Source: Arthrobacter sp. NicSoilB8 (GTDB lineage Bacteria > Actinomycetota > Actinomycetes > Actinomycetales > Micrococcaceae). From it: DNA of 64,000 nucleotides. Below, piece after piece: positions 1 to 64,000 of this stretch. Below the pieces are notes generated by a model. That model had not been told where the DNA came from. It did not search any database and worked only from the letters and a program-made list of their open reading frames with translations. The translations under genes were made by a program, and so were the position numbers. The stretch spans positions 3,162,001-3,226,000 of the forward strand of contig NZ_AP024655.1 in assembly GCF_019977355.1 (NCBI RefSeq), written 5' to 3'. Within the stretch, counting starts at the first letter, position 1. Each line of letters opens with the position of its first letter.

Positions 1-372
1 CAGATGAGCTCGATGTCATCCTGGGCGACTTCTGCGGCGAGCAGGCCCTGCTTGCCGGAGTTGCCGCGGAAGATATCGGCGAAGCGGGAGGACAGCACGG
101 TCTTGAAGCCGTAGTCCTTCAGCGCCCAGACGGCGTGTTCGCGGGACGAGCCGGTGCCGAAGTCGGGCCCGGCTACCAGGACGGATCCTGCGTTGAACGG
201 CGCCTGGTTCAGGATGAAGGACGGGTCCTTGCGCCACGCGGCGAAGAGAGCGTCCTCAAAGCCGGTGCGGGTGATGCGCTTGAGGTACACGGCGGGGATG
301 ATCTGGTCGGTGTCGACGTTGCTCTGGCGCAGCGGGACACCAATTCCGGTGTGGGTGGTGAACTTTTCCATG
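1..372 (-). CDS. leuD: 3-isopropylmalate dehydratase small subunit (3' end outside window)
   Basis: LeuD pairs with LeuC to isomerise 2-isopropylmalate to 3-isopropylmalate in cytosolic leucine synthesis. The reading frame starts at an ATG at 372 and runs off the left edge. The N-terminus begins [20 protein letters not shown], followed by the family hallmark TDQIIPA and, further on, [17 protein letters not shown], the swivel-domain substrate loop. About 124 codons are visible, so the C-terminal third is missing. It follows leuC by 92 bases on the same strand, so the two are almost certainly co-transcribed, and no terminator is seen between them. The identification is firm; only the missing end is unknown. 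Confidence 0.96.
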
Positions 373-464
373 GCGGATCCTTCGAGGCTGTGTGGATCGG
401 GGCTAAGTGGATCGAGGCGGCAGGGAGCGGGCCTGCTGATCCGGGCTTCAGATCGGGTCGGGGA

Positions 465-1919
465 CTACGCGGCGTCGGTGCTGAGCGCCACGGACTCCGG
501 CGCGGGGTCCAGATCCGACGGCGAGCTCAGCGTGCCGCGTACCGCCGTCGCCGCGGCGACAACCGGCGAGACCAGGTGGGTGCGGCCGCCCTTGCCCTGG
601 CGTCCTTCGAAGTTGCGGTTTGACGTGGAGGCGCAGCGCTCCCCCACTTCCAGCTGGTCCGGGTTCATGCCCAGGCACATTGAGCAGCCGGCGAACCGCC
701 ATTCGGCTCCGAAGTCTTTGAAGACCTTGTCCAGCCCCTCTGCTTCAGCCTCCAGGCGCACCCGGGCCGAGCCAGGAACCACGAGCATCCGGATGTTGGG
801 ATCCTTGGTGCGGCCCCGGATGATGTCCGCGGCGGCGCGGAGGTCCTCCATCCGTGAGTTAGTGCAGGAGCCCAGGAACACAGTGTCCACCCGGATGTCC
901 TTCATCGGAGTGCCGGCTTCGAGACCCATGTACTGCAGGGCGCGTTCGGCGGCGGCCTTGGCGTTTTCGTCGCCGAAGTCATTCGGCGACGGCACCTTCG
1001 CGGACAGGGACACACCCTGGCCCGGGTTGGTTCCCCACGTGACGAACGGCTCCAGGGTGTCGGCGTCGAGGTCCACCTCGACGTCGAACACCGCGCCGTC
1101 GTCGGTGCTCAGCGTGTCCCAGTATTCGACGGCGGCGTCCCACTCGGCGCCCTCGGGCGCATGCGGGCGGCCGTACATGTAGTCGTAGGTGGTCTGGTCC
1201 GGGGCCACCAGCCCGGCACGGGCGCCGGCCTCGATGGACATGTTGCAGATGGTCATCCGGGCTTCCATGGACAGCGCCCGGATGGCGGAGCCGCGGTACT
1301 CCAGCACGTAGCCCTGCCCGCCGCCGGTGCCGATCTTGGCGATGACGGCCAGGATGATGTCCTTGGCGCTCACGCCGGGGCGCAGCGTGCCCTCCACGTT
1401 GATGGCCATGGTCTTGAACGGCTTCAGGGACAGCGTCTGGGTGGCCATGACGTGCTCCACCTCGGAGGTGCCGATGCCCATGGCGAGTGCCCCGAAGGCG
1501 CCGTGCGTCGAGGTGTGCGAGTCGCCGCAGACCACCGTCATGCCCGGCTGCGTGAGGCCCAGCTGCGGTCCCACCACGTGGACGATCCCTTGCTCGGCGT
1601 CGCCGAGTGAGTGCAGGCGGACGCCGAATTCCTGGCAGTTGTTGCGGAGCGTCTGGATCTGGGTCCGGCTGGTGAGATCGGCGATTGGCTTGTCGATGTC
1701 CAGCGTGGGAGTGTTGTGGTCCTCGGTGGCGATAGTGAGGTCCGGCCGGCGCAGCTTGCGGCCGGCGAGGCGCAGGCCTTCAAATGCCTGCGGCGACGTG
1801 ACCTCGTGCACCAGGTGGAGGTCAATGAAGAGGAGGTCCGGCTGGGCGTTGGCTCCTTCGCCGTCCCCCTTGCGCACCACGTGCGCGTCCCAGACCTTCT
1901 CGGCCAGTGTCTTTGCCAC
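465..1919 (-). CDS. leuC: 3-isopropylmalate dehydratase large subunit
   Basis: This is the [4Fe-4S] aconitase-family large subunit of isopropylmalate isomerase. The 484-residue length is typical. Visible family blocks are [17 protein letters not shown] near residue 35, [21 protein letters not shown] near 150, and the cluster-binding cysteines in [13 protein letters not shown] and [14 protein letters not shown]. The start is a GTG at 1919 preceded by GGGAGAAGG. It is divergent from the IclR-type regulator, and the 130-base intergenic region carries a palindromic candidate operator. It forms an operon with leuD. The C-terminal extension after the last conserved block (about 20 residues, ending LSTDAA) is actinobacterial in flavour. 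Confidence 0.98.
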
Positions 1920-2016
1920 GGCCTTCTCCCTTCACTGCGGTAATTATTGTGCGTTCTAATCGGCTGTTGCTTCCACTGAACCAGCACAGCCAAGTAATAC
2001 GCCAGCGCGTTGACTT

Positions 2017-2038
2017 GCATCTCAGATAATGAGACGTC
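2017..2038. promoter_or_regulatory. candidate IclR/LtbR-type operator between leuC and its regulator
   Basis: The sequence ATCTCAGATAATGAGACG is an imperfect palindrome (TCTCA...TGAGA) in the AT-rich divergent promoter region. Read on the minus strand it gives GACGTCTCATTATCTGAGAT, which resembles boxes upstream of leuB, ilvB and ilvD in this window. In Corynebacterium and Streptomyces the orthologous IclR regulators (LtbR, NdgR, AreB) bind in this same leuC-regulator gap. The site assignment is inference. Confidence 0.5.
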
Positions 2039-2049
2039 AATATCATTAC

Positions 2050-2769
2050 ATGGACAATTCTAGTGGAGTCGGTGTCATCGATAAAGCGGCCCATGTGCTT
2101 GACGCACTTGAGGCCGGCCCAACCACCCTGGCGCAGCTCGTTGCCGCCACGGGACTGGCACGGCCCACCGTGCACCGGCTGGCACTGGCGCTGGTCCATC
2201 ACCGGCTGGTCAGCCGTGACATCCAGGGCCGCTTTGTGCTTGGCAGCCGCCTCGTGGAGCTTGCCTCCGCAGCAGGCGAGGACCGGCTCATCGCCTCCGC
2301 CGGACCGGTGCTGATGCAGCTGCGCGACGCCACCGGCGAAAGCGCCCAGATTTTCCGCCGGCAGGGCGACTGGCGCGTCTGCGTGGCCTCGGCCGAACGA
2401 CCCATCGGCCTGCGCGACACCATCCCCGTCGGTACCCAGCTGTCCATGAAGGCCGGCTCCGCCGCCCAGGTGCTGCTGGCATGGGAAGACCACGACCGCC
2501 TGCTGGAGGGCCTCCAGTCCGCCCGCTTCACCCCCACCGTCCTGGCGGGAGTTCGACGCCGCGGCTGGGGTCAGAGCCTCGGCGAACGCGAGCCTGGTGT
2601 CGCCTCCGTTTCGGCACCGGTCCGCGGTCCGTCCGGCCGCGTGATTGCCGCCGTCTCCATTTCCGGCCCGATCGAGCGCCTGACCCGTCAGCCGGGGAGG
2701 CTGCACGCCGAGGTGGTCTGTAATGCCGGCCGTGTCCTGACTGAGGCGCTGCGCAAGACCAACGACTAA
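2050..2769 (+). CDS. IclR-family regulator of leucine synthesis (LtbR/NdgR-like)
   Basis: Transcriptional regulator with an N-terminal winged helix (about residues 8-60, including TLAQLVAATGLARPTVHRL) and a C-terminal IclR effector domain ending with FGTGPR-type ligand-pocket sequence replaced here by VSAPVRGPSGRVIAAVSISG. The length of 239 residues fits the family. I start it at ATG 2050 (MDNSSGVGVIDKAAH), because an upstream in-frame ATG at 2029 lies inside the palindromic operator. Divergent placement next to leuCD is the conserved position of LtbR/NdgR/AreB, which control leucine genes. The role in controlling leuCD, leuB and ilv genes here is inferred from position and shared motifs. Confidence 0.9.
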   Translation: MDNSSGVGVIDKAAHVLDALEAGPTTLAQLVAATGLARPTVHRLALALVHHRLVSRDIQGRFVLGSRLVELASAAGEDRLIASAGPVLMQLRDATGESAQIFRRQGDWRVCVASAERPIGLRDTIPVGTQLSMKAGSAAQVLLAWEDHDRLLEGLQSARFTPTVLAGVRRRGWGQSLGEREPGVASVSAPVRGPSGRVIAAVSISGPIERLTRQPGRLHAEVVCNAGRVLTEALRKTND

Positions 2770-2782
2770 GTATGCTGTGCCC

Positions 2783-3319
2783 ATGAACAGCTATGCGGTA
2801 TTCCTGCGGGGCATCAATGTGGGCGGCATCAACATCAAGATGGCCGATCTGAAGGACGCGCTGAAGTCGCGGCCCTTTTCGAACGTGTTGACCCTGCTCG
2901 CCAGCGGCAACGTCGTGCTGGCCAGCGAGTTGGACACTGCCGGGGTCAAACAGGAGTTTGAGGCGTGCCTTCGTGAAGCGTTCGGCTATGACGCGTGGGT
3001 GGTGGTCCTGACCGCGGGCCGCGTGTCGGCACTCGTGGACGCCTGCCCCTACCCGCCTGACGACGCCTCGACCCACACCTACCTGACCCTCGCCTCAGAT
3101 GAGGCCGCGCTCTCGGAACTCTACGAATCCGGCAGCGCCCTGGACGGCGTCGAGCTCACTTTGCTGGGACCGGAAGCCATCGCCTGGCTTGCCCCCACCG
3201 GCGGCACCCTGGAAAGCCCCTTCAGCAAACTCTCCGCGAAGGCCAAGTACAAGGCAGCCACCACCACCCGCAACCTTCGCACCATGGTCAAGGTCCGCGA
3301 CGCCGCCGCGGGGATTTAG
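2783..3319 (+). CDS. DUF1697 family protein
   Basis: Small cytosolic protein of 178 residues belonging to DUF1697, whose biochemical role is unknown. It begins MNSYAVFLRGINVGGINI, the characteristic family N-terminus (RGINVGG), followed by a predicted ferredoxin-like fold and the late block LSAKAKYKAATTTRNLRTM, which matches the conserved TxRNxxT signature of the family. An in-frame GTG six bases upstream (2777) is possible, but ATG 2783 gives the canonical N-terminus. It lies 13 bases downstream of the IclR gene on the same strand, so it may be read from the same transcript. A rho-independent terminator follows at 3447. Confidence 0.88.
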   Translation: MNSYAVFLRGINVGGINIKMADLKDALKSRPFSNVLTLLASGNVVLASELDTAGVKQEFEACLREAFGYDAWVVVLTAGRVSALVDACPYPPDDASTHTYLTLASDEAALSELYESGSALDGVELTLLGPEAIAWLAPTGGTLESPFSKLSAKAKYKAATTTRNLRTMVKVRDAAAGI

Positions 3320-3360
3320 GCGGGCTTCTGGCTGCCTGCAGCCTGCGGCCGCCTCGCGAT

Positions 3361-3424
3361 GGCGCGGCCTCGCGCAGGCGCGGCCTCGCGCAGGCGCGGC
3401 CTCGCGCAGGCGCGGCCTCGCGCA
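3361..3424. repeat. four perfect 16-bp tandem repeats
   Basis: The unit GGCGCGGCCTCGCGCA occurs four times head to tail, with a degenerate fifth copy just upstream (3345-3360). It sits between the DUF1697 stop codon and the terminator and has no reading-frame role. Each unit contains its own short inverted repeat (GCGCGG/CCTCGCGC). Likely a slippage-prone mini-satellite. Confidence 0.9.
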
Positions 3425-3446
3425 GCCGGCGGACTCCGGGGAATGC

Positions 3447-3479
3447 AAAACGGCCCCGGGCTGATGCCCGGGACCGTTT
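3447..3479. terminator. hairpin terminator between DUF1697 gene and tRNA-Glu
   Basis: AAACGGCCCCGGGC and GCCCGGGACCGTTT form a stem of about 14 bp (one mismatch) with a TGAT loop. It is flanked by A residues on one side and T residues on the other, so it can serve the plus-strand gene and the minus-strand tRNA genes. Confidence 0.8.
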
Positions 3480-3485
3480 CCGTTG

Positions 3486-3558
3486 TGACCCCAGCGGGAT
3501 TCGAACCCGCGTTACCGCCGTGAGAGGGCAGCGTACTAGGCCGCTATACGATGGGGCC
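3486..3558 (-). tRNA. tRNA-Glu(CTC)
   Basis: Reading the minus strand gives a 73-nt cloverleaf. The acceptor GGCCCCA pairs with TGGGGTC and the discriminator is A. The anticodon stem CTGCC/GGCGG carries loop CTCTCAC, giving anticodon CTC. The T arm contains GGGTTCGAATCCC. No CCA is encoded. It lies with tRNA-Gln about 130 bases upstream on the same strand. Confidence 0.95.
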
Positions 3559-3688
3559 GCGTACTTTCCAGAACAGCATTTCTGCCATTCAAGCCAAATG
3601 ATTGTTTCACACATTTGGCCACAGTTTCAAATCGGACAAGCCGCTTCAAAACGTCCGATCTTCCGCGGAAATCCGCGGATTTTCAGAG

Positions 3689-3760
3689 CTGGGATACCAG
3701 GACTCGAACCTAGAATGACGGTACCAGAAACCGTAGTGTTGCCAATTACACCATATCCCA
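3689..3760 (-). tRNA. tRNA-Gln(CTG)
   Basis: On the minus strand the acceptor TGGGATA pairs with TATCCCA. The anticodon stem ACGGT/ACCGT carries loop TTCTGGT, so the anticodon is CTG. The T loop has GGTTCGAGTCC. The discriminator base is G and no CCA is encoded. It is upstream of tRNA-Glu on the same strand and probably shares its transcript. Confidence 0.95.
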
Positions 3761-4107
3761 ATGACACTTTCGGACCGGATGTTTGGGCCTAAACCCTTGC
3801 TCCCGGCGCCTCAGCACGAGTAATTACTTTACCCGAGAGTTTTCACTTGCACAAATCGGGAACGCCGGCGCGGGGCTCAATGTCCCGGACGGACTCATTC
3901 CCGGGCCGGCGGCTGCAAAATCCCCGCCAGCCCTTGCCAATCCGAGGCTTACAAGTTTACGCTCGGTAAGTTACCAACGAGTAACCACCCCTCCCCCACG
4001 CCCATGCTGGCAGTTTTGCGATCACGTTCCGGTGTTAGCTGCATCACACCGGCCGGGGTGGGCGGCAGCAGAGCCGCTGCCGGCGAGACCGTCGAGAGGA
4101 ATCATCT
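3761..4107. other. intergenic region, no gene seen
   Basis: This gap separates the minus-strand tRNA pair from the plus-strand repeat protein. It should hold both promoters. I see no convincing reading frame; a GAGAGGA ribosome-binding sequence at 4094-4100 serves the GTG start at 4108. An AT-richer stretch around 3820-3860 is the most promoter-like part. Confidence 0.5.
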
Positions 4108-5400
4108 GTGTCACAGAGTCGTGCCGCCGTCATCAAGACCCGGACCCGTGCGCAGCAATCCGCCATCGCCATCCTGGCACTGCTGCTCATCGCCCTGCTG
4201 GGCTTCTACACGCTTGTCACGGGCCGGATCACAGACGGCACTGCCAAGCTCAAAGACGGGGCCGGCAAACTTTCCGTGGGGGCGGAGAAGATCTACTCGG
4301 GGATCAGCACCAGGCTGGCTCCCGGAGCGGACAAGCTCCAGGCCGGCGCCGGCGAACTGGCCCAGGGCGCCGTCAAGATCGAAACCGATGTGAACAGCAA
4401 ACTTGCCCCGGGCGTCTACAGAGTCGACGACGGCGCGCAGAAGCTCGCGGCGGGGGCCGTGCAGCTTTCCGCCGCGCTGACCCCGACGCCGGCCGGCAAC
4501 GCCGAAAACAACCTCGCTGACGGCGCCACCCAGCTTGACGGCGGCGCAACCCAGCTGGCCGGAGGTACCGTGGCATTGGCCGCCGGCACCGACCAGCTCA
4601 AGGGCTACCGCGGCGCCGGCGGCAACCCGGAGGCCGGGACCGGGACGGCGGCCCTGGCCCAGGCCATGGAACTGCTGCAGGCCGCGGCGAATGATCCGGT
4701 CCAGGGTCTGGTGCCGCTCTCGGTGGTGAAGGACAAGATCGCCAAGATCACCGCGGGCGCGCACAAACTGGACGCCGGAGCCAGCCAGTTGCAGGCCGGT
4801 GCTCAGCGGCTCCAGGACGGCGCAGGCCAGCTGCATGCGTGAACAGGCAAGCTCACGGCCGGTTTCGCCACGCTGGCCGGAAAGCTCAACAGCGAGGACC
4901 CCGCCGCGCCGGGCGTGCTGGGCACGCGGCTCCTGGCCGACGGCACGTCCAAGATCCGGGTCGGAATGGACGGCGTCCCCGGAGACCCCGAGCACCCGGG
5001 CCTGCTCAAGGCCGCCGCCCGGATGACCGCAGGCAGCTCCCGGCTGGCCGACGGAACCGTGGCCCTGAACGCCGGCATCAAGGGCAACCCCGGAGACCCG
5101 GCGAACCCCGGCCTCCTCAGCGGTTCCCAGGCCCTGGCCTCCGGTGCCTCCGAGCTTTCGGCCGGCAACACCAAGCTGGCGTCGGGCTCCTCGCAGCTGG
5201 CCACGGGCGCGGACAAACTCGCCGACGGCAATGCCCGGATCGCTGACGGGACCGGCACCCTGTATGCCGGAGCGGCCGCGGTGTCACCGACCAGCATGCT
5301 CCGGCAGTCCGATACCGCCACGGCGCTGGGGCTGGTCGGGGTGCTGGGCCTTGGTTCCGTGGGTGCCTTCCTGGCGCTGCGGAAGAGGCAGGCCAGCTAG
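4108..5400 (+). pseudogene. YhgE/Pip-like repeat membrane protein interrupted by in-frame TGA
   Basis: A surface or membrane protein with an N-terminal transmembrane helix (about residues 18-40), a long array of short degenerate repeats of the type L-x-D/A-G-A-x-x-L (YhgE/phage infection protein style, probably helical stalk), and a C-terminal helix (LGLVGVLGLGSVGAFLAL) followed by the positive tail RKRQAS. The frame opens at GTG 4108 with a good ribosome-binding site, but codon 245 is TGA (4840-4842). The same frame continues as TGKLTAGFATLAGKL with identical repeat character to 5400. A single change GGA to TGA would explain this. Full length would be 430 codons. It could be a true pseudogene, a truncated secreted form lacking the C-terminal anchor, or a sequence error. 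Confidence 0.75.
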
Positions 5401-5436
5401 CGGCAGGACCCGGAGCCGGTTCCTGCCGCTCTCTGG

Positions 5437-6195
5437 CTACGCCAGCAGTTCCAGCAGTTCCAGCAGGGAGCCGACCTCGCGTCCGCGGAAGTCCGGGGCC
5501 GGCTCCCCGCCGCGGTTCAGCCACACACCCAGGAGGCCTGCCGCCGTCGAGCCTTCCGCGTCGAGCAGCCGGTTATCCCCGACGTACAGCGTCTGGCCGG
5601 GGCCGGTGCCGATCCGCCGGACACCCTCAAGGTAGATGGCCGGGTCGGGTTTCGCGACACCCACGGTGTCGGTGCCCACGAGAACGGCAATCCGGTCCAG
5701 TCCGGCCGCGTCCAGCTTCACACGCTGGTAGTCGTGGACGTTGTTGCTCACGGCCCCGTACGGAATGCCGGCCGCGTCCAGGGCATCGAGCAGCGGGCCG
5801 ACGTCGTCGAATGCCCGGATGTAGCCGTGTTGGCGGCTCGCGTAGGAACTCACCCAGTGGTGGGCCTGCTCGCCGTCTGCGAGTTCGACGCCGAAGTACC
5901 CCAGCGCCGCCCGGCCCCGGAGCAGCCGCTGCTCGTTGAAGGTGATCTCGCCTGCCAGGTAGCGGTCGTAGAAATGGGTGGTCTCGTGGGTGAAGATCCG
6001 CCCGAACTTCTCCCACCCGGCCTCGTCCAGGCCGGGCAGGAGGTGCTCGCTGACGTCGCGAAGGGCCGACGTCATGGAGAATTCGAGGTCCACCAGGGTG
6101 TCATCGATGTCGAACAGGACCCCGCGGACAACGCCGGTGCCTGCTCCCAGTGTGATGTTGCCGGACGTGTTCCCGGCGCCGGTCGCGGTGTCCAT
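5437..6195 (-). CDS. HAD-family hydrolase
   Basis: Haloacid-dehalogenase superfamily phosphatase, 252 residues, cytosolic, substrate not predictable. Motif I is GVLFDIDDTLVDL near residue 27 (nucleophile and acid Asp pair), motif II is GAVSNN, and motifs III/IV lie in GVAKPDPAIYLEGVRR and YVGDNRLLDAEGS. The helical cap between residues 45 and 125 makes it a C1-type member similar to YjjG/pyrimidine nucleotidases or phosphoglycolate phosphatase relatives. The first 25 residues are Gly/Thr-rich and unlike the core, so a later GTG start (VVRGVLFDID) is possible. It starts 10 bases after the gltX stop on the same strand and is probably co-transcribed with gltX. Confidence 0.88.
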   Translation of the reverse strand: MDTATGAGNTSGNITLGAGTGVVRGVLFDIDDTLVDLEFSMTSALRDVSEHLLPGLDEAGWEKFGRIFTHETTHFYDRYLAGEITFNEQRLLRGRAALGYFGVELADGEQAHHWVSSYASRQHGYIRAFDDVGPLLDALDAAGIPYGAVSNNVHDYQRVKLDAAGLDRIAVLVGTDTVGVAKPDPAIYLEGVRRIGTGPGQTLYVGDNRLLDAEGSTAAGLLGVWLNRGGEPAPDFRGREVGSLLELLELLA

Positions 6196-6205
6196 CAGCC
6201 GGCCG

Positions 6206-7744
6206 TCAGCCGCGGAAGGCGCGCAGGCGCGCCAGGGACGAGTCCTTGCCCAGGATGACCATGGATTCGAACAAAGGCGGGGAGATCCGGCGTCCCGAAA
6301 CGGCCGTGCGGACGGGGCCGAAGGCCAGGCGCGGCTTGACGCCGAGGCCCTCCACGAGGGCTTCCTTCAGGGCAGCCTGGATGTTCTCGGCCGTCCAGTC
6401 GGCGACGGGCTCCAGCGCGGACAGCGCGGCGTCGAGGACCTCGGTGAGGTTCTCCGGGAGGCCCTTGCGGGCGTCGTCGGCGACGTCGATCGCGTCGTCG
6501 GCCTTGAACAGGAACGCGAGCATTTCCGGCGCCTCGCCGAGCAGCGAGATGCGCTCCTGGATCAGCGGCGCGGCCTCGGCCAGGATCTCTTCCTCGCGGG
6601 CGGTGAGGTTCTCCCCCACGAATCCGGCGGCCTGCAGGTACGGCACCAGGCGGCCGCGGAAGTCCTCGGCGTCCAGCATGCGGATGTGTGTGCCGTTGAT
6701 GGCTTCGGCCTTCTTGATGTCGAATCGGGCCGGGTTGGCCAGGACATCGTTGACGTCGAAGTGTTCGATCAGCTGCTCCACGGTGAAAATATCCTCGTCG
6801 GCGGAGAGGCTCCAGCCGAGCAGGGACAGGTAGTTCAGCAGGCCTTCGGGGATGAAGCCGCGGTCCCGGAGCAGGAACAGGTTGGACTGGGGGTCGCGCT
6901 TGGAGAGCTTCTTGTTGCCCTCGCCCATGACGTACGGCAGGTGGCCGAACACCGGCATGTAGCTGGCGACGCCGATGTCCATGAGGGCGCGGATCAGCAC
7001 CACCTGGCGGGGCGTGGAGGAGAGCAGGTCCTCGCCGCGGAGCACGTGCGTGATCCCCATGAGGGCGTCGTCCACCGGGTTGACCAGGGTGTACAGCGGG
7101 GAGCCGTCGGCACGGACGATGACGTAGTCCGGGATGCTGCCGGCCTTGAACGTGATCTCGCCGCGCACCATGTCGGTGAACGTGACGTCTTCATCGGGCA
7201 TGCGGACGCGCAGCACGGGCTGGCGGCCCTCGGCCTTGAACGCAGCGAGCTGATCCTCGGAGAGCTCGCGGTCAAAGTTGTCGTAGCCCAGCTTGGGGTC
7301 GCGGCCGGCGGCACGGTGGCGGGCCTCGACTTCCTCGGGCGAGGAGTAGCACTCGTAGGCGTAGCCGGCGTCGATCAGCTTGGCGACGACGTCCTTGTAG
7401 AGGTCCAGCCGCTGCGACTGGCGGTAGGGCTCGTGCGGGCCGCCGACCTCAACGCCCTCTTCCCAGGTGATGCCGAGCCATTTGAGAGCCTCCAGCAGCT
7501 GCTGGTAGCTCTCCTCCGAGTCGCGCGCCGCGTCGGTGTCCTCGATCCGGAACACAAAGGTGCCCTTGGTGTGCCGGGCGTGGGCCCAGTTGAAGAGGGC
7601 GGTGCGGATCAGTCCGACGTGCGGGGTGCCCGTGGGGGACGGGCAGAACCGGACACGGACGGGGGTGTCGGTGGTGACTTCACCGGCAGGGGCGGCAAGC
7701 GGGGCTGAGCTGGAGACGGCGTCGGACGCGGAGGCAGTAGTCAT
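6206..7744 (-). CDS. gltX: glutamyl-tRNA synthetase
   Basis: Class I aminoacyl-tRNA synthetase charging tRNA-Glu, and in most actinobacteria also tRNA-Gln before amidation. The 512-residue length is normal. The HIGH-type motif is [19 protein letters not shown] (HVGL variant), then FRIEDTD, the tRNA-Glu acceptor-binding block and KKLSKRD as the KMSKS-type loop. The N-terminal 25 residues are a low-complexity Ala/Ser extension. It lies near tRNA-Glu and tRNA-Gln genes and downstream of an FAHD gene; gltX beside an FAHD gene is a conserved actinobacterial arrangement. Confidence 0.97.
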
Positions 7745-7873
7745 AGTGGTACCAACATTACCAATCCCTGCCCGCGCCCCCTGCCCGGAATACCGCTGCG
7801 AAAACGGACAGCCGCACCGTGGATCCCACGGGCGGCTGTCTGAAATCGGCGCAGCTTCCTGCGCGCGGAGCAG

Positions 7874-8650
7874 CTAGCGGCGCACTACCGGGTTGGAGAG
7901 CCGTCCGATGCCCTCGATCTCGACCTCATAGCGGTCGCCTGCCTGCACCGCGCCGACGCCGGCGGGGGTACCGGTCATGATGACGTCGCCGGGCAGCAGG
8001 GTGAAGGCCTGCGAGACGAGGGAGACGAGTTCGCGCACGCCGCGGATCATCTGGCTCGTGCTGCCGTCCTGGCGCAGTTCGCCGTTGAGCCGGCCCTGGA
8101 TCCGGAGGTCTTCGGTGTCGAGCTCGGTCTCGATCCACGGCCCGAGCGGGGCCGAGGTGTCGAAGCCCTTGGCCCGGGCCCACTGCAGGTCCGTCTTCTG
8201 GACGTCGCGGGCGGTGAGGTCGTTGCCGCAGGTGTAGCCGAAGATCACGTCGTCCACGCGGGCTTCGGGCACGTCTTTGCAGATCCGGCCAATGACGACA
8301 CACAGCTCGGCCTCGAAGGAGACGTCCTCGGAGAACTCCGGCAGGACAATGGGATCATTCGGCCCGATCACGGAGGTATTGGGCTTGAGGAACAGCAAGG
8401 GCTGCTGCGGGACCTCGTTGCCCAGCTCCCGGGCATGCTCCGCGAAGTTCCGGCCGACGCCGATGACCTTGCTGCGGGGAATGATCGGCGCCAGCAGGCG
8501 GACGTCCTCCAGCTTGTGCTTCATGGGGGTTCGTTCCACGCCATGGAAGAAGGGGTCGCCCTTGATGACAGTGACTTCCTCACTGCCGGGCTCACCTTCC
8601 ACGATGCCGTAGAGGGGATCAGAATCAACTACAAACCGGGCGATACGCAT
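7874..8650 (-). CDS. fumarylacetoacetate hydrolase (FAHD) family protein
   Basis: A 258-residue FAH-superfamily enzyme, acting on small 2-oxo or beta-diketo acids (hydrolase, decarboxylase or isomerase). The core starts at IGVGRNFAEHARELG, with metal-ligand glutamates in VSFEAELCVVIGR and the aspartate/lysine region FGYTCGNDLTARDVQ. The C-terminal signature is GDVIMTGTPAGVG. Its exact substrate cannot be named from sequence. It is 129 bases upstream of gltX on the same strand, and this adjacency is conserved in related actinobacteria as I recall it, although no functional link to translation is known. Confidence 0.93.
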   Translation of the reverse strand: MRIARFVVDSDPLYGIVEGEPGSEEVTVIKGDPFFHGVERTPMKHKLEDVRLLAPIIPRSKVIGVGRNFAEHARELGNEVPQQPLLFLKPNTSVIGPNDPIVLPEFSEDVSFEAELCVVIGRICKDVPEARVDDVIFGYTCGNDLTARDVQKTDLQWARAKGFDTSAPLGPWIETELDTEDLRIQGRLNGELRQDGSTSQMIRGVRELVSLVSQAFTLLPGDVIMTGTPAGVGAVQAGDRYEVEIEGIGRLSNPVVRR

Positions 8651-8733
8651 GGTTCCTAGCCTACCGTCCCCAGCGGGCGCGCCAGGCTCCCGGGCGGACC
8701 GGGCGGCGCGCGCCCCTGCCCGCTCCCGCCCGC

Positions 8734-8798
8734 CCCACTGACTAGCAGCAGGGGCCGTTTTGAGCGCTGAAAACGGCCCCTGCTGCGAGTTAGTTGGG
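8734..8798. repeat. long intergenic palindrome, dispersed-repeat copy 1
   Basis: The core is a perfect 17-bp stem (GCAGCAGGGGCCGTTTT with its complement) around an 8-base loop, 8745-8786. The similarity continues outward: the left arm CCCACTGACTA and the complement of the right arm, CCCAACTAACTC, are related. The ends resemble those of the palindrome at 23648-23714. It overlaps the last codons of the metallo-hydrolase gene and probably also acts as its terminator. Confidence 0.75.
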
Positions 8799-9584
8799 TG
8801 GGGCGCTGCGCAGGTAGTCCAGCTGCGCCGCGACCGAGAGTTCCGCGGCGCGGCGGACGGAGGGATCGACGTCGGCGTACACGGCGTCCGTGACGGCCTC
8901 GACGCCGGCGTCCGCGCCCAGGGACTCGAGGGCGGCGCGGACCTGCGCGAGCCTGCCCTGCCGGTGATCCCGGTAGGCGCGGGCGACGGCGTCGAGTGCC
9001 GGCAGCACCGGGCCGTGGGCCGGCAGCACCGTGGCGGGTCCCAGCCGTTCGAGCCGGTCCAGCGACTCGAGGTAGGCCCTGAGGGTCCCGTCGGGGTAGT
9101 CCAGCACGGTGGTTCCGGAACCTAAAATCGTGTCCCCGGTCAGCACCGAGCCGTGCGGGCCGTCCTGCGGCAGGTGGAAGCACACTGAATCCGAGGTGTG
9201 GCCCGGGGTCGCCAGGACCCGGATCTTCGCTCCGGCTGCGTGGATCGTTTCACTGTCGTTCAGCGGCGGCGCGCCGTGGCAGTGGGCGGGGTCCGCGGCC
9301 CGCACGGGCGCACCCGTCAAAACCGAGAACCTCGCGGCGGCCGCGGTGTGGTCCGCGTGCCGGTGCGTGATCAGGATCAGTTCGACCGGACCGGCGCCGG
9401 CCAGTGCCTGCAGGTGCGGTTCGTCGAGGGGCCCGGGGTCGACGACGACGCTGCCCGCCGCTCCCGGGGCGCCGATGATGTAGGAGTTGGTGCCGGCCAG
9501 GCTCATGGGACCCGGGTTCGGTGCCAGGCGGAACCGGGTCAGCTCGCTGCTGCGGACAATGCCGCGGGATGTCTCGGAGGTCAC
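8790..9584 (-). CDS. metallo-beta-lactamase-fold hydrolase
   Basis: Zinc hydrolase of the glyoxalase II / beta-lactamase fold, about 264 residues. The metal motif is ILITHRHADHTAAAARF (HxHxDH), with further ligands in LATPGHTSDSVCFHL and DTILGSGTTVL and a C-terminal VLPAHGPVLPAL. The C-terminal region (about 200-264) resembles the LACTB2-like winged-helix tail. I choose GTG 9584 because AAGGAT lies just upstream and the 21 residues before it are unlike the family; an ATG at 9647 is the alternative. Its stop codon falls inside the palindromic repeat at 8734-8798. LACTB2 relatives are endoribonucleases, but other substrates are equally possible. Confidence 0.9.
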   Translation of the reverse strand: MTSETSRGIVRSSELTRFRLAPNPGPMSLAGTNSYIIGAPGAAGSVVVDPGPLDEPHLQALAGAGPVELILITHRHADHTAAAARFSVLTGAPVRAADPAHCHGAPPLNDSETIHAAGAKIRVLATPGHTSDSVCFHLPQDGPHGSVLTGDTILGSGTTVLDYPDGTLRAYLESLDRLERLGPATVLPAHGPVLPALDAVARAYRDHRQGRLAQVRAALESLGADAGVEAVTDAVYADVDPSVRRAAELSVAAQLDYLRSAPPN

Positions 9585-9649
9585 CGTCCCATCCTTGCAC
9601 TGAATCCTCCGGAGCCGGCCCCGGAGAGGCACGCTTATGAGAGGCACGC

Positions 9650-10024
9650 TTAGACGAGCAGAAGAACAGTGATGATAAGCGGCAGTACGGCCTCAGCGAG
9701 GGCACTTCCCCACAGCCGCCGCTCGGAAATGAACAGGGTGATCCCCAGGATCACGTGCGCCACAGAGGTGAAGAGCAGGAGCGTGCGTCCCTCGGCGGAC
9801 TCCGGGCCGGCGAGCATGAGGGCTCCAACAATGGCGCCTATCCCCCAGATCACGTTGTAGAACCCCAGGTTGAACGTCCAGAGCCGTACGGTCTCGACGT
9901 CGTCCGGGTCGACCAGGAACAGCCGGTGCAGACGCTGGTCACGGATGAAGAACGACTCGGCAATACCCACGACTATCAGCAGGGTCCCGAAGACCACGCC
10001 TAGAATCTGGATCAGCCCGGTCAT
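9650..10024 (-). CDS. DUF1304-like small membrane protein
   Basis: A protein of 124 residues with four predicted membrane helices: ILGVVFGTLLIVVGIAESF, the FNLGFYNVIWGIGAIVGALM segment, LLLFTSVAHVILGITLFI, and a C-terminal LPLIITVLLLV. The pattern 'HRLFLVDPDDVETVRLWTFNLGFYN' (shown in part) with an N-x-G-x-Y-N core resembles DUF1304, whose role is unknown. The ATG at 10024 (MTGLIQILG) is preferred over 10105, since the extra residues are not membrane-like. It ends close to the start of the metallo-hydrolase gene on the same strand and may share its transcript. Confidence 0.8.
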   Translation of the reverse strand: MTGLIQILGVVFGTLLIVVGIAESFFIRDQRLHRLFLVDPDDVETVRLWTFNLGFYNVIWGIGAIVGALMLAGPESAEGRTLLLFTSVAHVILGITLFISERRLWGSALAEAVLPLIITVLLLV

Positions 10025-10165
10025 CTGCCCATTGTGCACCCCCGCTTGCAGTGCCGAACAGGGCCGAGCGGACAGATTACGCCGCGCTTCGGGGCACATC
10101 TTCAACGACGTCCGAGACGCCGACGGCGGCCCGCCACCGGATGGTGGGGACCGCCGTCGTGCGTC

Positions 10166-10221
10166 ACATGCTGTGCCTTACGTGCTGTGCCTTACATGCT
10201 GTGCCTTACATGCTGTGCCTG
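10166..10221. repeat. four 14-bp tandem repeats
   Basis: The unit ACATGCTGTGCCTT occurs four times; the second copy has G for A at position 3, and the last ends in G. The array lies just downstream of ilvE. It has no stem structure and no coding role that I can see. Confidence 0.9.
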
Positions 10222-10232
10222 GCAGTCAGCGC

Positions 10233-11345
10233 CTAGGCGAGGCGGGTCAGCCAGCCGTGGGTGTCCGCGACGGTGCCCGTCTGGATCCCCAGCAGCTGGG
10301 CGCGGATGGCCATGGTGGTCTCCCCCGCCGTGGCGTCTTCGGAGCCGATGAACTCGGTGGCGTCCTTGAGCACGCCGATGGGGGTGATCACGGCGGCGGT
10401 GCCGCAGGCGAAGACCTCGGCGATGTCGCCGGAGGCGACGCCCTCGCGCCACTCATCCAGGGTGATCTTGCGTTCGGTGACTTCCCGGCCCATGTCCCGG
10501 GCCACCTGCATCACGGAGGAGCGCGTCACGCCCTCGAGGATGGTGCCGGAGAGTGCGGGAGTGACCAGCGAGCCGTCCTTCATGACGAAGAAGACGTTCA
10601 TGCCGCCGAGTTCCTCGACGGCGTTGTCGTTGAACTGGTCCAGGAACAGGACCTGCTTGCAGCCGTGGGCCTCGGCCTCCTGCTGGGCGATCAGCGAGGC
10701 GGCGTAGTTGCCGCCGCACTTGGCGGCGCCCGTTCCGCCGCGGCCGGCGCGGGCGTATTCCCGCGAGATCCAGATGGAGACGGGCTTGAGCTCGCCGCCG
10801 AAGTAGTTGCCGGCCGGGGAAGCGATCACGCGGAAGGAGACCTCGCGCGCTGCCCGGACGCCCAGGAAGGCCTCGGTGGCGATCATGAAGGGCCGCAGGT
10901 ACAGGGCTTCGCCGTCGCCGGAGGGCACCCATTCCTTGTCCGCCGCCACGAGTTCACGGATGGCGCCGAGGAAGTACTCTTCCGGAAGTTCGGGCAGGGC
11001 GAGCCGTCGGGCGGACTTGTTCAGTCGGGCTGCGTTGGCCTCCGGGCGGAACGTCCAGATCGAGCCGTCGGCGTGGCGGTAGGCCTTGAGCCCCTCGAAG
11101 ATCTCCTGGCCGTAGTGCAGCACCGCGGCGGAGGGGTCCAGGGAAATCGGCCCGTACGGCTCAACGCGCGCATCGTGCCAGCCGCCGTTGCCCTCGGCGT
11201 CGACGCTGTAGTCGACAATCGCGGTGTGGTCGGTGAAATAGTCGCCAAATCCCGGGTTCGCCAGGATGGCTGCACGCTCTTCAGCAGACTTCGGGTTCTC
11301 CGACAGGTGCTGGGTGAATTCGACGCCATGGGCAGTCTGAGTCAT
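10233..11345 (-). CDS. ilvE: branched-chain amino-acid aminotransferase
   Basis: Fold-type IV PLP aminotransferase doing the last step of Val, Leu and Ile synthesis and the first step of their catabolism; cytosolic. The 370-residue length is that of the actinobacterial/mitochondrial subclass. Visible blocks include [20 protein letters not shown] near residue 95, [14 protein letters not shown], the PLP-lysine segment in [15 protein letters not shown], and [18 protein letters not shown]. It is preceded by leuB on the same strand, with an intervening gap of 153 bases. Confidence 0.97.
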
Positions 11346-11498
11346 GGTTCCTCCACGATCGGCTGCCTGGTGTGGGAACGTGGTTCACCTTCGGACCACG
11401 GCAGCATATTGGTGATTCGAAACTAGCTTACGCCCGTTGGCAGTGGCGGTTTGGCGGCCCCTGCGGGGCAAGCCGCAGGGCAACCTCCACGGCAGCGC

Positions 11499-12551
11499 CT
11501 ACAGCGCCGCCGCGATGGCGTCGCCCACCGCGCTGGTGGTGCGGAAGGAGCCGTCGCGGGCCTCGACGTCGGCCGTGACCGCTGCTTCGATCTTCCGGGC
11601 GGCGGAGGCGAAGCCGAGGTGGTCCAGCAGGAGCGCCGCGGAGAGGATCGCGGCGGTGGGGTCGGCCTTCTGCTGGCCGGCAATGTCCGGGGCGGAACCG
11701 TGAACGGGCTCGAACATGGACGGCGCGGTGCGGTCCATGTTGATGTTGCCGGAGGCCGCAAGGCCGATCCCGCCGGTCACGGCTGCCGCGAGGTCGGTAA
11801 TGATGTCGCCGAACAGGTTGTCGGTAACGATGACGTCGAAGCGGGCGGGATCGGTGACCATGAAGATCGTGGCGGCGTCGACGTGGAGGTAATCGTGGGT
11901 GACCTCGGGGAACTCCTCGGCCACGGCCTCGACCGTGCGCTTCCAGAGCTGGCCGGCGAAGACCAGGACGTTGTGCTTGTGCACGAGGGTGAGCTTCTTG
12001 CGGGGGCGCTCGTTGGCCCGGCGGAAGGCATCGCGGACCACGCGCTCCACGCCGTGGGCCGTGTTCAGCGACACCTCCGTGGCGACCTCATGGGGGGTGC
12101 CGGCGCGCAGTGTGCCGCCGTTGCCCACGTAGGGCCCTTCGGTGCCTTCGCGGACCACGATGAAATCGATCTCGCCAGGGTTGGCGAGCGGGCTGCCAAC
12201 CGTGGCATACAGGCGGGACGGCCGCAGGTTGACGAAGTGGTCCAGGCTGAAGCGCAGCTTCAGCAGGAGCTCGCGCTCGATGATGCCGGAGGGAATCCGG
12301 GTATCGCCGGGTGCCGCGCCGACGGCTCCGAACAGGATGGCGTCGCGGGTGCGGAGGTCGGCGAGGGTGGCCGCGGGCAGGGTCTCCCCCGTCTCGAGCC
12401 AGTGCTCCGCGCCCAGCTTGTAGTGGGTCTGCTGGAGCACGATCCCCTCGGCGGCCGCAGCCTTCTCGAGGACCTTCAGGGCTTCGGCGGTGACCTCCGG
12501 GCCAATGCCGTCGCCCGGGATGACTGCCAGATCAATCGTGGATGCGCTCAT
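11499..12551 (-). CDS. leuB: 3-isopropylmalate dehydrogenase
   Basis: NAD-dependent decarboxylating dehydrogenase of leucine synthesis, 350 residues. The N-terminal [20 protein letters not shown], substrate arginines in [21 protein letters not shown], the metal-binding [18 protein letters not shown] and [12 protein letters not shown] are all present. A GTCTCACTATT-type box lies about 40-60 bases upstream of the start, suggesting co-regulation with leuCD and ilv genes. Confidence 0.97.
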
Positions 12552-12590
12552 CTTTTCAGGGTAGCCAAGTGATCCACATTCTGGTCAAGT

Positions 12591-12610
12591 CGTCTCACTA
12601 TTCAAACATC
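12591..12610. promoter_or_regulatory. candidate operator upstream of leuB
   Basis: CGTCTCACTATTCAAACATC, in the promoter region of leuB, matches the GTCTCACTATTT core seen upstream of ilvB (23604) and the reversed boxes at leuC and ilvD. Binding by the IclR-type regulator is inferred. Confidence 0.45.
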
Positions 12611-12655
12611 CCGGGCGGGCGACACGGTCTCTTAATTGCGTCGTGCTCTTAATGG

Positions 12656-12718
12656 CGTCGAGGCGGCACTTCGCGGCAGTGTTCCGGAAAGACACTGCCG
12701 CGAAGTGCCGCCTCGACG
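12656..12718. repeat. 27-bp perfect palindrome between leuB and metG
   Basis: Arms 12656-12682 and 12692-12718 are exact reverse complements (CGTCGAGGCGGCACTTCGCG at the outer part, then GCAGTGT) around a 9-base loop TCCGGAAAG. There is no T-run on either side, so it is not a canonical rho-independent terminator, though it lies 25 bases after the metG stop and could still end transcription or stabilise the mRNA 3' end. Confidence 0.9.
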
Positions 12719-12743
12719 GCGGGGTGCCGGCTCAGGCGCGGGC

Positions 12744-14303
12744 TCAGGCTTCGGCGGGTTCCTCGTACTTCGGGAACACCGGGGACGGGGCAGGCAGTTC
12801 CGTGCCGGCCGCGATCGGTGTGCCGAGGGCCGCGAACTGGCGCGCCTGGCCCTCTGGCTGGCCGAGCGTGGCCAGGATGGCGGCCGTCGCCGTCGGCATG
12901 ACCGGCTGCGCCAGGATCGCCACGATCCGCAGCACCTCCAGGGTCACGTAGAGCACCGTGTTCATGCGTTCGACGTCGGTCTTGCGCAGCACCCACGGGG
13001 CCTGCTCGGCGAAGTAGGCGTTGGTGTCGCCCAGGACGGCCCAGATGGCCTCCAGCGCCCGGCTGAACTCCTGCTTCTCAAACGCGGCCCGGACGACTTC
13101 CAGCAGTCCGTTGGCCTGGCCGAGCAGTGCGGTGTCCTCGGCGGTGAACGCGCCCGGCTCCGGCACGCGGCCCTCGCAGTTCTTGGCCACCATGGACAGC
13201 GACCGCTGGGCCAGGTTGCCGAAGTTGTTGGCGAGGTCGGAGTTCATCCGGCCCACGATTGCCTCGTGGTTGTAGTTGCCGTCCGCGCCGAACGGCACCT
13301 CCCGCAGGAAGAAGAACCGCACCTGGTCCAGCCCGTACTGCGCCACGAAGTCCGCGGGTGCCACCACGTTGCCCAGGGACTTGGACATCTTCACGCCGTT
13401 GTTGTGCAGGAAGCCGTGGATCATGATCCGCTTCGGCAGTTCAAGACCGGCGCTCATGAGGAACGCCGGCCAGTAGATGGCATGGAACCGGGAAATGTCC
13501 TTGCCGATCACGTGGACATCAGCCGGCCAGTACTTCTTGAAGGATTCCGCTTCAAGGTCCGGGTAGCCGACGCCCGTGAGGTAGTTGGTGAGCGCGTCGA
13601 CCCACACGTACATGACGTGGTTGTCGTTGCCGGGCACCGGGACGCCCCAGTCGAACGTGGTGCGGCTGATGGACAAGTCCTCCAGGCCGCGCTTGACGAA
13701 GCTGATGACCTCATTGAACCGTGACTGGGGTGCACCGAATTCCGGGTGCGCCTCGTACAGCGCCAGCAGCTTGTCCTGGTACGCGGACAGCCGGAAGAAG
13801 TAGCTCTCCTCGGCCGTCCAGGTGACCTCGGTGTCCGTATCGCGTGAGTAGCGCACGCCGTCGTCCTTGAGGACGGTTTCGTCCTCGGCGTAGTAAGCCT
13901 CGTCGCGGACCGAGTACCAGCCCTCGTACTTGGAGAGGTAGATGTCCCCGTTGGCCTCCATCTTCTTCCAGATCGCCTGCGATGCCGCATAGTGGTCGGC
14001 GTCGGTGGTGCGGATGAAGCGGTCATAGGAGATCCCCAGGGCAGCGTGCGCCGCCTTGTAGATCTCGGCGTTCCGGTCCACCAGCTCCTTGGGCGTGACG
14101 CCTTCCTTCTCGGCGGCCTGGGCGATCTTCATGCCGTGCTCGTCGGTTCCGGTCAGGAAGAAGACGTCGTACCCGTCCAGGCGCTTGAAGCGGGCCATCG
14201 CGTCGGTGGCGATGTACTCGTAGGCGTGGCCGATGTGCGGCACGCCGTTCGGGTACGTGATGGCCGTGGTGATGTAGAACGGGGTTTTTTCTGTTGAAGT
14301 CAC
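12744..14303 (-). CDS. metG: methionyl-tRNA synthetase
   Basis: Class I synthetase charging both initiator and elongator tRNA-Met. The 519-residue length is that of the short, zinc-knuckle-less type. The HIGH motif appears in [37 protein letters not shown] follows, and the KMSKS loop is [12 protein letters not shown]. The C-terminal anticodon-binding helical domain spans about residues 380-519; no EMAP/tRBP domain is present. It lies 9 bases upstream... on the same strand, after an ABC transporter gene pair (ATPase stop at 14313 follows metG start), so one long transcript is possible. The identification is secure. Confidence 0.97.
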
Positions 14304-14312
14304 GGTCTAAAT

Positions 14313-15080
14313 CTAGATCAGTTCGGTCAGGGTATCGCTCTGGCGGACGAGTTCGTGGTCATGTGAAGCCACCAGCACCGCAATGCCGTCCGAGGTGGTG
14401 TCCTTGAGGATGCTGATGATGCGGTTGGCCGCGGCGCGGTCCAGGCTGGCCGTGGGCTCGTCGACCACCAGGACGCGGGTGCCGAGGATGAGGGCGCGGG
14501 CGATCGCCACGCGCTGGCGCTCACCGCCGGAGAGCTGGGCCGGGCGGTGGCGCATGCGCCGGCCCAGGCCCACGAGGTCCAGGAGGTCCTTGGCCATGTC
14601 CCGGCGCTTCTCGACCTCGCCGTCGGGCACGGCCGGCAGCAGGACGTTCTCAAGCGCGCTCATACCGTCGATCAGGGCGCCGCCCTGGTCGACGTAGCCG
14701 ATCAGCGCCCGGCGGCGGTCGGCGATTTCGTCGTCGCCCATGGTCTCGAGCGAGTCGCCCTCCCAGAAGACCCGGCCCGACGTCGGCAGGGTCAGGCCCG
14801 CGCCGACGGTCAGGATGCTGGTCTTGCCGGAGCCGGAGCGGCCGGCGACGCAGTGCATTTCGCCCGCGTGCAGCGTCATGTTGAAGTCGTCCACCACGTT
14901 GACGGGCTCGGCACCGCCCTTGCCGCCGCCGTAATGGATGGTGATGTTGCTCAGTTCCAGCGGCGTGGCGTGGTCCGTGGCCTTCACGATCGTGTTGGCG
15001 CGGGTCTTGTGCGCACCGCGCCGGGTGCTGGCGGTCATCCGGTCGTGTGCCTCCCGGTCAAGGTTCAGCTCGTTAGTCAT
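14313..15080 (-). CDS. ABC transporter ATP-binding protein (MacB/LolD type)
   Basis: ATPase of an FtsX/MacB-type exporter, 255 residues, peripheral to the membrane. Walker A is GRSGSGKTSIL, the signature is LSGGERQRVAIARAL, Walker B is VLVVDEPTASLDRA, and the H-loop follows in VLVASHDHEL. I start it at ATG 15080 because its ATG overlaps the permease stop in an ATGA (15077-15080), the usual coupling in such pairs. The N-terminal 35 residues are charged and lie ahead of the core beta strand. Substrate unknown; this class usually moves lipoproteins, peptides or mechanical signals. Confidence 0.93.
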   Translation of the reverse strand: MTNELNLDREAHDRMTASTRRGAHKTRANTIVKATDHATPLELSNITIHYGGGKGGAEPVNVVDDFNMTLHAGEMHCVAGRSGSGKTSILTVGAGLTLPTSGRVFWEGDSLETMGDDEIADRRRALIGYVDQGGALIDGMSALENVLLPAVPDGEVEKRRDMAKDLLDLVGLGRRMRHRPAQLSGGERQRVAIARALILGTRVLVVDEPTASLDRAAANRIISILKDTTSDGIAVLVASHDHELVRQSDTLTELI

Positions 15081-17863
15081 TGGACCACTTTCGTTGCAAT
15101 CGGAATCCAGCAAAGTACAGCCACAAGACCGGCAATTGCGGCCCACAGCGCGGCATAGGGGGCCAGGAGGAGGCCGATGCCGAGGGCGCCCACAACACCC
15201 AGCGGCAGCGCGACGGTTCCCACCATGGCGTTTTCAAAGAAGCGGACCTGGCCCAGCATGTCCGGGTTCCAGCCCATGGCCCGCAGCGTGCCGAGGTACT
15301 GGCGCTTGGCCTGCAGCTCGAACCTCCCGGTGACCATGGTCAGGATCAGGCCGACGGCCACTCCGGACACACCCAGGATGATGCTTGGCAGCGCGATGCT
15401 CGCCGCGGCCAGGCCGCTGAGCGCGCTGGCACCGGCAGCCCGGGGAATGTCGATCAGCAGGGCGACCAGTCCGCCGACGGCCGCGGCGAAGACGCCGACG
15501 GCGACAGCCAGGGAGATCGTGTTGAACTTGTTGGTGCTCAGCTGCCGGTTGGCAAACGTCAGCGGCGAATCGACCGCGATGAGCCGTTCGTCATGCTGCG
15601 GCTCCTGGTCGACTTCATCGCGGTGGCGCAGCTGCTGCGCCGCGAAGAACGCCGCGCCTGCGTACAGCACCAGGACCGACGCCGAGACGATCGCCGTCGC
15701 CGCGCTCCAGGTGATCAGGCTCAGGGCGATGCCGACGACGGCCAGCAGCGCCGCGCCGACGCCGAATTCGGCCAGTACCCAGGAGCGGATCCTGCGCTGG
15801 GTCCAGCCCATGGCACGCAGGGTGCCGGCCTCGCTGCGCCGTTTGCGGACGTAGCTGACGGTCGAGGCTCCGGTCAGCAGGGCCGCGCCGCAGAGGGTGA
15901 GGAACAGCAGTGTCAGGTTGGTGGCAGTCAGGGAGCTGGACACGGCGTCCGCGGCGTCCTGCCGGACCCACGACTGCTGCACGGTGCCCAGCGGCGACTC
16001 CTTGCCGGCGTCGTCCTTGGAGTATCCGGGAACGGCGATCTTGGCGTCCTCGCGGGCGGAACCGGCCACCACCGTGGCCTGCAGGCCCATGTCGCGGATC
16101 TCGTTGGCGAGCTTTTCGACCTCGGGCTGCGCCTGCTTCCAGCTGCCCGGGACCTTGGCCCGGACCCGGACGGCGTCGATCACGGAGGCGTTCTGCTCGT
16201 AGCCGCGGGCGGCCGCGAGCCCGTAGAAGTCGGTGATGGCGCCGGCGGACTGGCTGACCAGGCCCGTGGCGCTCAATGACGGCTTGAGTTCGGTGTTGAC
16301 CTCCGTGCCGGCCGCGTCCTTGGACAGCGTGAACGGCGCGGGGTCGTAGCCGCCCAGGGGCAGCCGGTTGACGTCACCGGCGGCGTCCTTGACGGTCGCG
16401 GGGTCGAACGTGCCGTAGACCATGGCCAGCGGGGTGGCGAGCTTCTTGCCGGTTTCGAGGTTTTCGCGGTAGGAGCGCTCGTCTACCGGGTTGCGCTGGG
16501 TCTGGTCGACGGCGGCGCCGTTGGCGGCCTTGTCCGGCAGACGGTTCACGGTGACCCAGTCGCCCGGCGTCGCGCTCTTGTCCACGGCGCCGTTGGCGGC
16601 GGTGTCGCCGTCCTTGTACTTGGGGGCCGCGGCGAAGTTGGTGGTCCAGGTCGCGGGGTTGTAGAGGCCCTGGCTGAAGGACCCGGTGTCGCCCATGAGC
16701 TGCGTGAGGTCCTTGGACCCCGGCCAGGCCAGGGCGAACGGGGACTTGGAGACGAACGGCAGGTAGTCCTTGTCCAGCGAGCGGGTCACGGTGCCGACGT
16801 CCTTGGTGACGTTGCCGGAGTCGTCGATTTCCTCGATCTTGACCGAGTACTTCAGGTCCAGCGCGGTGCCCGAGCGCACGATCAGCGGAATGGCCTGCGA
16901 GTCGGCAGTGAGCTGGCCGTCCCGTTTGGCCTGCTGGTACTGGGTCATCAGGGGTGCCCAGTACTTGAGCTTAACGCCGAGGAAGTCCGGGCCTTCCTTG
17001 AGTTCGTCCATGCTGATGCCGTTAGTGAAGAGGCTCTCGAAGTGGCGGCCGATCGCGCCGGCGTTGCGGGCGTCCGCGGGCGGCGCCTTCTCCAGCGGGG
17101 CCAGGAAGTCACCGGCCGTGCCGAGCAGCGCGCGTTCGGAAACGGGGTCGACGGCGACGACGGACTCGGTCACCTGCGGCGCCATGGGCAGGGAGACGGA
17201 GAGGTTGAAGAGGTTGTGCTCGGAGCCGCCCGCCGGGGTGGGAAACTTGATGCCGGTCTCGCCGGCGGGGCCCTGGATGCGGACGTTCTTGCCGCCGGCA
17301 ACCTGCTCTTCGACGAGCTTTGCCTTGCCGAGCGAGCCTTCGGCCGTGGTCTTGAAGAGGGTCTGGTCGGTGTGGCCGTCGGAGCTGACGGCGCTGGCGG
17401 TGAGCCGGTATTTCTTCGGCGTGTCACTCAGGACCGATTCCGCGGCCGGCCACTTGCTCGGGTCCGTGGCGGTCGGGTCCCCGGAGGTACCCGCGAGGCC
17501 GGCGTTGAAGCCCAGGTAGTCGGTGGCATCCAGGCGCGGCGATTCAAGGTTCTGGGTGACGCGGGAGACCAGGCTGATCGGCGCGGCCACCGAGGTGCCT
17601 GAGAGCTTGCGGATCGCGTCCAGCTGCTCGAAGCTGATGCCGCCCTGGCCGGTGGCGATGTCCGGCTGCATGAGGCCGCCGTTATCGTCCGCCTTGGCCT
17701 GGACCAGGACGTCGTAGAGCCCCCGGGAGTTTTGGTCCACGGTCCTGCTCAGTGCCGCCTGGGACTGACCCTGGACGAGGACTGACAGGCACATGGCCAC
17801 GATCAAAATGGACGCGGTCAGCAAAAGCACTCTGCTTCTGATGAACCTCTGGACGGCGTTCAT
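15077..17863 (-). CDS. FtsX-like permease of an ABC exporter
   Basis: A large (928-residue) membrane protein with an N-terminal signal-anchor helix (VLLLTASILIVAMCLSVLVQG), a very large extracytoplasmic domain (about 35-640), and two FtsX-type membrane blocks in the last third: around AATNLTLLFLTLCGAALLTGAS, and near the C-terminus FENAMVGTVALPLGVVGALG. The motif LRAMGW occurs in both blocks, at the FtsX-typical position after a helix (KRRSEAGTLRAMGWTQ and KRQYLGTLRAMGWNP), so it is an internally duplicated permease. It is translationally coupled to the downstream ATPase. The function is probably export or cell-envelope remodelling. Confidence 0.9.
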   Translation of the reverse strand: MNAVQRFIRSRVLLLTASILIVAMCLSVLVQGQSQAALSRTVDQNSRGLYDVLVQAKADDNGGLMQPDIATGQGGISFEQLDAIRKLSGTSVAAPISLVSRVTQNLESPRLDATDYLGFNAGLAGTSGDPTATDPSKWPAAESVLSDTPKKYRLTASAVSSDGHTDQTLFKTTAEGSLGKAKLVEEQVAGGKNVRIQGPAGETGIKFPTPAGGSEHNLFNLSVSLPMAPQVTESVVAVDPVSERALLGTAGDFLAPLEKAPPADARNAGAIGRHFESLFTNGISMDELKEGPDFLGVKLKYWAPLMTQYQQAKRDGQLTADSQAIPLIVRSGTALDLKYSVKIEEIDDSGNVTKDVGTVTRSLDKDYLPFVSKSPFALAWPGSKDLTQLMGDTGSFSQGLYNPATWTTNFAAAPKYKDGDTAANGAVDKSATPGDWVTVNRLPDKAANGAAVDQTQRNPVDERSYRENLETGKKLATPLAMVYGTFDPATVKDAAGDVNRLPLGGYDPAPFTLSKDAAGTEVNTELKPSLSATGLVSQSAGAITDFYGLAAARGYEQNASVIDAVRVRAKVPGSWKQAQPEVEKLANEIRDMGLQATVVAGSAREDAKIAVPGYSKDDAGKESPLGTVQQSWVRQDAADAVSSSLTATNLTLLFLTLCGAALLTGASTVSYVRKRRSEAGTLRAMGWTQRRIRSWVLAEFGVGAALLAVVGIALSLITWSAATAIVSASVLVLYAGAAFFAAQQLRHRDEVDQEPQHDERLIAVDSPLTFANRQLSTNKFNTISLAVAVGVFAAAVGGLVALLIDIPRAAGASALSGLAAASIALPSIILGVSGVAVGLILTMVTGRFELQAKRQYLGTLRAMGWNPDMLGQVRFFENAMVGTVALPLGVVGALGIGLLLAPYAALWAAIAGLVAVLCWIPIATKVVQ

Positions 17864-18023
17864 TGGGCTCCTGAAAGCTGGATTGCGTGCGCACGCCGCA
17901 GTTCATTTCCTGAGGAAGTGAAGGCGTCCCGTGCCGGGCGTGCAAAAGTAAAGGCCGGTCTGCCGGCCAAGACCCGTAATTCGGTCCTAGCCATTGTACG
18001 CAGACCAGCCGGCCGCTCGTGGC

Positions 18024-18052
18024 CGCCGGCGGCGGAGATGCCGCCGCCGGCG
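18024..18052 (-). terminator. 12-bp GC hairpin after serA
   Basis: CGCCGGCGGCGG and CCGCCGCCGGCG pair perfectly around AGATG, 16 bases after the serA stop on the minus strand. There is no T-tract, so termination is likely but not certain. Confidence 0.55.
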
Positions 18053-18068
18053 CCCTGCGGGGAGGATT

Positions 18069-19664
18069 TCAGTCCTCGAGATCAACCTCGCGGACCATGT
18101 CAGCGCCGATCCCGGCCTTGATCGCGTCAAGGACCTGCTGGGGAACGGAGCTGTCGATGGTCAGCAGGGCCAGCACCTGGCCGCCCTCTGTCTGGCGTGC
18201 CACCTGCATGCCGGCGATGTTGATGTTGTTCATGCCCAGGATGTGGCCGATCGTGCCGATCACGCCGGGGCGGTCGGAGTAGGCCACCACGACGAGGTGC
18301 TCGCTGATCGGGATCTCCACCTCGTAGCCGTTGACGCCCACGAGCTTTTGGATCTGCTTCGGTCCGGTGAGGGTTCCAGCGACCGAGATCTGGCTGCCGT
18401 CGCTAAGGGCGCCGCGCAGGGTCAGGACGTTGCGGTAGGACTCGGTGTCCGGCGTCGTGATGAGCCGGACGTTGATGCCGCGCTGTTCGGCGATTACCGG
18501 GGCGTTGACGTAGGAGACCTGCTCGGTCACGACGTCGGCGAAAATCCCCTTGAGTGCCGCGAGCTCGAGGACCTTGACATCGAGGGAGGAGATCTCGCCG
18601 GCCACCTCGACGTCGAACTGGGTGAGGGAGGCGTGGGTCAGCGCGGTGAAGATGCGGCCGAGCTTTTCCATCAGCGGGATGCCGGGGCGGACGTCGGGGG
18701 CGATGACGCCGCCGGCGACGTTGACCGCGTCGGGGACCAGTTCACCGGCGAGTGCGAGGCGGACGGACTTGGCGACGGAGACGCCGGCCTTTTCCTGGGC
18801 CTCATCGGTGGAGGCGCCCAGGTGCGGGGTCACCACGACGTTGTCCAGCTTGAAGAACGGCAGGTCGGTGCTGGGCTCCTTGGAGAAGACATCGACGCCG
18901 GCGCCGGCAATGTCACCGGCCTGCAGCGCGGTGTAGAGGGCTTCCTCGTCCACCAGGCCGCCGCGGGCGACGTTGACCACATAGGCCGTGCTCTTCATCT
19001 TCTTGAAGGCGTCGGCGCCGAGCATGCCGACGGTTTCCGGGGTCTTGGGCATGTGGATGGTGATGAAGTCCGACTGGGCCAGGAGCTCGTCGAGGGTCAC
19101 CAGCTGGACGCCGAGCTGGGCAGCCCGGGCGGAGGTGATGTAGGGGTCGTACGCCAGGATCTTGGTGTCGAATCCCTTGAGGCGGGCCGCGACCAGGGCG
19201 CCGATCCGGCCGAGGCCGATGATGCCGATCTTCTTTTCGAAGAGCTCGATGCCGGTGTACTTGGAGCGCTTCCATTCCCCGTCCTTGAGGGCGGAGCTGG
19301 CCTGCGGGATGTGGCGGGCGAGGCTCAGGATGTGACCGACCGTCAGTTCGGCGGCGGAGACGATGTTAGAGGTCGGCGCGTTGACCACCATGACGCCGGC
19401 CTGGGTGGCCGCCTTGATGTCCACATTGTCCAGCCCGACGCCGGCGCGGGCGATCACCTTGAGGTTCTTGGCGGCGGCGATGGCCTCGGCGTCCACCTGG
19501 GTGGCGGAGCGGACCAGGATCGCGTCGACATCGGCGATCGCGGAGAGCAGCTGGGAACGGTCGGAGCCGTCAGTCTGGCGGATTTCAAAGTCCGGGCCGA
19601 GGGCCTCGACTGTGGCGGGCGAAAGTTCCTCAGCGAGGAGTACGACAGGTTTGGTGCTTGTCAC
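18069..19664 (-). CDS. serA: D-3-phosphoglycerate dehydrogenase
   Basis: First enzyme of serine synthesis, NAD-dependent oxidation of 3-phosphoglycerate, 531 residues: the long actinobacterial type with substrate, nucleotide, intervening (ASB) and ACT domains. The NAD motif is GIIGLGRIGALVAARL near residue 150; catalytic-region blocks include NVARGGLVDEEAL and TPHLGASTDEAQEKAG. The C-terminal ACT domain (about 455-531) contains YSDRPGVIGTIGHILGMNNI and should bind serine for feedback control. The start is GTG 19664. serA between leuB and ilvC is the conserved actinobacterial order. Confidence 0.97.
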   Translation of the reverse strand: MTSTKPVVLLAEELSPATVEALGPDFEIRQTDGSDRSQLLSAIADVDAILVRSATQVDAEAIAAAKNLKVIARAGVGLDNVDIKAATQAGVMVVNAPTSNIVSAAELTVGHILSLARHIPQASSALKDGEWKRSKYTGIELFEKKIGIIGLGRIGALVAARLKGFDTKILAYDPYITSARAAQLGVQLVTLDELLAQSDFITIHMPKTPETVGMLGADAFKKMKSTAYVVNVARGGLVDEEALYTALQAGDIAGAGVDVFSKEPSTDLPFFKLDNVVVTPHLGASTDEAQEKAGVSVAKSVRLALAGELVPDAVNVAGGVIAPDVRPGIPLMEKLGRIFTALTHASLTQFDVEVAGEISSLDVKVLELAALKGIFADVVTEQVSYVNAPVIAEQRGINVRLITTPDTESYRNVLTLRGALSDGSQISVAGTLTGPKQIQKLVGVNGYEVEIPISEHLVVVAYSDRPGVIGTIGHILGMNNINIAGMQVARQTEGGQVLALLTIDSSVPQQVLDAIKAGIGADMVREVDLED

Positions 19665-19747
19665 CGGTGACCTCTTTAGCTCTCTTGTGTATCTGGTGGG
19701 GATTTTGGTGAATCAGGTGGTGCTGGTGAGACGGATGGTGCTGGACA

Positions 19748-19789
19748 GCAGGGAAGCCGGACCCCAGAAAATGGTGTCCGGCTCCCCTG
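19748..19789 (-). terminator. hairpin after ilvC
   Basis: CAGGGAAGCCGGAC pairs with GTCCGGCTCCCCTG (one mismatch) around a 14-base loop, 13 bases beyond the ilvC stop on the minus strand. There is no strong T-run. It probably separates ilvBNC from serA expression. Confidence 0.55.
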
Positions 19790-19801
19790 CCGGGCCAAAC
19801 C

Positions 19802-21405
<1,604 letters not shown>

Positions 21406-21407
21406 GT

Positions 21408-23306
21408 TCAGTCCTCCTCTTCCCATTCCGGGGTCATGTTGCGGGCAACCTGGATCTGGTCGTTGCTGACCCCGGCGGGGACCATCGGCCACACCATCGA
21501 GTTCGGGCTCACGACGAAATCGATGACCACGGGACGGTCATTGATCTCCAGTGCCTTCTGGATGGTGGCGTCGATGTCCTCGTCGCGTTCGCACCGGAAG
21601 GCGGCACAGCCGTAGGCGTCGGCCAGCTTGACGAAGTCCGGGATGCGGACGGTGTCGTGGCCGGTGTTGAGGTCGGTGTTGGAGTAACGGCCCTCGTAGA
21701 ACAGGGTCTGCCACTGCCGGACCATGCCCAGCGAGGAGTTGTTGATGATGGCAACCTTGATGGGGATCTTGTTGATCGCGCAGGTGGCCAGTTCCTGGTT
21801 GGTCATCTGGAAGCAGCCGTCGCCGTCGATCGCCCAGACCACGCGGTCCGGCTCGCCCACTTTGGCGCCCATGGCCGCCGGCACGGCGTAACCCATGGTG
21901 CCGGCGCCGCCGGAGTTGAGCCAGGCGTGCGGGCGCTCGTACTTGATGAACTGGGAGGCCCACATCTGGTGCTGTCCGACGCCGGCGACGAAGACGCCCT
22001 CGGGTCCGGTCAGGGCGCCGATGCGTTCGATCACGCGCTGCGGGGCGCTGAGGCCGTCCTCGGGTTCGGTCCAGCCGAGCGGGTAAGTTTCCTTGAGGTT
22101 GTTCAGGAAGGTCCACCAGTTGGTCAGATCCGGGGTGCCGAAGGCCTCAAACTGCACGCGCAGGGCCTCACTGAGCTCCGGGATGATCTCCTTGACGGAG
22201 CCGACGATCGGGACGTCAGCCGTGCGGTTCTTGGAGATTTCCGCCGGATCGATGTCGGCGTGGATGACCTTGGCGTTCGGGGCAAAGGACTTCAGGATGC
22301 CGGTCACGCGGTCATCGAACCGGGCACCGAGCGTGATCAGCAGGTCGGACTGCTGCAGGGCGGTTACGGCGGAAACGGTGCCGTGCATGCCCGGCATGCC
22401 CACGTGCTGCGGGTGTGAGTCCGGGAACACGCCCCGGGCCATCAGCGTGGTCACCACGGGAGCGCCGGTCAGCTCGGCCAGTTCGCGCAGTTCGGCCGAG
22501 GCATGGGCCTTGACCACGCCGCCGCCGACATAGAGCACGGGCTTGCTGGCGGCGGAAATGAGCCTGGCGGCCTCGCGGACCTGCTTGCTGTGGCCGCGCA
22601 GCACCGGCCGGTAGCCGGGCAGGTCGATCTTCGGCGGCCAGGAGAACGTCATCTGGCCCTGCTGGGCGTCCTTGGCGACGTCCACGAGGACCGGTCCGGG
22701 ACGTCCGGTGGACGCAAGGTGGAAGGCCTCGGCCATCACGTGCGGGATGTCGTTGGGGTCGGTGACCAGGAAGGAGTGCTTCGTGATCGGCATGGTGATC
22801 CCGACGATGTCCGCTTCCTGGAACGCGTCGGTGCCGATCACCCCGCTGGAGACCTGGCCGGTGATGGCCACGATCGGCACGGAGTCCATGTGGGCATCCA
22901 TGATGGCGGTAACGAGGTTGGTGGCACCCGGACCCGAGGTGGCGATGCAGACGCCAACCCGTCCGGTGACCATGGCGTAGCCTTGCGCGGCGTGGCCGGC
23001 TCCCTGTTCGTGACGGACCAGAACGTGGTTCATTTTGGAGGCCATCAAGGGGTCATAGGTGGGCAGGATCGCGCCACCGGGCAAACCGAATATGTCCTGG
23101 ACGCCGAGTTCTTCGAGCGAGCGGACGATTGCTTGCGAACCGGTCATGACCGTCGGGGGTACGACGTTGTTCGGTCCGAGGACAGGAGAGACGGCAGCAG
23201 TGTCGACGCCGGCGTCAGCCGGACGTTCGACGCGATCCGGAGCCTTGTGGGCTCCAGTGGACTTTGTGGCCATCAGCGAGGGGCTGATCGGCGATCCTTT
23301 GCTCAT
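21408..23306 (-). CDS. ilvB: acetolactate synthase large (catalytic) subunit
   Basis: ThDP-dependent catalytic subunit of acetohydroxyacid synthase, first common enzyme for valine, leucine and isoleucine. Visible are the N-terminal [11 protein letters not shown], the catalytic glutamate block [17 protein letters not shown], and the ThDP-Mg motif [17 protein letters not shown]...[13 protein letters not shown] place the start at ATG 23306 ([10 protein letters not shown], with AGGAAGAG upstream), giving 632 residues with a 50-residue Ala/Ser/Pro leader; an ATG at 23372 is in frame. The transcript leader carries an attenuator and a Val-rich peptide. Confidence 0.97.
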
Positions 23307-23362
23307 CGGACTCTTCCTTTGTGGATCTTCGGTGATCGTGGAACTTCTTAGATACTTCATGT

Positions 23363-23424
23363 TGCTGGTCATGCGCAGTGCTGGTAACGCGGCTGCTGGT
23401 AATGCGTGCTGCTGGTCATGCGGG
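23363..23424. repeat. four imperfect 15-16 bp repeats in the ilvB leader
   Basis: Copies TGCTGGTCATGCGCAG, TGCTGGTAACGCGGC, TGCTGGTAATGCGTGC and TGCTGGTCATGCGGG lie in tandem between the attenuator and ilvB. On the mRNA strand they read as repeated (C)GCATGACCAGCA. They also contain a 16-codon reading frame (ATG 23419 to TGA 23369) whose stop overlaps an in-frame upstream ATG of ilvB. Confidence 0.8.
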
Positions 23425-23428
23425 AAAT

Positions 23429-23468
23429 AAAAAAACCCCTCAGCCGGAGGGCTCTTCGAGGGGTTGCG
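23429..23468 (-). terminator. attenuator terminator of ilvBNC
   Basis: On the minus strand AACCCCTC pairs with GAGGGGTT, enclosing a GC-rich inner part, and is followed directly by a run of seven Ts before ATTTCCCG. It lies between the leader peptide and ilvB, so it is an internal leader terminator, not an end-of-gene one. An 11-bp inverted repeat (23476-23486 with 23537-23547) connects the leader coding region with sequence just ahead of this stem. Confidence 0.85.
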
Positions 23469-23492
23469 CGTGACGGATCGTTACCGTGGAGG

Positions 23493-23555
23493 CTATTGAG
23501 CCACGCGCTTGGCAAGTACGACGACGGATACACCGGCGGTAACGATCTCGATCAT
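23493..23555 (-). CDS. ilvB leader peptide (20 residues)
   Basis: Short reading frame MIEIVTAGVSVVVLAKRVAQ followed by TAG. Nine of twenty residues are Val, Ile or Leu, with a run Val-Val-Val-Leu at positions 11-14. This is the expected composition of a ribosome-stalling leader peptide for attenuation of ilvBNC, placed about 25 bases upstream of a perfect leader terminator. The 11-base segment GATCGTTACCG within its first codons is exactly complementary to CGGTAACGATC after its stop, so ribosome position can alter folding. Comparable leaders are known before ilvBNC in Corynebacterium and Streptomyces. Too short for standard gene finders. Confidence 0.8.
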   Translation of the reverse strand: MIEIVTAGVSVVVLAKRVAQ

Positions 23556-23603
23556 GCGTTCAGTTTTCCCTCTGAGTGGGACAAGTGTCAACGCACCCGG
23601 CAC

Positions 23604-23621
23604 CTGTCTCACTATTTGGAC
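23604..23621. promoter_or_regulatory. candidate operator upstream of ilvB leader
   Basis: CTGTCTCACTATTTGGAC lies about 50 bases upstream of the leader peptide start. It shares GTCTCACTATT with the leuB box and CACTATTTG with the ilvD box. A flanking TTGTCC on the minus strand could be a -35 element. The link with the IclR-type regulator is inferred. Confidence 0.45.
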
Positions 23622-23647
23622 AACGCTGTCCACTGGTTGAACGTCAT

Positions 23648-23714
23648 CCCAACTAGCTCGCAGCTAATGGCCGTTATGACCGCTCATAACGGCCACAAGT
23701 GCGAGCTAGTTGGG
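23648..23714. repeat. intergenic palindrome, dispersed-repeat copy 2
   Basis: Outer arms CCCAACTAGCTCGCA and TGCGAGCTAGTTGGG are perfect 15-bp complements. After a short mismatch, GGCCGTTATGA pairs with TCATAACGGCC around a CCGC loop. Outer sequence and the GGCCGTT inner core are shared with the palindrome at 8734-8798. It lies between the convergent-free ends of ilvD (stop at 23735) and the ilvB promoter. Confidence 0.8.
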
Positions 23715-23734
23715 TTCAGGTGTTCAGCCGTGCG

Positions 23735-25456
23735 CTAGCCGCAGTATGCGCCGGTGGAGGCGCTGTGGACGAGCTTGGCGTACTTGGCCAGGACGCCCTT
23801 GGTGAACTTGGCCGGGAGGGGTTCCCAGCCGGTCTTGCGGGACTCGAGCTCGGCTTCGTCGACCAGGAGGTCGAAGGTGCGGGCCGCGATGTCCACGCGG
23901 ATCCGGTCGCCGTCCTTGACGAACGCGATCGGGCCGCCGTCGACGGCTTCGGGCGCGACGTGGCCGATGCACAGGCCGGTGGTGCCGCCGGAGAACCGTC
24001 CGTCGGTCAGGAGCAGGACGTCCTTGCCCAGGCCCGCGCCCTTGATGGCGCCGGTGATGGCGAGCATCTCGCGCATGCCCGGGCCGCCCTTGGGTCCCTC
24101 GTAGCGGATCACGACGACGTCGCCCTTGTGGATCCCGCCCTGGTCCAGGGCGTCCAGGGCGCCCTGCTCGCGTTCGAACACGCGGGCGGTGCCTTCGAAG
24201 ACGTCGGCGTCGAAGCCGGCGCTCTTGACCACGGCGCCCTCGGGGGCCATCGAGCCGTGCAGGATGGTGATGCCGCCGGTCTTGTGGATCGGGTTGTCCA
24301 GGGCGCGCAGGATCTTGCCGTCCAGGTCCGGCGGGTTGATCGCGGCGAGGTTCTCCGCGACGGTCTTGCCGGTCACGGTGAGGCAGTCGCCGTGCAGCAG
24401 GCCGGCGTCGAGCAGGGCCTTCATGATCACCGGCACGCCGCCGATCTTGTCGACGTCGGTCATGACGTACCGGCCGAAGGGCTTCAGGTCGCCCAGGTGC
24501 GGGATCTTGTCACCGATCCGGTTGAAGTCCTCCAGGGTCAGCTCGACCTCGGCCTCGCGGGCGATCGCGAGCAGGTGCAGCACGGCGTTGGTGGAACCGC
24601 CGAAGGCCATGGTGACGGCGATCGCGTTCTCGAAGGCCTTGCGGGTCATGATGTCCCGGGCGGTGATGCCCAGGCGCAGGAGGTTGACCACGGCCTCGCC
24701 GGACTTGTGCGCGAAGGCGTCGCGGCGCCGGTCAGCCGAGGGCGGCGCGGCGGAGCCGGGCAGGGACATGCCCAGGGCCTCGCCAATGCAGGCCATGGTG
24801 TTCGCGGTGTACATGCCGCCGCAGGCGCCCTCGCCCGGGCAGATGGCCTTTTCGATGCGGTCCAGGTCCTCGCGGCTCATCTTGCCCGCTGCGCACGCGC
24901 CGACGGCCTCGAAAGCGTCGATGAGGGTGACTTCCTTCTCGGAGCCGTCCTCGAGCTTGACCCAGCCGGGCATGATCGAGCCCGCGTACAGGAACACGGC
25001 GGCCAGGTCCAGGCGGGCCGCGGCCATCAGCATGCCCGGCAGGGACTTGTCGCACCCGGCCAGCAGCACCGAGCCGTCGATCCGCTCTGCCTGCATGACC
25101 GTCTCGACCGAGTCGGCGATGACCTCGCGTGAGACCAGGGAGAAGTGCATGCCCTCGTGTCCCATGGAGATGCCGTCCGAGACGGAGATGGTGCCGAACT
25201 GCATGGGGAACCCGCCGCCGGCGTGGACGCCTTCCTTGGCGCCCTGGGCCAGCCGGTTCAGCGAAAGGTTGCAGGGGGTGATCTCGTTCCACGAGCTCGC
25301 CACGCCGATCTGCGGCTTCGCGAAGTCGTCATCGCCCATGCCGACCGCCCGGAACATGCCGCGCGCGGGCGCGGCGTGGATTCCATCGGTAACGACCCGG
25401 CTGCGGGGCTTGATGTCCGGCTTGGTGTCTGTTGCTGTTTGGGTGTCCTGACTCAT
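23735..25456 (-). CDS. ilvD: dihydroxy-acid dehydratase
   Basis: Iron-sulfur dehydratase producing the 2-oxo acid precursors of valine and isoleucine; 573 residues, typical of the actinobacterial form. Cluster cysteines are in [19 protein letters not shown] and in [20 protein letters not shown]; the substrate region includes [20 protein letters not shown] near the C-terminus. The start ATG at 25456 gives a charged N-terminus ([20 protein letters not shown]) before the conserved core. A GTCTCACA / CACTATTTG element lies upstream. The gene is monocistronic on present evidence. Confidence 0.97.
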
Positions 25457-25533
25457 GGCTCAAAGTCTAGGGCTCCTCCGCGGACGCCAACGACCCCATA
25501 TGGGCGCGTTAAGCGGAAAACCGGGAATATTTC

Positions 25534-25571
25534 GATCAAATAGTGGACTCTCGTCTCACATCATGAAATCC
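25534..25571. promoter_or_regulatory. candidate operator(s) upstream of ilvD
   Basis: The region contains ATCAAATAGTGGAC, whose complement GTCCACTATTTGAT matches the ilvB box core CACTATTTG, and TCGTCTCACATCATG, matching the GTCTCAC half. It therefore holds two half-sites in opposite orientations within 38 bases, about 80-110 bases upstream of ilvD. Assignment is by motif similarity only. Confidence 0.4.
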
Positions 25572-25585
25572 ACGGCCGGTTTGCC

Positions 25586-26524
25586 TCAGGCGTGGTGAGC
25601 CGCGTCACGGAGTTCCGGGGCTTCCGCGACTCCCCGGGCTTCGGCTTGGAGCATCTCCAGGACCTGCCGGATGGTGGTCCGGGCCGCGACGTCGGGACGG
25701 GCCAGCGCGACGATGCTCCGGCTCGCCTTCACGCCCTCCAGCGGGCGCAGGACAAACCCCCGCCCCTGGTTTCCCACCGCCGTATACCGCGGCAGCAGGC
25801 TGAGGCCGTGGCCGGCGCTGACCAGGGCTTCCAGCACCCGCAGGTCGGGGAACTGCTGGGCGCGGACGGCCGGGGCGTCGGCCCGCACCTCAATCTGGCG
25901 CAGCACGGTGTCGAAGGGGAACCCCTCGGGGACGCCCATCCAGGGGAAGCCGACGACGTCCTCGGCGCCCAGCGTGTGCCTGGCGGCGAGCGCGTGCCCG
26001 GCGGGCAGGGCCACGTCCAGCGGCTCGTCCAGCAGCGGCACCACCGTCAGGCCTTGGCCGCCGAAGACTTCCGGACCGTCCACGCTGTGCGCCAGGACGA
26101 TGTCGTAGTCCGCGGTCAGCCCGGCGAAGCCGGCAACGCCGGGATCCTCGAAGTGCGCCTCGAAGTGGAGCCCCTCGATGGCCTTGACCCGGTGGAGCAG
26201 GCCCGGCAGGAACATCTCCGCGGCGCTGGGGAAGAACGCCGCGACCACCCGCGTCTGCCAGCCGCGCCGGTAGGTGTCGATGGTCGCTTCAGCCCGCGCC
26301 ATGGCCGTCGAAACCTCGGCGGCCGCGCCAGCCATGGCGAGCCCGGCCTCGGTCAGCCGCACTCCCCTGCCGGACTTTTCCACCAGGACCACGCCCAGTT
26401 CTTCCTGCAGGGTTTTGAGCTGCTGCGACACCGCCGATGGCGTGACGTTCATGGCCTCCGCCGTGGCACCCACCGTGCCGCGGTCGGCGAGTTCGCGCAG
26501 AATCCGCAGTCGCTTGAAATCCAT
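25586..26524 (-). CDS. LysR-family transcriptional regulator
   Basis: LysR-type regulator of 312 residues. The winged helix is in residues 1-60 (MDFKRLRILRELADRGTVGA, then TPSAVSQQLKTLQEELGV), followed by the linker helix and a periplasmic-binding-like effector domain from about residue 90. The short spacing of the N-terminus is that of the ArgP/IciA-less, actinobacterial LysR subgroup. It lies upstream of ilvD on the same strand with a 129-base gap, but its target is not evident; the divergently placed membrane protein gene at 26743 is another candidate. Confidence 0.92.
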   Translation of the reverse strand: MDFKRLRILRELADRGTVGATAEAMNVTPSAVSQQLKTLQEELGVVLVEKSGRGVRLTEAGLAMAGAAAEVSTAMARAEATIDTYRRGWQTRVVAAFFPSAAEMFLPGLLHRVKAIEGLHFEAHFEDPGVAGFAGLTADYDIVLAHSVDGPEVFGGQGLTVVPLLDEPLDVALPAGHALAARHTLGAEDVVGFPWMGVPEGFPFDTVLRQIEVRADAPAVRAQQFPDLRVLEALVSAGHGLSLLPRYTAVGNQGRGFVLRPLEGVKASRSIVALARPDVAARTTIRQVLEMLQAEARGVAEAPELRDAAHHA

Positions 26525-26698
26525 GAGCCGAGGCTACACGGCGGGCCCGGCCTGTTTTCGGTTTCCGCCCTGCTCAACGGGCCCTCCGCGCCCCGGGGAA
26601 CGGTCCCATCGCGGCCGCCGGGAGGCTGGACAGCCGCCTTGGCCCGGACGTAACGTCAAGCATCGGCAACCGTGCCTCATGGACTGATCACGAACTGG

Positions 26699-26731
26699 AC
26701 ACGGACTGAACACGGACTGAACATGGACTGA
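26699..26731. repeat. three 11-bp tandem repeats
   Basis: ACACGGACTGA occurs twice, followed by ACATGGACTGA, immediately before the ribosome-binding region of the gene at 26743; a related GGACTGATCACGAACTG lies just upstream. The 11-bp period places copies on the same DNA face, so a protein-binding array is possible. Confidence 0.7.
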
Positions 26732-26742
26732 AAGGCTCTGCT

Positions 26743-27777
26743 ATGGACTGGATCGTCTGGCTCGTCGTCATCATCGTCGTGGTCGCCGTGGTCTGGGCGC
26801 TGCTCAACCGCAACAAGAGCCGCACTGGCGCCGATTCCACGCCCCCGGCAACCGGGACTGGCAGCACGACCGTGACCGCGGCCGGTGCGACGCCGTCGGC
26901 CGGCTCGACGACGGCGGATGCCGGGGCAGCCGGTGCGGCAGCGGCCATGGCCGTCCCCGATGCAGCGCAGGCGCCTGAGCCTGCTGCTCCGCCCCGGGAG
27001 AGTGCTGCCTCCCCCGAGGCCTCCGAACCCGCCGCAACCCCGGCGTCCGCAGCAGCGCCCGCGAACGAACCCGCCATGGAGGCCGCCCCACCGGCAGCTA
27101 CGGAAACCCCGGAAACCACGCCGGCAGCAACAGGTACCGCGGGTGCTGTCGCCGCGGACAACGCCGAGTGGGAAACCCAGTGGTCCGAGACCGCGCCGGC
27201 GGACACGCATGCCGCCGCGGCACACCACGAACCAGCCCATGGCGCCCACGCTGCGACCCCGGCCGAATCCGGCGCAGTTGCCGAACGATCCGCGCCGGCC
27301 GCTACGACCGGTCTTCCGGTCCACCACCCCGAATACACCGAGCCCCACGCGCCGACTCTGCCCGGGGCGGAATCGGCCGCCGCAGAAACCGACGAAGAGG
27401 CAAGCGCGCGCGCCGCCGCCAGCGACGCGATGCCCGGGGCGGCAGCAAATGCCGCCGTGACGCAGGCCGCGCCCCTCGCGGACGCAGAAACCATGCAGGC
27501 GGCGGCCTCCTCCGCCGCCTCGGAGGCCCTTACGAGCCACACGGCCGAACCCGCCGGTCATCTGGCCACCGACCAGCCCTACGGCGAAGGATCGGCGGCA
27601 CCTGCGGCGGACGGCAGCGGGCCGGCAGGCTTCACCGTCAAAGGCAACGCGTCGTCGATGATCTACCACGACGAGACCAGCCCGGCCTACGAAGAAACCC
27701 GGGCAGAAGTGTGGTTTATCTCCGCGGCGCACGCCGAAGCCGCCGGCTTCCGGCCACCGCGCCGGACCCGCCAGTAG
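26743..27777 (+). CDS. Ala/Pro-rich membrane protein with C-terminal sunset-like motif
   Basis: A 344-residue protein with one N-terminal membrane helix (WIVWLVVIIVVVAVVWALL, residues 3-21), followed by about 270 residues of low-complexity Ala/Glu/Pro/Thr sequence, and a compact C-terminal block of about 40 residues. That block, VKGNASSMIYHDETSPAY then TRAEVWFISAAHAEAAGFRP, matches the pattern (I/V)KGN-x-x-S-x-x-YH...Y-x-x-T-x-AE-x-WF-x-x-x-x-x-A-x-x-AGF that I know as the 'sunset' domain, also found as a tail on some actinobacterial ribosomal proteins and nucleases. Function of the motif is unknown. A weak GAAAGG ribosome site precedes ATG 26743. Confidence 0.75.
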   Translation: MDWIVWLVVIIVVVAVVWALLNRNKSRTGADSTPPATGTGSTTVTAAGATPSAGSTTADAGAAGAAAAMAVPDAAQAPEPAAPPRESAASPEASEPAATPASAAAPANEPAMEAAPPAATETPETTPAATGTAGAVAADNAEWETQWSETAPADTHAAAAHHEPAHGAHAATPAESGAVAERSAPAATTGLPVHHPEYTEPHAPTLPGAESAAAETDEEASARAAASDAMPGAAANAAVTQAAPLADAETMQAAASSAASEALTSHTAEPAGHLATDQPYGEGSAAPAADGSGPAGFTVKGNASSMIYHDETSPAYEETRAEVWFISAAHAEAAGFRPPRRTRQ

Positions 27778-27807
27778 CAGCCGGCCCGGGCCGGCGTCCC
27801 GTCCCTG

Positions 27808-28959
27808 ATGCTCCCCGCTTCGCCGGACAGGCGCTCCTCGTTCAGGCCTTCCTCTGACAGGCGCTTTCTCTTCAGGGCAACGGCCCGGGCGACCGTCCTC
27901 GCCGTTGCCCTGCTGCTCATGTCCGCCTGCACCGGCGGCGGAACCGCCCCTCCGACAGGTCAGCCGGGCGGCAGCCCCGCGCCGGACGCACCGGGGGCTC
28001 CGGGTCAGCCCACTGTTGCGGGCCGGATTGACGGGCTGCAGGTGCCCTGGTCCGCCGTCTACCTGCCCGACGGCACCGCAGTCATTTCCGAACGCGACAC
28101 GGCGCTGCTGAGGACCATCAAGGCCGGCCAGCTGGGGACGCTTGGCAAGGTGCCCGGCGTCGTGCCCGGCGGTGAGGGCGGCCTGCTGGGCCTTGCCCTG
28201 TCCCCCGGCTTTGCGGCGGACCGCTACCTGTACGCCTACTTCACCGCGGCGGAGGACAACAGAATCGCCCGCATGCGGCTCGATGAACGCGGCGGCCGGC
28301 TCGAGCTCGGCGCGCCGGAACCGGTTTTCACCGGCATCCCCAAGGCCGGCACGCACAACGGCGGACGGATCCGGTTCGGACCCGACGGCTTCCTCTACGT
28401 GGGGACGGGCGACTCGCAGCGCCGCGATCAGCCGCAGGACAGCACGGCCCTCGGCGGAAAGATCCTGCGCCTCACGGCCGACGGCCGGCCGGCGCCGGGA
28501 AACCCCTTCGGCAAGAACCCGGTCTACAGCCTGGGCCACCGGAACGTCCAAGGGCTTGCCTGGGACAGTGCGGGGCGGCTATGGGCCAGTGAATTCGGCC
28601 CTGACGTCAACGACGAGCTCAACCTGATTGTGCCCGGCGGCAACTACGGCTGGCCGGACGTGACCGGCGCCCCGCATCGGGCCGGCTTCCTTGACGCCAA
28701 GGTGGTGTGGCCGTCGACGGCGGAATCCTCACCCAGCGGACTCGAAATTGTCGGCAACACCGCATACCTGGGCGCCCTGCGCGGCCAAAGGCTGTGGGTG
28801 GTTCCTCTCACCGGCGAATATGCCGGCGATCCTGTGAGCTATTTCACAGGGAAGTATGGGCGGATTCGGAACGTTTCACTCGCTCCTGACGGCCGCCTGT
28901 GGCTCCTTAGCAACGGCCAAAACCCCGATTTCGCGCTGATTTTGGACCTTCCCGGCTGA
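27808..28959 (+). CDS. lipoprotein PQQ-dependent sugar (glucose/sorbosone) dehydrogenase family protein
   Basis: Six-bladed beta-propeller oxidoreductase of the GSDH/sorbosone dehydrogenase family, probably anchored outside the membrane. A lipobox LLLMSAC places the lipidated cysteine at residue 41, followed by a Gly/Pro/Ser linker. Family blocks are LPDGTAVISERDTALL, GEGGLLGLALSPGF, GTHNGGRIRFGPDGFLYVGTGD, ALGGKILRLTADG and SLGHRNVQGLAWD. The family oxidises sugars with PQQ, but the PQQ supply of this organism is not in the window. It is 30 bases downstream of the sunset-motif gene and may share its transcript. Residue count 383. Confidence 0.9.
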   Translation: MLPASPDRRSSFRPSSDRRFLFRATARATVLAVALLLMSACTGGGTAPPTGQPGGSPAPDAPGAPGQPTVAGRIDGLQVPWSAVYLPDGTAVISERDTALLRTIKAGQLGTLGKVPGVVPGGEGGLLGLALSPGFAADRYLYAYFTAAEDNRIARMRLDERGGRLELGAPEPVFTGIPKAGTHNGGRIRFGPDGFLYVGTGDSQRRDQPQDSTALGGKILRLTADGRPAPGNPFGKNPVYSLGHRNVQGLAWDSAGRLWASEFGPDVNDELNLIVPGGNYGWPDVTGAPHRAGFLDAKVVWPSTAESSPSGLEIVGNTAYLGALRGQRLWVVPLTGEYAGDPVSYFTGKYGRIRNVSLAPDGRLWLLSNGQNPDFALILDLPG

Positions 28960-29074
28960 CTTGGCGCCTCCCGGTTCCCTCGATTTCACACCACGGTCAA
29001 TCTCGTGTAGAGTTTCATGTCGTTGCGGAGAACAACGGGGAAAGAAAAAGCCCCGGTGAACGAGAACAACAGAT

Positions 29075-29150
29075 GCACCTCTAGCTCAACTGGCAGAGCA
29101 ATTGACTCTTAATCAATGGGTTCCGGGTTCGAGTCCCGGGGGGTGCACCA
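29075..29150 (+). tRNA. tRNA-Lys(CTT), integration target
   Basis: Cloverleaf GCACCTC...GGGGTGC with discriminator A and an encoded CCA. The anticodon loop contains CTCTTAA, giving anticodon CTT. The T arm CCGGGTTCGAGTCCCGG lies in the part (29113 onward) that is duplicated at 43843, marking this as the attachment site of a genomic island. The tRNA itself is intact. Confidence 0.97.
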
Positions 29151-29166
29151 CCACGGAAACCCCGTC
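29113..29166. repeat. attL: 54-bp attachment core in tRNA-Lys
   Basis: TCAATGGGTTCCGGGTTCGA and the following 34 bases, ending AAACCCCGTC, are identical to 43843-43896. Identity stops abruptly on both sides (A versus T before, T versus C after). Confidence 0.95.
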
Positions 29167-29205
29167 TTCACTGGCTGAAAGCCATGAAGGCGGGGTTTTG
29201 TTTTG
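29158..29205 (+). terminator. tRNA-Lys terminator, island-side version
   Basis: AACCCCGTCTTCA pairs with TGAAGGCGGGGTT (one G-T), with an inner stem TGGCT/AGCCA, followed by TTGTTTTG. The left arm belongs to the 54-bp repeat and the right arm to island DNA, so integration rebuilt a terminator behind the tRNA. Confidence 0.85.
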
Positions 29206-29515
29206 CCCGCAAAGCCCGAGTGGGGCTACTTATGGGCTATTTATTCCGCATCGGCCGCGTCCTTGCATGGCACCAGAGCAAAGGCTGTCTTGCCGGAGGC
29301 GCACGTCCTCCTCAGGTCCCGGGCTGCATAGACTTAGGTCGGGGTGTTAGGGACGCCCTGCCAGTAACGTCTGGACTGGCCGCCGTCCACCCCGCAGAAC
29401 TGTTGCCTGCGTCAGTGACTGACCCGGTCACGGCATAGCCTGGAGCATGCCCTGAGGAACCAGGAACCCGCCCACCGCCTTCATCGGTGTCTTCACCGCC
29501 CCTATCTGGGAAAGG

Positions 29516-29749
29516 ATGAGGGAGGTGGGGTACGACATTACCGACGTGTCCCGACTGACGCAGATCCCGAGGTCGACTCTTTCCAAGATCCTCAACGACC
29601 ACAAATCCCCCGACCTTTCGCATGCCCGCGTCATGGCCGCCGCCTTGAAGCTCAACCTGACCGACATCACGGGGCTCGCCGAGGCCGAAGAGGTAGAGGT
29701 CCATAGAAAGAGTCTGGACACCGGAAGGCCGTTTGCGGCGCGCTCCTGA
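29516..29749 (+). CDS. small helix-turn-helix protein (XRE-like)
   Basis: A 77-residue protein whose residues 8-55 look like a lambda-repressor/XRE helix-turn-helix: ITDVSRLTQIPRSTLSKILN for helices 2-3, followed by LSHARVMAAALKLNL. This is the first gene inside the island and the only clear DNA-binding protein in it, so it could be the element's control protein. The frame is open upstream of ATG 29516 without a better start (about 20 more codons, through PTAFIGVFTAPIWER). It lacks any C-terminal effector domain. It overlaps the next reading frame slightly. Confidence 0.6.
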   Translation: MREVGYDITDVSRLTQIPRSTLSKILNDHKSPDLSHARVMAAALKLNLTDITGLAEAEEVEVHRKSLDTGRPFAARS

Positions 29750-29765
29750 CACGGAATGGGTGCTA

Positions 29766-30047
29766 ATGGACCGGCTCGGACTGGGCCGGCAGCGCATTGC
29801 TGCCCTCGTGCGCGCCGAGCCGGCCGCCGTCGGGTACCACCTGGTGATCGCCCGCCACCAGGATCCGGGGCTCGAGGCCGAGCACCAGGCCGCGGCCGGG
29901 GCCGCACCCGTCCCGCACCCCTCAGTCAAGGATCTTGCCCGCATGGAACAGGTCATCACTTGGATCCTGGTGGAAGGCAGGTTGCCCGTTGGCCGTTCCG
30001 GCTACAGAAGCGAGGGGTCGATGGCGCGCTATAGGATCGGGAAATGA
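29766..30047 (+). pseudogene. remnant of a helicase-associated domain protein
   Basis: About 93 codons. The text RLGLGRQRIAALVRAEPAAV, then YHLVIARHQDPGLEAEH and MEQVITWILVEGRLP, resembles the start of the 'helicase associated domain' proteins common in Arthrobacter accessory regions (HTH-like block, linker, then a first EGRLP repeat). Those proteins are much longer with several repeats; this one stops after the first, so it is most likely a truncated copy. Its TGA overlaps the ATG of the lipoprotein gene. Recognition is by memory of the family and moderate. Confidence 0.45.
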
Positions 30048-30445
30048 AGATCCGTTTGCTGGCCTCGACCCTTATGGCATGCGTTGTCCTGCTCTTCTCG
30101 GCTTTATCACTTAGCGCCTGCACGGGCGGACCGGTACCTGATCTCGGGGAACGCGACGCGGCGGTCTCATCGGTCATGCGGGCGCTGAATGTCCACGACA
30201 AAAACCAGTTGGTCAAGCTTGCACAGCCCGGCCCGCAAACCGCGGACTCTTACGCCCAGTTGCTGCTTTCACAGTGGGGCGGAGTTAAGGACTCCGGATA
30301 CAGCACTGTCTATTCGTCCGAATTCTCCCCGGACATCGTTGCCGTGCGCGTAAGCACCACCGACCCGTCCGGGAGCCCTGCGGAGGTTCAATTTTCGCTT
30401 AGATGGAATGACAAGGCCTGGCTGTTGAACATCGGTCCCGATTAA
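30044..30445 (+). CDS. small lipoprotein of unknown function
   Basis: A 133-residue protein with a clean lipoprotein signal: MKIRLLASTLMACVVLLFSA, then lipobox LSAC with the cysteine near residue 26. The mature part has an N-terminal helical segment (AAVSSVMRALNVHDKNQLVKL) and a beta-rich C-terminus ending RWNDKAWLLNIGPD, the outline of a NTF2-like/DUF4878-type small lipoprotein, but I cannot name a family with confidence. Its ATG overlaps the TGA of the preceding remnant (ATGA). It looks intact, unlike many island genes. Confidence 0.7.
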   Translation: MKIRLLASTLMACVVLLFSALSLSACTGGPVPDLGERDAAVSSVMRALNVHDKNQLVKLAQPGPQTADSYAQLLLSQWGGVKDSGYSTVYSSEFSPDIVAVRVSTTDPSGSPAEVQFSLRWNDKAWLLNIGPD

Positions 30446-30782
30446 AAGCAGACGGGGACATCAGGCCCGGCGGAACGGGAACCGGATCGCTGAACGCTTG
30501 GCAAAGCTGGAAACCGCCTGATGCCGGCGTGTTCATCGAAACCGTCGGGGCCCAGGGTTTTGACTCAATCGCCGGTTCTAGCCACCACCCGAATAGTGGC
30601 GCGCACTGCAGTCCTCCGGTGAGCGCGCACTGCTGGTCATATCATTGTGCAGCGTCCGGGCCGTAGCCACTGCACGCGGCGAAGCGAGATCCTTCGATCA
30701 CCCGTCGGCCGCCGGCTGCGATGCCGAGCATGGCGGTGGGACACCGCTGCACCTGACTCATCGGGCGTGAGACTTCAGCGGG

Positions 30783-30917
30783 CTACCGGAGTCTGGATTG
30801 TCTAACCGGGCCGAGAACGTGCAGGCGATTCGCTTCACAGACCATGGTGTTCGGGTGTTCCGGGCCCAAAGTGGACCCGAAGATGGCCAGCGCCTTGTCA
30901 TACAGCTCTAGTGCTTC
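30783..30917 (-). pseudogene. TPR-repeat gene fragment
   Basis: On the minus strand the frame reads EALELYDKALAIFGSTLGPE, then HPNTMVCEANRLHVLG. This is a good tetratricopeptide (TPR_10/12, 'kinesin light chain-like') unit with the GPEHPxT signature. A TAG lies directly upstream and the frame ends 10 codons later, so it is an isolated single repeat. The surrounding 30446-31127 stretch holds no other gene that I can support; short GC-rich repeats (GCGCGCACTGC twice near 30600) are present. Confidence 0.5.
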
Positions 30918-31127
30918 CTATTTGCTCAACCGATCGACGGCGGGGCGGTGACCGGAATGCGCGCAATGTTCATCGGCGCCGAGATGAAGCGCAGACGGCT
31001 AGTCACCGATCCTGCAACAGGCGGGGAGGGGCCGATTGATAATCGCGAGCCGGATTACGGTCATCGCCTGAACGTCGACCTGATCGGAGCCCTTGTGCAA
31101 GGGCGACCGTCATGCAAGAGTGCGCCC

Positions 31128-31379
31128 ATGATTGAATCCGATGCTGAAGTCGCGCGCACACTCAGCACAATTCCAGTTCGTGCGTCTCGCCAAATGACCG
31201 GCACCGAGTATCAGGTGCGCGTGGCGGAGGTCCTCAACCTTTTTGACATCGAAGCGGTGGGCGACGAAACGGGAATTCGTTACGGGGGCGAGGGCGTTGA
31301 GCTGGAAGATCAGCCCTTAGAAGCGGCCGTCCGCATCCTCATTGGGAGGCGATTCGGCATCCCGGAAGCTCGAATATGA
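31128..31379 (+). CDS. hypothetical protein (83 residues)
   Basis: The frame from ATG 31128 gives MIESDAEVARTLSTIPVRAS, then a moderately acidic, globular-looking sequence ending IGRRFGIPEARI. The block MTGTEYQVRVAEVLNLFDIEAVGDE suggests one alpha/beta unit. Longer starts upstream (to 30948) are open but read like non-coding sequence. No family recognised and no good ribosome-binding site is seen, so reality is uncertain. Confidence 0.4.
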   Translation: MIESDAEVARTLSTIPVRASRQMTGTEYQVRVAEVLNLFDIEAVGDETGIRYGGEGVELEDQPLEAAVRILIGRRFGIPEARI

Positions 31380-31455
31380 ACGGGCCAGGCCTGCTTAGTG
31401 GCATGGCCGCCGAGAACCTGGAAGACTGCTCAATGATCCCCACGTATAGGACGAC

Positions 31456-31673
31456 TTGGCCGTGGATGAATCCTTTGAGGCCCTGCTGTCGGTTCTGACC
31501 GCCGTGCGGAACTCTCACATGCAGCGCAGGCTGGGCGCCACCGTGGACCAGGTGGACACCGACGGCGGTGCCCGGCAGTCAGCCGAGGTCGTGGTCAGCC
31601 ACAGGACCTGGACGTTACCGACGAAACCAAAACCTGGTCGTTCACACCCGAACGCGGCGGCAGGATCGAGTAA
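31456..31673 (+). pseudogene. short frameshifted gene remnant
   Basis: The first frame reads VDESFEALLSVLTAVRNSHM then RLGATVDQVDTDGGARQSAEVVV. Near 31600 the protein-like reading moves to another frame: DLDVTDETKTWSFTPERGG, then RIE and a TAA at 31671. Together this looks like one small protein with an indel near 31590-31605. No family recognised. It may also be chance; evidence is only codon-level plausibility. Confidence 0.3.
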
Positions 31674-31883
31674 GGAACCAGGGAGGTCGAGCAGTCGCCC
31701 CGGTGCCGGGACGACTACCTCCCACCGGAGATCGGCCTGTTCTTCCCGTTGTCCATGCGCAGGCGGCGAGCCCATCACTCAAGGAGACTCTTGATTCCGG
31801 CGGGTGGCGGTACTCAGAACCGGGCCAGGGGAAACCTCGCCACCCACATCCGCAGGCCCGACCGGCTCGCAACACCCCCAAGC

Positions 31884-32351
31884 TTACGAATCCCTCCCTG
31901 AGCAACGGTTGACCAACATATCCAGACTTGCGGGCGATGCGGCAATCTCGACGGTGCCCTTGTCGGTTTCCAGGGTCAGGACCATCCCCCTTGGGAAGGC
32001 AAACCATGGTGCCTTCATCGGCTCGCCAACAGGAGCTGGCGAGGAATAGATTTCGATGGGGCCGGTCAGAGGGCCGGTCAGACCGGTTTTGAATTGAAAG
32101 AGCAGCCTGCCGGGCTCAGCTTTTGCGTACCCCTGGGCCCATCTGCTCTTCAGCGCTGAGCCCTTCTCCCTATGGGAACACTCGAAGACACCTTGCTCCG
32201 CGTCACGTGCCACGCGCCGCCTCTTCACTGGGATGACGGGCAGGCTGAGGATCACCGTTAATGCAAGCCCCAAAGCGACGCCGATTCCCACGGCGGGCCA
32301 GTATCCAAATGCGTCCTTAAGAGGGCCCAGTATCAGCGGTACAACCAGCAT
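31884..32351 (-). CDS. single-helix membrane protein, DUF2550-like
   Basis: About 155 residues from ATG 32351. An N-terminal hydrophobic segment (MLVVPLILGPLKD, then VGIGVALGLALTVILSLPVI) is followed by KRRRVARDAEQGVFECSHRE, RWAQGYAKAEPGRLLFQF and a C-terminal VLTLETDKGTVEIAASPASL. The order (helix, basic patch, x-F-x-C-S-x-R, then W-x-x-G-x-A) resembles actinobacterial DUF2550 proteins, which normally sit beside atpC in the chromosome. That similarity is by eye. In-frame sequence upstream to 32612 looks non-coding. It stands alone on the minus strand. Confidence 0.55.
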   Translation of the reverse strand: MLVVPLILGPLKDAFGYWPAVGIGVALGLALTVILSLPVIPVKRRRVARDAEQGVFECSHREKGSALKSRWAQGYAKAEPGRLLFQFKTGLTGPLTGPIEIYSSPAPVGEPMKAPWFAFPRGMVLTLETDKGTVEIAASPASLDMLVNRCSGRDS

Positions 32352-32607
32352 TAACGCGGCTTCGGCTTCGAGACGGTTTCCGACCAAGTCGGCCGTGCCA
32401 TAGATCAGTCCGCCTTGATAGACGTCGTGAAGGCACAGGGCGGCAGCGTAGAGGCTGGCTTGGCTGGACTTGCCGCCGCCAGTCCGCCGAAGGAAGACGC
32501 CTGGAGTTTTGTTCGGCTGGAGCCGGACCGCGAAGTCGGCCCCGGCGATGAGGTGCGCCTGGTGGTGCGTCCTTACGTGGCCCCCGACAGAGCCGCCAGC
32601 CAGGAAG

Positions 32608-32892
32608 GTCACCTACGTGATCACTGCGGACGGCCCCATCTCCAGCACCACGTTTGGGAATTCGGTCGGCGGCCGCATGAACACCGAACAGGCTAGCGAC
32701 GTCTTGTCCCCGTTCGTCAAGGAGTACACCTACACGCAGGAGATGTTCATGCGTAAGTCCCACTCCTTCAGCGTCTCGGCGCAGGCTGGCGAGGGCGCCA
32801 CGACGATCAGCTGCCAGATCAAGATCGACGACAATGCCGGGCCGGTGAATACCTCGACCGGGCCATACGCCGTGGTGATGTGCACTAACTAG
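32608..32892 (+). pseudogene. MmpS-like C-terminal domain remnant
   Basis: The frame carries VTYVITADGPISSTTFGNSV, GGRMNTEQASDVLSPF and GEGATTISCQIKIDDN, ending YAVVMCTN. This is the pattern of the MmpS / DUF4307-like extracytoplasmic domain (YxVTGDGP...GATTISCxI...A.VxC). The expected N-terminal membrane helix is missing: in-frame sequence upstream is Trp/Arg-rich out-of-frame text, while a different frame (from 32415) carries plausible protein (LEPDREVGPGDEVRLVVRP). I read it as a truncated or frameshifted copy. Confidence 0.5.
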
Positions 32893-33078
32893 ACAGCCGC
32901 GGAGCGGTGACGGATGGAACGGTCTCCGCACACATAGCTTGGGTTGCCCTGGCGCCGGCTTTCGTGCCGCCCACGGGTCTCCACCGCCCACCGCTAACGC
33001 GGATGGTCTTCCAATCCACTCCCGGGGTTGACTCCGCGAGGAGCGGCCGCGGGGATCACCATGTTTGAGGATCTTTCA

Positions 33079-33195
33079 ATGCGCACTACCGTCCGGCGCC
33101 TCAGCGCCGCCGTCACCGCCGGGGCTATGTCCGCGGCCGTCCTGACCACCGCAATCGGCGGCGCAGCCCACGCCGCAGCCCCCGAGGTTTACCAT
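33079..33195 (+). pseudogene. signal-peptide fragment of a lost secreted protein
   Basis: ATG 33079 begins MRTTVRRLSAAVTAGAMSAA, then VLTTAIGGAAHAAAPEV, a textbook Sec signal peptide with an AHA-A cleavage site. Immediately afterwards the frame turns into sequence with no protein character. A ribosome-binding site is weak. It looks like the leftover 5' end of a secreted-protein gene whose body has been deleted. Confidence 0.45.
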
Positions 33196-33368
33196 GCACA
33201 CCGTCTGCTCCGGTATCGATGCTGGTCACGAGATGGACCTGGAATCTCTTCATGGCGGTCCACGGCACGTGCGTTTCCCTCCGCAGACAATCGGCCCGCA
33301 TGCAGATACGATGCACTCAGCGCCCGCCGGAAGAGACGGTGCCTGCACTGAAGTTTTGGGGGAACACA

Positions 33369-33818
33369 GTGAAACGACGCACCGGGATCATCATTGGAGT
33401 TGTGGCGTTGGTCGCGGCAGCCGCTTTCTTTCTAGTCCGCGCCGCCGAGGACAGGGTCACAGCCGACATGTTGTCGCGTGCCGACCGCCTGGCGATTCCG
33501 TCAGATTGGAAGAAAACGGTGGACATCGTCCGGGGTGAACAGTTCCTTTGCCTGGACACAAACCCGTGTCCCAGCATCGCACGGCAATGGGACTCCGGAG
33601 CGAAATTGGCCACTGCCGACCTCCAAGCGGTTGTGGCGCCCGCCGGCCTCACACTGAAGATCGACGGAACGTGTCAGCGGAAGCCCAATGAGAGCGGCAC
33701 CATCCCCGTATGCACCGGGACAGGGACTGACGGGGACTACAACTACATCGTCGGGATAGTGAGCGCGTCCCAGAGCGAACCGGACATATTCACTCTTGAG
33801 GTCCGGCCCGTTCCGTAA
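33369..33818 (+). CDS. membrane-anchored hypothetical protein
   Basis: A 149-residue protein starting GTG 33369 (VKRRTGIIIGVVALVAAAAF, preceded by GGGGGA), with one membrane helix at residues 6-22 and an extracytoplasmic domain. The exterior carries four cysteines (FLCLDTNPCPS, GTCQRKP, PVCTGTG), likely two disulfides, and ends FTLEVRPVP. No family recognised; the size and layout fit small actinobacterial secreted proteins. It is one of the better-formed reading frames in the island. Confidence 0.65.
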   Translation: MKRRTGIIIGVVALVAAAAFFLVRAAEDRVTADMLSRADRLAIPSDWKKTVDIVRGEQFLCLDTNPCPSIARQWDSGAKLATADLQAVVAPAGLTLKIDGTCQRKPNESGTIPVCTGTGTDGDYNYIVGIVSASQSEPDIFTLEVRPVP

Positions 33819-33954
33819 CGAAAAAATGGAACCACCTTTTCTATAGTCATTTGATAAACGTGTCGCTACTGTGAGATTCACCGGACGGGTCCGCCGTCCT
33901 GGGCCGCCGCATCAGGCGGCATTTTCAGTTCAGTAATCTCTTGGGGGGACTTCT

Positions 33955-36324
33955 GTGCGCCAAAAAACTCCGTTAGGCATCACCGCGGCCGTCATCATCA
34001 CGGCCATGACCGGCCTCACTATCACCGCTTTACCCGCCGTTGCAGTAGATCCGTTCGCAGCACCCTGCGCCAACGTCGAAACCGTCTTCGCCCGCGGCTC
34101 GGGTCAACCAACAAACGCTGCAGAAGAGCAGCGATTCGTGCAGCAGGTGAAGACCAGGATCTCCAGCCCGCTGACGGTCAACCCATACGAGGTGGGGTCG
34201 GCAAGCATCGACGGACACCAGTACCCGGCCGTTCCCGTCGGAAAAGAAAGCTGGGACGCTTTCTGGAACACCGTCGGAGGAGGCGTCACCGGCGGCGGCG
34301 GCTTCGCCTACGGGGAGAGCGTCAACGCCGGCGTCGACGAAGTCACGGCGTACCTCACCAAGCGCGCCGCTTCCTGCCCAGACGCCAAATTCGTGCTGGG
34401 CGGATACTCCCAGGGCGCGCAGGTCGTCGGCGAGGCGTACAACGAAAAGCTCAGCGACAGCTTGCGGGGACGTGTGGTCTACCAGGCGCTGTTCGGCGAC
34501 CCGAAGCTGTGGCTGCCCGAGGGCGAAGTCGTGGGCGGCATCGTCCCGGCCTCGTGCCTTGGTATCGCAGCGGACTCCGTGTGGCGCTTCGACGTTCCCG
34601 ATTGCGGGACCAGCCACGGATCGCTGCGCTCCCGAGTCCCGTACCTGCCCGACGGCTTCACCACGACAACGGGCCTCTCGTGCGCCACCCACGACTTCGT
34701 GTGCGGTTCCAGCCCCTACTTTTGGGACACCGACGGCCACGGCACCTATGGCCTGGACGGCCACAGCATCGACCGCGCAGCTGTGGAAATCGCCAAGCGC
34801 CTCAAGACGGCATTTCCAGACGGCGGAGTCGATGACGCTGTCACTCTCCCGGGCGCAGGAACCTCCGGCCTGGACGTCGTCTTCCTGATCGACTCGACGG
34901 GCTCCATGTACGGGCGGATCGAGGCGACGAAGGCTTTCGCAGCGGACATGGCCGGGACCATCAAGGCCAACAGGGGCCGAGTCGCTCTCGTCGAATACAA
35001 GGACGCCGGGGACTCGGTCACAGCGCAGGTCCTCAGCGGCTTCCAGGAAGACACCACGGAGTTCAGCACCAAGCTCTCCACCATCACCGCCAGTGGCGGC
35101 GGGGACCGGCCGGAGGCGGCCCTGCACGCCCTCATGACAGCCTTCAACGGGCTCCAGTGGCGCAACGGCGCCACCAAGGCGGCCGTGATCCTCACCGACG
35201 CCGATTATCACGATCCTGACCTGGTGGACGGAAGCACGCTCACTTCGGTGGCCAAACGCGCCCTGGAGATCGACCCGGTGAACGTCTACCCGGTCGTCCC
35301 GTCCTACTTCAGCAGCTTCTACACCGCGCTGGCCCAAGCCACAACAGGTCAGGTCATCGTCGACGGCGGCGACACGAAAGCGGCTCTGACCACTGCGCTG
35401 ACCCGGCTGCAGGAACGCCCCGTCGCCCTCCTCCAGCACCCGGACTACTACGCCATGCCGGGCCAGGAAATCACCTTCGATGCCTCAGCCTCCTACTCCC
35501 CCGCTTCCTCGATCGTGAAGTACGACTGGGACTACAACGGCGACGGAACGTACGAGGATACTGGCGCAGCGCCCATCGCGCACCACGCCTACACGGCAAA
35601 CTCTGATGGTGTCATGCAGGTGCGGATGACGGATGCGAACGGGCTGGTCTCCAACGCCTCGGCCGCCGTCCACATCGGCAAGGGCCCGAGGGACGGCCTC
35701 CCGGTCGCCCCCCTGAACGTCACCGCGGTCCCCACCGCGGAATCGGGCGGGATCAGTACCGTGAAGGTGAACTGGGAGTCCTCCGACCCGCTGGTCTACC
35801 GGTGGGGCCTGACCGTGGACGGCGTGCCGGCCGGCATCGTCGACGCGGCCACCAGGACCGTGTCCATGACCGACGTCCACCGGGACAAGGACGTCGAAAT
35901 CGGCGTCGTCGGGTTCACCAAGGACGGCGGGATGGGCGACTCTGCCACTGTGACCCTGCCAGCCAAGAGCGGCTACCCGTTCACCGGCTTCATGGCCCCG
36001 GTCGATCCTGCACCGGCCGTGAACGTCATGCAGGCCGGCCGTGCAGTGCCCATGAAGTTCAGCCTCGGCGGCGACCACGGACTCGGCATCCTCCCTGCAG
36101 GCTCCCCGACGTCGGCGCAGGTCACGTGCGACACCGGAGCGGCCCTCAGTGACGTCGAGACCACCACAACGGCGGGCGCCAGCAGCCTCTCCTACAGCGC
36201 AGGCGACGGCACCTACACCTACGTCTGGAAGACCGATAGGGCCTGGGCCGGGACCTGCCGGACGTTCCAGCTGAAACTGGACGACGGCAGCACGCACGGC
36301 GCGCTGTTCAAGTTCCGCAGCTGA
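33955..36324 (+). CDS. secreted cutinase-vWA-PKD-Fn3-PxKF multidomain protein
   Basis: A 789-residue secreted protein, GTG start at 33955 after GGGGGGAC. Signal peptide residues 1-30 (ends ALPAVA). Residues about 37-290 are a cutinase/serine esterase: FARGSGQP oxyanion region, the nucleophile block GGYSQGAQ (Ser152) and late Asp/His candidates in FVCGSSPYFWDTDGHGTYG. Residues 304-490 form a von Willebrand A domain with the MIDAS motif DSTGS (313-317). Residues 490-575 are a PKD-like domain (FDASASYSPASSIVKYDWDY). Residues 580-670 look Fn3-like. Residues 675-789 are a PxKF domain (AGRAVPMKFSLGGDHG). No sortase signal or membrane helix at the C-terminus. Unusual architecture, apparently intact. 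Confidence 0.85.
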   Translation: MRQKTPLGITAAVIITAMTGLTITALPAVAVDPFAAPCANVETVFARGSGQPTNAAEEQRFVQQVKTRISSPLTVNPYEVGSASIDGHQYPAVPVGKESWDAFWNTVGGGVTGGGGFAYGESVNAGVDEVTAYLTKRAASCPDAKFVLGGYSQGAQVVGEAYNEKLSDSLRGRVVYQALFGDPKLWLPEGEVVGGIVPASCLGIAADSVWRFDVPDCGTSHGSLRSRVPYLPDGFTTTTGLSCATHDFVCGSSPYFWDTDGHGTYGLDGHSIDRAAVEIAKRLKTAFPDGGVDDAVTLPGAGTSGLDVVFLIDSTGSMYGRIEATKAFAADMAGTIKANRGRVALVEYKDAGDSVTAQVLSGFQEDTTEFSTKLSTITASGGGDRPEAALHALMTAFNGLQWRNGATKAAVILTDADYHDPDLVDGSTLTSVAKRALEIDPVNVYPVVPSYFSSFYTALAQATTGQVIVDGGDTKAALTTALTRLQERPVALLQHPDYYAMPGQEITFDASASYSPASSIVKYDWDYNGDGTYEDTGAAPIAHHAYTANSDGVMQVRMTDANGLVSNASAAVHIGKGPRDGLPVAPLNVTAVPTAESGGISTVKVNWESSDPLVYRWGLTVDGVPAGIVDAATRTVSMTDVHRDKDVEIGVVGFTKDGGMGDSATVTLPAKSGYPFTGFMAPVDPAPAVNVMQAGRAVPMKFSLGGDHGLGILPAGSPTSAQVTCDTGAALSDVETTTTAGASSLSYSAGDGTYTYVWKTDRAWAGTCRTFQLKLDDGSTHGALFKFRS

Positions 36325-36339
36325 CCCTGCGCCGAATGC

Positions 36340-36381
36340 AGGAAGCGCCCCGGGCCTCTCATGGTCCGGGGCGCCTCCTTT
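36340..36381 (+). terminator. terminator after the cutinase-vWA gene
   Basis: AGGAAGCGCCCCGG and CCGGGGCGCCTCCT pair (one mismatch) around an inner GCCTCTCATGGT loop, followed by TTTG, 16 bases after the stop codon. Confidence 0.75.
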
Positions 36382-36457
36382 GTGGGCCCATCCCGGCTGC
36401 CGCTACGCCCGGTCAACGCCGCATACAGTCATGGTGAAACCGCTGAAAGGAACCGGC

Positions 36458-37308
36458 ATGGGCCACTGGGAAACCGAGCACGGGGACATCATCCTCTCCT
36501 CCGCCGAATTCGCCGCCGTTTGCCAGGCCGCGCAGAAAGCCACGCACGATCACCAGGCAACGGTCTTCGAGGAGACCCAGTCGTTCTGGAAAGGGCTGAC
36601 CCGCAAAGAGCAGACCGACCCGGAAGCCTACCGGGCGGCCAAGACGAGGCACATCGCTGAACGCCGGCGCCTGACCGAGAGCGCTTTGCGGAGCTGGGGG
36701 CACCGCAGCGTCACCCCGCACGCGGAAGAAATCATCTCCGACGTCGACTGGCGGCTCTCACACCCCCGCGGCGCCAAACCGGCCCGTGTCCTCAAATCCG
36801 ATCTTCCGTTCCCGACCAACCGGACGACCGAATTTCAGGCCGGCGAAGGCTCGGTGACCTTCGACAAGGAGCGGAACACTGTCCGCTGGGAAACCGGCCA
36901 GTACCGCGACGTCATCGAAAAGGCCCGCAGCTCGGTCGCCGGGGAGGCGCTGTTCAACCGGATCAAGACCGTGAAATGGACCCGCGGCACCGGTGGTGTT
37001 TTCCGAGGCGACAACGAGATCAGCAACGAGGAAGCCGACGGGGCGAATACGTCACCACGGCCTACGGACCCCTCGGCGCCGCCCAGGAGCCGTCCCACTG
37101 CGAGGAGTACGCCGACTCGAAAGGCCACCGCGTCACCCGCAGGGAGCTCTCCGACCTCCAGCAGGAACTCTGGCGGGCACAGCGGAAGATGATGGACCGG
37201 ATGGCCAAGGCGACGGCGGCCGCAGGCCGAGGCAAGACCTCCGCCGAATCCACGGCGGGCAGCTTCGCCCCACGCGGCTACCGGGAATCGAACATCCGAC
37301 TCTACTAA
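36458..37308 (+). pseudogene. hypothetical protein gene with a single-base frameshift
   Basis: ATG 36458 (MGHWETEHGDIILSSAEFAA, preceded by GAAAGGAA) opens a convincing alpha-helical, charged protein. At 37036-37040 (GACGGGGCGAATACG) the reading switches: frame 1 continues into Pro/Arg/Ser-rich nonsense to 37192, whereas the neighbouring frame reads GEYVTTAYGPLGAAQEPSHC through LSDLQQELWRAQRKMM and ends RGYRESNIRLY at 37308. One extra G in the G-run would join them into a protein of about 283 residues. I do not recognise the family; the C-terminal helix looks like a coiled coil. A sequencing error or true pseudogene. Confidence 0.6.
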
Positions 37309-37317
37309 GCCAGGTGG

Positions 37318-37836
37318 CTAAGGCTTCCGTTGTGTTTCGGCGTTCAGCAGCAGGTCAAAGCTCGCAAGGCCGTAGTCCGGCGGGGTTATCCACGCGACGA
37401 CACGTGTCGCCTCGTTTGCCGCGCCGGGCACCACGCTGAGCTCGAGCCCTGGCACACCGTTGATCTGCAGCGGCAGCTTTCCGTTGGACTGGATCAGTTG
37501 CTGCAATCTCCAGGCAGAGATTTGCGCGTTGGGGTCACCGGTCAGTTCAAGGATCGAGCCGTTTACACGTGCTGTCAGCCCGGCCAGGAAAGACTTCTCG
37601 GCCTTCACCTTGGAGACGACGTCAGCCACCGTCCAGATGGTCGCAACAGTGGTGCACACAGCGATGACGACAAAGACGTTCCGCAGCGGTTCGATGAAGA
37701 TCATCAGGACCAGGCAGGCGATGAAGGTCATGAAGCCGGCGCCGATGAAGAGGGGCCCGGCGCCCTTGCCGGGTTGTCCTGTCCATTGGTGGGCGCCAAA
37801 ACCGGCGACATAGTGCGGCTTGGGCTTTGCGGGCAT
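37318..37836 (-). CDS. two-helix membrane protein of unknown function
   Basis: A 172-residue protein with two adjacent membrane helices (LFIGAGFMTFIACLVLMIFI and NVFVVIAVCTTVATIWTVAD) near residues 30-75 and a cytosolic or external C-terminal domain with GSILELTGDPNAQISAWRL. Its ATG (37836) shares one base with the TGA of the upstream gene, so the pair is translationally coupled. No family recognised. Confidence 0.6.
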   Translation of the reverse strand: MPAKPKPHYVAGFGAHQWTGQPGKGAGPLFIGAGFMTFIACLVLMIFIEPLRNVFVVIAVCTTVATIWTVADVVSKVKAEKSFLAGLTARVNGSILELTGDPNAQISAWRLQQLIQSNGKLPLQINGVPGLELSVVPGAANEATRVVAWITPPDYGLASFDLLLNAETQRKP

Positions 37837-38369
37837 CACTGGCCTCCCTTCAGTTCGAGAAGCGCCTCGGCCAGGACGACGGCCTCACGCGCGGCCAACA
37901 GATCATCGCGGAGCCCCATGTCAGGAATTGCCGTGGCGACACCTTCCGTGGTTCCGACAACGCCCAGCACGGCCCTGCTGAGTTTCTCCCGCTCCTCGGC
38001 CACCTTACGGGACGAGGTCAGCCGCTCCTTGCTGATCTGGAGATCATGAAGTGGCCCGTCGATCTCATCGATCCGGTTCTGGACGGCGGCCAGTCTTGCT
38101 CCCACGCGTTCGCTGCGGGCCCGGAAGACTGACTCCATGTTGATGGCGACCGCGTGGAGTTCCCTGAGGCCGGAACGGCCCGCCACCTCCTGGCTGCCGA
38201 GGAGACCTTCCAGCCGGGCGCGGCGCTCAGCCCACTGGACATGGCCAAAATTGTTGTCCTCCAGCGCAGAAGAGACGATCGACCGCACATGGCCGAGGGC
38301 ACCCTTGCGCTCCTTGAGACTGGCCTCGGCATTACTGAGCCGCTGCAGGAACTCCGCATAATTGTCCAT
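37836..38369 (-). CDS. coiled-coil protein of unknown function
   Basis: A 177-residue, mostly helical, charged protein with heptad-like regions (FLQRLSNAEASLKERKGALG, and GARLAAVQNRIDEIDGPLHD), no membrane segment and no signal peptide. It is the first gene of a two-gene operon with the two-helix membrane protein. Such a coiled-coil plus membrane pair could form an envelope-associated complex, but this is speculation. No family recognised. Confidence 0.6.
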   Translation of the reverse strand: MDNYAEFLQRLSNAEASLKERKGALGHVRSIVSSALEDNNFGHVQWAERRARLEGLLGSQEVAGRSGLRELHAVAINMESVFRARSERVGARLAAVQNRIDEIDGPLHDLQISKERLTSSRKVAEEREKLSRAVLGVVGTTEGVATAIPDMGLRDDLLAAREAVVLAEALLELKGGQ

Positions 38370-38493
38370 GAGGCTGGTCGGCTCCTGTGAGTGCTGGACG
38401 TTTTCTGAAGTCTAAGGGCTGCCACCGGTGTGCGCCGGCAGGGCGACGCCGGTTGGGGTTGTGCCGGCAGACGCCAACACCTAACCACTCCGA

Positions 38494-38535
38494 AGAGGAC
38501 CCCGCACCCGCATTCAGTGAGGGGTCCTCTTTCTC
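38494..38535 (-). terminator. hairpin after the small membrane protein gene at 38658
   Basis: AGAGGACCCC and GGGGTCCTCT are perfect 10-bp complements with a 17-base spacer. TTTCT follows on the plus strand and TTCGG on the minus strand. The only gene ending towards it is the minus-strand one at 38658. The stretch 38370-38657 holds nothing else. Confidence 0.55.
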
Positions 38536-38657
38536 TGCGCAGTCTTGATGAAGTGCATCGTGGTCCTTTTCGTTGATCGAATGCGCCGACCATGTTTCTG
38601 GACAGCACCGCCCTGAACCATGCGCAGAAACGGCAGCGACGGCCGCACGGCCAGCCC

Positions 38658-38900
38658 TCAACGAAGCGTTCCGATCTTTTGCCGGGCGAGCCCGGCCCCG
38701 ATCACGACCAACACAGCCAGTGCCGGGATCAGGGTGGCGGCCAGGGCGGGGACCGCGATGTCAGGGGTGTAGCCCACGAAGGCCCCGTCCGCCAGGCAGA
38801 GGAGGATGGCCAGAACCGCGAACCCGGCTGCGAGGACCGGCGCCGGCCGCCGCCGGCTGCGGCGCGTGGTGTTTGGGATGACCGGGTCCTGCAGGTACAT
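38658..38900 (-). CDS. small two-helix membrane protein
   Basis: An 80-residue protein: a basic N-terminus (MYLQDPVIPNTTRRSRRRPA), two membrane helices (VLAAGFAVLAILLCLADGAF and IAVPALAATLIPALAVLVVI) joined by GYTPD, and a short basic tail. The positive-inside pattern supports a real protein. No family recognised. Confidence 0.5.
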   Translation of the reverse strand: MYLQDPVIPNTTRRSRRRPAPVLAAGFAVLAILLCLADGAFVGYTPDIAVPALAATLIPALAVLVVIGAGLARQKIGTLR

Positions 38901-38969
38901 ACTGCCAGGACCATCAGCGGCGAGAACCGGGCGGTAACGACTCTACTTACTGAGGTGGTCAGGCAGCAG

Positions 38970-39179
38970 ATGCCCGAGGCCCCTCCCCTGGCGTTCATCA
39001 TTTCCCTGATGTCCTCCGCAGCCCGGACAGCGCACCGCGAACCGCTGCACCGCGACGTCCCCGTGACGTTCGGCCGCCGCTACAAGCGGCACTGCGGGGT
39101 CTGCATGACCGTATCGCCGTGCCCGCTCCACCAGCCCCGCGAAGCCGCGGAGGCCGAGACCCTGAAAGCAGCTTCATGA
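38970..39179 (+). CDS. small Cys/His-containing protein
   Basis: About 69 residues from ATG 38970 (a GTG at 38955 is an alternative). The centre RRYKRHCGVCMTVSPCPLHQ has Cys-x2-Cys...Cys-x2-His spacing, suggesting a small zinc-binding site. It overlaps the next fragment by four bases (ATGA). Family unknown. Confidence 0.4.
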   Translation: MPEAPPLAFIISLMSSAARTAHREPLHRDVPVTFGRRYKRHCGVCMTVSPCPLHQPREAAEAETLKAAS

Positions 39180-39314
39180 CCACCCCTGGAGGACTTGCGG
39201 GACAGCGTGGGGCGCGTCCTTGACAGGAAATTGGCCGAGGAGGAGTCTTCAGTTCCCATCTGGGCGTCATACCTGCGGCATCTGCTGGCTGGCGGCAAAG
39301 TATTTGGCTTCTAA
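39176..39314 (+). pseudogene. tiny gene with a probable one-base insertion
   Basis: The ATG at 39176 overlaps the preceding stop (ATGA) but its frame ends after 15 codons. If one C of the CCCC at 39182-39187 is removed it would read MTTLEDLRDSVGRVLDRKLA, then EEESSVPIWASYLRHLLAGG and KVFGF with TAA at 39312. The second part has good protein character. This is inferred from codon-level plausibility alone. Confidence 0.35.
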
Positions 39315-39329
39315 TAACGGGGCGATAAA

Positions 39330-40685
39330 ATGACTGCTACTCCTTGGGCAATTCTGCTCTGCAGGTTCTCAGACGCCGGACCTGAACCGTATCCGCGCTC
39401 ACGCTTTTAAGAAATTTTCACCAGCGCAGGCGCCGGGAAATTCAACATGGTTGACTTCTTTCGCGATATGTCCCACGGATCCCTGGATCTGAACGGTTCG
39501 AAGGTCTTCCCGCCCAACGGAGGCTGGTACACGCTCCCGCACCCCCGATCCGATTACAAGGGCGTCAACACCGTCGTTGGTGACTACCTTGTCGGACGAG
39601 CGGCACTCGAGATCTGGGCCCGTAAGGCCGCCGCTGCGGCCGGCGACGACCTCAAGGCCTTCTTCAACATCGTGGTCGTGGCTGATCCACCAGCAGATTT
39701 GTTCGGCTGCAGCTTGGGCGTCTTTACAGGCGACTACCGTTACTCCAGTAACGGAATGACAAGGCTTTCCCCGAGTTTCCTAGCGCGAGATATGAGTCGC
39801 GCCTACGGCCTGGAATACTCGCGGTCTGAGGGGTGCCAAGAAGACAAAAAGGACCAATCGGACATCATGAGCACGGCTAACGCATATATGGCGCCGCACC
39901 CTGTCTTCACCGAAGCTGTTGGCCGAAGGCCAATCTTCCGGATCGGCCCCGGTCTGAACGCAGCAACAATGTCGGCGATGTCCTGGTTAGACAATACGCG
40001 CGTGTGGTCCTCTGGGTCCTCTGGGTCATCCCGGCACAACACAGTCCAGCTGCGTCCTCTGCATCGCAGAGATCTCCCCGGCTTTCTTTGCGCCAAGGTG
40101 GGCGATCTATTCGTCGAGTTCCGTATGGACGAAGGATGGGACGCCGGCCTACCCCAACCTTTAGTCCTGGTTCATGACTTCTACAATGGCCACTCCTACC
40201 TCATATCGGGGTTGAGGGCTGGCGAAGCTTATTCCCAAGGAGATGTCAGCAGCGCGCCAACACTAGTGCATGATGCAGGCGTCAGAATTACCGTCACAGC
40301 CATTGATCCCCAAGAACGCACCGCAACCCTGCTTATTGAAACGTGGGCGGCCCATCAGACCCTGATGGCAAGCCCCGGCATCCTCATAGGCGGGGCCGCC
40401 AATGACGGCGGCGGGTTGTTCATCCTAAACGGCAAAGTCGGCGTCGTGCCGCCACGTTCCCCGTTGCTGCGCCTACTGGAACACGTCAGCCAAGTGCAGT
40501 CCAGCGAGACTGTTACTCACAGCGTGGCACGCAACCTGATCCAGCAACAGGCTTACACAGCCATTGCCGAGCTTGCCACCGCTGAAGCCGCCCGCGCATC
40601 CGCCATCCAAGAGCCCAGCATGAACGTATTGCCGGAGTGGGATGAGCCTCCGGCACCCGAAGGCGAGACCAAAGCCGGCGACTAA
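39330..40685 (+). pseudogene. metzincin-like protease relative with internal TAA and degenerate zinc site
   Basis: Frame from ATG 39330 reads MTATPWAILLCRFSDAGPEP, then a TAA at 39408, then in the same frame EIFTSAGAGKFNMVDFFRDM and on to 40685. Restoring the stop to a sense codon (for example TAT) gives a 451-residue protein; otherwise translation could restart at ATG 39447 (412 residues). The central block LARDMSRAYGLEYSRSEG sits where a metzincin would have HExxHxxGxxH: all three histidines and the glutamate are replaced (R, D, R, Y). A DIMSTANAY block follows, in the position of a Met-turn. So it looks like a catalytically dead or decaying relative of secreted zinc peptidases. C-terminus beta-rich, family unknown. 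Confidence 0.6.
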
Positions 40686-40700
40686 CCGCCACTTGGCGCC

Positions 40701-40736
40701 AAGGCCCGTCCACCATCACGGTGGGCGGGCCTTTTC
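40701..40736 (+). terminator. terminator after metzincin-like gene
   Basis: AAGGCCCGTCCACC pairs with GGTGGGCGGGCCTT (one G-T) around ATCAC and is followed by TTCC, 15 bases beyond the stop codon. Confidence 0.8.
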
Positions 40737-40819
40737 CATGCCCGGGGAGGGTTTGCCCGGGCGCCCCACACATGGTGGCTGGCGGCAATACGTCCGCGTC
40801 GATCCACAGAAAGCCACCC

Positions 40820-41476
40820 ATGAACCCGACATACCTGATCCTCCCGATCATCCTGGTCGTCGTCACTTGCGCAGCCGTCGCCGCCGGCGCCATCTTCGCC
40901 GCGAATGTGTACCGCCGCCGTGAAGCCGAGGCGACGGCGCTCAGGGTAGCTGCCCGACAAGCAGAGCACCGTGCGGTGTCCGAGGCCGAGGCGCTAGAGC
41001 TGGCAACGGCATACCACCGAGCGTGGATCGACCCGGCCACCGGGGAGCCGCACCGTAATGACCACATCTGCAACCAGCAGTGCCGCGACCTCAAAGCGGC
41101 TGCCAGGAATTTGCGCGCGCAGGCAGCCAGCTCCCGTTGCGACGCCCGCACGGGTCAGCAGCCCGTAGCCCCCGATTCCGGCGCAGGTGATCTGGTCAAC
41201 CTCCTCCTGATGCAGCAGGCGTTGAACAGCATCGACAATGACCACCATGGGGGCTACAGCGAGGAACGTCCGGAGGAGCGCTACGAGTCCCAGGACCAGG
41301 CGCACGAGCCGGCCGAGGCACCCTCGGAGATCGAGACTGCTTCCTATTCGGCGCCTGAGCCCGCATATACCGCGCCGGAGCCGATCTCGTACTCTGCCCC
41401 CGACCCGGCGCCCAGCTACGACGCCCCCAGCTTCAACTCGGGAAGTTTCGGCGGCGGCGACACCGGGAGCTTCTGA
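40820..41476 (+). CDS. membrane-anchored protein with Pro/Ser/Tyr repeat tail
   Basis: From ATG 40820, 218 residues: an N-terminal membrane helix (MNPTYLILPIILVVVTCAAV, then AAGAIFAANVYRRR), a short alpha-helical charged region, a Cys-containing stretch (HICNQQCRDLKAAARNLRAQ), then a disordered C-terminus with repeats of SAPEPAYTAPEP type and a Gly/Ser-rich end (FGGGDTGSF). It stops 2 bases before the next gene, so both are in one operon (40820-42271). The FGGG-x-x-GSF end is common on actinobacterial membrane proteins with repeat tails. No family recognised. Confidence 0.6.
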   Translation: MNPTYLILPIILVVVTCAAVAAGAIFAANVYRRREAEATALRVAARQAEHRAVSEAEALELATAYHRAWIDPATGEPHRNDHICNQQCRDLKAAARNLRAQAASSRCDARTGQQPVAPDSGAGDLVNLLLMQQALNSIDNDHHGGYSEERPEERYESQDQAHEPAEAPSEIETASYSAPEPAYTAPEPISYSAPDPAPSYDAPSFNSGSFGGGDTGSF

Positions 41477-41478
41477 CC

Positions 41479-42048
41479 ATGACCGAAAACCCTCCTCCCG
41501 GACCGGAAGATTACTTCGGCATCCGCATCGCACCCGGCGAGAGCCTTGCCGACCGGTTCCCACAGGTCGCCGTCCGGGCTCGCATGTACAAGCTTGAAGA
41601 CGACGGCGCATCGGACCTGGCCCGCCGCAAGCGGGCTGCGAAGGATCGGGGACCGGACGTCGTGGCACGCCATGCGCAGGCGATCGCGGCCATCGAGAAG
41701 CGCCAGCGCGGCGAGACTGCACTGGACCCCGTGTCCCCGAAGATCGCCGAGATCCGCATCGAATCCCACCGGCGTGCAATCCGACGGTACAAAGCCGGGC
41801 TGGACGTCATCCCTGCGGTGAACGTGGTCGCCCCGGTGGCACGCCGTGTCGCCCGCGAAGACCGGCGTCACGCCAGAAGGCCCAAACCAACCCCATCACC
41901 GAAAGGCACAAACCGTGAGCACCGAAACGACCATTACAACCGCCCGTGCGACCAGCCGAAACCGCGACATCATTATCGCCATCATCATCATTGTTGCCGC
42001 AGCCGCGCTGGTTGCTGTGATTGGCGCTACCACTACAGCGTCGCGTAA
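41479..42048 (+). CDS. hypothetical charged protein with suspicious C-terminus
   Basis: Starts ATG 41479, two bases after the previous stop. Residues 1-135 are a charged helical protein (MTENPPPGPEDYFGIRIAPG, ARRKRAAKDRGPDVVARHAQ). The last 45 residues (His/Arg-rich, RHHYRHHHHCCRSR) are the out-of-frame reading of the downstream gene, an overlap of 134 bases. In another frame the sequence just before the next start reads QKAQTNPITERHKP and ends in TGA inside GTGA of that start, the coupling expected of an intact gene. An indel near 41860-41880 probably removed the original stop. Family unknown. Confidence 0.5.
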   Translation: MTENPPPGPEDYFGIRIAPGESLADRFPQVAVRARMYKLEDDGASDLARRKRAAKDRGPDVVARHAQAIAAIEKRQRGETALDPVSPKIAEIRIESHRRAIRRYKAGLDVIPAVNVVAPVARRVAREDRRHARRPKPTPSPKGTNREHRNDHYNRPCDQPKPRHHYRHHHHCCRSRAGCCDWRYHYSVA

Positions 42049-42271
42049 CGACCAAGCAGAGAAGCGCGCGACGTTCGAGAAGGTCCTCAACATGTCCTCC
42101 GCCGAACTGGAGAGCAAGACGGTGACGGAACTGAATGGCTACCAGGCGGACATCGTCAAGGCCGGCCACCACAACATGGGCTTGGGCAACATCACGGGCT
42201 ACGACAAGACCGTCGTGGACCATGAATTAAAGCAGGTCAATGACCTGATTCTGAAGAAGATCGACCGGTAG
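41915..42271 (+). CDS. single-helix membrane protein
   Basis: GTG start at 41915 (VSTETTITTARATSRNRDII), then one membrane helix (IIAIIIIVAAAALVAVIGAT, about residues 20-42) and an external or cytosolic helical part of 75 residues ending DLILKKIDR. No ribosome site stronger than GAAAGG 10 bases upstream. It overlaps the preceding frame by 134 bases, probably because that frame lost its stop. No family recognised. Confidence 0.6.
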   Translation: MSTETTITTARATSRNRDIIIAIIIIVAAAALVAVIGATTTASRNDQAEKRATFEKVLNMSSAELESKTVTELNGYQADIVKAGHHNMGLGNITGYDKTVVDHELKQVNDLILKKIDR

Positions 42272-42340
42272 GATGCCAGGCTTCGAGACACGCGCGCCGC
42301 TTTCCAGTGGATTGTCAGGGGCTGGTGCCACCATCGGATT

Positions 42341-42631
42341 ATGAGCATTCCAACGGTGGAAGCAGCGATCAATGAGCTCATGGACTGGTCCTGGGCTGCA
42401 GTCGAAGATCTCCTTGCGAAGCGTGGCCTCCTGGGCGGCGGGCTCGTCGTGGAGGACTATACCGGCCTCCTGTCGTGGCTTGAAGGGGCGGCCCGGTACA
42501 CAGTGGTGCATTCCACCGCGGTCGCCGTGCTGTTCGTGAATTCCTCCCCGGTTGATGCCATCGCTTTTCACCGTGACCTGCTCGGTTCGGATGACCCGAA
42601 ATCGTTCTTCACCCTCCCGCCACGGACATAG
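42341..42631 (+). CDS. hypothetical protein (96 residues)
   Basis: ATG 42341, MSIPTVEAAINELMDWSWAA, then a mixed helix/strand sequence with YTVVHSTAVAVLFVNSSPVD. The composition is protein-like with no signal or membrane segment. No ribosome-binding site stands out and no family is recognised. Confidence 0.5.
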   Translation: MSIPTVEAAINELMDWSWAAVEDLLAKRGLLGGGLVVEDYTGLLSWLEGAARYTVVHSTAVAVLFVNSSPVDAIAFHRDLLGSDDPKSFFTLPPRT

Positions 42632-42683
42632 AAGCACACGACTGGCGCGTCGGCTGGCACGCTTACATACCCATGCCGTACAA

Positions 42684-42851
42684 ATGATGGCTATGACAAT
42701 CTCGACCGAAGCCCAACCGCCTCAAACCGCATCACCTGAATCCCTCCGTGTAGTGTTCTCGGACCCCGACGCAGTGAAGGCCACAGCTGTGCGCGATCTC
42801 AATGCTTCGCTGGCCGCAGCGCAGGCACCGGTCTTCTCGAGCCCGTTCTGA
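42684..42851 (+). CDS. hypothetical small protein (about 55 residues)
   Basis: From ATG 42684 (or 42693): MTISTEAQPPQTASPESLRV, then VFSDPDAVKATAVRDLNASL, ending VFSSPF. It lies 30 bases upstream of the DNA ligase remnant on the same strand. Composition is plausible but it is too short to judge. Confidence 0.35.
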   Translation: MMAMTISTEAQPPQTASPESLRVVFSDPDAVKATAVRDLNASLAAAQAPVFSSPF

Positions 42852-42881
42852 TCCTCAGCCCGCCGCGGGTATCGTGACACC

Positions 42882-43565
42882 GTGTCCGAAATCCCGCCGG
42901 CGGTCCTCCGCGCGCCGTCCCTGGCGATGGCCAAGCCCGTCTCCCGGGTCCCCGGACCGGACGTGCTGCCCGGTGGCTCTTGGTACGAGCCCAAATGGGA
43001 CGGTTTTAGGATCTCAGCCACGGTCACCGAAACCGGTGTGACGCTCTGGTCCCGGCAGGGCAAGGACCTGACCCGGTGGTTCCCGGATCTGGTCGCCGCG
43101 CTGGCCGATCAGGTCCCGTCCGGCTGTGTCATTGACGGCGAGGCGCTCATCTAGACGGGTGACCGTCTCGACTTCAACTCCCTCCAGCAGCGGATGGTCA
43201 CCGGCAGGAAGTTGCTGCCCGCTTTGATCCCGGAGCGGCCCGCTTCGTTCGCGGCGTTCGACGTCCTCGCAGTCGCCGGCCACGACACCCGGGACCTGGC
43301 GCTGAAGGACCGCCGAGTGCTGCTTGAGGAGCTGGCGGCCGGCTGGTCCCCGCCGCTGAACCTCACCCCCGTCACGGCCGATTACGGCACCGCCCGGGAA
43401 TGGTTCGAGGACTTTCCGGCCACCGGCATCGAAGGGCTTGTCGTCAAGGGCGCCGGCCAACGCTACGAGGGAGGGGTCCGGCAATGGCTGAAGGTCAAGC
43501 ACCGGGACAACCTCGACGTTGTGTGCGCCGCGGTCATCGGTCGCCGGGATCTCAAACGTAATTAG
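42882..43565 (+). pseudogene. ATP-dependent DNA ligase, nonsense-mutated and truncated
   Basis: From GTG 42882 the frame reads into the adenylation domain of a LigC/LigD-like ligase: WYEPKWDGFRISATV holds the KxDGxR nucleotidyl-transfer motif (lysine in KWDGFR), then SRQGKDLTRWFPDL and DGEALI. TAG follows (43152-43154), after which the same frame continues TGDRLDFNSLQQRMVTGRKL, FAAFDVLAV, GIEGLVVKGAGQRYEGG and the motif V-like WLKVKHRDNLDVV, ending RRDLKRN at 43565. A TGG to TAG change (Trp to amber) would explain the stop. The OB-fold domain after motif V is missing, so the gene is also 3'-truncated near the island end. Confidence 0.8.
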
Positions 43566-43842
43566 ATCCATGGGATCAGCGTCAGCAGGAGTGCTCGCCT
43601 GGAGCTACCATCCTCTCAATGAACCTTACGGGCAGGCGGCGTGCATGTGCCGCCCAACTCGTCCGCTGGCATCCGATCAATTTCTCTTGGTTCCATTCCG
43701 TCACTCGGCCACGTCGAGGGGAACGATCCGCACCACGGGGGATGTGGTTCGGCTGGTTGGGATATGGTCATCGCGAACCTGCAAAAAGAAGCTGGCGGGG
43801 TAGCCGACTTTCAGTGGCTCAAGGAGCAGAAGCGGTAGCGTT
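43566..43842. other. island right end, no gene supported
   Basis: Between the ligase remnant and attR I find no reading frame with clear protein character and no tyrosine-recombinase motif (no His-x-x-Arg...Tyr) in either strand. One short frame ends WDMVIANLQKEAGGVADFQW before a TAG at 43836, possibly the tail of a lost gene. An integrase gene would normally sit here or at the left end. Confidence 0.5.
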
Positions 43843-43896
43843 TCAATGGGTTCCGGGTTCGAGTCCCGGGGGGTGCACCACCACGGAAACCCCGTC
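43843..43896. repeat. attR: second copy of the 54-bp attachment core
   Basis: Identical to 29113-29166, including T arm, acceptor 3' strand and CCA of tRNA-Lys. Upstream is island DNA, so no tRNA 5' half exists here and it is not a second tRNA gene. Downstream is the original chromosomal flank. Confidence 0.95.
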
Positions 43897-43936
43897 CTGC
43901 AGGCCTAGCAGCCAGCGGGACGGGGTTTCTTTTTTT
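43887..43936 (+). terminator. original tRNA-Lys terminator at attR
   Basis: AAACCCCGTCC pairs with GGACGGGGTTT around a spacer, followed by CTTTTTTT. The left arm is within attR; the right arm is chromosomal. Before integration this was the tRNA-Lys terminator. Confidence 0.85.
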
Positions 43937-43997
43937 GGTTTGAAATCCGGGCCCCGCCGGGCCGGAATTCCCGGTCGGCAGACCGCTGAACCATACG

Positions 43998-44606
43998 ATG
44001 GGGAGGATGAACTCCACCCGGAAGGCCTGTTACACATCCGCCGCGGCTCTAGTGCTGGCGGCCTCGCCGCTCGTCCTGGCATTGCCCGCCGCCGCTGCCC
44101 CTTGCGCGCCGACCGGACTCGTCCCGGTGAAGATCTGCCCCGCCTCGCCGGCGCCGGGCCCGCCGTCCGCATCGCCAACGCCCGGCACCCCCGCACCGGT
44201 TAACCCGGCACCCGGCAGCCCCGCACCGCCGCCACCAGGCGCTGCGCCGTCACCGACGACGTCCCAAGCGCCGCCGCAGTCACCCGCACAAGGGCAAACC
44301 ACCCAGCCCGCCCAGATGCAGGCAGCCCCGGCGCCCGGCCCCGGTTCGCCTGCGGGCCAAGGCGGCGACGATCAACCGGCCACGGGAGTCGGGCCGGAGC
44401 CAACCGACACGTCCGGGCCCCAACCGCCGGATGCCGGCCAGGGCGGGGATGCTTCAACCGGGGAGCCGCTCAGCGCCGGGACCGGCCCGGACTTTTCAGG
44501 GCCTGACGGGCACAGCAGCCTCGCCGGCGGGTCCCTGCTGGCCCTTAGTGGCGTCCTCCTGGGCCTCTCCGCAGCGATTGGCCTTAGCCGGCCGGCCCGG
44601 CCGTGA
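43998..44606 (+). CDS. secreted Pro/Ala/Gly-rich protein with C-terminal membrane helix
   Basis: A 202-residue protein with a Sec signal peptide (about ATG 43998 or 44007; MNSTRKACYTSAAALVLAAS, cleavage after LPAAAA), a mature low-complexity region rich in Pro, Ala, Ser and Gly (more than half of the residues), and a C-terminal membrane helix SLLALSGVLLGLSAAIGLSR ending in a short basic tail. The spacing GGGAGG directly abuts ATG 44007, so ATG 43998 may be used. Probably a cell-wall spanning surface protein. No enzymatic domain. It is the first chromosomal gene after the island. Confidence 0.75.
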   Translation: MGRMNSTRKACYTSAAALVLAASPLVLALPAAAAPCAPTGLVPVKICPASPAPGPPSASPTPGTPAPVNPAPGSPAPPPPGAAPSPTTSQAPPQSPAQGQTTQPAQMQAAPAPGPGSPAGQGGDDQPATGVGPEPTDTSGPQPPDAGQGGDASTGEPLSAGTGPDFSGPDGHSSLAGGSLLALSGVLLGLSAAIGLSRPARP

Positions 44607-44608
44607 AA

Positions 44609-44652
44609 CGGCCGCCGAACCACCACGGTGAGCGGTGGTTATCCGGCGGCCG
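44609..44652. terminator. hairpin between convergent genes
   Basis: CGGCCGCCG and CGGCGGCCG pair outside AACCACC/GGTGGTT with a three-base bulge and a 9-base loop. It lies just downstream of the Pro-rich gene and 30 bases from the end of the convergent small gene. No T-tract, so bidirectional but weak. Confidence 0.6.
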
Positions 44653-44684
44653 CTGGAGTCATATCGTGTCCTTAGACCTTCTAC

Positions 44685-44873
44685 TTAGACCTTCTCGCGG
44701 GACCGGTCTGCGACTTTCTCCGGCTCCTCGACCGTGAACTCCTTGGTGCGGCGGGGGAAGGCCCAGAACTTGAAGTCCTTTGCCTCCGCCCGGGGCTCCC
44801 GGCGTTCCTCTGATTCCCGCGCGGCATCCTTCCTGGTGTCACGCCCGAAATCCTTGTAGTTCGAATAGCACAT
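44685..44873 (-). CDS. small MCYS-type conserved actinobacterial protein
   Basis: A 62-residue, highly charged protein from ATG 44873 (MCYSNYKDFGRDTRKDAARE), with a perfect AGGAGG six bases upstream, which makes it a convincing gene despite its size. I recall similar short MCYS...-starting proteins in many actinobacteria; function unknown. A direct repeat (CTTAGACCTTCT twice) covers its last codons and the following bases. No membrane helix or signal. Confidence 0.75.
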   Translation of the reverse strand: MCYSNYKDFGRDTRKDAARESEERREPRAEAKDFKFWAFPRRTKEFTVEEPEKVADRSREKV

Positions 44874-45028
44874 CACTGACCTCCTTCATGGTGATTGCCC
44901 TTTAATGGTCCCCCCGATCTCTTGCCGCGTCGATACTCTCGCTACCGCAGCCGCCCCCATGTACGCTCTGTCTCAGAAGCTTCTGACCGCGTTGAACAAT
45001 CGGCCAACCCCGCAAAGGATGAACAGCC

Positions 45029-45658
45029 ATGACCGTCCCGCCCAGCACTTCAGCCCCCGGCCCTGGCTGGTATCCAGACCCTGCCGGCTCGGGCCGGCTT
45101 CAGTGGTGGAACGGTACGGCATGGACCGGGCAGTTCAGCGCCCCTCAGCTCCAGACGCCGCCGTCTCCGCGACCGGTGGAACCCCGCAGGCGCATCAGCG
45201 ACCGGACGCCGGTCTATAACGCGTATGTCTGGACGATTGTGGCGCTGCCGCTCGTGCCGCTCATTCTGCTGATGCTCTGGAACCCGGTGCTCCGGGTGCG
45301 GACGGTCGGGGCGCGGCAGGTCCAGACAATCGATCCGGCGTCGATCTTCACGGTGCCGTACTTCCTCCTGGTGGCCAGCGGTTTCCTGGTCTACGGAGTC
45401 TCCGCGCTCCTGGCCTACTTGGACTGGGACAAGCTCCGCAAGGACGGCGTCGTCCGGCCTTTTCACTGGGCATGGGTGTTCCTCAGCCGGGAGGTCTACG
45501 TCATTGGCCGCTCCGTGATTGTGCACGAGGTGGCCCCGCGGCGCGGACTCGCCCCGGTGTGGGCCACGATCGGCGTCACCATCCTCGCGGTGGTGCTTGT
45601 CGGCTTCAAGATGTCCTCTCTTGTGGCCACCTTGGCGAACCAGGCCGCATCAATCTAG
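45029..45658 (+). CDS. DUF2510-domain membrane protein
   Basis: A 209-residue protein with an N-terminal DUF2510 motif (PGWYPDPAGSGRLQWWNGTA then WT, residues 11-33), a proline-rich linker, and three membrane helices (IVALPLVPLILLMLW, PYFLLVASGFLVYGVSALLA, and LAPVWATIGVTILAVVLVGF). DUF2510 is a short tryptophan-rich domain common in actinobacterial membrane proteins, function unknown. Its stop TAG shares CTAG with the stop of the convergent universal-stress-protein gene. Confidence 0.85.
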   Translation: MTVPPSTSAPGPGWYPDPAGSGRLQWWNGTAWTGQFSAPQLQTPPSPRPVEPRRRISDRTPVYNAYVWTIVALPLVPLILLMLWNPVLRVRTVGARQVQTIDPASIFTVPYFLLVASGFLVYGVSALLAYLDWDKLRKDGVVRPFHWAWVFLSREVYVIGRSVIVHEVAPRRGLAPVWATIGVTILAVVLVGFKMSSLVATLANQAASI

Positions 45659-46104
45659 GGGCTCGTCTGGCCTTCAGCCCCAGCGCGGATGATCAGGAGC
45701 GGGCACCGGGCGTGGTGGGCAAGCTGGGAGGACACGGAACCGAGCAACATCCCCGTAAATCCACCCAGGCCACGGGAACCAACAATCAGCAGGTCCGCTT
45801 CGCGCGATGCCTCCACCAGTGCGGCCGCCGCATTTCCCTCCTCAAGGCGTCCGGTGACGGGAACCCCCTGGTCGGCCACACGCTTCAGTTCGTCGTCGAG
45901 GATCAGCTGCGCGTCCCGCTCGAACCCCGCGTAGTCCCAGGCCTGGCCGGCGGCATCGGTAACGTACGGATACTGCCACGACGCGAGAACAACCACTTGG
46001 CCATTCCTCAGCTTCGCCTCCTGCACGCCCCAGTCAAGGGCCGCCTGTGACTCCGGGGAGCCGTCGACGCCGACCACGATCACGAACGGGCTGCTCTTAG
46101 CCAT
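45655..46104 (-). CDS. universal stress protein (UspA family)
   Basis: A 149-residue single-domain Usp of the ATP-binding class. Begins with FVIVVGVDGSPESQAALDWG; the C-terminal GSRGLGGFTGMLLGSVSSQL matches G-x2-G-x9-G(S/T), the ATP-binding signature, followed by HHARCPLLIIR. A DosR/DevR-like palindrome lies about 100 bases upstream of the ATG at 46104, consistent with hypoxia or redox control as in mycobacterial Usp genes. It is convergent with the DUF2510 gene (shared CTAG). Confidence 0.93.
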   Translation of the reverse strand: MAKSSPFVIVVGVDGSPESQAALDWGVQEAKLRNGQVVVLASWQYPYVTDAAGQAWDYAGFERDAQLILDDELKRVADQGVPVTGRLEEGNAAAALVEASREADLLIVGSRGLGGFTGMLLGSVSSQLAHHARCPLLIIRAGAEGQTSP

Positions 46105-46203
46105 GCCACTCCTCCGACCGGTTGAGACTCGGTATGCGGCCCATCATCCTCCGGCGGGCAGCACCCGGACATCCCCCGAACGGCATGATGCCGCAGGAAC
46201 CCC

Positions 46204-46217
46204 GGGGCTTTAGTCCC
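46204..46217. promoter_or_regulatory. DosR/DevR-like box upstream of the usp gene
   Basis: On the minus strand GGGACTAAAGCCCC matches the DosR core GGGACTWWAGTCCC in 13 of 14 positions (C for T at position 11). It sits 100-113 bases upstream of the usp start and about 300 bases upstream of the plus-strand gene at 46507. The rest of 46105-46506 is non-coding with GC-rich inverted repeats (CCGGTCCTGTAGACCGG). Confidence 0.5.
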
Positions 46218-46506
46218 TGTCCCGAGACCGGGCACGGGCGTTGACTGGAAAGATGCCCCGGGCAACCGTCCCGGAACAATGCCGGTCCTGTAGACCGGAC
46301 CGATGACCGCCGGACAAGATCCCGGACGGACAACTCCACTGATTATCAGGTCGGCTTCCCACCACCCTGCCCGGGCTCCTGTTGAGGGGTCCGGTCCGGA
46401 AATCGTGTCCGGGAATGCGGGATTCCGCCGTCACCAGGGCCGGACTGCACCGCCTTGCATCGGCGGAAGGAGTGGGGGACGTCGACCCCCTCAAAGGATC
46501 ACGTTC

Positions 46507-46887
46507 ATGAACAAGGCTATTCGTATTATCGGAATAACTGCCGTGACGGCGGCATTGGGCCTGGGCGCCGGGGCCCTGCCTGCCAGCGCCGCCCTTACTA
46601 CTTCCGGTACTGCCTCCGGCAGCTCCTGGAACCAACCGCCCTTCGAGCACCGGCACCACCTGCGGGACGGCAACCGGCATGATGCCCAGCACGGCTGGTG
46701 GGACGGAGAGAGCAGGTGGCATGACAACGCCGACGGGTGGGGATGGCGCGACGACCACGGCAATTGGCGGGACGACAACGACCACAACGGCTGGTGGACG
46801 GGCCGGGACGGATGCCGGCACGACAAAGACGGATTCTGGGACCACAACGGGCACCGGCACGAGAACGTCAAACACCACCACTGGTGA
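46507..46887 (+). CDS. secreted Trp/His/Asp-rich small protein
   Basis: From ATG 46507, 126 residues: a Sec signal peptide (MNKAIRIIGITAVTAALGLG, cleavage near ASA-A) and a mature region of about 95 residues extremely rich in His, Asp, Trp and Gly with Asn (for example WGWRDDHGNWRDDNDHNGWW and the end HENVKHHHW). Cys occurs once. No membrane helix. Such composition suits metal binding or a disordered surface-active protein, but no family is recognised. The usp DosR-like box lies in the shared upstream region. No ribosome-binding site stronger than AAAGGATCACGTTC. Confidence 0.75.
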   Translation: MNKAIRIIGITAVTAALGLGAGALPASAALTTSGTASGSSWNQPPFEHRHHLRDGNRHDAQHGWWDGESRWHDNADGWGWRDDHGNWRDDNDHNGWWTGRDGCRHDKDGFWDHNGHRHENVKHHHW

Positions 46888-46907
46888 CCGGGCGGCGCTT
46901 GACGGGG

Positions 46908-47450
46908 CTAATTCAGCGGGGTGGCCTTTGCCGCGAGTCCCTGCTCGGCGGCAGGGGCTGCTGGGGCAAGGCCGGTCCCGCCGGCAAGTCCAGGCTCAGC
47001 GGCAGTAACGATCGCCTTGACCTCCGCGGACGAGGTCCTGGTGGCCAGCACCCGGACCACAGCCTGGAGTTCCTGGCGCAGCACGTCCGGGTCAATCGGA
47101 GTCGCGGCAAGCACCGAGCGTTCCATGTCCGCGGCCGCGGTGACGGCCTCACGGCCCTGATCAGTCAGCGACACCACGTGGCTGCGCCGGTCCGAATCGC
47201 TGCGTTGCCGCGAAATGTGCCCGTGCGCCTCCAGACGGCTCAGCGTTTTGCCCATGGTCTGGGCCTGGACCCTTACCAGCTGGGCCAGTTGGGCTTGTGT
47301 CATTGGCCCATTCGCCGAGAGCACCTCCATGGCGATCACCCCGGCATGGGTCAGGCCAATGGCCCCCAATTTTTCGTTCCAGGAATGTTCTACAAGACGT
47401 GCTGCCGTGGACAATAGGCGGCCCGTGGGCCAGCGATCCATATCAGGCAT
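46908..47450 (-). CDS. MarR-family transcriptional regulator
   Basis: Winged-helix dimeric regulator of about 180 residues from ATG 47450. The recognition-helix region reads GPMTQAQLAQLVRVQAQTMG, and the wing is RQRSDSDRRSHVVSLTDQGR, the MarR signature (DxRxxxVxLTxxG). The C-terminal tail of about 35 residues is Ala/Gly/Pro-rich and unusual for the family. It is divergent from the peroxiredoxin gene (113 bases between starts); MarR regulators next to peroxide-defence genes are often redox-responsive, but nothing in this sequence proves it. Confidence 0.92.
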   Translation of the reverse strand: MPDMDRWPTGRLLSTAARLVEHSWNEKLGAIGLTHAGVIAMEVLSANGPMTQAQLAQLVRVQAQTMGKTLSRLEAHGHISRQRSDSDRRSHVVSLTDQGREAVTAAADMERSVLAATPIDPDVLRQELQAVVRVLATRTSSAEVKAIVTAAEPGLAGGTGLAPAAPAAEQGLAAKATPLN

Positions 47451-47562
47451 ACCCAAGAGTATAGCGAGCAGCGGATTGGTCGGGGGCCGCCGGGCTCATT
47501 ACGCTGGATGATCACCCGGTTTCGCGACACCCTTTGCCGCAGACCTCACCAAGGAGCTAACC

Positions 47563-48036
47563 GTGCCTGAACGACTCACCGCCGGTGCCACGGCACCGGA
47601 TTTCACCCTCAAGAATGCCGAAGGACAAGACGTCAGCCTGCGCGATTTCCGGGGCCGGAACACCGTCATCTATTTCTACCCTGCGGCCTCCACTCCCGGG
47701 TGCACCAAGCAGGCCTGCGATTTCCGGGACTCCCTGTCCTCCCTGCAGCACGCAGGTTATGACGTGGTGGGAATCTCCCCCGATCCGGTCGGGAAGCTTG
47801 CCAGGTTCGCGGCCGCCGAGGGGCTGACCTTCCCGCTGCTCTCCGACGAAGACCATGCTGTCGCAGAGGCATATGCGGCCTGGGGCGAGAAGAAGAATTA
47901 CGGCAAGACCTACCAGGGGCTCATCCGCTCGACAATCGTCGTCGATCCCGAAGGCAAGGTCGCCGTCGCGCAGTACAACGTCCGGGCCACCGGGCATGTC
48001 GCCAAACTCCGCAGGGACCTTGAAATCGGGCAGTAG
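47563..48036 (+). CDS. bcp: thioredoxin-dependent thiol peroxidase (Bcp/PrxQ)
   Basis: Peroxiredoxin of the Bcp/PrxQ subfamily reducing H2O2 and organic hydroperoxides with thioredoxin. 157 residues, GTG start at 47563 behind AAGGAG. The active-site block is FYPAASTPGCTKQACDFRD: peroxidatic Cys47 and resolving Cys52 spaced by four, the typical PrxQ alpha-helix-2 pair. GISPDPVGKLARFAAAEGL and STIVVDPEGKV are conserved blocks. Divergent from the MarR gene. Confidence 0.96.
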   Translation: MPERLTAGATAPDFTLKNAEGQDVSLRDFRGRNTVIYFYPAASTPGCTKQACDFRDSLSSLQHAGYDVVGISPDPVGKLARFAAAEGLTFPLLSDEDHAVAEAYAAWGEKKNYGKTYQGLIRSTIVVDPEGKVAVAQYNVRATGHVAKLRRDLEIGQ

Positions 48037-48110
48037 TTCCGGGCGGCAGTGGGTACAATGGAGCCTGGCGTCCGCCGCCGGGGTTCTTCCCCGGACGACG
48101 ACGGCGCCGC

Positions 48111-48192
48111 GCGCGAGTGGTGAAATTGGCAGACACGCAGGATTTAGGTTCCTGTGCCTTCGGGCGTGGGGGTTCAAGTCCCCCCTTGCGCA
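48111..48192 (+). tRNA. tRNA-Leu(TAG)
   Basis: An 82-nt class II tRNA: acceptor GCGCGAG with CTTGCGC, discriminator A, anticodon loop in GGATTTAGGTTCC giving anticodon TAG, long variable arm GTGCCTTCGGGCGT, T arm GGGGGTTCAAGTCCCCC. CCA is not encoded. A strong terminator follows. Confidence 0.95.
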
Positions 48193-48196
48193 CACT

Positions 48197-48230
48197 GGGA
48201 GAACCCCGGTCTTCGGACCGGGGTTCTCCC
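48197..48230 (+). terminator. tRNA-Leu terminator
   Basis: GGGAGAACCCCGGTC and its exact complement enclose a TTCG tetraloop: a very stable 15-bp stem immediately after the tRNA. Followed by GCGTTTCC. Confidence 0.85.
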
Positions 48231-48420
48231 GCGTTTCCGGCGGATTCCCCGGGAATCCCGGGAGCTAAAAAGAATTTCAATCCCCCACCCATCCGTTTCC
48301 TCCGAGCAGCCGAATACCCATTGAGACACCAACCAAGGGTCGGTGCCCAACAGTCGGGAAAGGGCCACAGCGGCAATGTTCGCCGCAGGCAACCATCGGC
48401 ACAACAAAGGAGAAACCGAA

Positions 48421-49095
48421 ATGCAGACCATCAAGCGCACCACGTTCGCCGTTGCAGGAATCGCAGCTGCCGCCATGCTCAGCCTCACTGCCTGCGGCGG
48501 ATCCAGCACCACTGCTTCCTCGGCCCCCGCCAGCTCCGCACCGTCGGCATCCAGCATGGCACCGTCCCCGTCCATGAGCTCCTCCGCCGCAGCCATGGAT
48601 CCGGCCGCCAACCTTGTCGGCCCCGGCTGCGCGGCCTACGCCGCCCAGGTTCCGAGCGGTGCCGGCTCTGTCTCCGGCATGGCGCTTGACCCGGTAGCCA
48701 CCGCGGCGTCCAACAACCCCGTCCTCACCACCCTGACCGCCGCCGTTTCCGGCAAGCTCAATTCCAAGGTCAACCTGGTGGACACCCTCAACGGCAGCGA
48801 ATTCACCGTCTTCGCCCCGACCGATGACGCCTTCAAGAAGATCGACCCGGCCACGATTGAAGCACTGAAGACGGACGATGCCACGCTCAGCAAGATCCTG
48901 ACCTACCACGTAGTTCCCGGCAAGATCACCCCGGACCAGATCGTCGGCACGCACAAGACGGTTGAGGGCGGTTCCATCACGGTCACCGGCACCAAGGACG
49001 CTCTGAAGGCAGACGACGCCAACGTGGTCTGCGGCGGCGTCCAGACCGCCAATGCCACTGTCTACATGGTCGATTCGGTCCTGATGCCCAAGTAG
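48421..49095 (+). CDS. fasciclin-domain lipoprotein
   Basis: A 224-residue surface lipoprotein. Signal with lipobox SLTAC (Cys25), then a Ser/Ala/Pro linker to about residue 62, then one FAS1 domain with the H1 block [20 protein letters not shown] and the H2 region [23 protein letters not shown]1 domains mediate adhesion; relatives include mycobacterial MPT70/MPB83-type proteins. ATG 48421 follows AAAGGAGAAACC. A clear terminator ends the gene. Confidence 0.93.
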
Positions 49096-49153
49096 GCAGC
49101 ACTAAAAGCACTCCTGCGCCGGCTCCAGCCTGACTCCCTGGGCCACTAGGAGA

Positions 49154-49198
49154 AGCGAAGGCCTGCACCCTCCCTGAGGTGCGGGCCTTCGCTTTTTC
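49154..49198 (+). terminator. terminator after fasciclin gene
   Basis: AGCGAAGGCCTGCACCCTCC pairs with the following GAGGTGCGGGCCTTCGCT (small bulge) and leads into TTTTT. About 60 bases beyond the stop codon. Confidence 0.88.
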
Positions 49199-49326
49199 GG
49201 CTCACGGGCCCCTACGGCCGGGGGCCGGCCGCGGTGCGGCACGCAAGATGGCGGACTCCGCCGTCAACTAGACTGGGGCTGTTCCGCAGCCGGCGGACCA
49301 TCCAGTTCCCAGAGGTGATCCCTTCA

Positions 49327-51012
49327 GTGCCCAGCAGTACACTGCCCAGCAGGATAGTGCGGCGTATTGCCGCCAGCATCGGAGCCGCTCTGCTCCTGCT
49401 GCCGATCGCATCCTGCACCGGTACCGTTGGCCCGGCACCTAGCTCGACTACGGGATCCTCCACCGCCAGCGCGGCACCCACCGCGCTCTTCACCTTCGGC
49501 ACCGGCTCGGAGCCGCTCGGGCTCGATCCGGCCTTGGTCTCCGACGTCGAGTCCTACCGCATCACCCGGCAGGTGCTGGAAGGCCTCGTGGGCGTCGACC
49601 AGACCACCGGCCAGCCCACTCCGCTGCTGGCCACCGAATGGTCGCAGAGCGATGATGGGCGGGCCTATACCTTCAAGCTGCGCGAGAAGGTCACGTTCCA
49701 GGACGGGACCCCGTTCAACGCCGCAGCCGTCTGCACCAACTTCAACCGCTGGTTCAACTTCCCCGCTGCGCTCCGCCAGCAGGCTACGGGCACCACCTTC
49801 AAGGGCGTGTTCAAAGCCCACGCGGACCAGGCGCCGCTGTCGATCTACAAGAGTTGCACCGCCGTGGCGCCGGACAACGTCCGGATCGACCTCACCCAGC
49901 CCTTCACCGGTTTCCTCCAGGCCCTCACCCTCCCGGCTTTTGCGATCTCCTCCCCGCAGGCCCTCGCCGCCGAACACGCGGACGTCCTGGACCAGAACCG
50001 CGGCGGCCAGCCGATGTCCGCTTACGGGCTCCATCCCGTGGGCACCGGACCCTATGTCTTCGGTTCCTGGGACGCCGGCAGCGTCACCCTGAACAGCAAC
50101 AAGTACTACTGGGGGGACAAGGGGCAGATCGGCACGATCAAGTTCGTGACCTACGATCACCCGCAGACCCGGATGCAGGCCCTCCTGGACGGCAAGATCG
50201 ACGCCTACGACGCCGTCACCGTCGGCAACTTCGATCAGCTGGTCAAGAGCGGCAAGCAGATCATCCAGCGGGACCCGTTCTCCGTCATGTACCTGGGCAT
50301 GAACCAGGACGTCCCCATCCTGCAGAACCTCAAGGTGCGCCAGGCGATTGAAATGGCGCTGGACAAGGACACCCTGATCCGCCGGTTCTTCATCGACAAC
50401 ACCGCCCAGGCGTCCCAGTTCGTCCCGCCGAAACTTAGCGGGTTCAACAACAACGCCCCGGCGCTGGGGTACAACCCGGACAAGGCCAAGGAGCTCCTGG
50501 CCGACGCCGGCTACAAGGGCGAGGAACTGAAGTTCTACTATCCGCTCAACGTCACCCGGCCCTACCTGCCGACGCCGGAAAAGGTGTACGCCGAGATCAG
50601 CCGGCAGCTGACCGCCGTCGGGCTCAACATCAAACCCGTGCCTGTGGACTGGGCCGACGGCTACCTGCAGAAGGTCACTTCCCCGGGCGACCATGCCCTG
50701 CACCTGCTTGGCTGGAACGGCTCGTACTCCGACCCGGACAACTTCGTGGGTCCGCTCTTCGGGGAAAACACCGGCGAATTCGGCTACCAGGATCCCCAGG
50801 TCTTCTCCAAGATCGCCCGGGCCCGGGGATTGCCGGACGGCAAGGACCGCACGGCGCAGTACCAGACCATCAACGCGCAGATTGCCGCCACAGTGCCCGC
50901 CGTTCCCATTGCCTTCCCGATCTCGGCGCTGGCTCTTTCGGACCGGGTCCTGAAATACCCGGCATCGCCGGTGCTCAATGAAGTTTTCACAAAGGTCGAG
51001 CTAAAGCCTTGA
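49327..51012 (+). CDS. ABC transporter substrate-binding lipoprotein (family 5, peptide type)
   Basis: Extracellular solute-binding protein of family 5 (oligopeptide/dipeptide/nickel/heme type), 561 residues from GTG 49327. Lipobox LPIASC with Cys30. Family blocks: LDPALVSDVESYRITRQVLE, LLATEWSQSDDGRAYTFKLR, FKLREKVTFQDGTPF, then GTGPYVFGSWDAGSVTL and LGWNGSYSDPDNFVGPLFGE near the C-terminus. No permease or ATPase genes are adjacent, so partners must be elsewhere. Substrate not predictable beyond peptide-like. Confidence 0.93.
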   Translation: MPSSTLPSRIVRRIAASIGAALLLLPIASCTGTVGPAPSSTTGSSTASAAPTALFTFGTGSEPLGLDPALVSDVESYRITRQVLEGLVGVDQTTGQPTPLLATEWSQSDDGRAYTFKLREKVTFQDGTPFNAAAVCTNFNRWFNFPAALRQQATGTTFKGVFKAHADQAPLSIYKSCTAVAPDNVRIDLTQPFTGFLQALTLPAFAISSPQALAAEHADVLDQNRGGQPMSAYGLHPVGTGPYVFGSWDAGSVTLNSNKYYWGDKGQIGTIKFVTYDHPQTRMQALLDGKIDAYDAVTVGNFDQLVKSGKQIIQRDPFSVMYLGMNQDVPILQNLKVRQAIEMALDKDTLIRRFFIDNTAQASQFVPPKLSGFNNNAPALGYNPDKAKELLADAGYKGEELKFYYPLNVTRPYLPTPEKVYAEISRQLTAVGLNIKPVPVDWADGYLQKVTSPGDHALHLLGWNGSYSDPDNFVGPLFGENTGEFGYQDPQVFSKIARARGLPDGKDRTAQYQTINAQIAATVPAVPIAFPISALALSDRVLKYPASPVLNEVFTKVELKP

Positions 51013-51090
51013 CGCCCGGGGCCAATTTCAGTTAGTGGGCGGTGCGGGATATTCTGTGACAGCCAGAGCCGCTGCTATCGGAGACTGATT

Positions 51091-52593
51091 GTGACTTTCA
51101 TTTCCAAGACCCAACATGCCGACGTCGTCCTGATCGGCGGCGGCATCATGAGCGCCACGCTCGGTGCATTCATCAAGCAGCTCGAGCCGAACTGGACCAT
51201 CTCGATGTTCGAGCGGCTCGACGAGCCGGGACTGGAAAGCTCCGGCCCCTGGAACAACGCCGGCACCGGACACGCCGCGCTGTGTGAGCTTAATTACTCC
51301 CCCGCAGCCAAAGACGGCTCGGTGGACCCCGGCAAGGCCCTGAACATCAACGAACAGTTCCAGCTGTCCCGACAGTTCTGGTCCCACCTCGTCTCGAACT
51401 CCCTGATCGGCTCCCCCAAGGGCTTCATCAACACCGTTCCGCACATGAGCTTCGTGATCGGCGAGGACCACGCCAAATTCCTCCGCACCCGCTACGAGGC
51501 ACTCAAGCCGAACCCGCTGTTCCGCTCGATGCAGTATTCCGAGGACCACGCCGAGATCGCCAAGTGGGCCCCGCTGATCATCAAGGGCCGCGACCCGAAG
51601 CAGCGTGTCGCGGCAACCCGCGCCGCCGAGGGCACCGACGTCGACTTCGGCGCCCTGACCCGGGAGCTGACCGCGTACCTGGGGAACAACGGCGTGGAGA
51701 TCAACTACGGCCACAACGTCAGCGACATCAAGCGCGCGTCCGACGGCGGCTGGGACCTCTCGCTGAAGCACCCCAGGAGCGGCGAGCACGGCTCGATCCG
51801 TGCGAAATTCGTGTTCGTCGGCGCGGGCGGGGGTGCCCTGCACCTGCTGCAGGCCTCCGGCATCCCGGAAAGCAAGGGATTTGGCGGTTTCCCGGTCTCC
51901 GGCCAGTTCTTCCGCTGCACCGACGAGAGCCTCGCGGCCCAGCACAGCGCCAAGGTCTACGGCCAGGCGTCGGTGGGCGCCCCGCCCATGTCCGTGCCGC
52001 ACCTGGACACGCGCTACGTCAACGGCAAGCGCTCCCTGCTGTTCGGCCCGTACGCCGGCTTCTCCACGAACTTCCTCAAGCACGGCTCCTACCTGGACCT
52101 GCCGCTGTCCATCCGCCCCTCCAACATCATCCCGATGCTGGCCGTGGCCAAGGACAACATGGACCTCACGGCCTACCTGATCAAGGAAGTCGCCAAGCGC
52201 CACGATGACAAGGTCGAGGCCCTGCGGGAGTACTACCCCGAGGCCAAGGGCGGCGACTGGGAACTCATCACCGCCGGCCAGCGCGTCCAGATCATCAAGA
52301 AGGACCCGAAGAAGGGCGGCGTGCTCCAGTTCGGCACCGAGGTCATCGCCGGACGCGATGGCACCATCGGCGCACTGCTCGGTGCCTCCCCTGGCGCGTC
52401 CACGGCCGTGCCGATCATGATCGAGCTGCTCCAGAAGTCGTTCCCCAAGAACTTCAAGGGCTGGCAGTCCAAGCTCAAGGACATGATGCCCGGCTACGGC
52501 GTCAAACTCAACGAAAACCCTGAGCTCGCCGCGCAGCTCGAGGCCGAGACGGCCAAGACGCTGCAGCTCGAACAGGTCGACGCCCGCAACTGA
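51091..52593 (+). CDS. mqo: malate:quinone oxidoreductase
   Basis: Membrane-associated FAD enzyme oxidising malate to oxaloacetate with quinone reduction, part of the TCA cycle. 500 residues from GTG 51091. N-terminal FAD motif [20 protein letters not shown], then [20 protein letters not shown] (family signature NNAGTGH), [20 protein letters not shown], and [21 protein letters not shown]-terminal block [12 protein letters not shown]. It is followed by an RND gene on the same strand with a 96-base gap; no functional link is evident. Confidence 0.96.
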
Positions 52594-52689
52594 TCCCCGG
52601 AACGCGCCGCGGCTGGCCTACACTGCTGGTTTGGGGGCAGTGGCTGTCCTCGTGTGCACTACGTCCCCGACCCGCCAGGAGACCATGAG

Positions 52690-55600
52690 ATGTTCCGGCT
52701 CGCAAAGCTGTCCCTCGCCAACCGGGCCCTGATCGCGCTGATCACGGTGTTCGCGTCGGTCTTTGGCGTGATCACGATGTCCTCGCTGAAGCAGGAGCTC
52801 ATCCCGTCCATCGAGTTCCCGCAGATCACCGTGATCACCTCGATGCCCGGCGCGTCGCCGGAAGTCGTGGACAAGCAGATCAGCGCCCCGCTGGAAACGG
52901 CGCTGAACAGCGTCGAGGGGCTGGAGTCGACGTCGTCGACCTCCCGGAACGGCGTCTCGCAGATCACGCTGGCGCTCACCTACGGCTCCAACCTGGACCG
53001 GGCCCGGAACCAGATCGACCGTGCCATCTCCAACGCCAGGCAGGCCCTGCCAAAGGACGTCCAGCCGCAGGCCATCGCCGGGAGCATCAGCGACTTCCCG
53101 ATCGTGTTCCTGGCCGTGTCCTCGGACAAGCCGCTCAGCGAACTCAACGCCGATCTCGCCCGGCTCAGTGTCCCCCGGCTGCAGAAGCTCGACGGCGTCA
53201 GGGGCGCCGATGTGACCGGCGGCGCCACCCAGCACATCCAGATCCTGCCGCGGCCGGGGGACCTGGCGGAGTCTGGCGCGAGCATCCAGTCCATCAGCGA
53301 TGCCCTGAAGAACAACGGATCACTGGTTCCGGCCGGCACGGTGGAGGAGCAGGGCAAAACCCTCTCGCTCCAGATCGGCAGCCCGGTCGATTCCCTCGAC
53401 GCCATCAAGGCCCTCCCCCTGGGCGCGGCCCGCAATGCCGCCACGATCGGCAGTGTGGCGGACGTCAGCCTGGTCGAGGACGCCCGTACGTCCATCACGC
53501 GCACGAACGGCAAGGAAACCCTGGCCCTGTCCGTGACCAAGAAGCCCGAAGGCGACACTGTCGCGATTTCGCATGCGGTGAAGGACGCCATCCCGCAGCT
53601 CGAGGCTGAGCTGGGCTCCAACGCCAAGTTCACCCCGGTCTTCGACCAGGCACCGTTCATCGAGAAGTCGATCAAGGACCTCACCACCGAGGGCCTGCTG
53701 GGCCTGGGCTTCGCCGTCGTGGTGATCCTGGTGTTCCTGATGTCCGTGCGCGCCACCCTGGTGACGGCCGTGTCCATCCCGTTGTCGCTGCTGATCACGT
53801 TCATCGGGCTTTCGGCCACCGGCTACTCCCTGAACATCCTGACCCTCGGCGCCCTCACCATCGCGATCGGCCGCGTGGTGGACGACTCGATCGTGGTCAT
53901 CGAGAACATCAAGCGCCACCTCAGCTATGGCGAGGACAAGATCACCGCCATTGTGACCGCCATCCGCGAAGTCGCCGGTGCCATCACGGCCTCGACACTG
54001 ACGACAGTGGCCGTCTTCCTGCCGATCGCGTTCGTCGGCGACCTGGCCGGCGAACTGTTCCGGCCGTTCGCCCTCACCGTGACCATCGCCCTGCTCTCCT
54101 CGCTGCTGGTCTCGCTGACCATCGTGCCCGTGCTGGCGTACTGGTTCCTGCGCACGCCGGCCGTCGCCGGCTCCCCTGCTGGTTCTGCCGCCGGCATTGC
54201 CGCTAAGGCACATGAGGCCGAGCAGCATACGCTGTTGCAGCGCGGCTACCTGCCCGTCCTTGCCGGCACCCAGCGGCATCCCGTCCTCACCCTGATCGCC
54301 GCGGCCCTGGTGCTCGGCGGCACCGTGGCGATGTCCCCGCTGCTCGCCACCGATCTGCTGGGCCGCTCCGGCGAGAACAGCATGACCGTCAAGCAGGCCC
54401 TGCCGGCCGGAACCAGCCTTGACGAGGCCAGCGCGTCAGCCATCCGGGTCGAGGGCGTCCTGCGCGGCATCGACGGAATCAAGGACGTGCAGTCCACCAC
54501 AGGCAACGCCCAGACCGGGTTCTCGGCCCTGCTCTCCAGCGGCGCGTCGAATTCGACCTTCACGGTGGTCACGGACGAAAAAGCCAACCAGGGGAAGCTG
54601 CAGGACACCGTCCGCAACGAGCTCGCCAAGCTCGGCGACGCCGGCAAGATCACTGTCGGTTCCCAGCAGGGCGGCTTCGGCACCTCATCGACGGTGGACA
54701 TTACCCTCAAAGCGGCCAGTACCGCCGATCTCCGGGCCGCCAGTGACTCGATGGTCAAAGCCATGGACGGCGTACCCGGCAGCAGCGAGGTGGCAACGAA
54801 CCTGGCCGCCAGCCAGCCTGTGGTCCAAGTCAAGGTGGACCGGGCCAAGGCCGTCGCGGCCGGCCTGAACGAGGAGCGCGTGGCCGGGGTCCTGGCGGCA
54901 ACGATCAGTCCGATTCCGGCCGGAACGGTGCGGATCGAGACCAACGACTTCCCCGTCCGGATCGGTGAGGGCACCCGCTTCACAAGCATCGACGCCGTTC
55001 GGGACATCCCGCTCCCGACGCCGGCCGGCGCCGTGCCGCTGGGCAGCATCGCCGCCGTCGAGCAGGTGGACGTCCCCGTCTCCATTACCGCCAGCAACGG
55101 CCAGCGCACCGCTCGGGTCTCCGTGACGCCGTCGGGGGCCAACCTCGGCGCGGTGAGCACCGAAGTGCAGAACCGCCTCAAGGCAGTCCAGCTGCCACCG
55201 GGAGTCACCGCCACGATCGGCGGCGCCACGACCCAGCAGGCCGATTCGTTCCGCCAGCTGGGGCTCGCGCTGCTGGCCGCCGTCGCGATCGTCTACGTGA
55301 TCATGGTGGCTGCGTTCAAGTCCCTGGTGCAGCCGCTGATCCTGCTGGTCTCCATCCCGTTCGCGGCGACGGGTGCCATCGCCCTGCTGGTGGTGACAGG
55401 CGTGCCGCTGGGCCTGCCGTCGCTGATCGGCATGCTGATGCTTGTGGGCATTGTGGTGACCAATGCGATTGTGTTGATCGACCTCATCAACCAGTACCGC
55501 CAGCCGCGCAACGGCGAACCCGGGATGGCGGTGGCGGACGCCATCACGCACGGCGCCCGCCAGCGTCTGCGCCCCATCCTCATGACGGCCCTCGCCACGG

Positions 55601-55884
55601 TCTTCGCCCTGACGCCCATGGCATTGGGACTGACCGGGGGCGGGGGCTTCATCTCCCAGCCCCTGGCGATCGTGGTGATCGGCGGGCTGATCTCCTCCAC
55701 CGCCCTCACGCTCGTCCTGGTTCCGGTCCTGTACCGGCTCGTGGAAGGACGCCGGGAGCGCAAGGCCCTACAGAAGTCCCTGCCCCGCGGACGCCATTCC
55801 GGGCCGGCCGCGGCTGGGGACTTCCCCGAGGAATTTCCCGATGACTTCTCCGAAGACGCTTCCGTGCCGACGGGGTCGCACTAG
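52690..55884 (+). CDS. RND-family efflux permease
   Basis: Resistance-nodulation-division transporter of about 1064 residues from ATG 52690 (MFRLAKLSLANRALIALITV). Twelve predicted membrane helices in the usual 1+5+1+5 arrangement: TM1 in ALIALITVFASVFGV, a block from LLGLGFAVVVILVFLMSVRA through VVDDSIVVIENIKRHLSYGE (the RND proton-relay Asp pair 'DDS'), and a second block from LLAAVAIVYVIMVAAFK to the end. Two large extracytoplasmic loops with the pore/porter repeats (SMPGASPEVVDKQISAP). No adaptor or outer-membrane gene, as expected for a monoderm. The C-terminal tail after RLVEGRRERKAL is acidic. Convergent with pls; stops share CTAG. Confidence 0.92.
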   Translation: MFRLAKLSLANRALIALITVFASVFGVITMSSLKQELIPSIEFPQITVITSMPGASPEVVDKQISAPLETALNSVEGLESTSSTSRNGVSQITLALTYGSNLDRARNQIDRAISNARQALPKDVQPQAIAGSISDFPIVFLAVSSDKPLSELNADLARLSVPRLQKLDGVRGADVTGGATQHIQILPRPGDLAESGASIQSISDALKNNGSLVPAGTVEEQGKTLSLQIGSPVDSLDAIKALPLGAARNAATIGSVADVSLVEDARTSITRTNGKETLALSVTKKPEGDTVAISHAVKDAIPQLEAELGSNAKFTPVFDQAPFIEKSIKDLTTEGLLGLGFAVVVILVFLMSVRATLVTAVSIPLSLLITFIGLSATGYSLNILTLGALTIAIGRVVDDSIVVIENIKRHLSYGEDKITAIVTAIREVAGAITASTLTTVAVFLPIAFVGDLAGELFRPFALTVTIALLSSLLVSLTIVPVLAYWFLRTPAVAGSPAGSAAGIAAKAHEAEQHTLLQRGYLPVLAGTQRHPVLTLIAAALVLGGTVAMSPLLATDLLGRSGENSMTVKQALPAGTSLDEASASAIRVEGVLRGIDGIKDVQSTTGNAQTGFSALLSSGASNSTFTVVTDEKANQGKLQDTVRNELAKLGDAGKITVGSQQGGFGTSSTVDITLKAASTADLRAASDSMVKAMDGVPGSSEVATNLAASQPVVQVKVDRAKAVAAGLNEERVAGVLAATISPIPAGTVRIETNDFPVRIGEGTRFTSIDAVRDIPLPTPAGAVPLGSIAAVEQVDVPVSITASNGQRTARVSVTPSGANLGAVSTEVQNRLKAVQLPPGVTATIGGATTQQADSFRQLGLALLAAVAIVYVIMVAAFKSLVQPLILLVSIPFAATGAIALLVVTGVPLGLPSLIGMLMLVGIVVTNAIVLIDLINQYRQPRNGEPGMAVADAITHGARQRLRPILMTALATVFALTPMALGLTGGGGFISQPLAIVVIGGLISSTALTLVLVPVLYRLVEGRRERKALQKSLPRGRHSGPAAAGDFPEEFPDDFSEDASVPTGSH

Positions 55885-58800
55885 GAACGGGACCCCGGGA
55901 GCTCGGCGTCGGTCTTGGCATTGCCATTGGCCTTCGCCTTGGCCTCGACGCTCGACTTGGCCTGGACCTGGGTTGCCTTCGCCGCCTTGTGGGTTCCGTG
56001 GGCCGCATGGGTTGCGTGGGTTCCGTAGGGTCCCTTCGAGAGCCTGAGGAGCCCACCGGGCGCAGCGGCTACCTCCCTGTGACGGGGGCCGCCGTGGCGG
56101 GGGCTGGCGGAAAACACGGCCGCGAGCGCTTTGGGTGCCGCCGGGCTCATCACCTCGCGCGCCGGGTTGCCGGAATATATTGCATTTTCCGGGACGTCCT
56201 CGCCTTTCATCAGAAAGGCGTCGGCCCCGAGAGTCGAACCATCGCGCATCGTCACCCCGTAGTTGACCCAGGAATCCACGCCCAGGGAGCAGCGGTTGCC
56301 GATCGCGATGTAGTCAGATTTGAAGGCGCCGTCTTCCATGGAGTGGCCCTGAACGTGCACTCCCTCGTTGAACGTGCAGTCATCCCCGATCGTCACGAGG
56401 GTCTTTTCCGGCATGTTCAGGCCGGCGTCGTAGAGCCGCTTGCCCACCTTGACCCCCAGCAGCCTCCAGGTCAGGGGCTTGAACGGGGTTCCGTTGAACG
56501 GCGCCCCGGCCAGCAGCTTCCAGAGCCGTTCGTGCTGCCAGAAGTACCGGTCGTAGATCGAGCAGTACTGCGGCTTCAGGCGGCGGAAGCCCATAACCGA
56601 ACGCTCCACCAATGCCATAAACAGAATGCGGAACACCACCAGGCCGAGCATTGCCCCGGCGACGGCCAGCGCACCGAGGAAACTGTGCGCGGATACGGCA
56701 ACGGCGCCGGCGAGTGTGGCAACAAACAACAGGACCCAGCGCACGGCCAGGAACAGCACCATGCTCACGATGTTGTGCCGGTTCTTGGACGGGAGAAGCC
56801 TGTTCATGGCGTCCGCGATCTTGAGCTCGTCGAACTCGGCGTCACGCTGAACGGACCGCGGAATCTCGAATGCGGGTGATCCCAGCAGCCCCACATCCCT
56901 CCGGACCGGGCCGTCAATCGGAATCATCACTTTCGAGGCCAGGAGACAGTTCTCCCCGACGCGGGCTCCAATCGGAAACGTGATGTTGTTTCCCAGGAAG
57001 TTGTGGCCGGCGATCCGGACCCGTGAGAGCCGGAAGGACGAGCCGGTGTAGTCGGCGTTCATCATGTTCAGACCGTCCGAAACCATGGTCCCTGTCCCGA
57101 CGGAGTTGAGGAACGGCGACTCGTGGCCCAGCGTGGGGCCGAAGTTCGACCCTGTTTGCTGCACCTTGCCCAGGTCCCAGCCCAGCGCCCGCAGGTAGTG
57201 CACGATGTAGGAGCTGTCGCCGAAGATGTCCTTGTAGAGCCTGGCGTTGGAGGTGCGGGCAATCAGCCGATGGATCGAATAATGCCAGCCGTAAAGCGGA
57301 TAGACGACATCGGGCTTGAGGAAATGGTTCAGCAACCGCGGAACACAGAGGACAACCACCAGACCGACTATCAGGCCGCCAATGAACACGACCAGTGTCA
57401 TCACCGCCACATCAACAAAGAACGTGTAGGCGCCCAGCTGCAGGTGCCCGGTGTCCAGGTAGGGAGGCAGGAGCGCGGCCAGGCCGAGCACGCCCGCCGG
57501 AACGACCAGGACCAGCCGGTTGAACAACTGGAGGAGGCTGAAGATGACCCTCCGCCGGGTGGTGCAGGGCACGGCCGGGACTCGCCGGTAGTTGGCGCTG
57601 GCACGCGCCGCGGGGGAACCGTGCCACACCTGTCCCTCGGGCACGACCTGCGAGGTCTGCAGCGATGACGCATGTCCAAGCTGGGTGTCGTTGCCCATCG
57701 TCGTTCCGATGTCGAGGGTGGTCCGCTCCGAGACAAGGACATTGCTTCCCAGCGTCACCGGGCCCATCTCGATGAGTCCCGAATGTGCCCGGTAGCAAAC
57801 GAACGATGAATCTTTATTGATCACGGAGTTGTCGCCGACGGTGAGCAGGTCCGGGCAGGCGGGCAGCTTCCGGGAGAAGATCGCCACCCCCTTGCCAATC
57901 TTGGCGCCCAAGAGCCGCAAGTACAGCACATAGAGCGGAGAGCCGACGAAGAGAGCGAGCGGGTTTGCCCGCATCAGCGTCTTGACCACCCAAAATCGCA
58001 GATAAGCCAGACTCCAAATTCTGATGGTGCCCGGCTTCCACCGCCCGACGAGGACCCATTTGAGGATGATCGGGGTCACGGACAGGACCACGAACATGGC
58101 GGCGCCGAAACCGACGGCGCGAAGCCACATGTCAAGGAGGGTGGTTCCCCCCAACGTCCATTCGTAGCCAAAGACCAGCAGCCATGCGGCGTACATGGTG
58201 TAACCCAGGAAAAACAGCAATTGGACGACACCGCAAAGAGCGTACTGGAACGAGCTCACGGGAGGCACCGGTGCCGGGAGTACGGCGCCGGGCTCCGGCA
58301 CGGCGGCGCTGTCAACGGATTCACTGTGCCGTGCCTCGAGGCATACGGCAAGCTGCCGCACCGTCGGGTTCTCGTAGATGTCCTGCATTGCGGCCGGTGG
58401 CAGGGCGGTTTCTTTTCTGATGCGGGCGCAGAAGCGGGCCATCAGCAAGGAATCCGCGCCCAGGTCGTTGAAGAAATGGGCATCGGTTGACACCTTGTCA
58501 AGGCTCAACACGGCGCCGAGCTGCGCCGCCAGGGCCTCTTCGGCGGCGGTCGTTGGGGCGGTAAACGACCCGGCGGCCGCCTGGCTGATTCTGTGCTCTG
58601 GACGGGGTAACCGTTTCCTGTCCACTTTGTCGCTGGCCATCATGGGAATGGCGTCCAGCTGTTCAAAATAGGCAGGAACCATGTACCCGGGAAGCCTGGT
58701 GCGCAGCATCCGGTGGAGGTCATGGGCATCAACGCCCGCGACATCCTGGCGAATGGTGTAGTAGGCGGCCAGTTCCACGGTTCCGGGTTCCGGTTCAAAC

Positions 58801-60242
58801 GTCTGGACGACCGCCTGGGCAATTCCGGGGAGCTGGAGGAGGACGGATTCGATCTCGCTCAGCTCGATGCGGTAGCCGCGAATCTTGACCTGAGTATCGA
58901 TCCGGCCGAAGTATTCGAGTTCCCCGTCGTCGTTGACCCGGCCCAGATCCCCGGTGCGATAGATCCGGCCGGAGGGATTGTTCCCGATCCCCAGGAAGTC
59001 CGGCACGAACGCCCGGTCCGTCAGGTCCTGGCGGTTCACGTATCCCCGCGCCAGTCCCACGCCGGCGAGGCCTATCTCACCGGATTCACCCCGGGGCAGC
59101 GCCCGGCTCTGCTCGGGGTCAAGGATGACCGCCGAGTACGTGGGCAGGGGCACGCCGAGGGACACGGGCACGTCCGGGTCGAGGACCGACCACGTGGCAG
59201 TTACCGTCGCTTCGGTCGGGCCGTAGACATTCAGGAAGCGGCGCCCGGGGCGGTGCCAGCGCAGGACGAGATCCTTGGGGCAGGCCTCCCCGGAAACCAG
59301 CAGGAACCGCAAATCGGGCAGATCATCGTCGAGCGTCGCCAGCAGCGTTGGAACACAGCAAAGAGCCGTGATCCGTTTCTCCTGCAGGTACTCCGCGAGC
59401 TCGGCGCCCAGCATGCTGGATCGTCCGGGCTTAGGCACCAGGGTGGCCCCGACCATCCAGGCGACCCAGATTTCTTCCACCGAAAAATCAAAGGCGATCG
59501 TCATGCCTTGGTACACGCGGTCCGTGGGCTCGATTCCGTAAATGTCGGAGGCCACCCGGATGAAATTGCAGATACTGGCCTGTTCCACCGCCACGCCCTT
59601 TGGCCGGCCCGTCGAACCGGAGGTGTAGATGATGTATGCCAGTTCATCCTTCGTCCCGCCATGGTCCGCACCGCTCAGGCGGGCCGGGTCCTTCGCCTCG
59701 ATCTGCGCCTGCACATCATCAACACACACCGTAACGGCGGCCACTTCAGGCAGCAGGTCCTTCAGATGGGACAGTGACAGGATCATGGCCACATTGGCGT
59801 CTTCAACGATGTACTGGAGGCGGTCCGGAGGGAATCCCGGATCCAGCGGAACATAGGCCGCGTGGATCTTCAAGACGGCAAGCATCGCCACGTACGACCG
59901 CCACGGCTGGTCAAACAGCAGCGCGACGCGGTCGCCCGGCCGGGCACCGCACACCAGGAGATGACGCGCCAGCTGATTCGCCCGTTCGTCCAGCTCCCTG
60001 TACGTCAGGACAACGTCCCCGGCATCCACGGCAATCTGGTCGTCCAGCCCCTGGTCCCGCAGGTCATCACAGCGGTCCTCGAAAAGCTGGTCCAGCCGCT
60101 CGCCCCGATGCCAGCGCGCGGCCTGATCCGGCGCGGCCGATGTCAGGACAGTTCCCCCCTCCAAACCGCCAACCGTGGACATCTTTCCGCGCAACTCAGG
60201 GGGTGTGGTGAGGCTGTTGCCGATCCTCGCGGTCTTGCCCAT
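55881..60242 (-). CDS. membrane-embedded Pls-type poly-amino-acid synthetase
   Basis: A 1453-residue single-module peptide synthetase of the epsilon-poly-lysine synthetase (Pls) type. Residues about 45-545 are the adenylation domain: A3 YTSGSTGRPKGVAVE (206-220), A5 NVYGPTEATV (338-347), A8 QVKIRGYRIELSEIE (451-465), A10 SDKVDRKRLP. Residues 565-635 are a carrier domain with FFNDLGADSLL (Ser598 for phosphopantetheine). From 665 there are about six membrane helices in pairs separating three hexapeptide-repeat domains (about 780-870, 1035-1115 and 1265-1365). No condensation or thioesterase domain. By hand alignment the binding-pocket residues are D, F, E, C, L, S, V, V, T, K; Glu at the third place suits a basic substrate. 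ATG 60242 has AAGGAGC. Operon with an aspartokinase and a diaminobutyrate aminotransferase; substrate probably 2,4-diaminobutyrate. Confidence 0.9.
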   Translation of the reverse strand: MGKTARIGNSLTTPPELRGKMSTVGGLEGGTVLTSAAPDQAARWHRGERLDQLFEDRCDDLRDQGLDDQIAVDAGDVVLTYRELDERANQLARHLLVCGARPGDRVALLFDQPWRSYVAMLAVLKIHAAYVPLDPGFPPDRLQYIVEDANVAMILSLSHLKDLLPEVAAVTVCVDDVQAQIEAKDPARLSGADHGGTKDELAYIIYTSGSTGRPKGVAVEQASICNFIRVASDIYGIEPTDRVYQGMTIAFDFSVEEIWVAWMVGATLVPKPGRSSMLGAELAEYLQEKRITALCCVPTLLATLDDDLPDLRFLLVSGEACPKDLVLRWHRPGRRFLNVYGPTEATVTATWSVLDPDVPVSLGVPLPTYSAVILDPEQSRALPRGESGEIGLAGVGLARGYVNRQDLTDRAFVPDFLGIGNNPSGRIYRTGDLGRVNDDGELEYFGRIDTQVKIRGYRIELSEIESVLLQLPGIAQAVVQTFEPEPGTVELAAYYTIRQDVAGVDAHDLHRMLRTRLPGYMVPAYFEQLDAIPMMASDKVDRKRLPRPEHRISQAAAGSFTAPTTAAEEALAAQLGAVLSLDKVSTDAHFFNDLGADSLLMARFCARIRKETALPPAAMQDIYENPTVRQLAVCLEARHSESVDSAAVPEPGAVLPAPVPPVSSFQYALCGVVQLLFFLGYTMYAAWLLVFGYEWTLGGTTLLDMWLRAVGFGAAMFVVLSVTPIILKWVLVGRWKPGTIRIWSLAYLRFWVVKTLMRANPLALFVGSPLYVLYLRLLGAKIGKGVAIFSRKLPACPDLLTVGDNSVINKDSSFVCYRAHSGLIEMGPVTLGSNVLVSERTTLDIGTTMGNDTQLGHASSLQTSQVVPEGQVWHGSPAARASANYRRVPAVPCTTRRRVIFSLLQLFNRLVLVVPAGVLGLAALLPPYLDTGHLQLGAYTFFVDVAVMTLVVFIGGLIVGLVVVLCVPRLLNHFLKPDVVYPLYGWHYSIHRLIARTSNARLYKDIFGDSSYIVHYLRALGWDLGKVQQTGSNFGPTLGHESPFLNSVGTGTMVSDGLNMMNADYTGSSFRLSRVRIAGHNFLGNNITFPIGARVGENCLLASKVMIPIDGPVRRDVGLLGSPAFEIPRSVQRDAEFDELKIADAMNRLLPSKNRHNIVSMVLFLAVRWVLLFVATLAGAVAVSAHSFLGALAVAGAMLGLVVFRILFMALVERSVMGFRRLKPQYCSIYDRYFWQHERLWKLLAGAPFNGTPFKPLTWRLLGVKVGKRLYDAGLNMPEKTLVTIGDDCTFNEGVHVQGHSMEDGAFKSDYIAIGNRCSLGVDSWVNYGVTMRDGSTLGADAFLMKGEDVPENAIYSGNPAREVMSPAAPKALAAVFSASPRHGGPRHREVAAAPGGLLRLSKGPYGTHATHAAHGTHKAAKATQVQAKSSVEAKAKANGNAKTDAELPGSRS

Positions 60243-60257
60243 CCTTTAGCTCCTTCG

Positions 60258-61733
60258 CTAGAAGTGACGTGCCACTGTTCTGCTGTCCTGCGGGACATGC
60301 GGCCTGCCGTCCCGCAGGACATGCGCGGTTTCGTGGCCAGAAATCGCAGCCCACGTGCCGACCGGGGCGCCTACGGCGACCGTGAGGTTGCCGACGCGGC
60401 CCGTCCTCGCTTCCTCTTCCGCCGGAGCCACGCCGAATGCCCGGCGGACAGCACGTTCGGCATCCGCGAGCCGGTCGGTGTGGGTGACGGCCCCCATGCA
60501 CGTCTCGGAAATGTCGACCAAATCCAGTTCAACGTCGGCGTCCGAAAGAGCCTTCAGGAAGGTGCAGAAGATTTCCGGGGAGGACCGCATGCCCAGGCCT
60601 GTGATGGATACCCGGCCCACGTGGCCTTGATGCTGCAAGCCCTGGAAACCTATGGTCCCTTTTGCCGCGTTGAGCACGGCAAGTGCGGGAGCTGCCTGGC
60701 CTTCGGGCAGAATCAGGGCTACGTCGGAGCGACTCGAGCCCGGGCCGGCCGCATTTTGGGCGATTGTCTGGACGTTGGCCCCCGAACGGGACAGCACATG
60801 AAAGATGCGCGCGATGCTGTCCGGCTGGTCCGGAATGCCAAGTACGACGATTTTCGAAGAAGAGTTGACGCCGGCCACTCCGGTCACCAGCGCTTGCTCC
60901 CGTGCGGGCTGGCGGCGTGAACTGCGGTCAAGGCCAGGCAGGATCAACGTCCCCGGCTCCGGCACGAATGAGGATCTCACGTGGATCGGAATTCCGAACC
61001 GGCGGGCATATTCAACACACCGCAGATGCAGTACCTTGCTCCCGGAGGCCGCGAACTCCAGCATTTCCTCACTTGAGAGGACATCGATCTTTCGCGCTGC
61101 CGGCACCACGCGGGGGTCCGCCGTGTAGACGCCGTCGACGTCGGTGTATATTTCACAGACGCTGGCGCCAAGTGCCGCGGCAAGCGCCACCGCGGTGAGA
61201 TCTGAACCGCCGCGTCCGAGGGTAGTCACCTTCCCCCGTTTCTTGGTCCTTCCCTGAAATCCGGCAACGATCGGGATTTCGCCGTGAGCCAGGCAGGTGC
61301 GCACCCGGTCCGGCCTGACATCGGTAATGTGTGCTTTGCCGTGAATGCTGTCGGTGATGAGGCCGGCCGCACTGCCCGTAAAGGTGCGGGGCACCTGGCC
61401 AAGATCTGCCAGTGCGATCGCCAGCAGTGCGGAGGACACAAGTTCGCCGATGCTCAGGAGGGCATCGAGGTCCGACGGGAGCGGCCGGGTGGAAACCTCG
61501 GCGGCGAGGTCGCAGAGTTCGTCGGTGGTGTCCCCCATGGCGGACACCACCGCCACTACCCGATATCCGTTCGCCCGCGTCTTGGCGATGCGCTCGGCCG
61601 CACGGATGATGCCCGCGGCGTCCGCCAGCGACGAGCCACCGAACTTTTGCACAATGACACTTCCCGGGGGAATCACCTGGCCTGTTTCCTCAAGATGACG
61701 GTCGTTGGCCGCTGTTGCTTTGCGGGTACCCAT
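60258..61733 (-). CDS. aspartokinase dedicated to the poly-amino-acid operon
   Basis: Aspartate kinase producing aspartyl phosphate, 491 residues from ATG 61733 (GGGGAGAGAA upstream; a further ATG at 61754 lacks a site). KFGGSSLADAAGIIRAAERI is the N-terminal phosphate-binding block, TTLGRGGSDLTAVALAAALG the ATP/aspartate site, and ACT-type domains start at SKIVVLGIPDQPDSIARIFH and VSITGLGMRSSPEIFCTFLK. The last 60 residues extend beyond the ACT pair and lack similarity I know. It differs in context from a housekeeping lysC, which would sit with asd. It is the middle gene of the operon, 15 bases ahead of pls. A dedicated kinase would bypass feedback control by lysine and threonine; whether this one is insensitive cannot be read from sequence. 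Confidence 0.9.
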   Translation of the reverse strand: MGTRKATAANDRHLEETGQVIPPGSVIVQKFGGSSLADAAGIIRAAERIAKTRANGYRVVAVVSAMGDTTDELCDLAAEVSTRPLPSDLDALLSIGELVSSALLAIALADLGQVPRTFTGSAAGLITDSIHGKAHITDVRPDRVRTCLAHGEIPIVAGFQGRTKKRGKVTTLGRGGSDLTAVALAAALGASVCEIYTDVDGVYTADPRVVPAARKIDVLSSEEMLEFAASGSKVLHLRCVEYARRFGIPIHVRSSFVPEPGTLILPGLDRSSRRQPAREQALVTGVAGVNSSSKIVVLGIPDQPDSIARIFHVLSRSGANVQTIAQNAAGPGSSRSDVALILPEGQAAPALAVLNAAKGTIGFQGLQHQGHVGRVSITGLGMRSSPEIFCTFLKALSDADVELDLVDISETCMGAVTHTDRLADAERAVRRAFGVAPAEEEARTGRVGNLTVAVGAPVGTWAAISGHETAHVLRDGRPHVPQDSRTVARHF

Positions 61734-61817
61734 TTCTCTCCCCGAAATTTGCATTATTCTTGCGAGCGGAGGTTTCCGCGAGGGGCCTGTCGGTAGCAGG
61801 CCTCTGCGTGCGGATCC

Positions 61818-63089
61818 TCAAACAGTGGACACCAAGGGGACCGGTGCTCCGGTCACAAACTCTGCGGCTTCGGCGAGAATATCGAGTCCCCTCTGCAGAT
61901 CTTCAGGACTGATAGTCAGCGCAGGCATCGTCTTGAGAACCTCACCCTGCGGGCCGGACGTTTCCACGAGCAGACCGCGGGCGAATGATTCCGCCGCGAT
62001 CTTCTCCGCCGTCTCGGGACTGGGGTAGTAGACACCCGCCAGCAGACCCCTGCCACGGACAGTAGCGCCTTCGACGCCGGCCGCGATCCGGGCCAGCCCT
62101 TCGTGCAGCTGCGAAACAGTCCCCGCGACTTTCAGTTCGAACCTGCCGTCCTGCCAGTAGTGTTCCAAGGCTGCGGTTCCCGTGACGAATGCCGGATTGT
62201 GCCCGCGGAACGTTCCGTTGTGCTCTCCAGGTTTCCAAATGTCCAGCGCCGGTTTGAACAGCGTCAGGGACAACGGCAACCCGAAACCTGAGATGGACTT
62301 CGAAAGGCAGACGATGTCTGGCTTGATTCCCGCATCCTCAAAGCTGAAAAACGTCCCGGTGCGTCCACATCCGGCCTGTACGTCGTCAACGATGAGCAGG
62401 ATGTCGTGCTGGCGGCACAGGTCCGACAGTTCACGTAGCCAGGATGCCCGGGCGGCCCGGAGCCCGCCCTCGCCCTGGACAGTCTCCACGATCACCGCGG
62501 CGGGCTTGTCGACCCCCGAGCCGCTGTCTTCCAGGGCACGTCGGAACCAGAGAAAGTCAGGCGTCTGGCCGTCGAGGAACCCGTCATAGGGCATGCTCGA
62601 TGCGTTCGTCAGCGGAACCCCGGCCCCGTGCCGTTTCATTGAATTGCCCGTGACCGACAAAGAGCCCAGGGTCATTCCATGGAAGGCATTGGTGAAGCTG
62701 ATGATGTGCTGCCGGCCGGTGACCTTACGGGCCAGCTTCAGGGCCGCTTCCACCGAGTTTGTTCCGGTCGGCCCAGGGAACATGACCTTGTAGTCCAATT
62801 TCCGTGGTTTGAGGATCAACTCCTGGAATGTCTCGAGGAAGCGCCGCTTGGCAACCGTCTTCATGTCCAGGGAATGGACGATAGCACCGGAGAGGAGGTA
62901 GTCGACGAGCGGCCGCAGCAATACCGGGTTGTTGTGCCCGTAGTTCAAGGCACCGGCGCCGGAGAAGAAGTCCAAGTATTCTCTGCCGTCTTCGCTGCAG
63001 AGGGTGCTGCCGGCGGCACGCTCAAACACCGTGTCCCAGCCCCGGCAATAGGAACGAACCTCGGATTCCAAACTTTCAAAGATATCCAT
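61818..63089 (-). CDS. diaminobutyrate--2-oxoglutarate aminotransferase (EctB-like)
   Basis: Class III PLP aminotransferase converting aspartate semialdehyde plus glutamate into L-2,4-diaminobutyrate, 423 residues from ATG 63089 (GGGGGA nine bases upstream; the frame extends to 63188 without family similarity). EctB-type N-terminus [37 protein letters not shown], the substrate loop [20 protein letters not shown], the PLP Asp in [20 protein letters not shown], and the Schiff-base lysine in [18 protein letters not shown]. No ectA or ectC is nearby, so ectoine is unlikely; it is the first gene of the operon with an aspartokinase and pls. Chain order suggests it supplies the monomer. Confidence 0.93.
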
Positions 63090-63225
63090 CTGTCGATGTC
63101 CCCCGTACTTCAGACGAGTGAAATGTCCCGAGCATTCAGACAGCTCAGGATTCCGGATGACGGGCACAGAAGGAGCGCAGCGTGGCAACAGTGGCGCGCT
63201 GGCCGTTCCTCTCGCGAGGCCCGTA

Positions 63226-63358
63226 TTTTTTTCACCTATAGAGGTTTTCTATGCGTGAACTGGACAGAACAGCTATGCCTGCCCCACCTGACGGCTCTTA
63301 TCGTAGTCTCAGGAAATTCACAGCACCTCAGTAGCCGGTACCTGTTTTTTTCACTTAG
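63226..63358. promoter_or_regulatory. operon promoter region with a repeated TTTTTTCACYTA element
   Basis: The 386-base gap 63090-63475 holds no gene. Two copies of a T-run plus TCACCTA/TCACTTA lie at 63226-63238 and 63344-63357, about 118 bases apart, in the same orientation (on the minus strand TAGGTGAAAAAA and TAAGTGAAAAAA). This is the most AT-rich part near the operon and likely includes its promoter and operator. Regulator unknown. Confidence 0.35.
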
Positions 63359-63475
63359 GGGGCCGCTACACTACCCGACTTGGCGGCTGTCCGGCGGCTC
63401 CGGCGCCGCTTGTGTACTCGAAATCGACGCCGGCGTTTGCCCCGATTACAACTTTGCGGCGAATGGCCTATTGCC

Positions 63476-64000
63476 TTAGCCCTTGGCCATGGCGTAGGCG
63501 ACGGTGGCGTAGGCCAGGGCGCCCGACATTTCCTGGAGCAGTTCCGCGTTGGTGTTGGCGATGGTGTCGCAGGCCTCGTGGTAGCAGGGATCGAGGACCT
63601 TTCCGGCCGCGCCGCCGAAGGACTGGGCCTGGGCCTGGGTCTTCTTCTTCTCATCCCCGGTGAACAGCCCGCCGCCGGGGATGCCCGCGGAGAGGAAGGC
63701 ATCGTAGTCGGAGCCGCCGTCAAAGGGCGTGGTCTCGGCCGTGAGCGAGTTCTCCTTGAAGAAGCGGAAGAGGACGTCCTCGATCGCCTTGGACCCGGCC
63801 GGTCCGGCGTGGCCGAAATCCGTGCCGTCCCCGTCGTGGACGGACCGCACCCCGTTGGGCGAGGCCGCCATGTCCACGTTCAGGTTCGCCGCGGTCTGGC
63901 CGATCTCGGCCTGGCTCAGCGCGTCGACGTAGTGCTGGGAGCCGTACAGGCCGTCCTCCTCGCCGCCCCAGAACGCGAACCGGACCCGGTTGGCCGGGGT
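63476..64000 (-). CDS. M28-family zinc peptidase (N-terminal part outside window)
   Basis: The frame runs off the right edge; about 174 codons of the C-terminal part are visible. It contains RFAFWGGEEDGLYGSQHYVD (metal ligand and catalytic Glu region), NLNVDMAASPNG, GGSDYDAFLSAGIPGGGLFT (zinc-binding Asp/Tyr region) and DPCYHEACDTIANTN (the conserved Cys pair around a His ligand). This is a secreted aminopeptidase Y/S-type M28 peptidase. It lies upstream of the poly-amino-acid operon in the same direction but separated by about 386 bases. Terminator not seen. Whether it processes the polymer is open. Confidence 0.9.
   Translation of the reverse strand, partial: TPANRVRFAFWGGEEDGLYGSQHYVDALSQAEIGQTAANLNVDMAASPNGVRSVHDGDGTDFGHAGPAGSKAIEDVLFRFFKENSLTAETTPFDGGSDYDAFLSAGIPGGGLFTGDEKKKTQAQAQSFGGAAGKVLDPCYHEACDTIANTNAELLQEMSGALAYATVAYAMAKG

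Follow-up and report, generated by a model that had tools for sequence, protein, structure and literature searches.

A probable operon for poly(L-2,4-diaminobutyrate) in Arthrobacter sp. NicSoilB8

Which product is served by an aminotransferase, an aspartokinase and a large membrane synthetase that are encoded side by side in a soil Arthrobacter? In the window, i.e. the whole 64-kb stretch of DNA that was analysed, the open reading frame list gives three minus-strand genes at 55881..63089 in the order DAT, AK, SYN, separated by 84 bases (DAT/AK, taking the AK start at 61733) and 15 bases (AK/SYN), exactly where the original prediction had located them; they form a three-gene operon. We consider it probable that poly(L-2,4-diaminobutyrate) with gamma linkages is synthesised by the products of this operon and secreted. 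The poly-diaminobutyrate reading first proposed for it is supported, at the level of sequence, by the substrate pocket of SYN, the linkage of the synthetase clade to two DAT families, gene fusions, a degenerate AK, and a genome in which neither ectC nor an SbnA-family gene above cut-off was found.

Gene order and enzymes of the operon

A simple scan for terminators found 10 sites, against 7.0 in shuffled sequence, with no minus-strand site in either intergenic gap; a sigma-70 promoter scan returned 0 sites against 1.0 expected, and Rfam matched 4 tRNAs and nothing else. The first gene, DAT (61818..63089, minus strand; 423 aa, ATG start), encodes a putative L-2,4-diaminobutyrate:2-oxoglutarate aminotransferase of the EctB type; its score of 642.4 bits in a profile search, above the 552.2-bit cut-off of the EctB equivalog TIGR02407, agrees with the EctB-like, diaminobutyrate-making enzyme that had been predicted, and its nearest solved structure is 6rl5 (484.7 bits). 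DAT would convert aspartate semialdehyde and glutamate into L-2,4-diaminobutyrate (DAB).

The second gene, AK (60258..61754, minus strand; 498 aa, or 491 aa from the alternative start at 61733), encodes a putative pathway aspartokinase with PF00696 and an ACT domain (ACT_9). It is indeed a second aspartokinase, as anticipated, the housekeeping copy lying elsewhere in the genome (G000:C1:575917; 50% identity to AK). Alignment with 3AAW gives the substitutions A279I, S301A, T311A and N374E in AK, and the housekeeping enzyme retains A279, S301 and N374. At these allosteric positions, which include Lys/Thr-binding residues of the corynebacterial aspartokinase, the operon enzyme appears degenerate, with several changes in its ACT domain. 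AK would phosphorylate aspartate under weakened feedback control, and the housekeeping semialdehyde dehydrogenase would yield aspartate semialdehyde.

SYN (55881..60242, minus strand; 1453 aa) is a predicted cationic homopolymer synthetase of the Pls/PosA type, scoring 694.6 bits against a cut-off of 423.1 for TIGR02353 ('Pls/PosA family'). Its Pfam domains are AMP-binding, AMP-binding_C and PP-binding: a single adenylation (A) domain (58608..60041, minus strand, about residues 68-545; PF00501/PF13193, NCBIfam extents) and a single carrier (T) domain (58347..58532, minus strand, residues 571-632; PF00550, attachment motif LGADS at 594) are followed by the TIGR02353 terminal domain, and no C or TE domain is listed. 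The predicted polymerisation and membrane domain (56139..58280, minus strand, residues 655-1368) was modelled by AlphaFold2 with a pLDDT of 89.1 and a pTM of 0.89 as three pairs of long helices and three left-handed beta-helices. The Foldseek matches listed for this part are hexapeptide-type proteins, mostly acetyltransferases, and span single beta-helix domains, with a TM-score by query of 0.10-0.18 among the 12 best. The model is thus in keeping with the Pls/PosA architecture of six transmembrane helices in three pairs and three beta-helix segments, and domain matches and model together bear out the expected membrane synthetase with an A domain, a T domain and three hexapeptide domains.

The pocket code of SYN, read from an alignment at the GrsA landmark positions, is DFECLSVVTK; the second synthetase of the same genome, which adjoins an M1 peptidase gene, has DAESIGTVVK, identical to the solved Pls 7WEW. 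A lysine polymer was rejected for SYN on this difference. The residue at the Met218 position of PosA is Ala in lysine, Met in ornithine and Phe in poly-2,3-diaminopropionate (poly-DAP) synthetases (PMC10522769). SYN has Phe at this position, a bulky residue in keeping with a short diamino acid as substrate; that the same Phe is reported for a poly-DAP synthetase speaks against assigning SYN to DAB. We propose that the A domain adenylates DAB and loads it onto the carrier arm, that the membrane-embedded domain with its three beta-helices carries out successive rounds of coupling between side-chain amine and carboxyl, and that the chain is presumably delivered outside by the membrane domain.

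Gene linkage and alternative products

Synthetases of the window type occur in 19 of 198 same-genus genomes (own included), and in 16 of these 19 both DAT and AK lie within 7 kb of SYN, so that the grouping is not due to chance. In the three exceptions SYN is accompanied by AK and then a contig end (L142), by an AK remnant (L145) or by neither gene (L146). Among 108 related synthetases, with kinship ignored and loci picked by likeness to the SYN clade, a diaminobutyrate aminotransferase gene is near 56 of the 70 that have Ser at pocket position 301 (the remaining 14 have none nearby) and near 0 of the 38 that have Gly; this set omits L147, L158-L161 and L066 and retains three same-strain pairs (L017/L134, L033/L136, L037/L131), without which 56/70 becomes 53/67. 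The Ser/Gly difference is a testable rule for separating DAB synthetases from look-alikes. The place of DAT is filled by two families, EctB-type and Dat-type, with at least four switches over 48 rows of a quick LG+G4 tree (89 rows, long-branch warnings). A search for relatives contributed the best 80 of 573. The tree omits L065, L066, L076, L081, L147 and L158-L161, which are short, mis-framed, broken or devoid of an A domain, and 16 close relatives. One SYN-AK fusion (P0096) and, by precomputed Pfam matches, three DAT-SYN fusions (P0202, P0229, P0295) also occur. A point against the reading is that AK is near in only 14 of 33 named loci having DAT.

Where a DFECLSVVTK synthetase has no adjoining DAT, a DAT family scores above cut-off elsewhere in 9 of the 11 genomes searched (in one, G164, through its own window-type operon), compared with 5 of 14 genomes with the Gly301 code. 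The 14 Ser301 synthetases that have no such gene nearby speak against the DAB reading; two of their genomes, G151 and G076, both of the same genus, have a synthetase at 68-73% to SYN with the same code and no DAT above the family cut-off in the genome; the AK remnant in G151 points to decay there.

Several other products have to be weighed against poly-L-DAB. The one that survives best, though unlikely, is gamma-poly-D-DAB, with the monomer racemised first as in Streptoalloteichus hindustanus: the same supply enzymes, the transaminase PddC and the aspartate kinase PddD, operate there, and Pls homologues make both D- and L-DAB polymers (PMC10522769). In S. hindustanus, however, the DapF-like racemase PddB is coupled to pddA. 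No such open reading frame is present in the operon studied here, and DapF matches in the genome are confined to one 320-aa frame, which argues against a second DapF or a PddB-like racemase; a PLP racemase might still supply the D form. With neither EctC, nor SbnA above cut-off, nor a second DapF found, the evidence points to L-diaminobutyrate.

Next in order, and likewise improbable, is a product that is mixed, branched, short or cell-bound rather than a plain soluble homopolymer. Branched, multi-diaminopropionyl poly-DAP is known (PMC9606270) and the genome encodes a second, lysine-type synthetase, but SYN has one A and one T domain and the operon contains no extra ligase gene. Polymerisation of 2,3-diaminopropionate by SYN is a still fainter prospect. 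Beyond the shared Phe, synthetases for poly-DAP and poly-DAB are hard to tell apart by sequence alignment (PMC10522769); against this, the best SbnA-family match in the genome reaches 253.3 bits where the cut-off is 349.95, by which a DAP supply from SbnA was ruled out, DAT and AK sit in the SYN operon, and where cassettes in the genus are linked to SbnA, their synthetase is of another kind that lacks the A domain. It is very improbable, finally, that DAT and AK serve ectoine or a siderophore and adjoin SYN by accident: an aspartokinase gene next to ect genes including ectB is also an ectoine layout (PMC5924519), but the absence of ectC noted for the visible region extends to the whole genome, although the same model detects ectC in two further genomes from the order (E about 1e-57), which eliminates an ectoine cluster, and accidental neighbours are ruled out by the recurring linkage of SYN to two DAT families, as well as by the fusions and the Ser301/Gly301 contrast.

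The upstream peptidase and conserved block

The proposed poly-L-DAB operon is preceded by a minus-strand gene for an M28 peptidase (PF04389; 63476..64000, running on past the window to about 64474, L098:2477-3475) with a lipobox-like signal. M28 enzymes of this kind are metallo-aminopeptidases, and the lipobox rule marks lipoproteins. Solved relatives are 8ac9 and 1cp7, and the host genome has a second M28 copy. Of the 28 genus genomes that encode a window-type or an A-less, mostly SbnA-linked, synthetase, 25 have M28, as do 2 of the 170 others; these counts use a cut of E <= 1e-100 and score G117 as lacking the gene despite M28 fragments at contig ends. The A-less synthetase occurs in 11 genus genomes, with SbnA in the 10 regions covered, those other than G168. 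This co-occurrence is new, and the operon may have in the peptidase gene a partner that had escaped notice. We propose that the lipoprotein is a polymer hydrolase or a self-protection enzyme. Its probable role is to shorten or break down the polymer extracellularly, in the manner of PldII with epsilon-poly-lysine; if the link holds, it names a candidate for either role. A wider suggestion, offered tentatively and at somewhat less than even chances, is that a secreted M28 lipoprotein family is dedicated to polymers of short-chain diamino acids (poly-DAB, poly-DAP), where it takes the place that the M1-type PldII has in poly-lysine systems, and that the adjoining chromosomal site exchanges cationic-polymer pathways, as in G061, where a DAB operon would have been overwritten by an SbnA/SbnB cassette. 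The titles and abstract openings of the literature matches listed contain no link between M28 and poly-lysine degradation.

Between this gene and DAT, a block 5' of DAT (63295..63345, minus strand) comprises two CAGGTRCY-like repeats, then TACGATAAG. It is alike in 9 of 13 aligned upstream regions of the nearest relatives, the other 4 having a different motif, and is a candidate promoter/operator.

Comparison with known polymer systems

The gene set is already in print (PMC8117764, PMC8225329) and the pathway has precedents in Streptomyces and a related organism, in line with what the original prediction had put forward: the Fig. 1 legend of PMC8117764 lists dat and ask among the genes around DAB synthetases, and PddC and PddD, the latter an aspartate kinase specific to the pathway, act in poly-D-DAB synthesis (PMC8225329). 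PMC8117764 names the accessions WP_110952768 (S. celluloflavus), WP_083959783 (S. hindustanus), EXU85975.1 (PDAP) and BAG68864.1 (Pls), and in that work expression in Streptomyces coelicolor M145 from the S. albulus pls promoter succeeded with the C. variabile gene. Among the literature matches listed (open-licence PMC papers), no poly-DAB operon is reported for Arthrobacter, and the names S. celluloflavus and S. hindustanus do not appear among the matches listed for pldA/pddA (120 per protein search, many nameless). A non-filamentous soil genus may join the few sources of poly-diaminobutyrate, with monomer supply within one three-gene unit.

By its published description, pldA of Streptomyces celluloflavus resembles SYN in its Pls-type architecture and its dat and ask context (PMC8117764, Fig. 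1 legend), the latter also found here, and the same species has an epsilon-poly-lysine synthetase, as does this genome; the host genus differs, as do the M28 neighbour on the Arthrobacter side and the DAT, which is EctB-type in Arthrobacter and Dat-type at both sampled Streptomyces loci having DAT (L022, L023). PddA-PddD of S. hindustanus likewise combine synthetase, DAB transaminase and aspartate kinase, and differ in the racemase PddB. Epsilon-poly-L-lysine Pls with PldII shares the synthetase architecture and an adjoining gene for an external peptidase (PMC9223678), whereas its pocket, DAESIGTVVK, differs from DFECLSVVTK in SYN; within this genome the lysine-type locus has an M1 peptidase and the DAT-AK-SYN operon an M28 one. 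PosA, the delta-poly-L-ornithine synthetase, belongs by name to TIGR02353 and has the same modelled C-terminal fold, but its pocket is DMEHNGTVSK.

Operon, neighbouring genes and the M28 association

Three open reading frames on the minus strand encode an EctB-type diaminobutyrate aminotransferase (DAT; 61818..63089), a pathway aspartokinase (AK; 60258..61754, with an alternative start at 61733) and a Pls/PosA-type synthetase (SYN; 55881..60242). An ORF check confirmed the coordinates and the gaps of 84 (from the 61733 start) and 15 bases; the sites given by a terminator scan include none on the minus strand in these gaps. The gene assignments of the original prediction also held: family models place DAT above the EctB equivalog cut-off, assign AK, with its ACT domains, to the aspartokinases (the same genome also encodes a housekeeping AK) and SYN to the Pls/PosA synthetases. 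Among the matches listed, the closest protein to SYN shares 92% identity and the next named ones, from Arthrobacter, 88%. The reading of the operon as a new example of the known gene set for gamma-poly-2,4-diaminobutyrate (DAB) is well supported. An RND permease gene (window 52654-55884) is convergent with SYN and shares 4 bases with it at the 3' ends; of the 19 genomes with window-type SYN, 14 have this gene next to it.

What is new here is the association with an M28 peptidase, a lead beyond the known gene set. Its gene lies upstream of DAT; the protein has a lipobox-like N-terminus (LVLSGC), and its closest solved relative is keratinase KP1 (244.5 bits), followed by aminopeptidase 1cp7 (192.3 bits). 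Counting matches at E <= 1e-100, M28 is present in 25 of the 28 genomes with a window-type or A-less synthetase (lacking the adenylation domain, A) versus 2 of 170 others (Fisher 3e-26, relatedness of genomes ignored); by synthetase, the counts are 17/19 for the window type and 10/11 for the A-less type. None of the nine genomes that have the other synthetase clade (eight with the Dat type, one with the EctB type) has such a match, so M28 is not general to DAB. Loci of Actinomadura (L014, L067) and Micrococcus/Citricoccus (L032, L074) likewise have M28 beside a synthetase. Since PldII of S. albulus, an external aminopeptidase, is reported to be coupled to pls (PMC9223678), we propose that M28 may play an analogous role. 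A second M28 copy (G000:C1:177034-177975, L162) is 98% identical over 314 residues in unrelated surroundings; several relatives also have two copies, and gene conversion may be involved.

Distribution and linkage among related synthetases

Window-type SYN occurs in 19 of 198 same-genus genomes (65-100% identity; in pieces in G053), with both DAT and AK beside it in 16 and M28 in 14. Another cassette is found at L158 (G061) and L169 (G132), and at L159-L161, L170-L172, L174 and L175. It encodes SbnA (at L158, 394 > 349.95 bits), SbnB (422.5 > 326.9 bits), an A-less Pls-type protein that has three carrier (T) domains at L158, a separate A-T protein (code DIWQSTADDK at L158) and, below cut-off, a LuxE-like ligase. 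Lying between an M28/DAT remnant on one side and SYN remnants with the RND gene on the other, the L158 cassette occupies the DAB operon's place.

In a named-genome scan keeping the best 80 of 573 related loci, a DAT lies <=7 kb from SYN in 33 of the 80 (18 nearer the EctB type, 15 nearer the Dat type), with AK nearby in 14 of these 33. When ten DATs were scanned against family models, those of L036, L013, L016 and L038 passed the EctB cut-off (TIGR02407), those of L150, L022, L025, L026 and L021 passed TIGR00709 but not EctB, and that of L012, a late-starting gene call, fell below both, nearest to the Dat type. The tree of 89 synthetases requires at least four changes between the EctB and Dat types. 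Gene order varies from dat-ask-syn in the window to ask-dat-syn in L150-L157 (same genus) and syn-dat-ask in Actinokineospora; fusions join SYN-AK (P0096) and, in precomputed Pfam data, DAT-SYN (P0202, P0229, P0295). Synthetases P0074, P0075, P0076 and P0078 carry a fused phosphopantetheinyl transferase (PPTase) domain (precomputed PF01648).

Across 108 synthetases, DAT is nearby in 56/70 with Ser301 and 0/38 with Gly301. The 14 Ser301 loci without adjoining DAT weaken this link; a DAT over cut-off is encoded elsewhere in 9 of their 11 searched genomes (G164 via its window-type operon), and in 5/14 Gly301 genomes. Genome searches found none over cut-off in G151, where an AK remnant adjoins SYN, or in G076 (L146), yet the latter's SYN is 68% identical with a DAB-type code. 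Twenty alphaproteobacterial loci (L040, L041, L044-L050, L053-L056, L058, L059, L061, L063, L069, L070, L090) have the code DFEALGTVTK or close and no adjoining DAT of the window kind; GNAT-like and/or PPTase-like genes come next in 19/20 (families checked on L058 only).

Substrate, aspartokinase and comparison with known systems

The second letter of the SYN pocket (DFECLSVVTK by alignment) is Phe, as in the PDAP (poly-2,3-diaminopropionate) synthetase, Ala and Met being reported for lysine and ornithine, and PosA M218A raising kcat/KM for lysine nearly tenfold (PMC10522769). The specificity check on the original prediction thus agrees with it as far as a short diamino acid (DAB or DAP), to which Phe points. 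The second synthetase of the genome (L099:8657-12637) serves as a control: its code, DAESIGTVVK, is the pocket of the solved epsilon-poly-lysine Pls 7WEW, unlike that of window SYN; 320/474 aligned residues are identical to 7WEW, versus 189/446 for SYN. Because of this lysine pocket and the adjoining M1 peptidase and PPTase genes (features at L099:8657-12637 and 7200-8507), an epsilon-poly-lysine system is probably also present.

Relative to 3AAW of C. glutamicum, AK in the window carries A279I, S301A, T311A, N372D, N374E and I375L; the housekeeping AK keeps A279, S301, N374 and I375 but differs at 311 (S) and 372 (G). AKs of other such operons diverge at the same sites, in varying ways. T311I is described as a feedback-resistant allele (PMC4225761), and the operon AK may be freed from feedback control. 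A comparable aspartokinase, Ask_Ect, reportedly serves ectoine clusters (PMC5924519).

The original prediction noted no earlier description of this layout for Arthrobacter-type bacteria, and we likewise found no report of a poly-DAB operon in Arthrobacter in open-licence PMC papers. Pls homologues are reported from Arthrobacter, among others, in PMC8117764, whose gene-context figure names dat and ask and whose account of cheese and skin genomes gives no match with DAB and DAP synthetases as queries; NAPAA clusters are reported from Antarctic isolates, DAB not being named. The Pdd system of Streptoalloteichus hindustanus likewise pairs a transaminase (PddC) with a pathway-specific aspartate kinase (PddD), and it makes poly-D-DAB with the DapF-like racemase PddB, which is coupled to pddA (PMC8225329). 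In the window genome, in contrast, the two DapF matches, 80 bases apart, are confined to one 320-aa frame, which we read as a single gene, and the monomer is therefore predicted to be L-DAB.
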